Positions 1-42,125 of a stretch of 42,125 nucleotides of DNA are shown in pieces (the first letter of the stretch is position 1; each line of letters opens with the position of its first letter). The notes beneath the pieces were generated by a model. The model worked only from the letters and a program-made list of their open reading frames with translations. It made no database searches and was not told where the DNA came from. Made by a program: the position numbers and the translations under genes. Source of the stretch: an uncultured Bacteroidota bacterium (lineage in GTDB: Bacteria > Bacteroidota > Bacteroidia > Bacteroidales > VadinHA17); contig CALMJY010000277.1 in NCBI GenBank assembly GCA_937864815.1, positions 1 to 42,125 of the forward strand, written 5' to 3'.

Positions 1-1
1 T

Positions 2-847
2 GGGATTGCAATAGTGATAAGCTGGTTTTTTGGAATCAGTTCGTTATGGCATTTTTATCTGCTGGAAACGGGCTTATATCTGGCCCTGTTATGTGGAATA
101 ATCCTTGCTTTGGTGAGTTTCCTGGATGATATTTTTACACTACCACCATTTATCAGACTCATGGTTCAGTTTATCTCTGCGCTGCTTGCTCTTGTTTGTA
201 TTAAGGATATAACTCCCGTTTCTTTGTCAGGTTTAATAATTGGAAACCAGGTTGTTTTATTTACGGTGGCTCTGGTTGGAATTGTCTGGTTTATTAATCT
301 TTTTAACTTCCTTGACGGTATTGATGGTTATGCCTCTCTTGAAGCTATAACTGTCAGTCTGGCATTTCTGATTTTTACAGGAGATCCTCTGGGCCTCATT
401 TTAATAGCTCCGGTCACCGGATTCCTTATTTGGAACTGGCCCAAAGCGAAGATTTTCATGGGAGATATCGGGAGTACTCAATTGGGCTTTATCCTTGCTA
501 TATTGGGAATATACTATCATAATGAACAACAACTACATATTTTACAATGGCTTATGCTAACATCACTTTTCTGGTTCGATGCCTCTCTGACTCTTTTCCG
601 AAGATGGAAAAACAAAGAAAAGCTTAGTGTTGCTCACAGAAAACATGCTTACCAGAGAGTTGTCCAATCAGGTTTGTCACACAAAAAAACTATTCTGATC
701 TCTCTTACATTAAATATATTTATTTTTAGTCTCATCGTAATTTCTTATAAAATAGACTCTCTTTTGATCCCCATGTTTATACTTAACCTTCTGTTATTAT
801 ATTTACTTACGAAATTTATAGATACTAAAGTGCCTTTTGAACTTTAG
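2..847 (+). CDS. WecA/WbpL-like undecaprenyl-phosphate sugar-1-phosphate transferase, 5' end cut by window
   Basis: This multi-pass membrane enzyme of the MraY/WecA/WbpL family would transfer a sugar-1-phosphate from a nucleotide sugar to undecaprenyl phosphate, starting a surface-polysaccharide repeat unit at the inner face of the cytoplasmic membrane. The frame is open to the left edge (reading GIAIVISWFFG before and through the GTG at 14), so the true start lies upstream. Visible family motifs are FLDGIDGYAS (aspartate-rich cytoplasmic loop), FMGDIGSTQLGF (Mg/nucleotide-sugar loop) and AHRKHAYQR (the histidine-rich loop of WecA/WbpL). Seven to eight hydrophobic segments remain. It precedes glycosyltransferase, flippase and polymerase genes on the same strand, which fits the initiating step of O-antigen synthesis. 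The sugar specificity cannot be read from the sequence. Confidence 0.88.
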   Translation, partial: GIAIVISWFFGISSLWHFYLLETGLYLALLCGIILALVSFLDDIFTLPPFIRLMVQFISALLALVCIKDITPVSLSGLIIGNQVVLFTVALVGIVWFINLFNFLDGIDGYASLEAITVSLAFLIFTGDPLGLILIAPVTGFLIWNWPKAKIFMGDIGSTQLGFILAILGIYYHNEQQLHILQWLMLTSLFWFDASLTLFRRWKNKEKLSVAHRKHAYQRVVQSGLSHKKTILISLTLNIFIFSLIVISYKIDSLLIPMFILNLLLLYLLTKFIDTKVPFEL

Positions 848-914
848 CTTGCTTTTTATCACTCCAAACCTAAGGAAGGATTCTCAACCTGCAAATCTTA
901 AACATTCTTAAAAT

Positions 915-2027
915 TTGAACAAACCCAGAATTCTTTTGATAGAACACGTGCTTGCACATTATAGGAAAGATGTTTTTAAAGAATTCTTATATAATGACTA
1001 TTTCGATTTTGAAATAATTGCAGGCAGGAATTACAAGGGCATAAAAAGTGATGAGAATTGTGGAATTACCTTTGATTACTTATCTGTAAGTAAATTTGGT
1101 CATGATTTATATTTTTTAAAAGGAGCTTTCAGGCATGCGATCTCAAGGAACCCTGATATAATTATCGCCACAGGTGTAGATTTTCATTTGATACATTCTC
1201 TTCTTATTTTTTTTGTTTTCCGGATAATATTGAGGAGAAAATTCTACTGGTGGTCTCACGCAGGTTATGGGAATCAGGGCAGACCCGGCCATGTTATCCG
1301 CAGTTTGATTTACAGATCTTCTTCCGGAATATTTGCATACAGTAATGCAGGAAGGGATAATCTCCTGGCAATGAAAGTAAGGAAACAGAATATAGTTGTT
1401 GTAAATAACTCATTGAACAGGGAAGATTATGGTTATATAAATAATGATGTCTTTCTGCCTCGTAAAGCACAAATTTTTAATATAGTTTTTAGTGGCCGAA
1501 TTACAAAAACGAAGAAAGTAGATATTCTGATAAAGGCTCTCAAAATCCTGCAGGATCAATTCCGGTTTGATTTCAAATGTGTTGTTATCGGGGGTGGGGA
1601 TTTGTCTCATATAGTTCAGCTCTCAAAAGACGCAGGTGTGTATGAAAAGGTCCTTTATACAGGAGAAATATATGGAAAGGAGGTTCATAATTATTTTCTG
1701 GATGCAGACCTTTTTGTTTATCCGGGTGGAATCGGATTATCATGCCTTCATGCACTTTCCTTCGGTTTACCTGTGATCACATCAGATAATTTTTCTGAAC
1801 ATGGACCTGAGTTGGAATTAATAATTCCAGGATATAACGGCGATCTTTTTCATAATGATTCTCCCAACAATCTGGCAATGAAAATCAATGAGTGGAGAAC
1901 CAGGCTGCTGACAAACAGAGATGAGTATCGCAGCAATTGTATCAAACGCATAAAAGAACTTGAATATCTTCCAGATCATATGGTAAACAGAATTATTGAT
2001 TTCCTGAAATCAGGTATGGCGAGATGA
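915..2027 (+). CDS. Glycosyltransferase, GT4/GT-B type
   Basis: A 370-residue cytosolic or membrane-peripheral glycosyltransferase that presumably adds one sugar to the lipid-linked repeat unit. The C-terminal half has the GT4 nucleotide-sugar-binding pattern: FSGRITKTKKVDILIKAL at about residue 194 and, near residue 270, YPGGIGLSCLHALSFGLPVI followed by an E (SEHGPE), the usual position of the donor-contacting acidic residues. A basic hydrophobic patch near residues 98-112 (FFVFRIILRRKFYWW) may hold it on the membrane. The start is a TTG at 915; no ATG is close by, and the N-terminus NKPRILLIEHVLAHYRKDVF looks like a correct GT-B first strand. Its end overlaps the next gene by 4 bases (ATGA), indicating translational coupling. 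Donor and acceptor are unknown. Confidence 0.85.
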   Translation: MNKPRILLIEHVLAHYRKDVFKEFLYNDYFDFEIIAGRNYKGIKSDENCGITFDYLSVSKFGHDLYFLKGAFRHAISRNPDIIIATGVDFHLIHSLLIFFVFRIILRRKFYWWSHAGYGNQGRPGHVIRSLIYRSSSGIFAYSNAGRDNLLAMKVRKQNIVVVNNSLNREDYGYINNDVFLPRKAQIFNIVFSGRITKTKKVDILIKALKILQDQFRFDFKCVVIGGGDLSHIVQLSKDAGVYEKVLYTGEIYGKEVHNYFLDADLFVYPGGIGLSCLHALSFGLPVITSDNFSEHGPELELIIPGYNGDLFHNDSPNNLAMKINEWRTRLLTNRDEYRSNCIKRIKELEYLPDHMVNRIIDFLKSGMAR

Positions 2028-2818
2028 TTGCTATCAAACAATTCCTTAAGATCATTATACCTCGACCGTTACTGGCATTCTTTTCCGGGCTTTTTTATGG
2101 CTGGTCCGGTAATTTTGTTTCATGGGATGTAGCCTTAAAAAAAAGCGGTGGGTATGATTCACCTGATATCTTTAAAGTGACTAGATCATCATCTATTAAA
2201 GTAAGAGATGGAGAGTATAAATTTGAAAGAGATTCCGTACTTTTTAATGAAATTAACTACTCGTTCCCTCTGCTGTCAAGCTTAATGTGGATTGCGGCAA
2301 GAAATAAGGGATGTATTAATATCCTCGATTTTGGGGGTTCATTGGGCAGCAGCTATTTCCAGAACAGGAAATTTCTAGAATCTCTGCCAGATGTAAACTG
2401 GTGTATTGTTGAACAACCTACTCATGTAAAATGTGGAATAGAGGATTTTCAAAATGGTAATCTTCATTTTTTTTACTCCATTCAAGATTGTATAAATACA
2501 TATAATATAAACGTATGCGTTCTGTCAAGTGTACTGCAATATCTTGAAAAACCATATGAAAAACTTGATGAAATAATCACGACAGGTGTAAGATTTATTA
2601 TAATCGATCGAACACCATTCATAAAGGGAAAAAACAGGATTACCATACAAAAAGTTCATCCGGCAATTTATAAGGCAAAATATCCCTGCTGGTTTTTTAA
2701 TGAATCCGAATTCCTGAATTATATGGGGATCTATTTCAATTGTCTTATGGAATTTGAAGCCTTGGACAAAGCCAATATAAAATCTGAGTTTAAAGGATTT
2801 CTATTCGAAAGAAAATAG
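2024..2818 (+). CDS. TIGR04325-type putative methyltransferase
   Basis: A 264-residue protein resembling the TIGR04325 family, putative class I SAM-dependent methyltransferases found in polysaccharide loci. The SAM-binding glycine-rich segment reads ILDFGGSLGSSYFQNRKFL at about residues 102-120, followed by WCIVEQPTHVKCG (acidic end of the second strand) and VCVLSSVLQYLEKPYE, all typical of the family. The N-terminal 30 residues are basic and aromatic with a short hydrophobic stretch, suggesting membrane association. It overlaps the upstream glycosyltransferase by 4 bases. It may O- or N-methylate a sugar of the repeat unit or its terminal residue; no family member I know of has a firmly assigned substrate, so this is by analogy. 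Confidence 0.78.
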   Translation: MIAIKQFLKIIIPRPLLAFFSGLFYGWSGNFVSWDVALKKSGGYDSPDIFKVTRSSSIKVRDGEYKFERDSVLFNEINYSFPLLSSLMWIAARNKGCINILDFGGSLGSSYFQNRKFLESLPDVNWCIVEQPTHVKCGIEDFQNGNLHFFYSIQDCINTYNINVCVLSSVLQYLEKPYEKLDEIITTGVRFIIIDRTPFIKGKNRITIQKVHPAIYKAKYPCWFFNESEFLNYMGIYFNCLMEFEALDKANIKSEFKGFLFERK

Positions 2819-2879
2819 TAATACTGCAAGATAGAATAGAAACTTATGATAGAACAAAGCAATCTATAAATACATTCCA

Positions 2880-3854
2880 ATGCTTTACTTTTGTACTCTT
2901 TTCGATTCATTCTATCTTAGCAGAGGATTAACGATGTATGAATCTCTTAAGGTAAGTTGCGCCTCTTTTCATATCTATATTTTTGCTTTTGATGAACTTT
3001 GTTTTCAGATACTGAATGATCTGCATCCCGATAGTGCTACTATTATTCCTCTTGAGAAATTCGAAAATAAACAACTACTGGATGTAAAGAAGGAAAGGAC
3101 CAGGGCTGAGTACTGCTGGACATGCACTTCTTCAACTATTGAGTATGTACTTGCGAATTTTAATGTGCCGGCCTGTACATATATTGATGCTGATCTTTAC
3201 TTTTACAGATCTCCTGAAATTCTTATTAATGAATTAAACCAGGAAAAGACAGTGCTTATTACGGAACACAGGTACTCATTGTTATCCAAATTATATGAGG
3301 AGAAAAGAGCAGGAAGATTTTGTGTTCAGTTTGTTACATTTATAAACGAGCCTGAAAGCAGGTTGATTTTGAAACATTGGATAAGCCAGTGTATAGAATG
3401 GTGCTATGCCCGATATGAGGATGGAAAATTCGGCGACCAGAAATATCTCGATGAGTGGCCGGTTAAGTATAATAATGTAAAGATCTCAGAACATCCAGGC
3501 GCAGGTATTGCACCTTGGAATATTATTCAATATCACATATTCCGAAGATCAGATTCATTGATGGGAATTGAATTAAAAACAGGAAAAGAATTCGATATTG
3601 TTTTCTTCCATTTCCATTTCGTAAGATTCATGGATAACGGAATAGTCGACCTTGGGTGGAACAGGATCCCCGGAGATATTCAGGATTATTTATATATTCC
3701 ATATATCAACAAAATAAAAGAGACCGAACATAATCTTGAAAGTAAATTTAACGGCTACAAAGCGAGGTTTTATGCAACTCAACCATCCGGTTTTAAAAAT
3801 TATATCAAATTTGTTTTAAAGAAAATTTCCGGATTTAACATTATTAAAACTTAG
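2880..3854 (+). CDS. Putative GT-A-fold glycosyltransferase (GT8-like)
   Basis: A 324-residue protein beginning MLYFCTLFDSFYLSRGLTMY, the pattern of nucleotide-diphospho-sugar transferases that open with a short strand and then a loop at the donor site. A DxD-like metal site is visible at DADLYFYRSP (about residue 103), and HFHFVRF near residue 246 could supply the later metal-binding histidine. These features suggest a retaining GT-A enzyme acting on the polysaccharide repeat unit. The ATG lies 61 bases after the methyltransferase stop, with no promoter box seen, so it is probably co-transcribed. Exact family assignment (GT8-like or an unassigned relative) is uncertain. Confidence 0.66.
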   Translation: MLYFCTLFDSFYLSRGLTMYESLKVSCASFHIYIFAFDELCFQILNDLHPDSATIIPLEKFENKQLLDVKKERTRAEYCWTCTSSTIEYVLANFNVPACTYIDADLYFYRSPEILINELNQEKTVLITEHRYSLLSKLYEEKRAGRFCVQFVTFINEPESRLILKHWISQCIEWCYARYEDGKFGDQKYLDEWPVKYNNVKISEHPGAGIAPWNIIQYHIFRRSDSLMGIELKTGKEFDIVFFHFHFVRFMDNGIVDLGWNRIPGDIQDYLYIPYINKIKETEHNLESKFNGYKARFYATQPSGFKNYIKFVLKKISGFNIIKT

Positions 3855-3933
3855 CCTCAACGTCAAATTAAACCTAAATCAAAACTTAAACCTTCCCAGG
3901 CGGGGAACCAAATCCATGTGCCTCGGGGAGGGG

Positions 3934-3971
3934 AAATAAGTCTCTGCTCTCTCCGGGAAGAGAACTTATTT
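3934..3971. terminator. Stem-loop between polysaccharide gene blocks
   Basis: The arms AAATAAGTCTCT (3934-3945) and AGAGAACTTATTT (3959-3971) pair over 12 bases with one bulged A; the 13-base loop is GC-rich. An AT-rich stretch follows. It sits between the glycosyltransferase stop at 3854 and the promoter box at 3989, so it may end the upstream transcript or attenuate read-through. There is no strong poly-T tail, hence moderate confidence. Confidence 0.4.
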
Positions 3972-3988
3972 AATTTTATATTCCCTTT

Positions 3989-3996
3989 TACCTTTG
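3989..3996 (+). promoter_or_regulatory. Bacteroidota -7 promoter box (TACCTTTG) for fdtA
   Basis: TACCTTTG matches TAnnTTTG exactly and lies 22 bases before the fdtA ATG at 4018, giving a predicted leader of about 15 bases. A good -33 TTTG was not found at ideal spacing. This suggests the fdtA-fdtB block can be transcribed independently of the genes before it. Confidence 0.5.
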
Positions 3997-4017
3997 TACT
4001 TTTTACTATAGATATAT

Positions 4018-4386
4018 ATGGCATATATAATTGATCTTAAAACATTTACTGACAAAAGAGGCAAGCTGACTGTTATTGAGAAAATTCTGCCATTTGAGAT
4101 CATGCGGGTTTTCTATATCTATGGTGTCGACGGTTCTGAAAGGGGAGGTCATCGCCATCATAAAACTGTTCAGGCTGCTATATGCATCAAAGGCAATTGT
4201 CGGATTTACAATAATGATGGAATTTCTGAGAAAACATATAATCTCAATTCCCCTTCTAAATGTCTTATCCTGGAACCAAAAGACTGGCATAAAATGTATG
4301 ATTTTTCAAAAAATGCCATCCTGATGGTACTGGCCTCAGAGAATTTCGACGAAAAGGATTATATATATGAAACATACAATGATTGA
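4018..4386 (+). CDS. fdtA: dTDP-4-oxo-6-deoxyglucose 3,4-ketoisomerase (FdtA/QdtA-type cupin)
   Basis: A 122-residue cupin that isomerises dTDP-4-keto-6-deoxyglucose to the 3-keto sugar, which the next enzyme aminates. The family signature is clear: the opening [16 protein letters not shown], then the metal/active-site segment [20 protein letters not shown] (about residues 41-60), and the late [14 protein letters not shown]. FdtA gives the galacto (Fuc3N) and QdtA the gluco (Qui3N) configuration; the two cannot be told apart here by eye. Length is normal for the family. The stop overlaps the start of the aminotransferase gene, forming a two-gene cassette. The dTDP-glucose precursor genes rmlA and rmlB are not in the window. 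Confidence 0.88.
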
Positions 4387-5467
4387 ATACGATAATCTGA
4401 ATAAAGTAAATAAACCATTTGCTGATGAACTGAAAAATGCATTCAGAGATGTACTGGATTCCGGATGGTTTATACTTGGCAAAAATGTTGAGTTATTTGA
4501 ATATGAATTTGCCGCATATGTAGGAGTAAGACACTGTGCCGGAGTAGCATCCGGTCTTGATGCATTAATTTTATCCATAAATGCCGTTGATATCCCGAAA
4601 GGTTCTGAAATAATCGTGCCTTCCAATACATATATCGCAACAATATTTTCTGTTGTTCAGACAGGTAATACTCCTGTCCTTGTAGAACCGGATATAAGGA
4701 CATACAATATAAATCCTGATCTTATTGAGGCTGCTATAACAAAAAATACCAGGGCAATTATAGTTGTTCACCTTTATGGAAAGCCCTGTGATATGGATCC
4801 TATCCTTAGTATTTGCAAAAAACATAAACTCTATCTTATTGAGGATTGTGCCCAGGCTCATGGTGCTTCCTACATGGGAAAAATGACCGGAAGTTTCGGC
4901 GATATAGCAGCTTTCAGCTTTTATCCTTCAAAGAACCTTGGATGCCTGGGAGATGGTGGCGCCGTTACAACAAATAATCCTGATTTCATCAATAAAGTAA
5001 AAATGTTGAGAAATTACGGATCAAATATCAAGTATAACAATATTTATGTCGGGATGAATTCCAGACTGGATGAGATACAAGCCACATTCCTCAGGATTAA
5101 GCTCAGACATCTTGATGCAATTACAGAACACAAAAGGTGCCTTGCGAAGATATATCATGAAAAAATAAATGATAAATTCATCCTTCCATATGAAAAAGAG
5201 GGTTTTAAAGACGTTTACCATATATTCAATATCAGACATGAATTAAGAGATGAGTTGAGACAACATCTTCTGATGCATGATATACGTACCGAAATTCACT
5301 ATCCAATCGCCCCAAACAGGCAGAAAGCACTCACCTTCCTGAATCATCTCTCATTTCCTGTCTCTGAAGAAATTCACAGAACAACCCTAAGCCTCCCGGT
5401 TTCAACATTTCATAGTGTTGACGACATTAACAAAGTTGCTGCCGTTCTTAACAGTTTTCATGCATGA
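4379..5467 (+). CDS. fdtB: dTDP-3-keto-6-deoxyhexose aminotransferase (FdtB/QdtB), DegT/DnrJ/EryC1 family
   Basis: A PLP-dependent sugar aminotransferase that converts the FdtA product to dTDP-3-amino-3,6-dideoxyhexose, using glutamate as likely amino donor. The internal aldimine lysine is in [18 protein letters not shown] (about Lys185), the PLP-contacting aspartate in [13 protein letters not shown], and the early GxxSGxxAL-like pattern reads [13 protein letters not shown] chose the ATG at 4379, which gives [14 protein letters not shown], the usual family N-terminus, and overlaps the fdtA stop by 8 bases (ATGATTGA). An in-frame ATG at 4367 would add four residues. Length of 362 residues is normal. 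The expected N-acetyltransferase partner (FdtC/QdtC) is not next to it. Confidence 0.9.
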
Positions 5468-5491
5468 ATAACTTTCCAACTCTGTTTCAGA

Positions 5492-6703
5492 ATGGGTCAT
5501 AAAGTGCTTCTGATCACACAGGTATTCTACCCCGATGAGGTATCAACTGCTAATCTCTTTACAAATTTATGTTCGGTACTTGTAAGTGATGGGGTAGAAG
5601 TTGAAGTATGGTGTGCCCATCCAAGTTATTCTCAAACCCGCAGGCAATCAAAAAAGCTGATACATAATGGGATTAAAATCCGGTTTCTGGTCTCAACAAA
5701 TTTCAGAAAGTCGTCAATAGGAGGAAGAGTAATAAATTATTTGACATTTATGCTGAGTGTATTTATTAAGCTTTTATTCACGAAGGATAAAAGACCAGTC
5801 ATGACACATACAACTCCTCCAACACTCGCAATATCCCTCTCTGTTGCTTGTTTTCTGACGGGCAGGAAATTTATTCAGGTCCTTCTGGATATTTTTCCAG
5901 AAGGAATTATTCGTCTTGGTATATTAAAGCGCCGTGGTATTATTGCCGGACTTTGGCAGAAATTATTTGTTCTTTCCCTTAAAAAATCCGATCATCTCAT
6001 TGTCATTGGAAGAGATATGAAAATTTGGATTGAAAGTAAGATGTCAGATCATAAGAATATTTCTTATATCCCGTTATGGCAAGATGAAGAACTTATTATA
6101 CCAGTCAGTTTTGAAAATAATGACATGGTTGCAGAGTATGGACTAAAAGACAGTTTTGTTGTGCAATATTCTGGTAACATGGGCCTTTGGAATGATATGA
6201 GAACGATTGGAAAAGCTGCAATGTTGGAGCCATCGGGAGTCAGGTTCCTGATTATTGGCGATGGAATGAGAAAAAGAGAATTTATTGATTCTTTTGATGG
6301 AATTATTCCTTCAAATGTTCTGATGCTGCCTTTTCAGTCTAATGACTCTTTTAAAAAAAGTGTTTCTGCATGTCATGTTTCTTTGGTATCATTGGCAACA
6401 GGAATGGAAGGCATGGCAGTCCCAAGCAAGATCTACGGAATAATGGCTGCCGGAATACCGGTTATTGCTCTGGTACCGCCTCAGTCGGAAATTGCAATGA
6501 TAATTAAGGAGGAAAGATGCGGTATTGTTGTTGAACCCGGCAATATTAATGGCTTAAATGATGCTATCTTATTGCTAAAGTCTGACAAATCAATCAGGCA
6601 GAATATGGGATTAAACGGGAGAAGAGCATTTGAGGAGAAGTATACAACCCGAAAAGTAGCAGAACTATATAAAAATATCATCAGCGCAGTGAATTTAATA
6701 TGA
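5492..6703 (+). CDS. WbuB-like glycosyltransferase, GT4 family
   Basis: A 403-residue GT-B glycosyltransferase resembling WbuB-type enzymes of O-antigen loci. The N-terminus reads HKVLLITQVFYPDEVSTANL, the middle has LLDIFPEGIIRLGIL, and the C-terminal donor domain has VVQYSGNMGLWNDMRTI, LIIGDGMRK and SKIYGIMAAGIPVIALV. A hydrophobic stretch near residues 90-130 (VIKLLFTKD and LAISLSVACFLTG) suggests membrane contact. WbuB enzymes transfer amino-sugars such as L-FucNAc; the donor here is unknown but the adjacent Fdt cassette makes an amino-dideoxyhexose a reasonable guess. It overlaps the flippase gene by 4 bases (ATGA). Confidence 0.86.
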   Translation: MGHKVLLITQVFYPDEVSTANLFTNLCSVLVSDGVEVEVWCAHPSYSQTRRQSKKLIHNGIKIRFLVSTNFRKSSIGGRVINYLTFMLSVFIKLLFTKDKRPVMTHTTPPTLAISLSVACFLTGRKFIQVLLDIFPEGIIRLGILKRRGIIAGLWQKLFVLSLKKSDHLIVIGRDMKIWIESKMSDHKNISYIPLWQDEELIIPVSFENNDMVAEYGLKDSFVVQYSGNMGLWNDMRTIGKAAMLEPSGVRFLIIGDGMRKREFIDSFDGIIPSNVLMLPFQSNDSFKKSVSACHVSLVSLATGMEGMAVPSKIYGIMAAGIPVIALVPPQSEIAMIIKEERCGIVVEPGNINGLNDAILLLKSDKSIRQNMGLNGRRAFEEKYTTRKVAELYKNIISAVNLI

Positions 6704-7992
6704 ATGGCAGGGCAATAATAAGTTCGCTTAAAGAGTCTGAAATTCTGCGAAACACTTCAATCCTTGTGTCAGGAACTGCTCTTGCACAGTTAATCCCCGT
6801 TCTTCTTCAACCACTCTTGAGAAGATACTACTCTCCTGAAGCGTTTGGTGCTTATTCAATTTACCTTAGCCTGGTAGGGATTTTCTCGATTGTTGCCTCA
6901 TTTAAATATGATCTTGCAATTGTTTTACCGAAAAAAGATAGGGAAGCAGCCAATATATTGTTTCTGTCAGTATTTATAAGTTTTCTTTTCTGCAGCATTC
7001 TTGCCATTATTTTTATAACATGGAGAGCAGAGATAGCAGGCTTTCTGAATTTGTCTGAGGATTATAATTTCTACCTGATGCTGGCACCTGCAGGGATTTT
7101 CTTTTTTAGTTTCTACCAGACAATAAACAACTGGCTTACCAGAAAAAAAAAATTTATGTTACTGTCTGTTAATAAATTCACCCGAAGAGGGGTGGAAGGA
7201 GCAGCACAGTTGGGATTAAAAGGATTGGCAGGTTCATCGGGTCTCGTTGTTGGAGATATTCTTGGCCATATTGCCAATGTTTTATCCGGATTATTTCAGG
7301 GTAGTAAGCAAGGTTTAAAAATAGATCAGTTAAGTCCAGTAAAGATAAATTATGTTGTAAGACGATATTCGGAATTCCCTCGAGTAAATGTGATACCCAG
7401 TCTGATGAGCGCCTGTAGTTTTCTTTTACCAGTCATTATGCTTAATAAATTCTATTCAACTGAAAATGCAGGTTATTTTGATCTTTCAAAACTACTGCTT
7501 TCAGTTCCCCTGGCTCTTATCTCTACATCTGTATCAAATGTCCTTCTTCAGAGCCTGACGGAAAAAATCAATAATAGGAAGAGTTTGAGAAAGGATATTA
7601 TTCTTGTTCTTGGTATTGTATTATTTATAGGCATAGTAGAGATAATTATTATTGCTCTTTTTGGCATCAGAATATTTAAATTCATTTTTGGCGAAAGGTG
7701 GGAATTGTCAGGCAGGATTTCCCAGATCCTGGTCTGGTCATATGCACTGAACTTCCTGGTTGCCTCATTCAGTACTGTATTTGTTTCCCTTCAGAAGATT
7801 AGGTTGCTAAGTGCCTGGCAAATATTTTATTTCTTTTCGATTATATCATTAGTGTTTTTCAAAAATATGGATTTTATTGACTTTATAAGAATGTATGTTG
7901 GTATTGAGGTTATTTGTTATCTGGTAATCATCATCGTTATAACATATATCGTAGTTAAATATGAAAAGAAATTGCCGCATAAGCATTTATGA
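6700..7992 (+). CDS. Wzx-type oligosaccharide flippase
   Basis: A 430-residue polytopic membrane protein of the MOP/polysaccharide flippase superfamily that would move undecaprenyl-linked repeat units to the periplasmic face. About twelve hydrophobic segments are visible. The family opening is present near residues 20-50: ILVSGTALAQLIPVLLQPLL followed by RRYYSPEAFGAYSIYLSLVG. A large share of charged residues sits in short loops, as expected. The start overlaps the stop of the glycosyltransferase before it. Substrate specificity follows the local repeat unit and cannot be read directly. Confidence 0.88.
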   Translation: MNGRAIISSLKESEILRNTSILVSGTALAQLIPVLLQPLLRRYYSPEAFGAYSIYLSLVGIFSIVASFKYDLAIVLPKKDREAANILFLSVFISFLFCSILAIIFITWRAEIAGFLNLSEDYNFYLMLAPAGIFFFSFYQTINNWLTRKKKFMLLSVNKFTRRGVEGAAQLGLKGLAGSSGLVVGDILGHIANVLSGLFQGSKQGLKIDQLSPVKINYVVRRYSEFPRVNVIPSLMSACSFLLPVIMLNKFYSTENAGYFDLSKLLLSVPLALISTSVSNVLLQSLTEKINNRKSLRKDIILVLGIVLFIGIVEIIIIALFGIRIFKFIFGERWELSGRISQILVWSYALNFLVASFSTVFVSLQKIRLLSAWQIFYFFSIISLVFFKNMDFIDFIRMYVGIEVICYLVIIIVITYIVVKYEKKLPHKHL

Positions 7993-8107
7993 ATCCTATT
8001 CCAGGAAGCTTTAATGAAGCAGATTTTTAATTGTAATAAACCTTTATGATCATGGCACAGTTACTGTGTTTTGCTCTTTGGCATTTATCAGCATAAATTA
8101 TAGAGGA

Positions 8108-9412
8108 ATGGCCGCCATTAGAAATAGAACAACAGGGAATAAAATCTGGTCAAGAGGATCTGTCCAATATTTCATTTCGGCATTTATAATGCTTATAATG
8201 CCTGTTTATCACTGGTATCTGCCGCCTATGATGTTCCTGTGGCTTCTGCTTGCTATTTATCAGTTTTTTAAAAAGCCTGACTGTTTGACGTCAATCAATT
8301 CAAATCAGAAACAGCTTTTTTTCCTTTTCCTTTTGTTTTTTATATGGCAGGTAGCCGGAATGTTATACTCCGACAACTTAAAGGAAGGATGGAGAAACCT
8401 TGAACTCAGAGTTACACTTCTGATATTCCCATTGGTTTTATTATCTCCAGGAAATATGATCCGTACAAGAGTTGCCATTTTATTAAAGGTTTTTGTCATG
8501 AGTACCTTTTCTTATTTACTTTTTTGTTATTTGTACGCCTTATACAGGTCCTTAAGTGTTCAGAACGGAAGTTTAACTTTCAATCCGTTTCTTTCGGAAT
8601 ATACCTGGTTAAATTACTTTTATGCCTTAGAGTTTGCAATTTTTCAACATACCTCTTATCTGTCAATGTTTACTCTTCTGTCATTTTATATTGCACTTGA
8701 AAACTTTTTTGGAATTCCTGGTATTAAGAACTATAAATATCTATGGCTGATAATATCAGGAATACTTATAATTTCAATTTATTTTCTGTCATCACGTGCT
8801 GGTATTCTTGCGGCTGTCATAACGCTTCCTGTCTATTTGTTCGGAAAATTCAGAAACATAGGCAAGGTAAGATATTTTTGGATTTCAATGTTGCTGATGA
8901 TTGTTATTTTTATCCCGCTGGTGCTGACAAATCCTCGTGTAAATAATTATCAGGATTGGAGGGCGAAGCATCGCAACACTAATTCTGCCGTAAGCAATGA
9001 CAGATTAATAATCTTGATTGCCGTAAGGACTATATTAGGAGAAAATCTGATAATGGGAGTTGGCACCGGTGATATCCAGGACGAACTTAATGAGGAATAC
9101 AGGAGCACAGGAAATACAAGGCTCGCGAAGGATAATACCAATACACATAATCAATTTTTGGAAATTTTAATTGAACATGGATTGATAGGACTGATTATCT
9201 TTTTGTCAATGATTATTATGATGTTTTATATTGCCTTTAAGAGAGAAAATATCCTCTACCTGATGTTTTTGTTACTGGTAGTCATTTCATTTCTTTTTGA
9301 GACAATGTTAAACAGGTTGGCAGGAGTAACATTCTTTTCCTTGTTTTCATTCTTGCTTTTGTTAACTGATAATGAAAGAAATCGCAAAATATCTGATATT
9401 AAATCTACCTGA
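8108..9412 (+). CDS. O-antigen ligase/polymerase family protein (Wzy_C)
   Basis: A polytopic membrane protein of about 434 residues with the Wzy_C pattern: SSRAGILAAVITLPVYLFG in a membrane segment, then a periplasmic loop containing NDRLIILIAVRTILGENLIMG and the signature NTHNQFLEILIEHGLIGLII. It either polymerises repeat units (Wzy) or joins the polymer to lipid A core (WaaL); the fold is shared and the two are hard to separate by eye. I prefer the ATG at 8108 (MAAIRNRTTGNKIW). The frame stays open to 8018, with a GTG at 8066 as an alternative start giving 448 residues. It converges with the Wzz-like gene, with a single base between stops. Confidence 0.82.
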   Translation: MAAIRNRTTGNKIWSRGSVQYFISAFIMLIMPVYHWYLPPMMFLWLLLAIYQFFKKPDCLTSINSNQKQLFFLFLLFFIWQVAGMLYSDNLKEGWRNLELRVTLLIFPLVLLSPGNMIRTRVAILLKVFVMSTFSYLLFCYLYALYRSLSVQNGSLTFNPFLSEYTWLNYFYALEFAIFQHTSYLSMFTLLSFYIALENFFGIPGIKNYKYLWLIISGILIISIYFLSSRAGILAAVITLPVYLFGKFRNIGKVRYFWISMLLMIVIFIPLVLTNPRVNNYQDWRAKHRNTNSAVSNDRLIILIAVRTILGENLIMGVGTGDIQDELNEEYRSTGNTRLAKDNTNTHNQFLEILIEHGLIGLIIFLSMIIMMFYIAFKRENILYLMFLLLVVISFLFETMLNRLAGVTFFSLFSFLLLLTDNERNRKISDIKST

Positions 9413-9413
9413 C

Positions 9414-10400
9414 TTAATACTTATTATAAATATCGATCAGTTTCTTTTTGTTCGCTATTATTGCTAAGAGAAAAACAGGGAAAACAAAAAATATTATTAC
9501 CAAATTTCTTCTGCTAAATACAACAATCTGTTTCTCAGTTTCTGGTAATGAAAAGTCGTTAAGGATAGTTACTATATCAGAGTACAGATACCTTTGTGCT
9601 TCTAGATCCTGCCTTCTGGCGTATAGATTATATATGTCATTATAAACAAGCTGGGTGCTTTGTTGCTGCAGAAAAATCATCTGCGTGGCTTTCTGTGATT
9701 GGGCATTTTTTGGATCTTCAAAGTATTTAATTTTTTGCAGACTGTCAAGTTCTGATATATCAATATTCAATCGTTCAAGTAGTTCCTTATTTTGTCTAAG
9801 CCTGACCCGGTTTTTCTGCTGTAATAATGAGTCCCTATTTATGAAAGAAAGTATTCCATCCCTTACTTCATTTTGATTGATACTTGATTTTGTAATTAAC
9901 CTCACCGCCATTCTGTCCTGCATCCTGGTATTTGCAGTGTCTGCTACAGTGTATTTTTTATTATAGTCGATATATAATGGGATTCTTTCTCTCTTGTGGC
10001 TAATAACCCAGAATGCTTCTATATCGTTTATTTCTTTTGTTTGATTCTCTGGTAAATTCAATAGTTGAGATAATTCAGCATATTTACCTTTCTGGCAGTG
10101 TGTATGAAGCCTGTTCAGATATTCTATCATTTCAGCATTTGAATTGACGTTATTCTTAAGAATAAGGGATGATTTGAATACTTCTTGTGTTGATTTATCC
10201 GAAAAGTAAGCAACTATTATTCCAATAATAATACTGACTGTAAGCGGAATCCAACGTCTTATCATAAACACTACCGAAATCAGAACCCCCCTTCCGAGTG
10301 AATTCATCCATTTTCTAATCGTCCTTCCCATTCTGTTAAAAAGATCCAGGAGATCAATCTCATCATTCCTTACTGGCTTGTTTGTAGTTTCTTCAGACAT
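9414..10400 (-). CDS. Wzz-like polysaccharide co-polymerase (chain-length regulator)
   Basis: A 328-residue protein with the layout of polysaccharide co-polymerases: a cytoplasmic N-terminus, a membrane segment at about residues 48-66 (RRWIPLTVSIIIGIIVAYF), a periplasmic helical domain rich in K/E/Q/L with coiled-coil character (about residues 190-270), and a second membrane segment near the C-terminus (LVIIFFVFPVFLLAIIA) followed by a short basic tail. It would set polymer length with the Wzy-type protein. It lacks a C-terminal tyrosine-kinase domain. It is transcribed against the rest of the locus from its own promoter box at 10427-10434. Overall similarity to classical Wzz is in layout more than in motifs. 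Confidence 0.68.
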   Translation of the reverse strand: MSEETTNKPVRNDEIDLLDLFNRMGRTIRKWMNSLGRGVLISVVFMIRRWIPLTVSIIIGIIVAYFSDKSTQEVFKSSLILKNNVNSNAEMIEYLNRLHTHCQKGKYAELSQLLNLPENQTKEINDIEAFWVISHKRERIPLYIDYNKKYTVADTANTRMQDRMAVRLITKSSINQNEVRDGILSFINRDSLLQQKNRVRLRQNKELLERLNIDISELDSLQKIKYFEDPKNAQSQKATQMIFLQQQSTQLVYNDIYNLYARRQDLEAQRYLYSDIVTILNDFSLPETEKQIVVFSRRNLVIIFFVFPVFLLAIIANKKKLIDIYNKY

Positions 10401-10426
10401 ATCACTTAATAATTGACTTGTTTATA

Positions 10427-10434
10427 CAAATATA
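10427..10434 (-). promoter_or_regulatory. -7 promoter box (TATATTTG) for the Wzz-like gene
   Basis: On the minus strand TATATTTG matches TAnnTTTG and lies 26 bases before the ATG at 10400, predicting a leader of about 22 bases. No convincing -33 TTTG was seen at the ideal spacing. Confidence 0.5.
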
Positions 10435-10481
10435 CTCAAAATTGAATCTGAAAAATTCTTCTGAATTCTATATTCCAATTT

Positions 10482-10549
10482 GTTCTTATCTTTTGCCTTT
10501 TTCCTTTCTCCTTTTGTCTTTTGTCTTTTGTCTTGTGCCTTGTGTCTTA
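10482..10549. repeat. Low-complexity tandem tract (TTTTGTC-like units)
   Basis: A pyrimidine-rich tract on the plus strand made of degenerate 6-8 base units around TTTTGTC, three of them nearly identical in a row (CTTTTGTCTTTTGTCTTTTG). It separates the nucleoside phosphorylase stop from the Wzz-like promoter. Similar short tandem tracts are seen between genes in other Bacteroidota; function is unknown and slippage-prone length variation is possible. Confidence 0.6.
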
Positions 10550-10550
10550 A

Positions 10551-11414
10551 TTATATGGTTTTCAACACCTTCACTGCCAACTCCCTCATCATCGACTTAT
10601 AATCCTCCAAAAACTCTCCGGTAACCCTGTTGCCAATCGCCAGGCATATTGTCAGCGCTTTGTGACCTAAAAGTGCCGACAATCCGTAAATAGCCGAACT
10701 TTCCATCTCATAATTACAGATTTTCCTTCCCCTGAACTCAAATTCAGCTAACTTGTCATTGATCTCATGATCAAATGTTTCCAGACGAAGTTTCCTTCCC
10801 TGCGGAGCATAAAACCCAGGTGCTGAAATAGTAATTCCTTTCAGGAAACCTTCATTGCTGAATATTTGTACCAACTCTTTATTGGCATTCACTGCATACG
10901 GATAGGAGAGGGTATCCGGCCATTCAAGGTGCATAGTCAGTACATCTGAAAGTGCTGTATCCAGAATCCAGTCGTACCCTTCGTAAAAGTGCAACAATCC
11001 GTCAAATCCTACTGCTGTCTCGGTAAGCACACAAGAACCCGTTGGGACATCCGCTCTTAATCCGCCTGAAGTGCCCAATCTTATTAATGTTAATGAGGTA
11101 ATATCCTCTTTAGCCAAACCTGTCTTCAAATCAATATTTACAAGGGCATCAAGCTCATTGATAAGAATATCAATATTATCTGTGCCAATGCCGGAAGAAA
11201 TAACCGTTATTTCCTGATTATCAAAAGTTCCTGTAATTGTTCTGAACTCCCGGTTCTCCTTCCTTATCCGGATATCTGAAAAAAGTGTTCCTATCATATC
11301 AACACGACCGGGATCTCCCACAATTATTATTTTATGCGATATGTCCTCCGGAAGTAGGTTAAGATGGAAAATACTTCCGTCACTATTTAGTATCAGCTCT
11401 GTCTTCTTTTGCAT
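10551..11414 (-). CDS. Nucleoside phosphorylase (uridine phosphorylase-like)
   Basis: A cytosolic enzyme of the PNP/UDP phosphorylase superfamily that would split a nucleoside with phosphate to a free base and (deoxy)ribose-1-phosphate for salvage. Visible motifs are IIIVGDPGRVDMIG (phosphate-binding), GIGTDNIDILINEL, LIRLGTSGGLRADVPTGSC, and the late NYEMESSAIYGLSALLGHKA, where the E-M-E segment binds the ribose. I chose the ATG at 11414 (MQKKTELILNSDGS), matching the usual N-terminus ending in ILNPDGSIYHL; the open frame runs 15 codons further to 11459. Purine or pyrimidine specificity is not certain, though the pattern is closer to uridine phosphorylase. Confidence 0.85.
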   Translation of the reverse strand: MQKKTELILNSDGSIFHLNLLPEDISHKIIIVGDPGRVDMIGTLFSDIRIRKENREFRTITGTFDNQEITVISSGIGTDNIDILINELDALVNIDLKTGLAKEDITSLTLIRLGTSGGLRADVPTGSCVLTETAVGFDGLLHFYEGYDWILDTALSDVLTMHLEWPDTLSYPYAVNANKELVQIFSNEGFLKGITISAPGFYAPQGRKLRLETFDHEINDKLAEFEFRGRKICNYEMESSAIYGLSALLGHKALTICLAIGNRVTGEFLEDYKSMMRELAVKVLKTI

Positions 11415-11505
11415 CGAAAAAATAAAGTCCGAAATTACATCAAAGAGTTGATTTGGCAAAATATTAAATGTAATCGGTAATCAGTTATAGGTATTCGGTT
11501 TTGTG

Positions 11506-11536
11506 CATCCCCCTCTCACATCGGGAGAGGGGGATG
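11506..11536. terminator. Perfect 12-bp GC-rich hairpin
   Basis: CATCCCCCTCTC (11506-11517) pairs perfectly with GAGAGGGGGATG (11525-11536) around a 7-base loop. It lies between the tolC-like stop (11549) and the nucleoside phosphorylase start (11414), so it may terminate the efflux operon. There is no clear U-tract, and CCCCCTCTC hairpins of this kind also occur as dispersed intergenic repeats. Confidence 0.5.
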
Positions 11537-11548
11537 GAGGGGGTGAGG

Positions 11549-12871
11549 TCACCTATAATACTCCATGATCGTACCGGAGATAAGCTTCAGCGAAATCTCC
11601 GCCAGCTTCGTCTGATATTGTATCGCCAGCAGCCTCTCCTTTGCATCCAGAAGACTTTTCTGAACTTCCCTCAGATCTAATCCTGATAAACTTCCTAGCT
11701 TATATCTCTCAAGTGCTATATCGAGGTTTTCAGTAGCGGTAGCCAGATTTTGTTCCTCGAGTTTAATCAGACGAAGATTATTATTGTACACATTGTAAAT
11801 AGTGAGAAGATCAGCCTTGATACCCTGTTCAATTTCAAGATATTTAAGTTCCTTGTTCTGAATCTCAATATTGGAATTTGCTATGCTCCTCCTTTGATTG
11901 AATCCGTCGAAAACATTTACACCAAATGTGAGACCATAGGTTAATCCATTAATTGTCTGATTTTTATAGCTGCCAGTCTCATAGGTGCTTAGTGCATAAG
12001 TGTAGCCTGAAGACATAGTAAGGTAAGGATATGATCTTGAGGTAATAATCTTATAATCATATTCAGAAACGGTTTTATTCTTCGTGGCAATCATAAGACT
12101 GGTATTGCCTGCCAGTGTAGCATCAAGCAGCTTCTCATATAAAAGATATTCATCAACCTGAATAATACTGTCAGCAGATTCAAATTTAGAGGATAGCTCT
12201 TCCAGTGCCATCAATTCATTAAGCTTCACTTGTGCTGCCCTTACTACCTCCCCCTGACGCGAGAGCCTTGAACTGTCAGCATTCAGGTAAACCTGCGACT
12301 GCAGTACCTGAAGCTTTGAGCTCGATCCGAGAACATACCTGTCTTTATCAATCCTGAGTCTCTCCCTGGAAAGGGTTAATGCATAGTCAAGATTGTTAAG
12401 TGTTTGAACTTGTTGTATGTAATTGTAATACCCTGCAATTATCTCTGCAACCAGGTTTTCAACAGAAAGCTGGGTATTTAACTCTCCCAACTGCTTCAGT
12501 TCATTAAGTTTTTTGTAAGTAGTCCTTACTGAGAATCCGTCAAAAATTGTCCAGCCAAGTGATGCATTTGCTGTTGCAGCAGTATTATGGACTCCTGATG
12601 TGGAATTTGAGGAGCCATCTGTCAGATTCTGTGTCGTATTGTTTACAGTACCACCATATCGGCCAGTAAGATCCAGTTTTGGCAAATAACCTGCATTCCC
12701 GGCTGTAAAATTATTCTTTGATATCGATTCATTATTCCTGGCAATCAGAATCGAAAAATTGTTCTCCAGACCTTTGCTGATGCAATCCTTCAATTGCATA
12801 ACATTCTGACTATTGGAGATCAATGAACCTGATAATATTGAAATGCTAAGCAGCAGTAACCTCATTCTCAT
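11549..12871 (-). CDS. TolC-family outer-membrane efflux protein
   Basis: A 440-residue outer-membrane channel protein that completes the tripartite efflux system. The N-terminus is a signal peptide (LLLLSISILSGSLISNSQ). The body has the duplicated TolC layout, with long helical heptad-rich segments (for example LNNLDYALTLSRERLRIDKD and the second-copy NLATATENLDIALERYKLGS followed by LSGLDLREVQKSLLDAKERL) and strand-forming segments between them. It overlaps the 3' end of the pump gene by 26 bases, so the three genes form one operon read on the minus strand. A second ATG two codons in (12865) is an equally good start. Confidence 0.9.
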   Translation of the reverse strand: MRMRLLLLSISILSGSLISNSQNVMQLKDCISKGLENNFSILIARNNESISKNNFTAGNAGYLPKLDLTGRYGGTVNNTTQNLTDGSSNSTSGVHNTAATANASLGWTIFDGFSVRTTYKKLNELKQLGELNTQLSVENLVAEIIAGYYNYIQQVQTLNNLDYALTLSRERLRIDKDRYVLGSSSKLQVLQSQVYLNADSSRLSRQGEVVRAAQVKLNELMALEELSSKFESADSIIQVDEYLLYEKLLDATLAGNTSLMIATKNKTVSEYDYKIITSRSYPYLTMSSGYTYALSTYETGSYKNQTINGLTYGLTFGVNVFDGFNQRRSIANSNIEIQNKELKYLEIEQGIKADLLTIYNVYNNNLRLIKLEEQNLATATENLDIALERYKLGSLSGLDLREVQKSLLDAKERLLAIQYQTKLAEISLKLISGTIMEYYR

Positions 12872-15800
12872 TTTTAACTATTTTTGTTTCACTGGAGATA
12901 TAGGTATAAATCGCAGGTACTACATACAAGGTCAGGAATGTAGAAAATACCATTCCCCCGATAACAGCAATACCCATTGCAATCCTGCTCTGTGCACCCT
13001 CTCCAAGTCCCAGTGCCAGAGGAGAGATTCCAAGAATAGTTGCAAGACTTGTCATAAGTATTGGCCTTAGTCGTGCTGTGGCTGCATACTTTATTGCATC
13101 AAGCTTAACCATGCCTGCATTTTTCCTTTGATTGGCAAATTCAACTATCAGAATTCCGTTCTTTGAAACAAGACCGATTAGCATTATTAATCCGATCTGA
13201 CTGAAAATGTTCATCGTGATATCGAAATACCACATAAAAAGCATAGCGCCTGTTAATGCAAGCGGGACAGTCATCATAACAATAAGCGGATCCTTGAAAC
13301 TTTCAAATTGTGCCGCAAGTACCAGGAATATCAGGATGATCGCTAAGGCAAATGCAAACATAAGACTGGAAGAACTTTCCCGGAAGTCCTTGGAATCACC
13401 GGCAAGTGCAGTTCTGAACGAATCATCGAGCACTTCTTTTGCTATACGGTCCATCTCCTCCAGACCTTCACTCATTGTCTTCCCCTTTTCCAGTCCTGCA
13501 GAGATCGTTGCTGCCACAAATCGGTTATACCTGAACAATTGAGGTGGAGCAGTTTCTTCAGATAACGACACAAGGTTGTCAAACTGGATCATCTCACCTG
13601 AATTATTCCTAACATACAATGATGTAAGATCAAGTGGTTTGTTCCTGTCTTCCCGTGCCAGTTCTCCAAGGATCTGATACTGTTTCCCGTTCATAAAGAA
13701 GTAGCCAAAACGCTGACCGCTGAGTGCGAGCTGAAGTGTCTGTCCTATATTTTGGGTAGAAACTCCCAGAGTTGTCGCTTTTTCCCTGTTTATGTGGATC
13801 CTGAGTTCAGGTTTGGTAAATTTCAGGTTGACATCAGCCATAGTCAGAATATCACTTTCCATTACCCTGGCCATAAATGAAGGCAGCACATCTCTTAGTT
13901 TTTCTATTGAGGTTGCCTGAAGAACATATTGTACAGGCATGCCAGCACGCCTGCTTCCAAATGTTGACTGCTGATTAACAAATGACCTGGCTTTTGTCTT
14001 TTTTCGTACGGCCATTGCAAGATTGTCAGCAATTTCCTGTTGTGATCTTTCCCTTGCGTGAGGTTTTGAGAGTACAATTCTGATCATACCAAAACTTCCC
14101 CCTCTGATCATCTCTGTATAACTCACCAGTTCAGGAACTTTTTCCTCTACAAGTTTTGTTATATCATCAGCATAATCAAGCATAAATTCATATGTTGCAC
14201 CTTCATTAGCAGAAGTATTTATGGTTATCTGAGACCTGTCCTCAAGTGGAGCCATCTCAGCTGGAATCTTCATCCACAGAAGAAACACCAATCCCATCGC
14301 TGCAATCAGGATAATTATAGAATACTGGCGGTGCCTTAAAAATGATTCAAGTGACTTTCTGTACCCGTTGTTAAGATTATCAAAGAATTTTTCGGTAACT
14401 CTGTAAAACCAGGTATGGCTCTTTTCATGCCTGAGTAGCTTTGTTGACACCATCGGCGTAAGCGACAAAGCCAGAAAGGCAGATATTGCTACCGCTCCTG
14501 CCATGACAATACTGAATTCCCTGAACAGTCGTCCTGTAATACCCTGAAGAAAAACAATGGGAAAGAATACAGAAATAAGTGTAATTGTTGTTGCAATAAT
14601 AGCAAAATATATCTCTTTTGAACCCCTTAATCCAGCTTCATAAGGATTCATTCCTGATTCCACCTTAACATAGATATTCTCCATTACAACAATTGCATCA
14701 TCTACAACAATTCCGATAGCCAGAACAATAGCGAGCAATGTGAGTACATTTATGGAATATCCGGCAAGATACATAATGAAAAAGGCACCAATCAGGGAGA
14801 CTGGAATAACAAGTATCGGAATTATTGTGGCCCTCCAGCTTCGAAGGAAGAAATAGATTATTACAACAACCAGGATGAATGCTATATAAATTGTATCCTT
14901 AACCTCCTTAATTGAAGACCTGATGTATTCTGTATTATCATAATTGACATTTATTACAACATCCTCTGGCAGATCCTTTTTTATGTATTCCAGCCTCCTG
15001 TAAACCTCATCAACAATATCAATATGATTTGAACCTGGTTGCGGGATCATTGCTACCATAACCATCGGAACACCTTCGCGTTTAAGAATACCTCTGATGT
15101 CTTCCGGCCCCAGTTCAGCCCTGCCTATATCCTTAAATCTCACAATAAGATCTCCTGATTGTTTGATAATAAGGTCGTTGAACTCTTTTGGGGTTGTCAT
15201 CAATCCCATGGTTCTTATTGTAAGCTGCGTGGTATTACCCTCAATAGATCCTGATGGCAATTCAACATTCTCCCTCGATATTGCATTCCGGACATCCATT
15301 GGAGTAAGTCCATACCCTGCAAGTTTGGCAGGATCAATCCAAAGCCTCATGGCATAGCGTTTTTGTCCAAAGATATTGACTGCGCTTACTCCCGAGATAG
15401 TCTGAAGTTGTTCTTTAAGTGTGAGCTCAGCTATTTCTGAAAGCTGCAGGAGTGATCTTTTCCCGCTTTCAACTGTCAGAAAAAGAATTGGATTGGCGTC
15501 AGCATCTGCTTTGGCTACAGTAGGTGGATCACAGTCTCTAGGCAATAGCCTCATCGCCTGGGATACCTTGTCTCTGACATCATTGGCAGCAGTTTCAAGG
15601 TCTACTGAAAGTTCAAATTCAACGGTGATGTTACTTCCTCCCTGCCGGCTCACACTTGTAAGAGTACGAACACCAGGTATTCCATTAATATTCTGCTCAA
15701 GCGGTTCTGTTATCTGGGTTTCAATTACATCCGAATTTGCACCGGGATAGGATGTACTTACAGTTATAATTGCAGGATCTACACTTGGGAATTCACGTAC

Positions 15801-15899
15801 ACCAAGAAATGTCATCCCAACAATACCAAAGAGAAGTATTATGATAGCAAATACAGTGGCCAGAACCGGCCTGTTTATACTGGTAGATGATAAACTCAT
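12846..15899 (-). CDS. RND-family multidrug efflux permease (HAE1/AcrB type)
   Basis: A 1017-residue inner-membrane proton-driven exporter. The N-terminus SLSSTSINRPVLATVFAIII and LFGIVGMTFLGVREFPSVDP, the pore-domain opening TVSTSYPGANSDVIETQIT, and the TM4 proton-relay motif AIGIVVDDAIVVMENIYV are standard for the HAE1 group. Two sets of six membrane segments flank two large periplasmic domains; the second half ends with GIAVIGGMVFSTFLTLYVVP. Length is slightly shorter than AcrB. It overlaps the adaptor gene by 4 bases upstream and the TolC gene by 26 bases downstream. No regulator gene lies next to it, and substrates are unknown. Confidence 0.95.
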   Translation of the reverse strand: MSLSSTSINRPVLATVFAIIILLFGIVGMTFLGVREFPSVDPAIITVSTSYPGANSDVIETQITEPLEQNINGIPGVRTLTSVSRQGGSNITVEFELSVDLETAANDVRDKVSQAMRLLPRDCDPPTVAKADADANPILFLTVESGKRSLLQLSEIAELTLKEQLQTISGVSAVNIFGQKRYAMRLWIDPAKLAGYGLTPMDVRNAISRENVELPSGSIEGNTTQLTIRTMGLMTTPKEFNDLIIKQSGDLIVRFKDIGRAELGPEDIRGILKREGVPMVMVAMIPQPGSNHIDIVDEVYRRLEYIKKDLPEDVVINVNYDNTEYIRSSIKEVKDTIYIAFILVVVIIYFFLRSWRATIIPILVIPVSLIGAFFIMYLAGYSINVLTLLAIVLAIGIVVDDAIVVMENIYVKVESGMNPYEAGLRGSKEIYFAIIATTITLISVFFPIVFLQGITGRLFREFSIVMAGAVAISAFLALSLTPMVSTKLLRHEKSHTWFYRVTEKFFDNLNNGYRKSLESFLRHRQYSIIILIAAMGLVFLLWMKIPAEMAPLEDRSQITINTSANEGATYEFMLDYADDITKLVEEKVPELVSYTEMIRGGSFGMIRIVLSKPHARERSQQEIADNLAMAVRKKTKARSFVNQQSTFGSRRAGMPVQYVLQATSIEKLRDVLPSFMARVMESDILTMADVNLKFTKPELRIHINREKATTLGVSTQNIGQTLQLALSGQRFGYFFMNGKQYQILGELAREDRNKPLDLTSLYVRNNSGEMIQFDNLVSLSEETAPPQLFRYNRFVAATISAGLEKGKTMSEGLEEMDRIAKEVLDDSFRTALAGDSKDFRESSSSLMFAFALAIILIFLVLAAQFESFKDPLIVMMTVPLALTGAMLFMWYFDITMNIFSQIGLIMLIGLVSKNGILIVEFANQRKNAGMVKLDAIKYAATARLRPILMTSLATILGISPLALGLGEGAQSRIAMGIAVIGGMVFSTFLTLYVVPAIYTYISSETKIVKNENEVTAA

Positions 15900-17029
15900 T
15901 TGGTATTATTTTGTTTGCTGATTACCAGAGTATCAAGAACTACAGGCAGATTATGTCTCATCTGAAGTATGCCTGTAGTTAAAAGAGTATCGCCAAAATT
16001 CAGACCTTTTACAATCTGAATTAAAGATTCAGTCCGCAATCCTGTTCCTACTTTTACATTTGCAGCTTTTCCGCTCCTGTAAACATAAACAGTCTCTCCT
16101 TCCATCTCTGGAATCAGAGCTTCAGTTGGGATAGCAATTGTATTATCAATCTGTGACAATAGAAGTGCCACCTCAGCAAAACGCCCAGGTTTTAATTCTT
16201 CACTGATATTGGGATATATAGCTCTGGTTACAATAGTTCTTGTATTCAAATCTATTTTTGGATCAACAGCATAAACACTGGCCTTAAATTCTGTATTTGT
16301 TCCGACAATTTTAAAAGTAACCGGGAATCCAATATTAACCTCATCAGCATACTTTTCAGGAATTGAAAATTCAAGCTTTAAAGGACTCATTTTTACAAGT
16401 CTGGCAATCTTTGTGGATGTTGTGACAAAACTTCCCTCACTAAGGTATCTTAATCCGATTATACCGTCAAAAGGTGCACGGAGTTCAGTCTCGGAGATCC
16501 GGGCCTTAATAAGATTAATATCTGCCTGAATAGTCTGAAGTTGAGTAACTATCTGATCATAACTCTCTTTGCTGATTGCGTCTCTGTCGAGCAGGCTTCT
16601 TTGTCTGAACTCCTGTTCTTGAACCAGTTTCTTTTGAGCTACAAGTTTCTCAAGCTGTGCCTGAAGAGGTTTATCATTTATTTTAGCAAGAAGGTAACCC
16701 TTTTTTACCCTGGTACCTTCTGTAAAATTGATTTTAACAATTTTGCCTGATGTCTCAAAAGACAATTCAACTTCTTCATCCGGTCGTAAAGTTGCTATGC
16801 TGTTAATTATTTCACTCATCTGCGTTGGCTGAATAAGGAAGCCGCTCACATTAAGCAGCTGGCGACTCTGCATCATACCACCTCCCTGACCAGCGGGAGC
16901 TCCTTTACCTGCAGCTGGCGGTGATGTTTTTTTTGAGACAAGCAGAGGCATTACTTTCGGATAAGCAATAATGACAGCTATTACAAGGATTAGCAGGATT
17001 GTTATTATTATTCTCAAACGTTTATTCAT
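15896..17029 (-). CDS. RND efflux periplasmic adaptor (membrane fusion protein)
   Basis: A 377-residue HlyD/AcrA-type adaptor anchored by an N-terminal membrane segment (residues 5-27, LRIIITILLILVIAVIIAYP). The lipoyl/barrel-sandwich halves are visible as GKIVKINFTEGTRVKKGYLL and ETELRAPFDGIIGLRYLSEG, with a short coiled-coil hairpin between them (KLVAQKKLVQEQEFRQRSLL). The C-terminal beta-barrel and membrane-proximal domains follow, including LKPGRFAEVALLL. A Gly/Gln-rich linker (GKGAPAGQGGG) follows the anchor. It is the first gene of the adaptor-pump-TolC operon, with a promoter box at 17115-17122 giving an 80-base leader. Confidence 0.93.
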   Translation of the reverse strand: MNKRLRIIITILLILVIAVIIAYPKVMPLLVSKKTSPPAAGKGAPAGQGGGMMQSRQLLNVSGFLIQPTQMSEIINSIATLRPDEEVELSFETSGKIVKINFTEGTRVKKGYLLAKINDKPLQAQLEKLVAQKKLVQEQEFRQRSLLDRDAISKESYDQIVTQLQTIQADINLIKARISETELRAPFDGIIGLRYLSEGSFVTTSTKIARLVKMSPLKLEFSIPEKYADEVNIGFPVTFKIVGTNTEFKASVYAVDPKIDLNTRTIVTRAIYPNISEELKPGRFAEVALLLSQIDNTIAIPTEALIPEMEGETVYVYRSGKAANVKVGTGLRTESLIQIVKGLNFGDTLLTTGILQMRHNLPVVLDTLVISKQNNTK

Positions 17030-17058
17030 AATTTTTTAAATTGTTATCTGCATGTAAA

Positions 17059-17070
17059 ATAACATGTTAT
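17059..17070. promoter_or_regulatory. 12-bp perfect palindrome in the efflux-operon leader
   Basis: ATAACATGTTAT is a perfect palindrome located between the predicted transcription start (about 17108, minus strand) and the adaptor start codon at 17029. Its position would suit an operator for a dimeric repressor, but no regulator gene is adjacent, and a 12-mer AT-rich palindrome can occur by chance. Confidence 0.3.
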
Positions 17071-17114
17071 AAAGTAAATGGTTCAGTTGATGATTTAATA
17101 TGAATGATGACTGC

Positions 17115-17122
17115 CAAAAGTA
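17115..17122 (-). promoter_or_regulatory. -7 promoter box (TACTTTTG) for the RND efflux operon
   Basis: TACTTTTG on the minus strand matches TAnnTTTG. It lies 86 bases before the adaptor ATG (17029), so the transcript would have a leader of about 80 bases that contains the palindrome at 17059-17070. The -33 element is not clear. Confidence 0.45.
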
Positions 17123-17270
17123 GCCAATTTATGCGGGTTTAAAGTATTAGTGTTCAGAAATTTGTGTTAAAATTTGCTAAAATGGTCTGATCATTCATAT
17201 TTTAAAATTTTACTTCTGCTGTTTCAGTTTATAAAAACATCTTAATTTTATCGCTCAAAAGATAGCTTTT

Positions 17271-17738
17271 ATGATACAACGAATTCAGTCAATTTACTTG
17301 CTTTTGACATCTCTGATATCAATAATATTCCTTAAAGGTGTCTATTTAACTTTTATTGACATATCAGGTATACATTTAAACCTGACAATGAAAGGATTAC
17401 ATAAAATAACAGAAAATGGTGCTTTGGAAAAAATTGGAGTTATATGGTTAATTACTATACCGGGTTTGGTTATCCCGGCATTATCAATTTTTACTATTTT
17501 CATGTTTAAAAGGAGAGACCTTCAATTAATCCTGGTCAGAATTCTGATGCTTGTTGTCTCTGCATTTTTAACTGCATCTGTAATCTATATTATATATATT
17601 AACTCAGGGTTTGATGCAAACCTCGACAGCTGGTATAAGTTACTTGTCCCTGTTTGCCAGTTTGTACTGACCATTCTGGCCTTCAGAGGTATTAAAAGAG
17701 ATGATGACCTGGTAAAATCATATGACAGACTCAGATAG
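17271..17738 (+). CDS. DUF4293 family membrane protein
   Basis: A 155-residue protein with four hydrophobic segments (about residues 8-25, 60-80, 86-108 and 122-140). The opening MIQRIQSIYLLLTSLISIIF is characteristic of the Bacteroidota DUF4293 family, whose function is unknown. It stands alone, read divergently from the efflux operon and convergently to pyrBI. No obvious catalytic motif is present. The 240 bases upstream hold the efflux promoter but no clear -7 box on this strand. Confidence 0.8.
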   Translation: MIQRIQSIYLLLTSLISIIFLKGVYLTFIDISGIHLNLTMKGLHKITENGALEKIGVIWLITIPGLVIPALSIFTIFMFKRRDLQLILVRILMLVVSAFLTASVIYIIYINSGFDANLDSWYKLLVPVCQFVLTILAFRGIKRDDDLVKSYDRLR

Positions 17739-17755
17739 AAAGGCTATAAATGCAT

Positions 17756-17848
17756 TAGAGGCTGTAAAGGCTTTAAAAGGAGGAAAGGCATTATCAGATT
17801 AAAATAGTTCTAAACACAATACAGCCTTTAAAGCCTCTACAGCCTCTA
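17756..17848. repeat. Long imperfect inverted repeat between convergent genes
   Basis: The left arm (17756-17780, containing GAGGCTGTAAAGGC) and right arm (17825-17848, containing GCCTCTACAGCCTC) are complementary over about 24 bases with one mismatch and one single-base indel, around a 44-base loop. Each arm also contains GGCT-type sub-repeats. It sits between the DUF4293 stop and the pyrI stop, where a bidirectional terminator would be expected, but its length suggests a dispersed repeat element. Confidence 0.6.
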
Positions 17849-17852
17849 TCGC

Positions 17853-18311
17853 CTAAATTATGTGAAGGTTCTCCTGATTAGTGATCTTTTCACAATAATG
17901 ACATTTCAGAGCTACATTTTTCTTTGAAACAACTTTGAATTTTGTTGTAACATGTTCATAGTTGGTTATACATTTGGGATTCATGCATTTTGCAATTCCT
18001 ACTATGACATCGGGTACTTCAACAACCTTTTTTTCCACCACCTCATAATCCCTTATGATATTGAGCTTAGCATCAGGAGCTACAAGGGCTATTCTGTTTA
18101 TATCCTCATCCTGGAAATAGAGACCGGAAATCTTAATTATCGCTTTTCTTCCGAGTTTTTTACTTTCCAGATTTGTGCCAAAAGTGATCTGATTATCAAT
18201 ATGGTCAAGTCCAAGTATCTGAATGACCTTAAAGAGATTTTTTGCAGGAACATGATCAATTACAGTTCCGTTTTGTATTGCACTTACGCTCAATTGTTTT
18301 GGTTCTTTCAT
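17853..18311 (-). CDS. pyrI: Aspartate carbamoyltransferase regulatory subunit
   Basis: The 152-residue zinc-containing regulatory chain of aspartate transcarbamoylase, which binds CTP/ATP and tunes pyrimidine synthesis. The N-terminal nucleotide-binding domain contains NGTVIDHVPAKNLFKVIQIL. The four zinc cysteines are at about residues 109 and 114 (KCMNPKCITN) and 137 and 140 (LKCHYCEK). Length is normal. It follows pyrB by 12 bases on the minus strand, the usual pyrBI order, so catalytic and regulatory chains are co-expressed. Confidence 0.96.
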   Translation of the reverse strand: MKEPKQLSVSAIQNGTVIDHVPAKNLFKVIQILGLDHIDNQITFGTNLESKKLGRKAIIKISGLYFQDEDINRIALVAPDAKLNIIRDYEVVEKKVVEVPDVIVGIAKCMNPKCITNYEHVTTKFKVVSKKNVALKCHYCEKITNQENLHII

Positions 18312-18323
18312 GACCTGTAATGA

Positions 18324-19238
18324 TTATTTGATACCTAAAAGTGAGCACAAAATAGCCTGCCTTGTATACACTCCGTTAAGTGCTTGTTCAAAATAATAGG
18401 CTTTAGGATTCCTATCTACATCCTGGTGGATCTCATTAACCCTGGGAAGAGGATGCAGAATACGCATATTTGATTTGGTATTTTTAAGCATTGAATCCTT
18501 TAATACATATACATTCTTTACCTTCTCATATTCAATTGGATCTGAAAACCTTTCCTTCTGAACCCTCGTCATATAAATAATATCCGCTTTTGAAATAATG
18601 TCCGTAAAATCGTTGTGCTCGTAATACTTCAGACCCAGATTCTCAAGATAAAGCTTGAATTCATCGGGCATCTTCAGTTCTTCAGGTGAAATAAAATTAA
18701 ATGTAGCCTTCCATCTCGACATAGCCATCATAAGGGAATGGACAGTCCTTCCATACTTAAGGTCTCCCACCATAAAAATATTAAGATTTTCAAGTGTGCC
18801 CTGCGTTTTCCTTATTGAATAGAGATCAAGAAGTGTTTGTGAGGGGTGCTGATTGGCACCATCACCTGCATTTATTATAGGTACTGTGGCAATTTCACTT
18901 GCAAACCTGGCACTGCCCTCAATTGGATGCCTCATCACTATCAGATCGCAATAGTTATTCACTGTCCTGATTGTATCATTCAGTGTTTCTCCCTTTGATA
19001 CACTTGAATTTGCAGCATCTGAAAACCCGATTATCTTACCGCCAAGCCTGTTTATTGCACTCTCAAAACTTAGCCTTGTTCTTGTTGAAGGTTCAAAGAA
19101 TAGAGTTGCTACAACTTTTCCTTCCAGAAGCCGTTGGGTTGGAACTTTTTCAAACTCCTCCGTGAGATCAAGAATTTTAAGGATTTCCTTTGTTGTGAAA
19201 TCATCAATTGATACTAAGCTTCTGTTTTTCATAATCAT
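18324..19238 (-). CDS. pyrB: Aspartate carbamoyltransferase catalytic subunit
   Basis: The 304-residue cytosolic catalytic chain that joins carbamoyl phosphate and aspartate in pyrimidine synthesis. The carbamoyl-phosphate loop [13 protein letters not shown] is at residues 48-60; further active-site segments are [31 protein letters not shown] and HPLPRVNEI near the C-terminus. The second ATG at 19232 ([12 protein letters not shown]) is an equally likely start. A promoter box lies at 19270-19277. No pyrimidine attenuator was recognised in the short leader. Confidence 0.96.
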
Positions 19239-19269
19239 TGGAGAATTTGTCTGTCAGGGCTGATAAAAT

Positions 19270-19277
19270 CAAAGTTA
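19270..19277 (-). promoter_or_regulatory. -7 promoter box (TAACTTTG) for pyrBI
   Basis: TAACTTTG on the minus strand matches TAnnTTTG and is 31 bases before the longer pyrB start (37 before the second ATG), predicting a leader of about 25-30 bases. Confidence 0.5.
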
Positions 19278-19328
19278 CTCAAGATTTGGAAGATGAAAAA
19301 GCCTGTTAATAATTAATTAAAAACTTTG

Positions 19329-19940
19329 TCATTTACGTTCAATAAACCGACTTATTACACCCTCTGCCCGGGCAAGTCTGGCTAATATCCTTTCCCCGTT
19401 GGAAATCCTGAAATTAATCACAATTCTGCACTCCAGATCAAATGCCTGACCTGATTGACCAGAACCTTCGTCCTTAAGTATCTTCATCACATCATTCATC
19501 GATTCAAAGGGGAATGTAATTTCATAGTAATCTCTTACAGTACATTCAATAATTTCTGCATTCTGAATAGCTTCTGCAGCTGCTGTTTTATAGGCGTGGA
19601 TAAGTCCGGGTACACCCAACAGTGTGCCTCCGAAATACCTGATGACGACAATAAGAATATTTGTGAGTACGTTTGAATTTATTTGCCCGAGAATTGGTTT
19701 TCCGGCTGTTCCGGAAGGTTCTCCATCATCATTAATCCGCCATAACGATCTTTGGTAACCAATCATATATGCATAGCAATGGTGCCTTGCATCATGATAC
19801 TCTTTTCTTATATTTTCGATTATGGTCTTTACAGATTCCTGATCATTAACAGGATAAGCTAATGCAATAAATTTACTACCCTTGTCCCTGAAAATACCCT
19901 GCGATGGTTTTTTTATGGTTTTATAAATGTCAGATTCCAT
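19329..19940 (-). CDS. YigZ/IMPACT family protein
   Basis: A 203-residue cytosolic protein of the YigZ/IMPACT (UPF0029) family. The signature is intact: RKEYHDARHHCYAYMIGYQR, INDDGEPSGTAGKPIL, and VVIRYFGGTLLGVPGLIHAY at about residues 45-118, followed by a C-terminal DUF1949-like ferredoxin-type domain (RDYYEITFPFESMNDVMKIL). The bacterial proteins bind RNA or ribosome-related targets but have no firmly assigned reaction. It stands alone between pyrB and the repeat element, with no operon partner. Confidence 0.9.
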   Translation of the reverse strand: MESDIYKTIKKPSQGIFRDKGSKFIALAYPVNDQESVKTIIENIRKEYHDARHHCYAYMIGYQRSLWRINDDGEPSGTAGKPILGQINSNVLTNILIVVIRYFGGTLLGVPGLIHAYKTAAAEAIQNAEIIECTVRDYYEITFPFESMNDVMKILKDEGSGQSGQAFDLECRIVINFRISNGERILARLARAEGVISRFIERK

Positions 19941-20046
19941 TTGTAATCATCCCTAAAATCAACCGATCTGCAATATTAGTTATTAAAGTGAATTAAGGGT
20001 TGAATCATCCGATAATTGTAATGCTATTTAAAATTGTATTTATATC

Positions 20047-20233
20047 TTGAACCCACTCCGGGGTTCAGGTTTCTTTTTTTCTTCTAACCCCGCACTTCGT
20101 GCAGGGTTATTCATATTAAACCACATTCGTGGTTTCGTTATGTCAAATCCTGAAAGGATTTAATATTAATAACCACGGGTGTAAACCCGTGGTTTATAAC
20201 ACGATATGATGGTGAACCCCGAAGTGGGTTCAA
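20047..20233. repeat. 187-bp hairpin-cluster repeat with 21-bp terminal inverted repeats
   Basis: The left end (20047-20067, TTGAACCCACTCCGGGGTTC...) and right end (20213-20233) are inverted copies differing at one base, and each end also folds on itself. Between them are four more hairpins: 20086-20108 (AACCCCGCAC/GTGCAGGGTT), 20118-20135 (AAACCAC/GTGGTTT), 20145-20161 (AAATCC/GGATTT) and 20171-20194 (AACCACGGGT/ACCCGTGGTT, perfect 10-bp stem). This is the layout of REP/BIME-like non-autonomous elements that are usually mobilised by RAYT-type transposases; no such gene is in the window. The element fills most of the 384-base gap between YigZ and the GroES-like gene; the rest shows nothing but the promoter at 20297. 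Confidence 0.8.
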
Positions 20234-20296
20234 TAAATGCCTAACTCAATCCTTAATTCTTATTGTTAATCAGGTAATAGCTAATTGTAAAATTGA

Positions 20297-20304
20297 TACT
20301 TTTG
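20297..20304 (+). promoter_or_regulatory. -7 promoter box (TACTTTTG) for the GroES-like gene
   Basis: TACTTTTG matches TAnnTTTG and lies 21 bases before the ATG at 20325, predicting a leader of about 15 bases. No CIRCE-type inverted repeat (a common heat-shock operator of groES genes) is seen. Confidence 0.5.
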
Positions 20305-20324
20305 CAGAGTATATAAAAAGGTAT

Positions 20325-20708
20325 ATGAGTTTGTTAATTGATGAAAAGGACTTAAAAAAACTGATCGTAATTGGTGACAGGGTATTGATTAAACCTAAAG
20401 TACCTCAATCAAAGACTAAGAGCGGACTTTTGCTTCCACCCGGTGTGAATGAGAATGAAAAAGTGCAGATTGGTTTTGTAGTAAAAGTCGGGCCAGGTTA
20501 TCCTATCCCCTCTGTAAATGATGTTGATGAACCCTGGAAAAACAGTTCGGATGATCCCAAATATGTTCCCCTTCAGCCAAAAGAGGGGGACCAGGCAGTA
20601 TACCTGCAGAACAGTGCAATTGAAGTTGAATTTAACCGGGAGAAATATGTAATTGTTTCTCACTCAGCAATTTTACTATTGCTAAGGGATGATGGATTAT
20701 TCGAATAA
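20325..20708 (+). CDS. GroES-like co-chaperonin family protein (divergent, stand-alone)
   Basis: A 127-residue cytosolic protein with the Cpn10 fold pattern: IVIGDRVLIKPKVPQSKTKS followed by GLLLPPG, QIGFVVKVGPG, then an inserted segment (YPIPSVNDVDEPWKNSSDDP) where GroES is short, and GDQAVYLQNSAIEVEFNREK with YVIVSHSAILLLL. It is about 30 residues longer than normal GroES. The residues at the mobile loop, SKTKSGLLLP, retain the spacing of the GroEL-binding loop. There is no groEL beside it. It may be a second, specialised co-chaperonin, or may have lost GroEL binding; Bacteroidota usually also carry a standard groES-groEL pair elsewhere. Confidence 0.82.
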   Translation: MSLLIDEKDLKKLIVIGDRVLIKPKVPQSKTKSGLLLPPGVNENEKVQIGFVVKVGPGYPIPSVNDVDEPWKNSSDDPKYVPLQPKEGDQAVYLQNSAIEVEFNREKYVIVSHSAILLLLRDDGLFE

Positions 20709-20727
20709 TTTTATATTCTATTCGAAA

Positions 20728-21903
20728 TTACTCATCATACAAGGCGAACTCGCTGAATTCTTTCATAAATATTTCAATTTCAGCCGACCACCTTTCTTTT
20801 TCTTTTGTGATATTTTTTCTTTGCAATAGAGTTTCCCTCATACCTGAATCCCCTGAAAGAATATCAAATGGCATCAGATTGTATTCATATTCGTATGGTG
20901 GAGGAATAAATTGAAGTGCATCGGGTGCGCAAGTCTCAATTATTGAATCGAAAATTTCTATTGCAGCTTCAACTGGTTTGAAATTTCCTGTATCTGTAAC
21001 ATGAATCTGAAGACCATTGCATAATTTACCACAGAATTTATGAAAGGTTGGAATATAGTTATGTACTCTGAAGGCACAACCTGGTATTTTTCTTCCAGTC
21101 AGATTCTTTTTCAGTTCTTCAGCTTTGATGAAAGGTGCCCCGAAAAGTTCAAACGGAATGGTAGTACCTCTGCCTTCCGAAAGGTTTAATGCTTCAATCA
21201 GAACTGTTCCAGGATATACGATTGCAGCCTGAAGGGTAGGCATGTTCGGTGAGGGGAGTACCCATGGCAATCCAGTATCTGAATATAAAAAAGATCTTTT
21301 CCAGTTCTCCATTCTGACAATATTCAACTCACATTTAGGATGGTATTTATCCCTGATCCATAATGTCATTTCTCCCATTGTCATCCTGTGACATAATGGA
21401 ATACATGCTCCTCCAACAAAAGTAAAAAACTCCTCTTTTAATACAGGTCCGTCAAATTGCAGTTTGGCTATCGGATTGGGTCTGTCAAGTAACCAGACCG
21501 GAATACCAGCTTCACTACATGCTTCAAGACATAATTTTATTGTCCATATATATGTGTATATCCGTGTTCCCGTATCCTGCATATCAATTACGAGCGCATC
21601 TATCTCATTGAGCATAAAAGCTGCAGGTTTCCTGTGTTCTCCATAAAGGCTGAATAAAGGTATTTTATAATATGGATGTAGTTCACTCTGCCACTCGATC
21701 ATATTATCCTGAGTCTGTCCATGTAGTCCATGCTGGGGTCCAAAAACTGCAGAGAGTTTGAATTCATCTATCCCGCTGAAAATATCAACCACATGAGAAA
21801 AATCTCTTGTAATGCTTGCAGCATGACATAGTATTCCAATTCTTTTGCCAAATAGTTGCTCAGGTAATTTTCTTAAGAATACTTCCAGTCCTGTTTTAAC
21901 CAT
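20728..21903 (-). CDS. DUF1343 / NamZ-like exo-beta-N-acetylmuramidase family protein
   Basis: A protein of about 391 residues of the DUF1343 family, whose characterised Bacillus member NamZ removes terminal N-acetylmuramic acid from peptidoglycan fragments. Family segments are GKRIGILCHAASI, LSAVFGPQHGLHGQTQDNM, PLFSLYGEHRKP, ALVIDMQDTGTRIYTYIWT, WLLDRPNPIA, HRMTMGEMTLWI and LNLSEGRGTTIPFELFGAPF. I chose the ATG at 21903 because the longer start (TTG, 21921) overlaps the -7 box at 21919-21926. No signal peptide is evident from this start, so a cytoplasmic or unconventional location is possible, which would suit cell-wall recycling rather than direct wall attack. Confidence 0.86.
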   Translation of the reverse strand: MVKTGLEVFLRKLPEQLFGKRIGILCHAASITRDFSHVVDIFSGIDEFKLSAVFGPQHGLHGQTQDNMIEWQSELHPYYKIPLFSLYGEHRKPAAFMLNEIDALVIDMQDTGTRIYTYIWTIKLCLEACSEAGIPVWLLDRPNPIAKLQFDGPVLKEEFFTFVGGACIPLCHRMTMGEMTLWIRDKYHPKCELNIVRMENWKRSFLYSDTGLPWVLPSPNMPTLQAAIVYPGTVLIEALNLSEGRGTTIPFELFGAPFIKAEELKKNLTGRKIPGCAFRVHNYIPTFHKFCGKLCNGLQIHVTDTGNFKPVEAAIEIFDSIIETCAPDALQFIPPPYEYEYNLMPFDILSGDSGMRETLLQRKNITKEKERWSAEIEIFMKEFSEFALYDE

Positions 21904-21918
21904 TTCTCTTTTTTTCAG

Positions 21919-21926
21919 CAAATATA
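21919..21926 (-). promoter_or_regulatory. -7 promoter box (TATATTTG) for the NamZ-like gene
   Basis: TATATTTG on the minus strand matches TAnnTTTG and ends 16 bases before the ATG at 21903, predicting a leader of about 11 bases. It decides the start codon, because the alternative TTG at 21921 lies inside the box. Confidence 0.5.
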
Positions 21927-21990
21927 TGATTAACCCGAGGAAATGATCAGGAACTTCTGATATCTTAATGAATAAATGATTAAACTTTTC

Positions 21991-21998
21991 TAGTTTTG
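21991..21998 (+). promoter_or_regulatory. -7 promoter box (TAGTTTTG) for the 5'-nucleotidase gene
   Basis: TAGTTTTG matches TAnnTTTG and predicts a transcription start near 22003-22005. The ATG at 22001 would then lie at or before the start of the mRNA, so the ATG at 22022 is the better start codon. Confidence 0.55.
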
Positions 21999-22021
21999 CG
22001 ATGTTTTATTTTAAAGTTAAT

Positions 22022-23776
22022 ATGAAGAAAGCACTCAGGAAACTTACCCTGTATTCCATTTTGCTGGTAATAACTGTATCCTGTGTAACAACTGGCAGGA
22101 AGCAGATCACATTTATCGAATCAACAGATATACATGGTGTAGTTTTACCTTATGATTATATTGAGAAAGAAGAACTTAAAGCATCTCTGGCCTCTGCATA
22201 TACATATGTTAAGAAATTGAGAGAAGAAAAAGAAACAGTAATTCTTCTTGATGCAGGTGATAATCTTCAGGGGCAGCCGTCTGTTTATTATTACAATTTT
22301 GCTGATACGACTTCTCCTCATCTCCTTGCTGAGGCGATGAATTATATGTCCTATGATGCAGTAACCGTTGGTAATCACGATATTGAGACCGGGCATTCTG
22401 TATATGACAGATTAATAAAAGAGTACAGATTTCCTCTTCTTGCCGCCAATGCAATTGATATTAAAACGGGAGATACATATTTCAAACCATATTGCATAAT
22501 TAAGAAGAACGGACTAAAAATAGCTGTGCTTGGGCTTGTTACTCCGACAATCCATAATACTCTCCCTGAGGATCTTTATAGAGGAATTGAATTCAGAAAT
22601 ATGTATGAAACTGCATCAAAATGGATGCCTGTAATAAAAAAAGAAAATCCTGATCTGATCATTGGCCTGTTTCACACCGGATGGGAAGATAACGATTCAG
22701 ATACAAATTATGGAGAAGGAGCATCAGAAATTGCATATAATATACCCGGATTTGATATCATTTTCACCGGTCATGATCACAGGGTGGCAAACCAAAAAAT
22801 AGTAAATAACTCAGGTGATACAGTTTTGATCTTAAATGCCGGAAGCCGGTCAATGAATATTGCACGAGCAGATGTAGTGCTTCAGCGAAACCGAAAAACC
22901 GGATCCAATAATAAATCATTTTCAGGAGAAATTGTAAAATTATCTGATTTTCAGCCTGATAACGAATTTGTTGAGAAGTTTGCAGTTAACCATGAAAAGG
23001 TAAAAGAATATGTAGATGAAGTAATAGGCAGTTCATCAGAAACAATATCATCCCGTGACTCATATTTTGGTTCATCAGGATTTGTCGATATGATTCATAC
23101 GCTGCAACTGGAAATAACTGACGCTGATATCTCATTTGCTGCTCCTCTTTCTTTTGATGTTCAAATAAAGGAAGGACCTGTTACAGTGGGAGATATGTTT
23201 AAGCTTTACAGATTTGAAAATATGTTGTATACAATTAGCATGACAGGTGATGAAGTTCTGAAATATCTTGAATATTCATATTCAGGATGGTATAACACCA
23301 TTGATGATCCCAATGATCATTTGCTGAAATTCAGGACAGATAAAAGTGGTAAGCTGGCCCTCACTGATGGGAAAGCCTGGCTGAAAAACCAGGCATACAA
23401 CTTTGATTCGGCAGCAGGTATAGATTATACTGTGGATGTCAGTAAGCCGGAAGGGAGCAGGATTAATATTATAGGATTCTCAGACGGGAGAAATTTTGAT
23501 TTAAAACAATCTTACAATGTAGCGGTAAATTCCTACAGGGGTAATGGTGGAGGCGGACATTTTTATGAAGGTGTCGGATTAGGTAAGTCAGATCTGATAT
23601 CAAGGATAATAAAATCAACGGATCGCGATCTCAGATATTATATGATTGGATCTATAAGAAAAATGGGTATTATAGATCCCGCAGCATTGAATAACTGGAA
23701 AGTAATACCGGAAAAGATGGTAAAAAACGCGGCAGAGAGGGATTACATTCTTCTTTTTGGTGAAGCAGGTAAATAA
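22022..23776 (+). CDS. Lipoprotein bifunctional metallophosphatase/5'-nucleotidase (UshA-like)
   Basis: A 584-residue lipid-anchored periplasmic or surface enzyme expected to dephosphorylate nucleotides. The signal peptide ends in the lipobox ITVSC (Cys21). The N-terminal calcineurin-like domain has ESTDIHG, LDAGDNLQGQPS, VTVGNHDIETG and FTGHDHR, covering the usual two-metal ligands. The C-terminal 5_nucleotid_C domain runs from about residue 335 and contains MTGDEVLKYLEYS and the substrate-binding NSYRGNGGGGHFYEG. The start at 22022 gives a proper lipoprotein leader (MKKALRKLTLYS); the longer ATG at 22001 is discounted by the promoter position. It lies 24 bases before an alkaline phosphatase lipoprotein gene, so the two probably work together in phosphate or nucleoside scavenging. 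Confidence 0.92.
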   Translation: MKKALRKLTLYSILLVITVSCVTTGRKQITFIESTDIHGVVLPYDYIEKEELKASLASAYTYVKKLREEKETVILLDAGDNLQGQPSVYYYNFADTTSPHLLAEAMNYMSYDAVTVGNHDIETGHSVYDRLIKEYRFPLLAANAIDIKTGDTYFKPYCIIKKNGLKIAVLGLVTPTIHNTLPEDLYRGIEFRNMYETASKWMPVIKKENPDLIIGLFHTGWEDNDSDTNYGEGASEIAYNIPGFDIIFTGHDHRVANQKIVNNSGDTVLILNAGSRSMNIARADVVLQRNRKTGSNNKSFSGEIVKLSDFQPDNEFVEKFAVNHEKVKEYVDEVIGSSSETISSRDSYFGSSGFVDMIHTLQLEITDADISFAAPLSFDVQIKEGPVTVGDMFKLYRFENMLYTISMTGDEVLKYLEYSYSGWYNTIDDPNDHLLKFRTDKSGKLALTDGKAWLKNQAYNFDSAAGIDYTVDVSKPEGSRINIIGFSDGRNFDLKQSYNVAVNSYRGNGGGGHFYEGVGLGKSDLISRIIKSTDRDLRYYMIGSIRKMGIIDPAALNNWKVIPEKMVKNAAERDYILLFGEAGK

Positions 23777-23800
23777 TTAATTGTTTAACAGTAATATTTC

Positions 23801-24901
23801 ATGAGTAAAAAAACAGTCATATATATTGTCATTTTTCTTTTTGTAACTTTTTCAGGTTGTATAAATGATATTGACTCAAAATCAGGAACTTTACAACCCA
23901 GACCAAGAAATGTAATTCTTTTTATTGGTGATGGTATGGGTGTTCCTCATTTGTATGCGGGGATGACCAAAAATGGTCAGCCATTCAATCTTGAAAAATT
24001 TCCATACTCCGGGTTATGCAAAACATATTCCGCTGACAATTATATTACCGATTCAGGAGCGGGGGGGACAGCCATTGCATCAGGACAAAAAACGAATAAT
24101 GGCATAATCGGTGTAAAACCTGATGGAACCCAGGTAAGTTCGATTACTGAGGTAGCTCACAAAAACGGCATGGCAACCGGTGTCGTGAGCACAAGCACCA
24201 TTACACATGCAACTCCTGCATCATTTGTCGCACATAATGCCGGAAGAGATAACTATGAGGAAATTGCCAGCGACTTTCTTAAGGGAACAATAGATATATT
24301 TATTGGAGGAGGTGAAGATCATTTCAGAAACAGGAAGGATGGACTTGATCTTACAGTTAACCTCAAAGAGCAGGGTTTTGATGTTGTATATAATATGGAA
24401 GATTTGAAAAAATCACAATCTTCAAGGCTTGCAGGTCTGCTTGCGAAGGAACATATGCAGAAAGCTTCAGAAGGACGGCAGGGGATGTTAAGTGAAATGA
24501 CAAAAAAAGCAATCGAAACTCTCGGTAAAAACAAAAATGGATTTGTTCTTGTGGTAGAAGCTTCTATGATTGACTGGGGTTCACATGAGAACAACCTCGA
24601 TTATATTGTAGAAGAAGTAATTGACATGGATCAGGCAATAGGAACAGCACTTGAATTTGCAAAACAGGATGGCAAAACACTTGTTGTTGTAACAGCCGAT
24701 CATGAAACAGGAGGACTGGTTCTTACAGGCGGTGATATCAATAACCGACAGGTTGAAGCAAAATTTGCTGGGAAAGACCATTCTGCAGTAATGGTTCCTG
24801 TCTTTTCTTTTGGTCCGTGGGCAGAAAGGTTCAGCGGGATTCATGATAATACTTTCTTTTTTAATGAATTTGTTAGAGCACTTCGGTTAAAAACAGAGTA
24901 G
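23801..24901 (+). CDS. Lipoprotein alkaline phosphatase (PhoA superfamily)
   Basis: A 366-residue lipoprotein phosphomonoesterase. The lipobox TFSGC places the acylated Cys at residue 20. Catalytic features are the first metal site NVILFIGDGMGVPHL, the nucleophile motif YITDSGAGGTAIASG (Ser85), EASMIDWGSHENN and VVTADHETGGLVLTG, with a final GKDHSA histidine. It is shorter than E. coli PhoA (about 450 residues) but complete at both ends. It follows the 5'-nucleotidase closely on the same strand and precedes queE by 15 bases. Confidence 0.92.
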   Translation: MSKKTVIYIVIFLFVTFSGCINDIDSKSGTLQPRPRNVILFIGDGMGVPHLYAGMTKNGQPFNLEKFPYSGLCKTYSADNYITDSGAGGTAIASGQKTNNGIIGVKPDGTQVSSITEVAHKNGMATGVVSTSTITHATPASFVAHNAGRDNYEEIASDFLKGTIDIFIGGGEDHFRNRKDGLDLTVNLKEQGFDVVYNMEDLKKSQSSRLAGLLAKEHMQKASEGRQGMLSEMTKKAIETLGKNKNGFVLVVEASMIDWGSHENNLDYIVEEVIDMDQAIGTALEFAKQDGKTLVVVTADHETGGLVLTGGDINNRQVEAKFAGKDHSAVMVPVFSFGPWAERFSGIHDNTFFFNEFVRALRLKTE

Positions 24902-24916
24902 TACTCTATTTGTTTT

Positions 24917-25546
24917 ATGGCAGAAAAAATGGAAATAGAATTGCCAGGCTACAAACTCCCTCTGGTTGAAGAGTTTTTTACACTGCAGGGCGAAGGTTAC
25001 CAAACCGGAAGAGCAGCCTATTTCGTCAGGTTAGGAGGTTGTGATGTAGGATGCAGCTGGTGTGATTCAAGATACTCATGGAATCCTGATCTACATCCGC
25101 TGGTTGATACAGATAAAATAATTGAAAACGTGCTTAAGTCTGGCACAGATTCTGTTGTTGTTACAGGAGGTGAACCTTTAATGTGGGATCTTGATTACCT
25201 ATGCATAAAGCTTAAGGAACACAATATTAACACTTTTATCGAAACATCAGGAGCATATAAGCTTTCAGGTATATGGGATTGGATTTGTCTCTCACCAAAA
25301 AAGAATATGCCTCCTGTTGGTAAGATTTATGAAATTTCCAATGAACTTAAAGTTATAATTCAAAATACGGATGATTTTGCCTGGGCTGAGCAATACAGAG
25401 AACTCGTTAAAAAAGACTGCAAACTATTCCTTCAGCCTGAATGGAGCAGATTTCACCTTATTATCCCGGAAATTGTTGAATATGTCAAAAAAAATCCATA
25501 CTGGAGAGTATCACTTCAGTCACATAAATATATGCATATACCCTGA
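24917..25546 (+). CDS. queE: 7-carboxy-7-deazaguanine synthase
   Basis: A 209-residue radical-SAM enzyme that converts carboxy-tetrahydropterin to 7-carboxy-7-deazaguanine in queuosine synthesis. The 4Fe-4S cluster motif is GGCDVGCSWCDSRYSW (Cys42, Cys46, Cys49), preceded by EEFFTLQGEGYQTGRAAYFV, and followed by VVVTGGEPLMWD. The C-terminus LQSHKYMHIP is the expected family ending, so the stop at 25546 is authentic. The downstream OmpA-family gene begins inside this gene. Other queuosine genes (queC, queD, queF) are not in the window. Confidence 0.94.
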   Translation: MAEKMEIELPGYKLPLVEEFFTLQGEGYQTGRAAYFVRLGGCDVGCSWCDSRYSWNPDLHPLVDTDKIIENVLKSGTDSVVVTGGEPLMWDLDYLCIKLKEHNINTFIETSGAYKLSGIWDWICLSPKKNMPPVGKIYEISNELKVIIQNTDDFAWAEQYRELVKKDCKLFLQPEWSRFHLIIPEIVEYVKKNPYWRVSLQSHKYMHIP

Positions 25547-27488
25547 TTATCATATTAAACTGATCATTGGGCTGATTGCATTTTTTATTTTATTCCTTCC
25601 TTTCAAGGGATTCTCTCAGGGATTTCATACTACATCCAACAAGGCTTTAAAGATTTACAATGAAGGGCTTACTTCATATGATTATCTTGATTATCCGAAG
25701 GCTGAAAACCAGTTTAAGGAAGCATTAAAATTGGATCCTAAATTCCTGGAAGCATATATGATGCTTGGAGAATTGTATCTTAAACAAAAAAGATATCCGG
25801 AATCTGCTGAAAATTACAGTAGGGCGGTCAGAATAGACTCTCTTTTTTTTAAACCTGTATTTTTCAGTCTGGCAACCGCTGAAATGATGACAGGTGATTA
25901 CCAGAATGCCAAAATACATTTCCAGGTGTATCTTGAACAGAAAGGAATGTCGGAAAAGAACCAGTTAATTGCACGGAAAAATATTAGGAATTGTGAATTT
26001 GCAATTGAAGCAGTAAAGAATCCCGTCTCCTTTAATCCTGTTAATGCAGGAAATGGTATTAACACCAGTGAGGATGAATACTGGCCTTCCATAACAGTGG
26101 ACGGACAAACATTGATGTTTACAAGGCAGACCTTAAGTTATAATAATTCACTTTTTGGAAACCAGGCACAGGAGGATTTTTATATAAGCACCTGGGATGA
26201 TAATAAGTGGAATACAGCATTAAACGCCGGACAACCTTTGAATACTCCAGGTAATGAAGGTGCTCAGACACTGGCATCAAGCGGAAACTATATGTTTTTT
26301 ACTGCATGCGACAGACCAGGAGGAGTTGGTAGTTGTGATATATTTTTTTCAGTATACAATGATGGACGTTGGACCCAACCGTATAATCTTAATTCACCGG
26401 TGAATACAACTATGTGGGAATCACAGCCTTCTATCAGTTCTGATGGAAAAATACTCTATTTTTCAAGTAGCAGACCCGGAGGTTTTGGAGGTAAGGATAT
26501 CTGGTATTCTGTACTGGATACAAGTTCCCGTTGGAAATTTCCTGTGAACATGGGAAAGAATGTAAATTCAGAAGGAGATGAAATGTCTCCTTTCATTCAT
26601 TTTGACGGCCGTACCCTCTACTTCTCATCAGATGGAAGGGCAGGAATGGGAGGATTTGATCTGTTTCTTACACGTATGAACCGTGACAGTGTGTGGAGCG
26701 AACCTGAAAATCTTGGCTATCCAATAAATACATATAATGATGAGATGGGGCTCGTAATCGAATCAAATGGTAAAAGAGCTTATTTTTCTACTGTAAGGGA
26801 AAAATCAAAAGGAAAGGATATCTTTTATTTTGATCTGGATGAATCGATACGACCAGATCCGGTTTCCTACCTCAAGGGTAAAGTCATTGACAAGGTTACT
26901 GGTGCAATGATAAAGGCAGAATATGAGCTTATTAATCTTTCCACAAATCAGGTAACTATAAAAAGCACAACTGATTCAAGGGGCAGTTTTCTTGTATGTC
27001 TTCCTTCAGGCAATAATTATGGGATTAATGTCAGAAAACCAGGCTACCTTTTTCATTCTGAGAATTTCCTTTTCGAAGGTATCCATACGGTATCAGAACC
27101 ATATATTAAGAAAATTGTTTTGAGTCCCATAAAAATCGGAGAGAAAATGCTGCTTGTGAATATATTCTATGCTACAGATTCCTGGGAGATTAAAGAAGAA
27201 TCATCAGCTGAACTAAGTAATCTTGCGGATCTTCTGTTAGAGAATAAGAATATGATAATGGAAATAGGTGGACACACAGATTCAACAGGATCAGATGAAC
27301 ATAATAAGGTCTTATCAGAAAAACGTGCATTATCAGTGGTCAATTATCTGATAAATAGAGGAGTGTCTAAAGAACGACTTAAATATAAAGGTTATGGAAA
27401 TTCAGTTCCCATAGGTGATAATGAAACTGCTGAAGGGAGGCAGCTTAACCGGAGGACGGAAGCAAAAGTCATTGACATAAAAAAATAA
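25482..27488 (+). CDS. OmpA-family outer-membrane protein with TPR and PD40 repeats
   Basis: A protein of about 668 residues built of an N-terminal secretion signal (LIIGLIAFFILFLPFKGFSQ), TPRs (about residues 50-165: NKALKIYNEG, AENQFKEALKLDPKFLEAYM, AENYSRAVRID), a PD40/TolB-like propeller with repeats such as ILYFSSSRPGGFGGKDIWYS and TLYFSSDGRAGMGGFDLFLT, a carboxypeptidase-regulatory-like beta domain (LKGKVIDKVTGAMIKAEYEL), and a C-terminal OmpA peptidoglycan-binding domain (EIGGHTDSTGSDEHN, LSEKRALSVVNYL). It would link outer membrane and wall. The start is uncertain: the ATG at 25482 overlaps queE by 65 bases and puts 30 polar residues ahead of the signal core; the frame is open upstream to 25371, with no good start codon closer to the signal. 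Confidence 0.85.
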   Translation: MSKKIHTGEYHFSHINICIYPDYHIKLIIGLIAFFILFLPFKGFSQGFHTTSNKALKIYNEGLTSYDYLDYPKAENQFKEALKLDPKFLEAYMMLGELYLKQKRYPESAENYSRAVRIDSLFFKPVFFSLATAEMMTGDYQNAKIHFQVYLEQKGMSEKNQLIARKNIRNCEFAIEAVKNPVSFNPVNAGNGINTSEDEYWPSITVDGQTLMFTRQTLSYNNSLFGNQAQEDFYISTWDDNKWNTALNAGQPLNTPGNEGAQTLASSGNYMFFTACDRPGGVGSCDIFFSVYNDGRWTQPYNLNSPVNTTMWESQPSISSDGKILYFSSSRPGGFGGKDIWYSVLDTSSRWKFPVNMGKNVNSEGDEMSPFIHFDGRTLYFSSDGRAGMGGFDLFLTRMNRDSVWSEPENLGYPINTYNDEMGLVIESNGKRAYFSTVREKSKGKDIFYFDLDESIRPDPVSYLKGKVIDKVTGAMIKAEYELINLSTNQVTIKSTTDSRGSFLVCLPSGNNYGINVRKPGYLFHSENFLFEGIHTVSEPYIKKIVLSPIKIGEKMLLVNIFYATDSWEIKEESSAELSNLADLLLENKNMIMEIGGHTDSTGSDEHNKVLSEKRALSVVNYLINRGVSKERLKYKGYGNSVPIGDNETAEGRQLNRRTEAKVIDIKK

Positions 27489-27517
27489 AATGGCCGTTTT
27501 CACTATAAACGGCCATT
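27489..27517. terminator. Bidirectional hairpin terminator
   Basis: AATGGCCGTTT (27489-27499) pairs perfectly with AAACGGCCATT (27507-27517) around a 7-base loop, starting directly after the OmpA-family stop. With A-rich sequence on its left and a convergent gene 54 bases to the right, it can stop transcripts in both directions. Confidence 0.7.
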
Positions 27518-27570
27518 CATCCCATTGCCATTGGGAATGCAGACATCGAATAATATACCTTGAACCAGTC

Positions 27571-28401
27571 TTATATTATCATATTTACATATTTTTTTTG
27601 AAGCTGATCTTTTTTTACCAGTGCTTTAAATGGCAGTGAAAAATAAATTCCTGTTCCGCTGGTACCATTCCCCCTGATATTGAATGAACCATTCATAGCA
27701 TTAATTAATTTCTTTGCCAGGGATATATTCATTGCAGTGGTTAAATCCGGATACCTCCCTAGTGATTCGGAGAGATCATTTGTATGAAGAAAATCCAGTG
27801 TTTTTGAAAATCCCTGGCCTGAGTCCAGAATATAAAAAGTAATTTCATTATCGGTGTTATAGTAACCGATTTTAATGTACCCTGAATTAGTATGTTGTAA
27901 AGAATTATGAAAAAGTGATCTTAATACCCTGAATATTTTGTTTTTGTCTATATAAATCTCGTTTGTGCCTGCATTTTGTATTTCGGTTACCAGTTCAACA
28001 TTCTCTTTGCCGCTTCTTTGCATTGTTTCCCTGAATTCTGAAATTAGCAAATCCAGCATGTTGTTCAGATTGCAGCTGTCCTCATTATTTTGTGAACCAC
28101 CAGTATCCAGAATAGCAGATTCCAGATAATTCTCAAAAAGAAATAAAAGCTTCTCGCATGTAAAGTAGATCTGGTTTATGAATTCTTCTTTTTCAGATTC
28201 CATTAGTGTACTTTCCTTGAGAAGAAACGAAAATGCAACAATAGCATTCATTTGTGTCCTTATCTCATGAGACATCCCGTTCAGCACAGAATTGTGAAAT
28301 GCTATTGTTTTGGAGAAAGGACTAATAACAGTTTCCTTTATAAGAGTTCTGCTTTCGGCATTTTCTCCCGACGATCCGGAGTTACCTTGAATTTCAAACA
28401 T
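27571..28401 (-). CDS. Orphan soluble histidine kinase (HisKA-HATPase)
   Basis: A 276-residue histidine kinase with no visible input domain or membrane segment. The HisKA box reads NGMSHEIRTQMNAIVAF with the phospho-acceptor at about His45; the usual proline after the T is replaced by Q. The HATPase_c domain has an N box (LRSLFHNSLQHT), G1 (LDSGQGF) and a G2-like GNGTSGTGIYFSLPF. The first 35 residues look disordered (GNSGSSGENAES). No response regulator lies in the window. It follows the TPR/anti-sigma-like gene by 18 bases and is probably in its operon, so it may take its signal through a partner protein in the peptide-exporter island. Confidence 0.82.
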   Translation of the reverse strand: MFEIQGNSGSSGENAESRTLIKETVISPFSKTIAFHNSVLNGMSHEIRTQMNAIVAFSFLLKESTLMESEKEEFINQIYFTCEKLLFLFENYLESAILDTGGSQNNEDSCNLNNMLDLLISEFRETMQRSGKENVELVTEIQNAGTNEIYIDKNKIFRVLRSLFHNSLQHTNSGYIKIGYYNTDNEITFYILDSGQGFSKTLDFLHTNDLSESLGRYPDLTTAMNISLAKKLINAMNGSFNIRGNGTSGTGIYFSLPFKALVKKDQLQKKYVNMII

Positions 28402-28419
28402 GAGTTATGACTGATGATG

Positions 28420-29166
28420 TCACTTAATTTTTCTTAGAATTTTCTTTGCTTCCCTGCTGTACAGTCCACCTTCTTTCCTTATTGAAACAAGAAGTTCTGA
28501 TGCTTTTGTGTTTTCCTCAGTTTTCAAATAGCATAGTGCCAGATACCATTTTGCTGATTCTATAAAGAGGTTGTCTTTGTCGTCAATCACTGTAGTAAAG
28601 GATCTCTTAGCATCATTATACTTCTTCTCCTCCATTTTGGATACTCCTGAAAGCAAATGAGTTTTCATGTCATTCGGATTCTTTTCCAGGACTTTTGCAA
28701 ACTGTGACGCTGCACTCCTGTAATCTTGTGCATTATAATACTTTAGTCCAAGTATATAATCGCTGTTGGTATCAGTAGAAGATGATCGCTGAACTGAAGG
28801 TGCTTCATATGCCTGATAGAACTGGCTTACAATCTCTTCACTGGTAAGAGTCTTGCCTGAAAACAGGATGAGACTTGTAATTAATACAACTCCGGCAAAT
28901 GCTGCCACATATTTTAATGAAACCATTCTTTTGACAACGGCCGCCTTTTCTCTTTGACGCCTTTTATCCTCCAGTTCGGATAATTTAATACGGAGTGACA
29001 TAACTGACTGCTTCTTAAGAATCTCATCACTCTTTTTCCGCAATTCGACCTCAAACTTTAGATCAGGATTATATTCCATCTCCTTTATGAACCACTGTCT
29101 TTCAGACTCGGTCATTTCAAAGGATATATACCTTTCAATGAAGTAGGAAAAATCTTTTGTTTTCAT
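28420..29166 (-). CDS. Single-pass membrane protein with anti-sigma-like N-terminus and TPRs
   Basis: A 248-residue protein. Residues 1-83 are charged and helical (FIERYISFEMTESERQWFIK, NPDLKFEVELRKK), resembling the N-termini of Bacteroidota anti-sigma factors; a single membrane segment follows at about 84-103 (KYVAAFAGVVLITSLILFSG); residues 135-245 form TPRs (LGLKYYNAQDYRSAASQFAK and ESAKWYLALCYLKTEENTKA). This orientation would place the N-terminus in the cytoplasm and the TPRs in the periplasm. With an ECF-type sigma gene 3.7 kb away in the same island, a transmembrane anti-sigma role is plausible but not proven, since no HxxxCxxC zinc motif is present. Confidence 0.62.
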   Translation of the reverse strand: MKTKDFSYFIERYISFEMTESERQWFIKEMEYNPDLKFEVELRKKSDEILKKQSVMSLRIKLSELEDKRRQREKAAVVKRMVSLKYVAAFAGVVLITSLILFSGKTLTSEEIVSQFYQAYEAPSVQRSSSTDTNSDYILGLKYYNAQDYRSAASQFAKVLEKNPNDMKTHLLSGVSKMEEKKYNDAKRSFTTVIDDKDNLFIESAKWYLALCYLKTEENTKASELLVSIRKEGGLYSREAKKILRKIK

Positions 29167-29196
29167 TCTATTTAGTTTAAAAATAATCGGCCTCAG

Positions 29197-29325
29197 CTTC
29201 CTGTTCAGGAAGGATTAAAATATGGTTTAATGATTATTAACTCACACTTCCTATTCAGGAAGAATTAATTTAACTCCTGAGAAGTTCAGTAATAATATGT
29301 TTTTATGTTTCTGTTAAGGAAACAT
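29197..29325. repeat. Three spaced dyad repeats upstream of the TPR/anti-sigma-like gene
   Basis: Dyads are CTTCCTGTTCAGGAAG (29197-29212), CTTCCTATTCAGGAAG (29247-29262) and a variant ATGTTTC-7-GAAACAT (29305-29325, core TTTCTGTTAAGGAA). The cores begin at 29198, 29248 and 29308, spacings of 50 and 60 bases, near whole helical turns. They fill the 243-base gap between the peptide gene and the TPR gene. They could be protein-binding operators or mRNA hairpins that lower expression of the downstream genes relative to the peptide. Confidence 0.6.
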
Positions 29326-29409
29326 AGAAACTACTTATTAAACCAAAAGTTTTAAATAACCAATAAAAATATTTCAGAGCATCATTTAGTTGATACTCAA
29401 ACTAAAAAA

Positions 29410-29544
29410 TCAAATTTTTGTTGGAGGAGGAACAGGAAAATCACCATTTCCGGGATCACCTCCACGTACATTGATCATTTCTTCGCTTGTAAGTTCAAAT
29501 GCATCAAAAATGTCCTTTGTCAATTCAAAATTCTGTGTTTTCAT
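29410..29544 (-). CDS. Double-glycine leader peptide (short secreted-peptide precursor)
   Basis: A 44-residue ORF. It opens MKTQNFELTKDIFDAFE and continues LTSEEMINVRGG, then a 15-residue core DPGNGDFPVPPPTKI and stop. Counting back from the cleavage site the leader has L(-12), T(-11), E(-8), M(-7), V(-4), G(-2), G(-1), matching the consensus recognised by C39 peptidases of ABC exporters. A C39-peptidase exporter gene lies 4 kb away in the same island. The core is acidic/proline-rich with no Cys or Ser and a single Thr, and no lanthionine, radical-SAM, YcaO or ATP-grasp modification gene is in the window, so it may act unmodified. It is read divergently from the TPR-CHAT gene. Short length makes chance an issue, but the leader match and context are strong. 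Confidence 0.78.
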   Translation of the reverse strand: MKTQNFELTKDIFDAFELTSEEMINVRGGDPGNGDFPVPPPTKI

Positions 29545-29669
29545 AATTCATTCTTTTTAAGTTCTACTAATTCAGGGGTTATTGTTTTATAACCTACATG
29601 TCGGTACATGCCATTTTGTGACATGAAAAAATCAACTATTTTTAATATAAATTATAAAACGCAGATAAT

Positions 29670-29677
29670 CAAATATA
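29670..29677 (-). promoter_or_regulatory. -7 promoter box (TATATTTG) for the peptide gene
   Basis: TATATTTG on the minus strand matches TAnnTTTG. It predicts a leader of about 120 bases before the peptide ATG at 29544; the leader contains a GGTTAT/ATAACC hairpin (29577-29594). It lies 41 bases from the divergent TPR-CHAT box. Confidence 0.4.
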
Positions 29678-29717
29678 TATTGTAGCAAGTTTCGCCAGTT
29701 ATTTACCTACACTTTCA

Positions 29718-29725
29718 TATATTTG
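29718..29725 (+). promoter_or_regulatory. -7 promoter box (TATATTTG) for the TPR-CHAT gene
   Basis: TATATTTG matches TAnnTTTG with a weak TTTCG at the -33 position (29690-29694). The predicted start near 29731 makes the upstream in-frame TTG (29731) an unlikely initiator and supports the ATG at 29761. Confidence 0.5.
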
Positions 29726-29760
29726 AAAAATTGTTTATCGGTTTTCAGGTATTATCAAAA

Positions 29761-32700
29761 ATGTCAGGGAAACTAAAGAAATTGATATTCGTTTTATCAG
29801 CAGTGTTCATTAAGCAAATTATTCTTTCAGCTGATAATGGATCAAATTATTCCATGATAATGTCTCATCATCATAATGAAGTTGTTGAGAATGTGACATA
29901 TTTTGATATATATCAATCAGATGAGATTTCCAGACTTAATAAAATTCTGGTAGCACAGTTGAGAAGCAGAGACTATGAATCTGCTGAAACAACTGTTAAG
30001 GAACTGGAAATTAAAATTAAAAATGGGATTGATGATATTTACCTGCTTACCGAATCGAATTATTATGTTGGGATATATTACCAGTTAATGAATAATTGTA
30101 ACCTAACAATCAATTATTTGACACAGGTAATAAAAATAAAGGAACAGTATAAAACTATAGACACAATTTATTTCAAGTCACTGTATAATCTGGGTGGTAC
30201 ATATTCCAGACTGGGTAATTTTGAAGCCCATAAAAATCTGACACTAAGAGCTATTGATTCAGGAATAAAAGTATATGGGCCGGATAGTCCGGAACTAATT
30301 CTCCCTTATGCAAGTCTTATTACAGCCTATATTGAACTGAAAAATTATAATCAGGCACTTGAGTTAACGGACCTCGCATACAGAATTGCCGATCTGAACG
30401 AGGAAAATGCAGATCCTGTAGATATTGCATTTCTTTATGGTAATTTGGGAGTTCTTTTCAATTCGACAGGTGATTATTCAAGGAGCAGGGTATTTCTTGA
30501 AAAGGCTGAACTTTTTTATATTAAAACAGATCCATATTACATTGATGCTCATGTGTCCATTCTGAACAGCCTGGCATATTCCCTTAAAAACCTTAATGAA
30601 CCCGAGCTGGCTGAGCAATACTATAAGAAAGGAATAAAATTAGCAATGAACAGCTATTCTCTTGGCTCTTATCAGGTCCTTCGTGTTTATGCCGGCAATC
30701 TGGCCATAGAAGGCAGAATTGAAGAAGGGGAGGCAGTCCTGGGAGATTTAATATCACGTATCATAGCCCGGGAAGGCATTAATTCCCGTGGATATTATGA
30801 GGCACTTGCATTTTATGCAGATTTTCTTCACGAATTCAAAATTGATGAAAACAGAGCTCTTGAAATGTTCCTGAAATCTATTGAGTATATGGAAACACAG
30901 GAAGATTCGTTTTTAAAATATTACACAAAACTAAGCTGTGCATCTATCCTTTCCGAAAGACAGGAATATGACAAGTCACTTGAAATGGTTCAATCATTAC
31001 TTTTTTCCAAAGAAGAAATGCAAACCGGAATTGGTAATCTTTCTAACCCGGATGTAATGCTATTGAATCCAGACAAGGACCTGCTGGATGTTCTTCAGAC
31101 AAAATACCTTATACTGAAAAAATACAATAATGATTTTCCAGATCAGAGAGTTCTGGAAGCATCTTCAAAAACTTCAGAATTGATAATTGCACTGCTTGAC
31201 AGGATCCGTATTAATATTAGTGAAGAGGAAAGCAGGTTACTTCTGGGAGACCGTTATCGGAATGCATATATTCTTGTAATTAGCGATTTTTATTCTCTAT
31301 ATGAACAAACCGGTCAGAAGTTCTATCTTGAGAAAGCATTTGAATATACTGAGAAAAGCAAAATTGCAGGTTTGTTAACTGCCACACGTGAACTTAAAGC
31401 AACAGAATTTCATATTCCTGAAGATCTGGCTGAAAAAGAAAGAGAATTACAATCTGAAATAGCCTTGCTTAACGACAGAATTTCAGGGAAGTCTAATGTT
31501 GACAATAAAACTGAGGAGTTGATTCAGACATGGAAAGACAATCTTTTCAATACAGTCAGAAAAAGGGATTCTCTGGTAAAGGTGTTTGAAAAAGATTATC
31601 CCGGCTACTATTCAATAAAATACAACACAGAGGTACTTGAACCTTCAATGTTACCCGGAATAGCCGGAAACAGAACCAATTACGTAAGTTATATAGTATC
31701 CGATACCAACCTTTATGTAACAGTTTTAAATAAAAGGTATCATGAATTAGTTTCTGTTCATATAGATTCAGGATTCTTTAAGAAAATAAGGGAGTTCAGA
31801 CGAATGTTATCGGCTCCCGATTTTAATGATGCAAGGGAAGATTATATGAACTTCCAGAAGACCGGATATGATTTATTTTGTATCCTTATTGCTCCGGTTG
31901 AAGATTACTTTATTTCCGAACGTGTTTTGATATCTCCCGATAATCTTTTATCATATTTACCATTTGAAACCCTCCCTGTAAAGAATAGCTCATGCAGTAA
32001 TTTGTTCTATAAAGAAGTTGAATTTATGATGGAGAAGTATGATATTTCATATACATATTCTGCAACTTTTCTGGCAGAAAACCTGGTACAGAAAAAAAGC
32101 GCTGGTATTAAAGCAATAGCATTTGCCCCGGACTATTCTGACCCTGTAAATATTCAGGAACTTTATCAAAAAAGACAACAGCAGGGTAATATACTGTATG
32201 ACCTCCCTTATGCAAGAATGGAGGCAGAATATGTTTCAAAGATATTGGGTGGGAAACTTCTGATCAATGAGTCTGCCAGGGAATCTGCGTTTAAAAAAGA
32301 TGCACCGGATTTTGACATTATTCATCTTGCAATGCATACTGTACTGGATGATGAAAATCCGATGCGATCCACTCTTATTTTCAGTCCCGATTCAACCGGC
32401 CAGGAAGATCGTTTTTTAAGGACCTATGAGATTTATAATATCCCTCTAAAAGCCAGAATGGTGGTTCTCAGTTCATGTAATACCGGTACAGGAAAACTTT
32501 TTTCCGGTGAGGGTATATTGAGTCTTGCGAGAGGGTTTATTTATTCAGGTTGTGAATCAGTTGTAATGTCAATGTGGGAGATTGAAGACAGGGCAGGTAC
32601 AGATATTGTAAAACTTTATTATGATTACCTGAAAAAAGGATATTCGAAAAGTATGTCATTGAGAAAAGCCAGAATGGATTTTCTCAGGGAAGCAGATCAG

Positions 32701-32856
32701 CTCAGAGCACATCCATATTTCTGGTCAGCCCTGGTCGTTTACGGTGATAACTCCCCGATTATAAGACCAGTCTGGTCCCGTTTCATAATAGCTGCCCTGA
32801 TAATCATCTTCGCAGTTGTCTTGATTTATCATGTTAGAAAACGAAGATATTCATGA
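29761..32856 (+). CDS. Membrane-anchored TPR-CHAT (caspase-like) protein
   Basis: A 1031-residue protein: N-terminal signal sequence (KKLIFVLSAVFIKQIILSAD), about ten helical TPR-like repeats (residues 50-480, for example YFKSLYNLGGTYSRLGNFEA and AFLYGNLGVLFNSTGDYSRS), a linker with coiled coil (about 540-610), a C-terminal CHAT domain (about 640-995), then a membrane segment (RFIIAALIIIFAVVLIYHV) and basic tail RKRRYS. The CHAT catalytic pair is present: His859 in DIIHLAMHT and Cys906 in VLSSCNTGTGKLFSGEG, followed by LARGFIYSGCESVVMSMWEI. With a signal sequence and a C-terminal anchor, TPR and CHAT domains should face the periplasm. It is divergent from the peptide gene and overlaps the sigma gene tail-to-tail by 28 bases. 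It may be a protease triggered by ligand binding to the TPRs; substrate unknown. Confidence 0.86.
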   Translation: MSGKLKKLIFVLSAVFIKQIILSADNGSNYSMIMSHHHNEVVENVTYFDIYQSDEISRLNKILVAQLRSRDYESAETTVKELEIKIKNGIDDIYLLTESNYYVGIYYQLMNNCNLTINYLTQVIKIKEQYKTIDTIYFKSLYNLGGTYSRLGNFEAHKNLTLRAIDSGIKVYGPDSPELILPYASLITAYIELKNYNQALELTDLAYRIADLNEENADPVDIAFLYGNLGVLFNSTGDYSRSRVFLEKAELFYIKTDPYYIDAHVSILNSLAYSLKNLNEPELAEQYYKKGIKLAMNSYSLGSYQVLRVYAGNLAIEGRIEEGEAVLGDLISRIIAREGINSRGYYEALAFYADFLHEFKIDENRALEMFLKSIEYMETQEDSFLKYYTKLSCASILSERQEYDKSLEMVQSLLFSKEEMQTGIGNLSNPDVMLLNPDKDLLDVLQTKYLILKKYNNDFPDQRVLEASSKTSELIIALLDRIRINISEEESRLLLGDRYRNAYILVISDFYSLYEQTGQKFYLEKAFEYTEKSKIAGLLTATRELKATEFHIPEDLAEKERELQSEIALLNDRISGKSNVDNKTEELIQTWKDNLFNTVRKRDSLVKVFEKDYPGYYSIKYNTEVLEPSMLPGIAGNRTNYVSYIVSDTNLYVTVLNKRYHELVSVHIDSGFFKKIREFRRMLSAPDFNDAREDYMNFQKTGYDLFCILIAPVEDYFISERVLISPDNLLSYLPFETLPVKNSSCSNLFYKEVEFMMEKYDISYTYSATFLAENLVQKKSAGIKAIAFAPDYSDPVNIQELYQKRQQQGNILYDLPYARMEAEYVSKILGGKLLINESARESAFKKDAPDFDIIHLAMHTVLDDENPMRSTLIFSPDSTGQEDRFLRTYEIYNIPLKARMVVLSSCNTGTGKLFSGEGILSLARGFIYSGCESVVMSMWEIEDRAGTDIVKLYYDYLKKGYSKSMSLRKARMDFLREADQLRAHPYFWSALVVYGDNSPIIRPVWSRFIIAALIIIFAVVLIYHVRKRRYS

Positions 32857-33398
32857 TATTCAGGATCTTCCCTGACAAGATCCATCAAAGCTTCTTTACA
32901 TAGATATTTTTTTCTCCTTGCATATTCCTCACTTTTGAGATCCAGGTTATGAGCTATCTCCTCATATGATTTTCCTTCAGCAAACATATTCAGAACTATT
33001 TGCTGATCAGGTTTAAGCTTTGTAAAAGCTCTTGTTAAAATTCTTTCAAGAAGCTGATTGTTGTACTCATCAGAGCCATCATCATCAGGATGGTCTGCTG
33101 TAATATTGGTGGTCCGTTGTCTTTTCCGCAATTGTGACTTCCACACATTTTTCACTATACCGAAGAAATAACCTTTGATGTCAGTTGTCAGATTTATCTT
33201 ATTATCAGTGATCTGTTCAAAGAGTATAATTACAGAATCCTGTAAAACATCTGAAACATCATCATCCGATCCGCTGTTTTTCAGAACATGGTCTTTCACC
33301 ATTCTGTAATAGTTGTCATACAACCAATTAAGGATTCTGTCATCCTGATTTCGGATGCCTTCAATAATTTCAATATCAGAGTACTTTCTGAATAACAC
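32829..33398 (-). CDS. ECF-like sigma-70 family RNA polymerase sigma factor
   Basis: A sigma factor of about 189 residues with region 2 (DNYYRMVKDHVLKNSGSDDD, then VSDVLQDSVIILFEQI and IKGYFFGIVKNVWKSQLRKR) and a region 4 helix-turn-helix (LKPDQQIVLNMFAEGKSYEE and IAHNLDLKSEEYARRKKYLC). It would redirect RNA polymerase to a small set of promoters. I chose the GTG at 33398 (reading LFRKYSDIEIIEGIRNQDD), because a -7 box at 33421-33428 lies upstream of it, whereas the longer ATG at 33464 lies before that box. It converges on the TPR-CHAT gene and is divergent from the C39 exporter. The likely partner is the anti-sigma-like membrane protein at 28420-29166. Confidence 0.85.
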   Translation of the reverse strand: MLFRKYSDIEIIEGIRNQDDRILNWLYDNYYRMVKDHVLKNSGSDDDVSDVLQDSVIILFEQITDNKINLTTDIKGYFFGIVKNVWKSQLRKRQRTTNITADHPDDDGSDEYNNQLLERILTRAFTKLKPDQQIVLNMFAEGKSYEEIAHNLDLKSEEYARRKKYLCKEALMDLVREDPEYHEYLRFLT

Positions 33399-33420
33399 GA
33401 TGGAAATTAAGTAACAGTCG

Positions 33421-33428
33421 CAAATATA
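33421..33428 (-). promoter_or_regulatory. -7 promoter box (TATATTTG) for the sigma factor gene
   Basis: TATATTTG on the minus strand matches TAnnTTTG and lies 23 bases before the GTG at 33398, predicting a leader of about 18 bases. It excludes the upstream ATG at 33464 as start if this is the true promoter. Confidence 0.5.
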
Positions 33429-33547
33429 ATACTTCCTTAATCCAATTCTTAAAATCAGAGACAAAGGAGGGTATTTTGTGCCCAGGCCAGGTCTGCTTAT
33501 GCAAAATATAGATATATTTACTAATAGAAATATTGCCCTTTTTTAAG

Positions 33548-35734
33548 ATGTCATTTCCTTTTGTAAAACAACCGGATGCTATGGATTGCGGCCCTGCCTG
33601 CCTCAAGATGATTGCCGGTTATTACAAAGTGAATCACACACTTGAATCATTGCGGAAAAAATGTTATATAACCAGGGAAGGAGTATCCTTTCTTGGATTA
33701 TCTGAGGCAGCAGATTCAATAGGTTTCAGGACAATAGGTGTAAAAATACCATTTGACCTTTTAAAAGAAAATGTTCCACTTCCATGTATCGTACATTGGA
33801 GGCACAAACATTTTGTTGTGGTTTACAAAATTGTAAAAGACAAAATATGGGTTGCTGATCCCGGTATAGGACTTATAAAATATCAACGTGAGGAATTTAT
33901 AAAAAACTGGGCTTCAACTGCAAGGGAGGGTGAGCCTGCCGGGCTTGTCCTTATTGTTGAGCCTACACCCGCAATTTTTGATTCTGAATCAGTTAAGGAA
34001 AGAACCGGAGGATTCAGGTTTCTATTAAAGTATTTCAGATTTTACAGGAAATTTTCGTTCCAGATTATACTTGGAGTAATACTTGCAAGCCTCATTCAGC
34101 TTGTAATTCCTTTTCTGACACAGTCTGTAATTGATATCGGGTTGAATAATAATGACCTTGAATTCATTTACCTTATACTTTTTGCTCAGCTGGCACTTGT
34201 CCTTGGACGAATGTCAGTTGAATTTATAAGAGGTTGGCTATTGCTGCACATAGGCTCAAGGGTAAATGTTGCAATAATATCAGATTTTCTGCAAAAGCTC
34301 ATGTCATTGCCAGTCTCTTTTTTCGATACCAAACTCACCGGTGATATTCTGCAGAGAATTGATGACAATAACCGAATTGAAGAATTCCTCACTTCTGCAA
34401 GCCTGAGTATATTGTTCTCATTCTTTAACCTTGTAATATTTGGAATTGTTCTTGCCATATACAGTATTAAAATACTGCTTGTATTCCTTGCAGGAGCACT
34501 TCTATACATATTATGGGTTTCCATATTTATGAGATCACGCGGTCGCCTGGATCATCAGCGGTTCAGAAAAATGTCAGAATCGGGAAGCAAGCTTATCAAT
34601 ATTGTAAACGGGATGCAGGAGATTAAGCTTACACAGAACGAATTGAGCAGCAGATGGGACTGGGAGAAAATACAGGCAGCTCTTTTCAGACTTAAAATGA
34701 AAGGCTTATCGATAATACAGTTCCAGTCAGCAGGTGCTACGCTTATAAATGAAGTAACTAATATTATAATTACAATAATTGCTGCGACAACAGTATTAAA
34801 GGGGGATATGACCTTAGGTATGATGCTTGCTGTACAGTTTATTATAGGCCAGCTCAATGTTCCTGTAAGTCAGATGATAGGATTTTTTAAAATGTCGCAG
34901 GATGCAAAGATCAGCCTTGACAGACTTGCAGAAGTTCACCATATGGATAGCGAAGAGGAATTCCCGGAATCAAAAGTCAGGAAGCTGCCTGAAAAAAAGG
35001 ATTTATATATCAATAATCTTTCATATCAGTACGAAGGTCCTCATTCACCGTTTGCACTAAAGGATATAGATCTCTATATTGAGGAAAATAAAAAGACGGC
35101 AATTGTCGGGGCCAGCGGTAGCGGAAAAACAACATTGCTTAAGATGATTATGGGCTTCTATCAGCCGGTATCTGGTGAAATACTCATTGGTGATACACGC
35201 CTGGCAAACATAAGTTTAAAAATATGGCGAAAAAAAGTTGGTGCCGTAATGCAGGATGGATTTATATTTCCCGATACCATTGCAGCAAATATTGCCCCCG
35301 GTTCGGAAGATATTGATGAAGAAAGACTTACCAGGGCAGTTGAGATAGCCAATATAAAGGCATTTATTGAATCTCTGCCACTGGGATACAATACAAAGGT
35401 AGGAGCAAATGGTCACGGCCTGAGCGAAGGTCAGAAACAGAGACTGCTCATAGCAAGAGTTGTTTATAAAAATCCTGATGTAATTATTTTTGATGAAGCG
35501 ACAAATTCACTTGATGCTTACAATGAAAAGGTTATTGTTGAAAATCTTTCAGGATTTTTCGATGGAAAGACAGTGATTATTGTTGCCCACAGGCTGAGTA
35601 CTGTAAAAAACGCTGATAAAATTGTAGTTCTGGATGCCGGAAGGATTGTTGAAACTGATACCCATGAGAATCTTATTCAAAGCAGGGGAATATATTATAA
35701 CCTTGTAAAAAACCAGCTTGAACTTGGGAGCTGA
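33548..35734 (+). CDS. C39-peptidase ABC exporter (PCAT) for double-glycine leader peptides
   Basis: A 728-residue half-transporter that would cleave leader peptides after Gly-Gly on the cytosolic side and export the core. The N-terminal C39 peptidase has the catalytic Cys14 in QPDAMDCGPACLKM, His88 in RHKHFVVVY and Asp104 in WVADPGIG. Six membrane segments follow (about residues 165-450), then an ABC ATPase: Walker A VGASGSGKTTLLKM, signature LSEGQKQRLLIAR, Walker B VIIFDEATNSLD and H-loop IVAHRLST. The ATG at 33548 is preferred to a TTG at 33533. The HlyD-type gene starts 9 bases after its stop. The only double-glycine peptide seen in the window is at 29410-29544. Confidence 0.95.
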   Translation: MSFPFVKQPDAMDCGPACLKMIAGYYKVNHTLESLRKKCYITREGVSFLGLSEAADSIGFRTIGVKIPFDLLKENVPLPCIVHWRHKHFVVVYKIVKDKIWVADPGIGLIKYQREEFIKNWASTAREGEPAGLVLIVEPTPAIFDSESVKERTGGFRFLLKYFRFYRKFSFQIILGVILASLIQLVIPFLTQSVIDIGLNNNDLEFIYLILFAQLALVLGRMSVEFIRGWLLLHIGSRVNVAIISDFLQKLMSLPVSFFDTKLTGDILQRIDDNNRIEEFLTSASLSILFSFFNLVIFGIVLAIYSIKILLVFLAGALLYILWVSIFMRSRGRLDHQRFRKMSESGSKLINIVNGMQEIKLTQNELSSRWDWEKIQAALFRLKMKGLSIIQFQSAGATLINEVTNIIITIIAATTVLKGDMTLGMMLAVQFIIGQLNVPVSQMIGFFKMSQDAKISLDRLAEVHHMDSEEEFPESKVRKLPEKKDLYINNLSYQYEGPHSPFALKDIDLYIEENKKTAIVGASGSGKTTLLKMIMGFYQPVSGEILIGDTRLANISLKIWRKKVGAVMQDGFIFPDTIAANIAPGSEDIDEERLTRAVEIANIKAFIESLPLGYNTKVGANGHGLSEGQKQRLLIARVVYKNPDVIIFDEATNSLDAYNEKVIVENLSGFFDGKTVIIVAHRLSTVKNADKIVVLDAGRIVETDTHENLIQSRGIYYNLVKNQLELGS

Positions 35735-35743
35735 TATTTGTAA

Positions 35744-37033
35744 ATGAAAGAAAGAAAACCTGAAATATTATATTCTGAGCCGGTAAGGGAGATTATGGGG
35801 AATCCTCCATCAGGCATACTCAGATGGGGCAATATTGTCCTTTTTGCAGTTTTTGTGATATTTCTGTTCTTTTCATGGATACTGAAATATCCCGATATGG
35901 TGCCGGCACCGGTAGAAATTACAACAATGAATCCACCTGCCACACTTGTTACCAAGATAACGGGAAGAATAAAGATACTGATGATAGGTGATAAAGACAG
36001 TACATATGCAGGTCAGGTGCTTGCTGTTATGGAAACTACTGCTTCCATTGATGAAATTAACCGGTTGAGACAGGCTATTGATTCAATAGGAAATCCTCAG
36101 ACTGCAATTTATAAGTCCCTTCCACAGCTTACACAGCTTGGCGAGATTCAGAATTCCTATGCAACATTTATGAAGAATCTTTCCGATCTGAATTCATATA
36201 TCAATAATGATTTTTATGGAAACAAGATTAATTCCCTGTCTGAGGAGATAAATGCTACAGGTGAATATATCGAAAGGCTTAAGGTTAAGGAAAAACTGTT
36301 TATTGAAAACAGAAAGCTTGAGTCTAACAAATACAGACGGGATTCACTGCTCTTTATGAATAAAGTAATTCCTGAAAGTGAAATTGAAAGATCTCATCAG
36401 GCTCTTATCAGGATTAACATTGAATTACAGCAAGTCCGGCTTGATTACTCGGAAAAATCAATCGAACTTGCCGAGAAAAGACAATTGCTTCAGGATTATA
36501 AAATCAAACGTGTTGAGGAAGAACAAAAATTCGTCTCCCTTCTGAACGAGTCCTACCTGAATCTGAGGGCCCAGATAGATATATGGGACAATAATTATCT
36601 TCTGAGATCACCATTTGACGGGGTGGTGACTTTTACTCAGTTCTGGAATGAAAATCAGGTAGTTATGAAAGACCAGCCTGTATTGAACGTTATACCACAT
36701 AATGCCGGCAGTTATGTTGGAAGAGTCAGGCTGAAGATGCAAAGGTCAGGGAAAGTTAAGCCAGGGCAACCGGTAAATATTAAATTAAGCAGCTTCCCTT
36801 ATCTGGAGTATGGAATGGTTAAGGGAATTGTAAGAACAAAATCTCTGGTACCTTCAATTGACGCCTATATAATCGAAATTGATCTGCCTGATGGCCTAAC
36901 TACGCTGTATGGCAGAAAGCTGGAGTTTACCCAAAATATGAGTGGCACAGCTGAGATTCTTACCGAAGATCTGCGTCTTCTGCAGAAACTGATAAATCCT
37001 TTAAAATATCTGATAACTAAAAATCAGCGCTGA
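35744..37033 (+). CDS. HlyD-family exporter adaptor
   Basis: A 429-residue periplasmic adaptor that would couple the C39 exporter to an outer-membrane channel. It has one membrane segment (about residues 29-48, IVLFAVFVIFLFFSWILKYP), a first half-lipoyl region, a long helical hairpin (about residues 100-265, with heptads such as INIELQQVRLDYSEKSIELA), the second half LLRSPFDGVVTFTQFWNENQ, and a C-terminal barrel (GRVRLKMQRSGKVKPGQPVN). Length and layout match bacteriocin-type HlyD adaptors. No TolC gene is next to it; the one at 11549-12871 or another could serve. Confidence 0.92.
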   Translation: MKERKPEILYSEPVREIMGNPPSGILRWGNIVLFAVFVIFLFFSWILKYPDMVPAPVEITTMNPPATLVTKITGRIKILMIGDKDSTYAGQVLAVMETTASIDEINRLRQAIDSIGNPQTAIYKSLPQLTQLGEIQNSYATFMKNLSDLNSYINNDFYGNKINSLSEEINATGEYIERLKVKEKLFIENRKLESNKYRRDSLLFMNKVIPESEIERSHQALIRINIELQQVRLDYSEKSIELAEKRQLLQDYKIKRVEEEQKFVSLLNESYLNLRAQIDIWDNNYLLRSPFDGVVTFTQFWNENQVVMKDQPVLNVIPHNAGSYVGRVRLKMQRSGKVKPGQPVNIKLSSFPYLEYGMVKGIVRTKSLVPSIDAYIIEIDLPDGLTTLYGRKLEFTQNMSGTAEILTEDLRLLQKLINPLKYLITKNQR

Positions 37034-37196
37034 CCTGCTACTTAAAATAAAGGAGCTTCCATTAATCATCCCATTTCATTTATTTATCTTATTTCTTTGA
37101 GTATTATTAAATATTTCAATATTTTCGTACTCTTAAATTTCCATGCTATGTCATGGTGTGAACTTTGATAAAGAGCTGAACCTAAAAGGATTGAAT

Positions 37197-39191
37197 ATGA
37201 CTAAAAAAAATCCGGATGACTCTGTTCGTGAAGAACAATCCGGAACGCCTGAGGGCGTTGCCGGAACTGAGGATGCCATTCCAGAAAAAAAAGAGCCTGA
37301 AGCTGTGACCGAAATGGCTTCTGATGCGCTAGCTGATGAAACTGGTGGAGAGAATACCAGTAAGACTGAAAAGACAAAAAAAAGGAAACGTGCTTCAGCA
37401 AGACATGAAGAAGAAATTCCTGCTGATGATCACGTTTCTGAACCAGAAAATATTGAACTTCCACCTGTCGATTACACTGGTTATACAAAACATGACCTGG
37501 TGGAGACACTTGTTTTATTAGTTGAGAACAGGCCGCCATCTGAAATAAGGAATGATGTTGAAAGAATCAAAAGCCTGTTCTACAAAAAATTAAAACAGGA
37601 GGCTGAAGAGCGCAAGAATAAATTCCTTGAAAGTGGTGGTAAAATAGAAGAATATAGACCCTGGGTCGATCCTGATGATGCAAAAGTAAAGCATCTTCTG
37701 GAAAAATTCAGGGAAAGAAAAACAGATTACAGTAAAATTCAGGAAGCTGAAAAATACGAAAATCTTAAGAAGAAATATGAAATAATTGATAAGATAAAGG
37801 ACCTTGTTAACAGGGAGGAGTCTATCAATAAGACTTTCCACGATTTCAGAGCTCTTCAGAATGAGTGGCATGCAGTTGGAGTCGTGCCACAAACATCATT
37901 AAAGGATCTTTGGGAGAATTATCATCATACTGTTGAAGTATTCTATGATTATATTAAGATCAATAAGGAATTAAGAGACCTGGATCTTAAAAAGAACCTG
38001 GAGATAAAAGTTCTTCTTTGCGAGAAAGCAGAAGCTCTTCTTCTTGAACCTAATGCTGTAAATGCATTCAGAGCTCTGCAGGATTACCACAACCAGTGGC
38101 GGGAAATAGGCCCGGTACCCCAGGAGTCAAAAAATGACATCTGGGACAGATTCAAGGAGGCAACTGCGCAGATCAACAGAAGGCACCATGAGTATTTTGA
38201 AAAACAGAAAGATGATCAGAAGAAAAATCTGGACGCTAAAATAGCCTTATGCGAGGAGGTCGAGGCAATCAGGAATGAAGAAATGAAAAGCTTCAGAGAG
38301 TTTGATGAGAAGGCTGAAAAGGTTGTTGAACTTCAGAAAATCTGGAGAACAATTGGCTTTGCTCCCAAAAAGCAGAATAATAAGGTTTACCAGAGATTCA
38401 GGGATGCATGTGATGCATTTTTTGAAAAGAAAAGATCATTTTATTCAGATAATAAAGAATTACAGCTCAATAACCTTCAGAAAAAGATCGATCTCTGTGT
38501 GCAGGCAGAGGCCCTTCAGGATAGCACAGACTGGAAAGCAACATCAGATGCACTAATTAAACTGCAGAAGGAATGGAAAGAAGTCGGACCTGTACCCAGG
38601 AAACAGTCCGAAAGATGCTGGAAACGATTCCGTAAGGCATGTGACCATTTCTTCAACAAAAAGACTTCATATTTTAACGAGCTTGATACATCATACGAGG
38701 ACAATCTTAAGGCAAAGCTTGAAATCATTGATGAACTTGAGAAATTTGAGCCGGGTGCAGAAGTACAGAAAGCGTTTGACAGACTTAAGGAACTTCAGCG
38801 TAAATGGACAGAAGTAGGATTTGTTCCCTTTGAAAAGAAGGATGAAATTGCAAACAAATACAGAAATGCTCTGAACAACCAGTTCGACAGGTTAAAGATT
38901 GCTGATGAAGATAAGAGCATACTGAAGTATAAAACAAAACTCGACAGTCTTAAAGTAAATCCTAAGGCATCCCGTAAAGTAAGAAATGAGAGGGATAAAT
39001 TCTTTACCAAAATTAAACAGTTGGAAAGTGACATTGTATTGTGGGAAAATAATATAGGTTTCTTTGCAAAATCCAAAAATGCCGATACTATGATACGGGA
39101 GGTAGAGGATAAAATAGAGAATGCTAAAAAGCTTATAAAAACCCTGGAGGAAAAAGTCAGGATGATTGATCAGTCAGGACTTGATGACTAA
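37197..39191 (+). CDS. DUF349 repeat protein
   Basis: A protein of about 664 residues with an acidic/basic low-complexity N-terminus (residues 1-75) followed by helical DUF349 repeats. Five copies are recognised by the W-xx-(V/I)G-xxP core: EWHAVGVVPQTSLKDLWENY, QWREIGPVPQESKNDIWDRF, IWRTIGFAPKKQNNKVYQRF, EWKEVGPVPRKQSERCWKRF and KWTEVGFVPFEKKDEIANKY. The C-terminus is coiled coil (about 570-660). The cellular role of DUF349 proteins is unknown. The ATG at 37197 (MTKKNPDDS) is preferred to 37143; a near-consensus box GAACTTTG at 37161-37168 supports it. The 163 bases before it hold no other feature. Confidence 0.86.
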   Translation: MTKKNPDDSVREEQSGTPEGVAGTEDAIPEKKEPEAVTEMASDALADETGGENTSKTEKTKKRKRASARHEEEIPADDHVSEPENIELPPVDYTGYTKHDLVETLVLLVENRPPSEIRNDVERIKSLFYKKLKQEAEERKNKFLESGGKIEEYRPWVDPDDAKVKHLLEKFRERKTDYSKIQEAEKYENLKKKYEIIDKIKDLVNREESINKTFHDFRALQNEWHAVGVVPQTSLKDLWENYHHTVEVFYDYIKINKELRDLDLKKNLEIKVLLCEKAEALLLEPNAVNAFRALQDYHNQWREIGPVPQESKNDIWDRFKEATAQINRRHHEYFEKQKDDQKKNLDAKIALCEEVEAIRNEEMKSFREFDEKAEKVVELQKIWRTIGFAPKKQNNKVYQRFRDACDAFFEKKRSFYSDNKELQLNNLQKKIDLCVQAEALQDSTDWKATSDALIKLQKEWKEVGPVPRKQSERCWKRFRKACDHFFNKKTSYFNELDTSYEDNLKAKLEIIDELEKFEPGAEVQKAFDRLKELQRKWTEVGFVPFEKKDEIANKYRNALNNQFDRLKIADEDKSILKYKTKLDSLKVNPKASRKVRNERDKFFTKIKQLESDIVLWENNIGFFAKSKNADTMIREVEDKIENAKKLIKTLEEKVRMIDQSGLDD

Positions 39192-39222
39192 GTATTAGAA
39201 TAAAAGATAATAAGAGTATTAA

Positions 39223-40836
<1,614 letters not shown>

Positions 40837-40893
40837 CAAAGTTACCCGGGGAAATATTTAATAAATAATTAGTAATCAACATTAAACGAAATA

Positions 40894-42125
40894 ATGGATC
40901 GTAACACAATAACAGGTATAATCCTCATTTTTCTGATTTTTATAGGTTTCAGTCTATATAACAACAGCAGGTTCAATAAAGGTTATGAAAATGCAATTTC
41001 TGTTGCAGAATCATATTATGCCAAGGGAGAACTTGAAAACGCTAGGGCTGAGTACATTAATGCACTAAGGTTTAAACCAAATAATCCTGATGCAGTAGCC
41101 AAAATTAATGAACTGAACCAAAAACTTGGAATTGGAACAAATACTCAGGCTGCCGATACAACGAAAACAGAACAGTCTCAGAATATAGTGACAAACCTTA
41201 CTGGCCAGACACAACCTGCAGATTTAAATGAATATGGGGTATTTGCATCATCGGCAACAGGAGAAAATGAATTCATTACTCTTGAAAACAATAAGATTGA
41301 ACTTAAGATTTCCTTAAAAGGAGGTCGGGTTTATTCTGCCAGGCTGAAAGAATACCGAACTCATGATTCGCTTCCATTAATTCTCTTTTCAGGCGATTCA
41401 ACTGTATTTGGATTTAATTTCTTTACAACTGACAACAGGGCAGTACAGACTAATAATCTGTATTTCAAACCGGTTAATGACAACAGAACTGTTAATGTAT
41501 CCTCCGAGCCACAGAGTGTAGTACTTCGGTTAATGGCAGGTGCTGATAAATACATTGAATATAAGTATACACTTGCTCCGGATAAGTACATGGTCGATTT
41601 TGATGTAAGTTTTAAATCGATGGAAGGGATCATAGTATCCAACCAGAACAGCTTGACACTTGACTGGAAGATGTATATTCCACAACAGGAGAAGGGTCGT
41701 CAGAATGAAGAAAATTATTCCACAATCAGATACAGGTATTTCCAGGATGAGGTAACTGGATTGAAATTAAATTCTAAAAAAGACGAAAAAGTTGATATTA
41801 CAACCAAATTAAGCTGGATTGCTTTTCAGGATCAATTTTTTTCAACAGTTGTACTGTCAAATGATTTCTTTCTCAATGGAACTGTCTCATCTACGCGGAC
41901 CATAACATCTGAAAAATATATACGTTACTATACCACGGAGCTTGGAGTACCTTTTAATCCTGCCTCTTTGAATGCTCTAAGCATGAAGCTTTATTACGGT
42001 CCAAACTCCTTTACAACCCTGAAAAAAGAAGGTCAGGAACTCGATAAACTTGTATTTTTAGGTCGTAATATTATTGGTTGGATCAACAGATTTATAATTA
42101 TTCCTATTTTCAACTGGCTCGAAAA
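40894..42125 (+). CDS. yidC: Membrane protein insertase YidC, 3' end cut by window
   Basis: The first 410 codons of YidC, which helps insert and fold inner-membrane proteins with or without the Sec translocon. After the N-terminal membrane segment (NTITGIILIFLIFIGFSLY) comes an unusual TPR-like hairpin at about residues 31-77 (YENAISVAESYYAKGELENA, RAEYINALRFKPNNPDA), then a Thr/Gln-rich linker and the periplasmic P1 beta domain (FITLENNKIELKISLKGGRV). The end visible, DKLVFLGRNIIGWINRFIII, is the start of the conserved core at TM2. There is no stop before the window edge. The upstream gap of 57 bases has no other feature. Confidence 0.93.
   Translation, partial: MDRNTITGIILIFLIFIGFSLYNNSRFNKGYENAISVAESYYAKGELENARAEYINALRFKPNNPDAVAKINELNQKLGIGTNTQAADTTKTEQSQNIVTNLTGQTQPADLNEYGVFASSATGENEFITLENNKIELKISLKGGRVYSARLKEYRTHDSLPLILFSGDSTVFGFNFFTTDNRAVQTNNLYFKPVNDNRTVNVSSEPQSVVLRLMAGADKYIEYKYTLAPDKYMVDFDVSFKSMEGIIVSNQNSLTLDWKMYIPQQEKGRQNEENYSTIRYRYFQDEVTGLKLNSKKDEKVDITTKLSWIAFQDQFFSTVVLSNDFFLNGTVSSTRTITSEKYIRYYTTELGVPFNPASLNALSMKLYYGPNSFTTLKKEGQELDKLVFLGRNIIGWINRFIIIPIFNWLE

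Follow-up and report, generated by a model that had tools for sequence, protein, structure and literature searches.

A TPR-CHAT protein, an anti-sigma-like TPR protein and a Gly-Gly-leader peptide form a conserved candidate signalling cassette in Bacteroidota

CHAT proteins occur commonly in bacteria, and to our knowledge most of those beyond CRISPR and cell-death systems lack a known substrate. The overall TPR-CHAT fold of the protein discussed here is shared with Csx29, which makes up Craspase together with Csx30 and CASP-sigma. Csx29 cuts the sigma inhibitor Csx30 (excerpts of PMC10028731), and in another Craspase the cut falls after L407, with K670 at the site of the separase Asp (excerpts of PMC9729208). 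RseA/DegS and RsiW couple membrane anti-sigma proteins, cut outside the membrane, to an ECF output (PMC10028731, in part). DdvA of Myxococcus is a transmembrane anti-sigma protein whose fold matches TPR-CHAT within one chain (PDB 8rw5 and 8rot, partial record). Bacteroidales RiPP clusters carry a GG leader and a PCAT exporter, with a TPR-coding gene in two clusters; the accessible portion of that paper mentions no sigma factor, and the occurrences of "CHAT" displayed there are author names (PMC10352776). The RRNPP receptors NprR and Rap combine a TPR peptide-binding fold with cytoplasmic HTH or phosphatase output. Among the open-licence papers searched, we found no report joining a GG peptide to CHAT, a TPR anti-sigma protein and an ECF sigma factor in Bacteroidota.

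The window analysed here is a whole contig of 42,125 bases from a 4.66 Mb genome assembled in 348 contigs. Domain matches in Pfam and NCBIfam and the positions of open reading frames confirm the seven-part island at 27,571-37,033 that a sequence-only reading had described. An orphan, soluble-looking histidine kinase (27,571-28,401, minus strand; HisKA and HATPase_c over cut-off) has no response regulator beside it in the island. It is followed by a protein matching TPR families (28,420-29,166, minus strand), hereafter TPRas, with an anti-sigma-like N-terminus, a membrane helix (residues 85-103), an extracytoplasmic linker and a TPR domain (131-248). A GG-leader peptide precursor of 44 residues is encoded at 29,410-29,544 (minus strand). 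The TPR-CHAT protein (29,761-32,856, plus strand) begins with its first Met at 29,761, and its residue numbers count from 29,752; the CHAT domain scores 177.4 bits against a Pfam cut-off of 24 (E=5.5e-52). The ECF sigma factor (about 32,829-33,398, minus strand, GTG start assumed) exceeds the cut-offs for Sigma70_r2 and TIGR02937 (50 bits vs 42.9), and its sigma-70 region 4 falls slightly below the Pfam cut-off (24.8 vs 25.7 bits). A C39 peptidase-containing ABC exporter (33,548-35,734, plus strand; Peptidase_C39 E=3e-38, ABC domains) precedes a HlyD-type adaptor (35,744-37,033, plus strand; HlyD_3), which adjoins C39 in loci of the genus. As also claimed earlier, no modification or immunity gene was seen among the annotated genes of the island, and the lack of a visible modification enzyme distinguishes it from the Bacteroidales RiPP clusters as far as these are described in the accessible part of PMC10352776. 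No Rfam elements were found in 27,000-38,000, and no tRNA genes across the whole window.

The sequence-only reading took these genes as one system, and co-occurrence and gene order across the genus support this. That reading would have failed had the exporter seldom accompanied the CHAT/sigma block or had the peptide ORF not been conserved; this test was run, and it left the reading standing. When 60 relatives were searched with the TPR-CHAT protein as query, 31 of 36 genomes of the genus, the source genome included, proved to carry its ortholog. TPRas matches (E ≤ 1e-70) occur in all 31 CHAT-bearing genomes and in none of the five others. C39 orthologs (at least 72% identity) are found in 30/31 and 0/5, two or three of them being only pieces at contig ends, and peptide matches (E ≤ 3e-15) in 29/31 and 0/5. 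Joint absence is probably real in G007 and G009, as both are 97% complete; G030, G032 and G035, the other CHAT-less genomes, are 77-78% complete. The incomplete cases are G025, where a complete locus has a cassette without the peptide, G028, where the peptide is missing and the contig breaks at CHAT, and G023, where C39 and HlyD are absent from the site and CHAT-ECF is followed by DUF349. From OmpA to DUF349/CTP synthase, the genus loci on sufficiently long contigs keep the same gene order. The island is more than a chance arrangement, because this order is kept and because pN/pS of the peptide is low (leader 0.22, core 0.48; 48 close pairs from 22 peptides). These findings support the view of the island as one envelope signalling cassette and extend the single-system reading beyond the window. 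The earlier interpretation as a whole is partly supported, its proteolysis and ligand steps being ones we infer. An ordinary bacteriocin exporter lying by accident beside a separate sigma/CHAT locus would be reminiscent of relatives with C39/HlyD pairs and larger, Cys-containing GG peptides without a recognised CHAT (L253, and L254, which some 9 kb separate from a CHAT cassette), but joint presence and absence and kept order over 36 genomes make such unrelated neighbours exceedingly improbable.

The peptide precursor consists of a 29-residue leader, MKTQNFELTKDIFDAFELTSEEMINVRGG, and a 15-residue core, DPGNGDFPVPPPTKI, and thus ends in ...INVRGG/DPGNGDFPVPPPTKI. Its leader ends in Gly-Gly with a conserved hydrophobic pattern and the cassette encodes a C39 exporter, as expected of a GG-leader peptide; L18, M23, G28 and G29 are invariant in 27 peptide rows. 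A Pfam/NCBIfam search gave no family match at E ≤ 0.05, and comparison with bacteriocin families gave weak leader matches only, seen in 1-3 of the 27 members and reaching E 0.009 at best. Cores differ widely between lineages, and the type-A cores displayed are mostly without Arg and rich in Pro. A second cassette in the genus has its peptide in line upstream of CHAT, with a core ending such as ...DPIIIIPPRK; no C39 adjoins it, although L112 shows a weak partial match and G017 has further C39 genes at a distance of about 9 kb. The G057 paralogs end in ...NPIILPPPPPP, so that paralogs share a PIIxPP motif in their cores. Of the ten peptide-profile matches away from the orthologous site, nine adjoin another CHAT gene, and the tenth (G057:C180) adjoins a TPRas gene. 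The palindromes at 29,197-29,268 and 29,290-29,340 were considered as a conserved element and set aside, as the seven loci passing the strict peptide pattern, the window not among them, share no common hairpin.

Beyond the genus, the protease and sigma genes are more widely distributed than the peptide. A scan of named genomes returned at least 559 relatives, of which the best 80 are all Bacteroidota by title, and in 63 of these 80 loci the sequence extends 1.5 kb or more upstream of CHAT. Within these 63 among the best 80, an opposite-strand GG-leader ORF lies upstream of CHAT in 56, more than one in 10, and none in seven (L125, L173, L174, L178, L190, L196 and L199); elsewhere, over roughly 982 kb that lie outside recognised genes, the pattern gave 29 matches. 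The same 63 loci contain recognised ECF (56), TPRas (60), histidine kinase (49), C39 (42, a count that includes weak ABC matches) and HlyD genes (31). At the class level, the same pattern finds a GG-leader ORF at only 7/45 CHAT genes with enough sequence, and only two of the seven are convincing by eye (L306 and L307, both with C39 nearby). The peptide is hence mostly absent from more distant cassettes, and the protease-sigma core is wider. Across 148 other genomes of the class, a full-length TPRas match occurs in 16, a CHAT match in 18 and both in 14 (Fisher p 2e-14, which ignores kinship), with cut-offs of our own choosing (TPRas profile positions from ≤15 to ≥224; CHAT E ≤ 1e-60). The ECF gene is codirectional with and directly upstream of TPRas in 47/52 class-level loci, touching or overlapping in 22, and is thus coupled to a partner gene as in ECF sigma/anti-sigma pairs; in the window, CHAT separates the two. 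ECF-TPRas-C39-HlyD (L238) and ECF-TPRas-C39 (L237) form runs without CHAT nearby, and both genomes have CHAT elsewhere.

This distribution could indicate that CHAT, TPRas and ECF are the signalling core and that the peptide is an output, an exported effector or bacteriocin under sigma control together with its export. The spread of the core without the peptide, the ECF-TPRas-C39 operons, which suggest sigma control of the exporter, and the faster evolution of the peptide core than of its leader would all fit an output. Such a role is nevertheless somewhat unlikely, given that the peptide mostly adjoins CHAT itself, even in paralogous cassettes without a neighbouring C39, that the PIIxPP motif is common to paralog cores and that no immunity gene is seen in the island. 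An alignment of the ECF-C39 intergenic region (36 rows) contains conserved blocks that by eye resemble ordinary Bacteroidetes promoter elements, and a sigma-specific promoter is accordingly not claimed.

The CHAT protein is a clan CD protease by its domain and its His/Cys dyad, with activity predicted from these features. The family dyad, His862 (codon 32,335-32,337, plus strand) and Cys909 (32,476-32,478, plus strand), is invariant in an alignment of 44 rows. In the structural model, terminal helices at 4-26 and 1007-1033 probably represent a signal peptide and a membrane anchor, which would place an anchored protein outside the cytoplasm. By prediction CHAT is extracytoplasmic, as is the greater part of TPRas, unlike Craspase. 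The nearest solved folds in a structure search are Csx29 and separase; alignment of the CHAT-domain sequence to solved separase or Csx29 gave no relevant match. Compared with separase, the island CHAT is bacterial and predicted to be extracytoplasmic, and a counterpart of the separase P1 Asp, as presented in parts of PMC10317155 and PMC4626109, was not found.

TPRas carries the candidate cut site. No anti-sigma family of Pfam or NCBIfam matches its N-terminus, and the structure search was confined to the TPR part; the N-terminus is read as anti-sigma-like by eye and from operon context. Only M1, R127 and Y208 are invariant in 42 TPRas rows with 25-56% identity to the first. Arg127 (codon 28,786-28,788, minus strand), which would occupy P1 if CHAT cuts as predicted, lies between the membrane helix and the TPRs in the model (mean pLDDT 82.4), in a coil of the disordered linker outside the membrane (pLDDT below 50 at 127-131). 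A second, larger set, which shares rows with the first and numbers 121, has Arg in 118, Met in two and Val in one (L158), where the adjacent Arg points to a probable alignment shift. The conserved Arg and its CHAT counterparts could instead form a regulatory contact, with CHAT serving as a scaffold or sensor of the DdvA kind and making no cut in TPRas. The invariant catalytic His and Cys and the disorder around R127 speak against a mere scaffold, which we regard as very unlikely, and the island differs from DdvA, as far as its partial record goes, in dividing the protease and the anti-sigma-like protein between two genes.

In one CHAT clade, the replacement of Arg127 by Met is accompanied by changes in CHAT. 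After Met had been seen at TPRas 127 in three cassettes, a co-change of the Asp in the CHAT W-V-D motif was predicted in writing before CHAT was checked; this Asp is Glu in all three, and again in three further M-type cassettes found later. An unbiased scan followed. Among the 22 CHAT columns with conservation of 95% or more (184 D-type rows, in which about 20 loci, L286-L305, occur twice from both input sets and some named loci are genomes already in the set), only E824 (codon 32,221-32,223, plus strand) and D946 (32,587-32,589, plus strand; Glu in 6/6) differ in all six M-type rows, which are distinct from one another, and S907 differs in four. The reverse scan took in 84 rows and the 12 TPRas columns with conservation of 85% or more; here R127 alone is changed in 7/7 M rows. 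TPRas/CHAT pairs at most 1.5 kb apart comprise 23 R/E/D, six M/other/E and one R with a partial CHAT, with no exception, and pairs further apart comprise eight R/E/D and one R with a partial CHAT. The six M-type CHATs form one clade (SH-aLRT 99) and hence represent only one coupled change. A counterexample occurs in G328, where a Met-type TPRas (L319) lies 6.7 kb from a CHAT with E824/D946 (L346). Among 13 TPRas matches in G060, eight unlinked ones have R (2), M (3), Q (1), L (1) and S (1), and two CHATs of this genome have Q and G at the 824/946 sites. The 14 TPRas rows without a CHAT column (R 10, K 2, M 1, gap 1) are uninformative either way, because CHAT may be elsewhere; G130 and G181, the gap row and one K row, have no CHAT match at E ≤ 1e-60.

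Glu824 might provide the acidic residue that recognises the Arg. It lies in the helix following strand 788-793 of the model, and in the available parts of PMC4626109 gingipain-R and MALT-1 have their P1-Arg anchors in the helix of the fold corresponding to that of E824, which makes E824 a candidate S1 residue by analogy. The idea that D946 is the P1-binding Asp of separase, which had prompted the prediction of its co-change, was dropped, as human separase C2029 and D2070 (PMC10317155 and PMC9729208, in part) are 41 residues apart and C909 and D946 are 37 apart; the co-change itself is kept. The P1 residue is predicted to be Arg in the island, and CHAT proteases differ from one another at P1, since one Craspase has Lys in place of the separase Asp and cuts after Leu (excerpts of PMC9729208).

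We suggest that the peptide regulates the extracytoplasmic CHAT protease, which cuts TPRas after Arg127 and thereby frees the ECF sigma factor, a reading to which we assign a probability of roughly 0.48. The C39 exporter with HlyD would cut the precursor after Gly-Gly and export the short, Pro-rich core, which could act as a CHAT ligand through the TPR superhelix or the cleft. Active CHAT would then cut the TPRas linker just outside the membrane; additional proteolysis would probably follow before TPRas lost its hold on the sigma factor, which, once free, might switch on its genes. Activation is slightly favoured as the effect of the peptide on CHAT. A securin-like inhibitor, whose Pro-rich hydrophobic core fills the CHAT cleft until lost or displaced, is quite unlikely: separase, a near fold of CHAT, is kept off by securin with a hydrophobic P1 residue (PMC10317155, in part) and type-A cores are mostly Pro-rich and without Arg, but the wide variation of cores between lineages argues against such a fit.

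Read as a peptide-regulated protease acting on TPRas, the cassette is a variant of the protease-regulated anti-sigma kind in which the peptide component is unusual. Its protease is a CHAT protein and not the PDZ serine protease of the RseA/DegS and RsiW kind, and a peptide gene and an exporter are added. The cutting of a sigma inhibitor, reported for Craspase in the accessible text of PMC10028731, is only proposed for the island, where a peptide stands in place of the RNA of Craspase. The island ECF matches the type III-E sigma model weakly (21.5 bits, cut-off 100), and PADLOC gave no Cas7-11 match among the five cassette proteins searched. The TPR peptide-binding fold of the RRNPP class is present; the cytoplasmic receptor with HTH or phosphatase output is not, and the island CHAT instead has a predicted signal peptide and a protease output. 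More tentatively, and with odds somewhat below even, extracytoplasmic separase-like proteases of Bacteroidota may serve as site-1 proteases that cut TPR anti-sigma proteins after a conserved Arg, paired in many lineages with an exported GG peptide of their own. ECF signalling through the inner membrane would then be gated by a peptide, and protease specificity would evolve together with the cut site. Comparison alone names a candidate partner for CHAT, a putative position of the cut and two residues that may set specificity. If true, a peptide-based signalling route would be added in Gram-negative Bacteroidota, possibly a new way of making gene expression respond to a secreted peptide, and the Craspase-like logic of a CHAT protease freeing a sigma factor would operate outside CRISPR with a separase-like Arg specificity. 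The loci of Marinifilum and Labilibaculum carry the peptide ORF in four to six tandem copies.

Between the gene for the double-glycine (GG) peptide (29410..29544, minus strand) and that for the anti-sigma-like TPR membrane protein (TPRas; 28420..29166, minus strand), the window carries a pair of near-identical palindromes, CTTCCTGTTCAGGAAG and CTTCCTATTCAGGAAG, at a spacing of 50 bases. Together with a third inverted repeat in the same intergenic stretch, they fall within 29197-29268 and 29290-29340, and no conserved counterpart of these elements was found among the few loci compared.

The composition of the cassette varies among relatives. In genome G023, the cassette (locus L043, 1231-4347) retains the TPR-CHAT protease and the ECF sigma factor and has lost the C39 exporter and HlyD adaptor at the site, while the peptide was found on a different contig. 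Two loci (L164 and L166) show a single cassette with two TPRas genes, one adjoining the histidine kinase and the other the ECF gene. Two CHAT genes in genome G060 (L292 and L294) carry Q and G at the sites of the candidate specificity residues E824 and D946 (numbering from 29752), and no TPRas was recognised adjoining them. The window's own genome has a second CHAT gene close to a contig end (contig C243, L051, 10299-13127), beside which TPRas, ECF and peptide genes were not recognised.

The C39 exporter also occurs in ECF-TPRas-C39 runs, with or without HlyD, that have no CHAT nearby, in two other families (L237, 6888-10436; L238, 6330-11368). At L253 and L254, the GG peptides that go with C39/HlyD pairs are larger, contain cysteine and look like ordinary class II bacteriocins, whereas the window peptide has a short core.

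Marinifilum and Labilibaculum carry 4-6 tandem, almost identical GG-peptide genes adjoining CHAT (L177, 6262-6921; L185, 6741-7564; L183, 6831-7385). Three CHAT loci lack a GG peptide and encode in its place a secreted-looking protein of ~400 residues (L045, 12206-13402; L047, 272-1492; L048, 11894-13129), the C-terminal part of which resembles, by eye, a T9SS sorting tail. This protein is possibly a different trigger.
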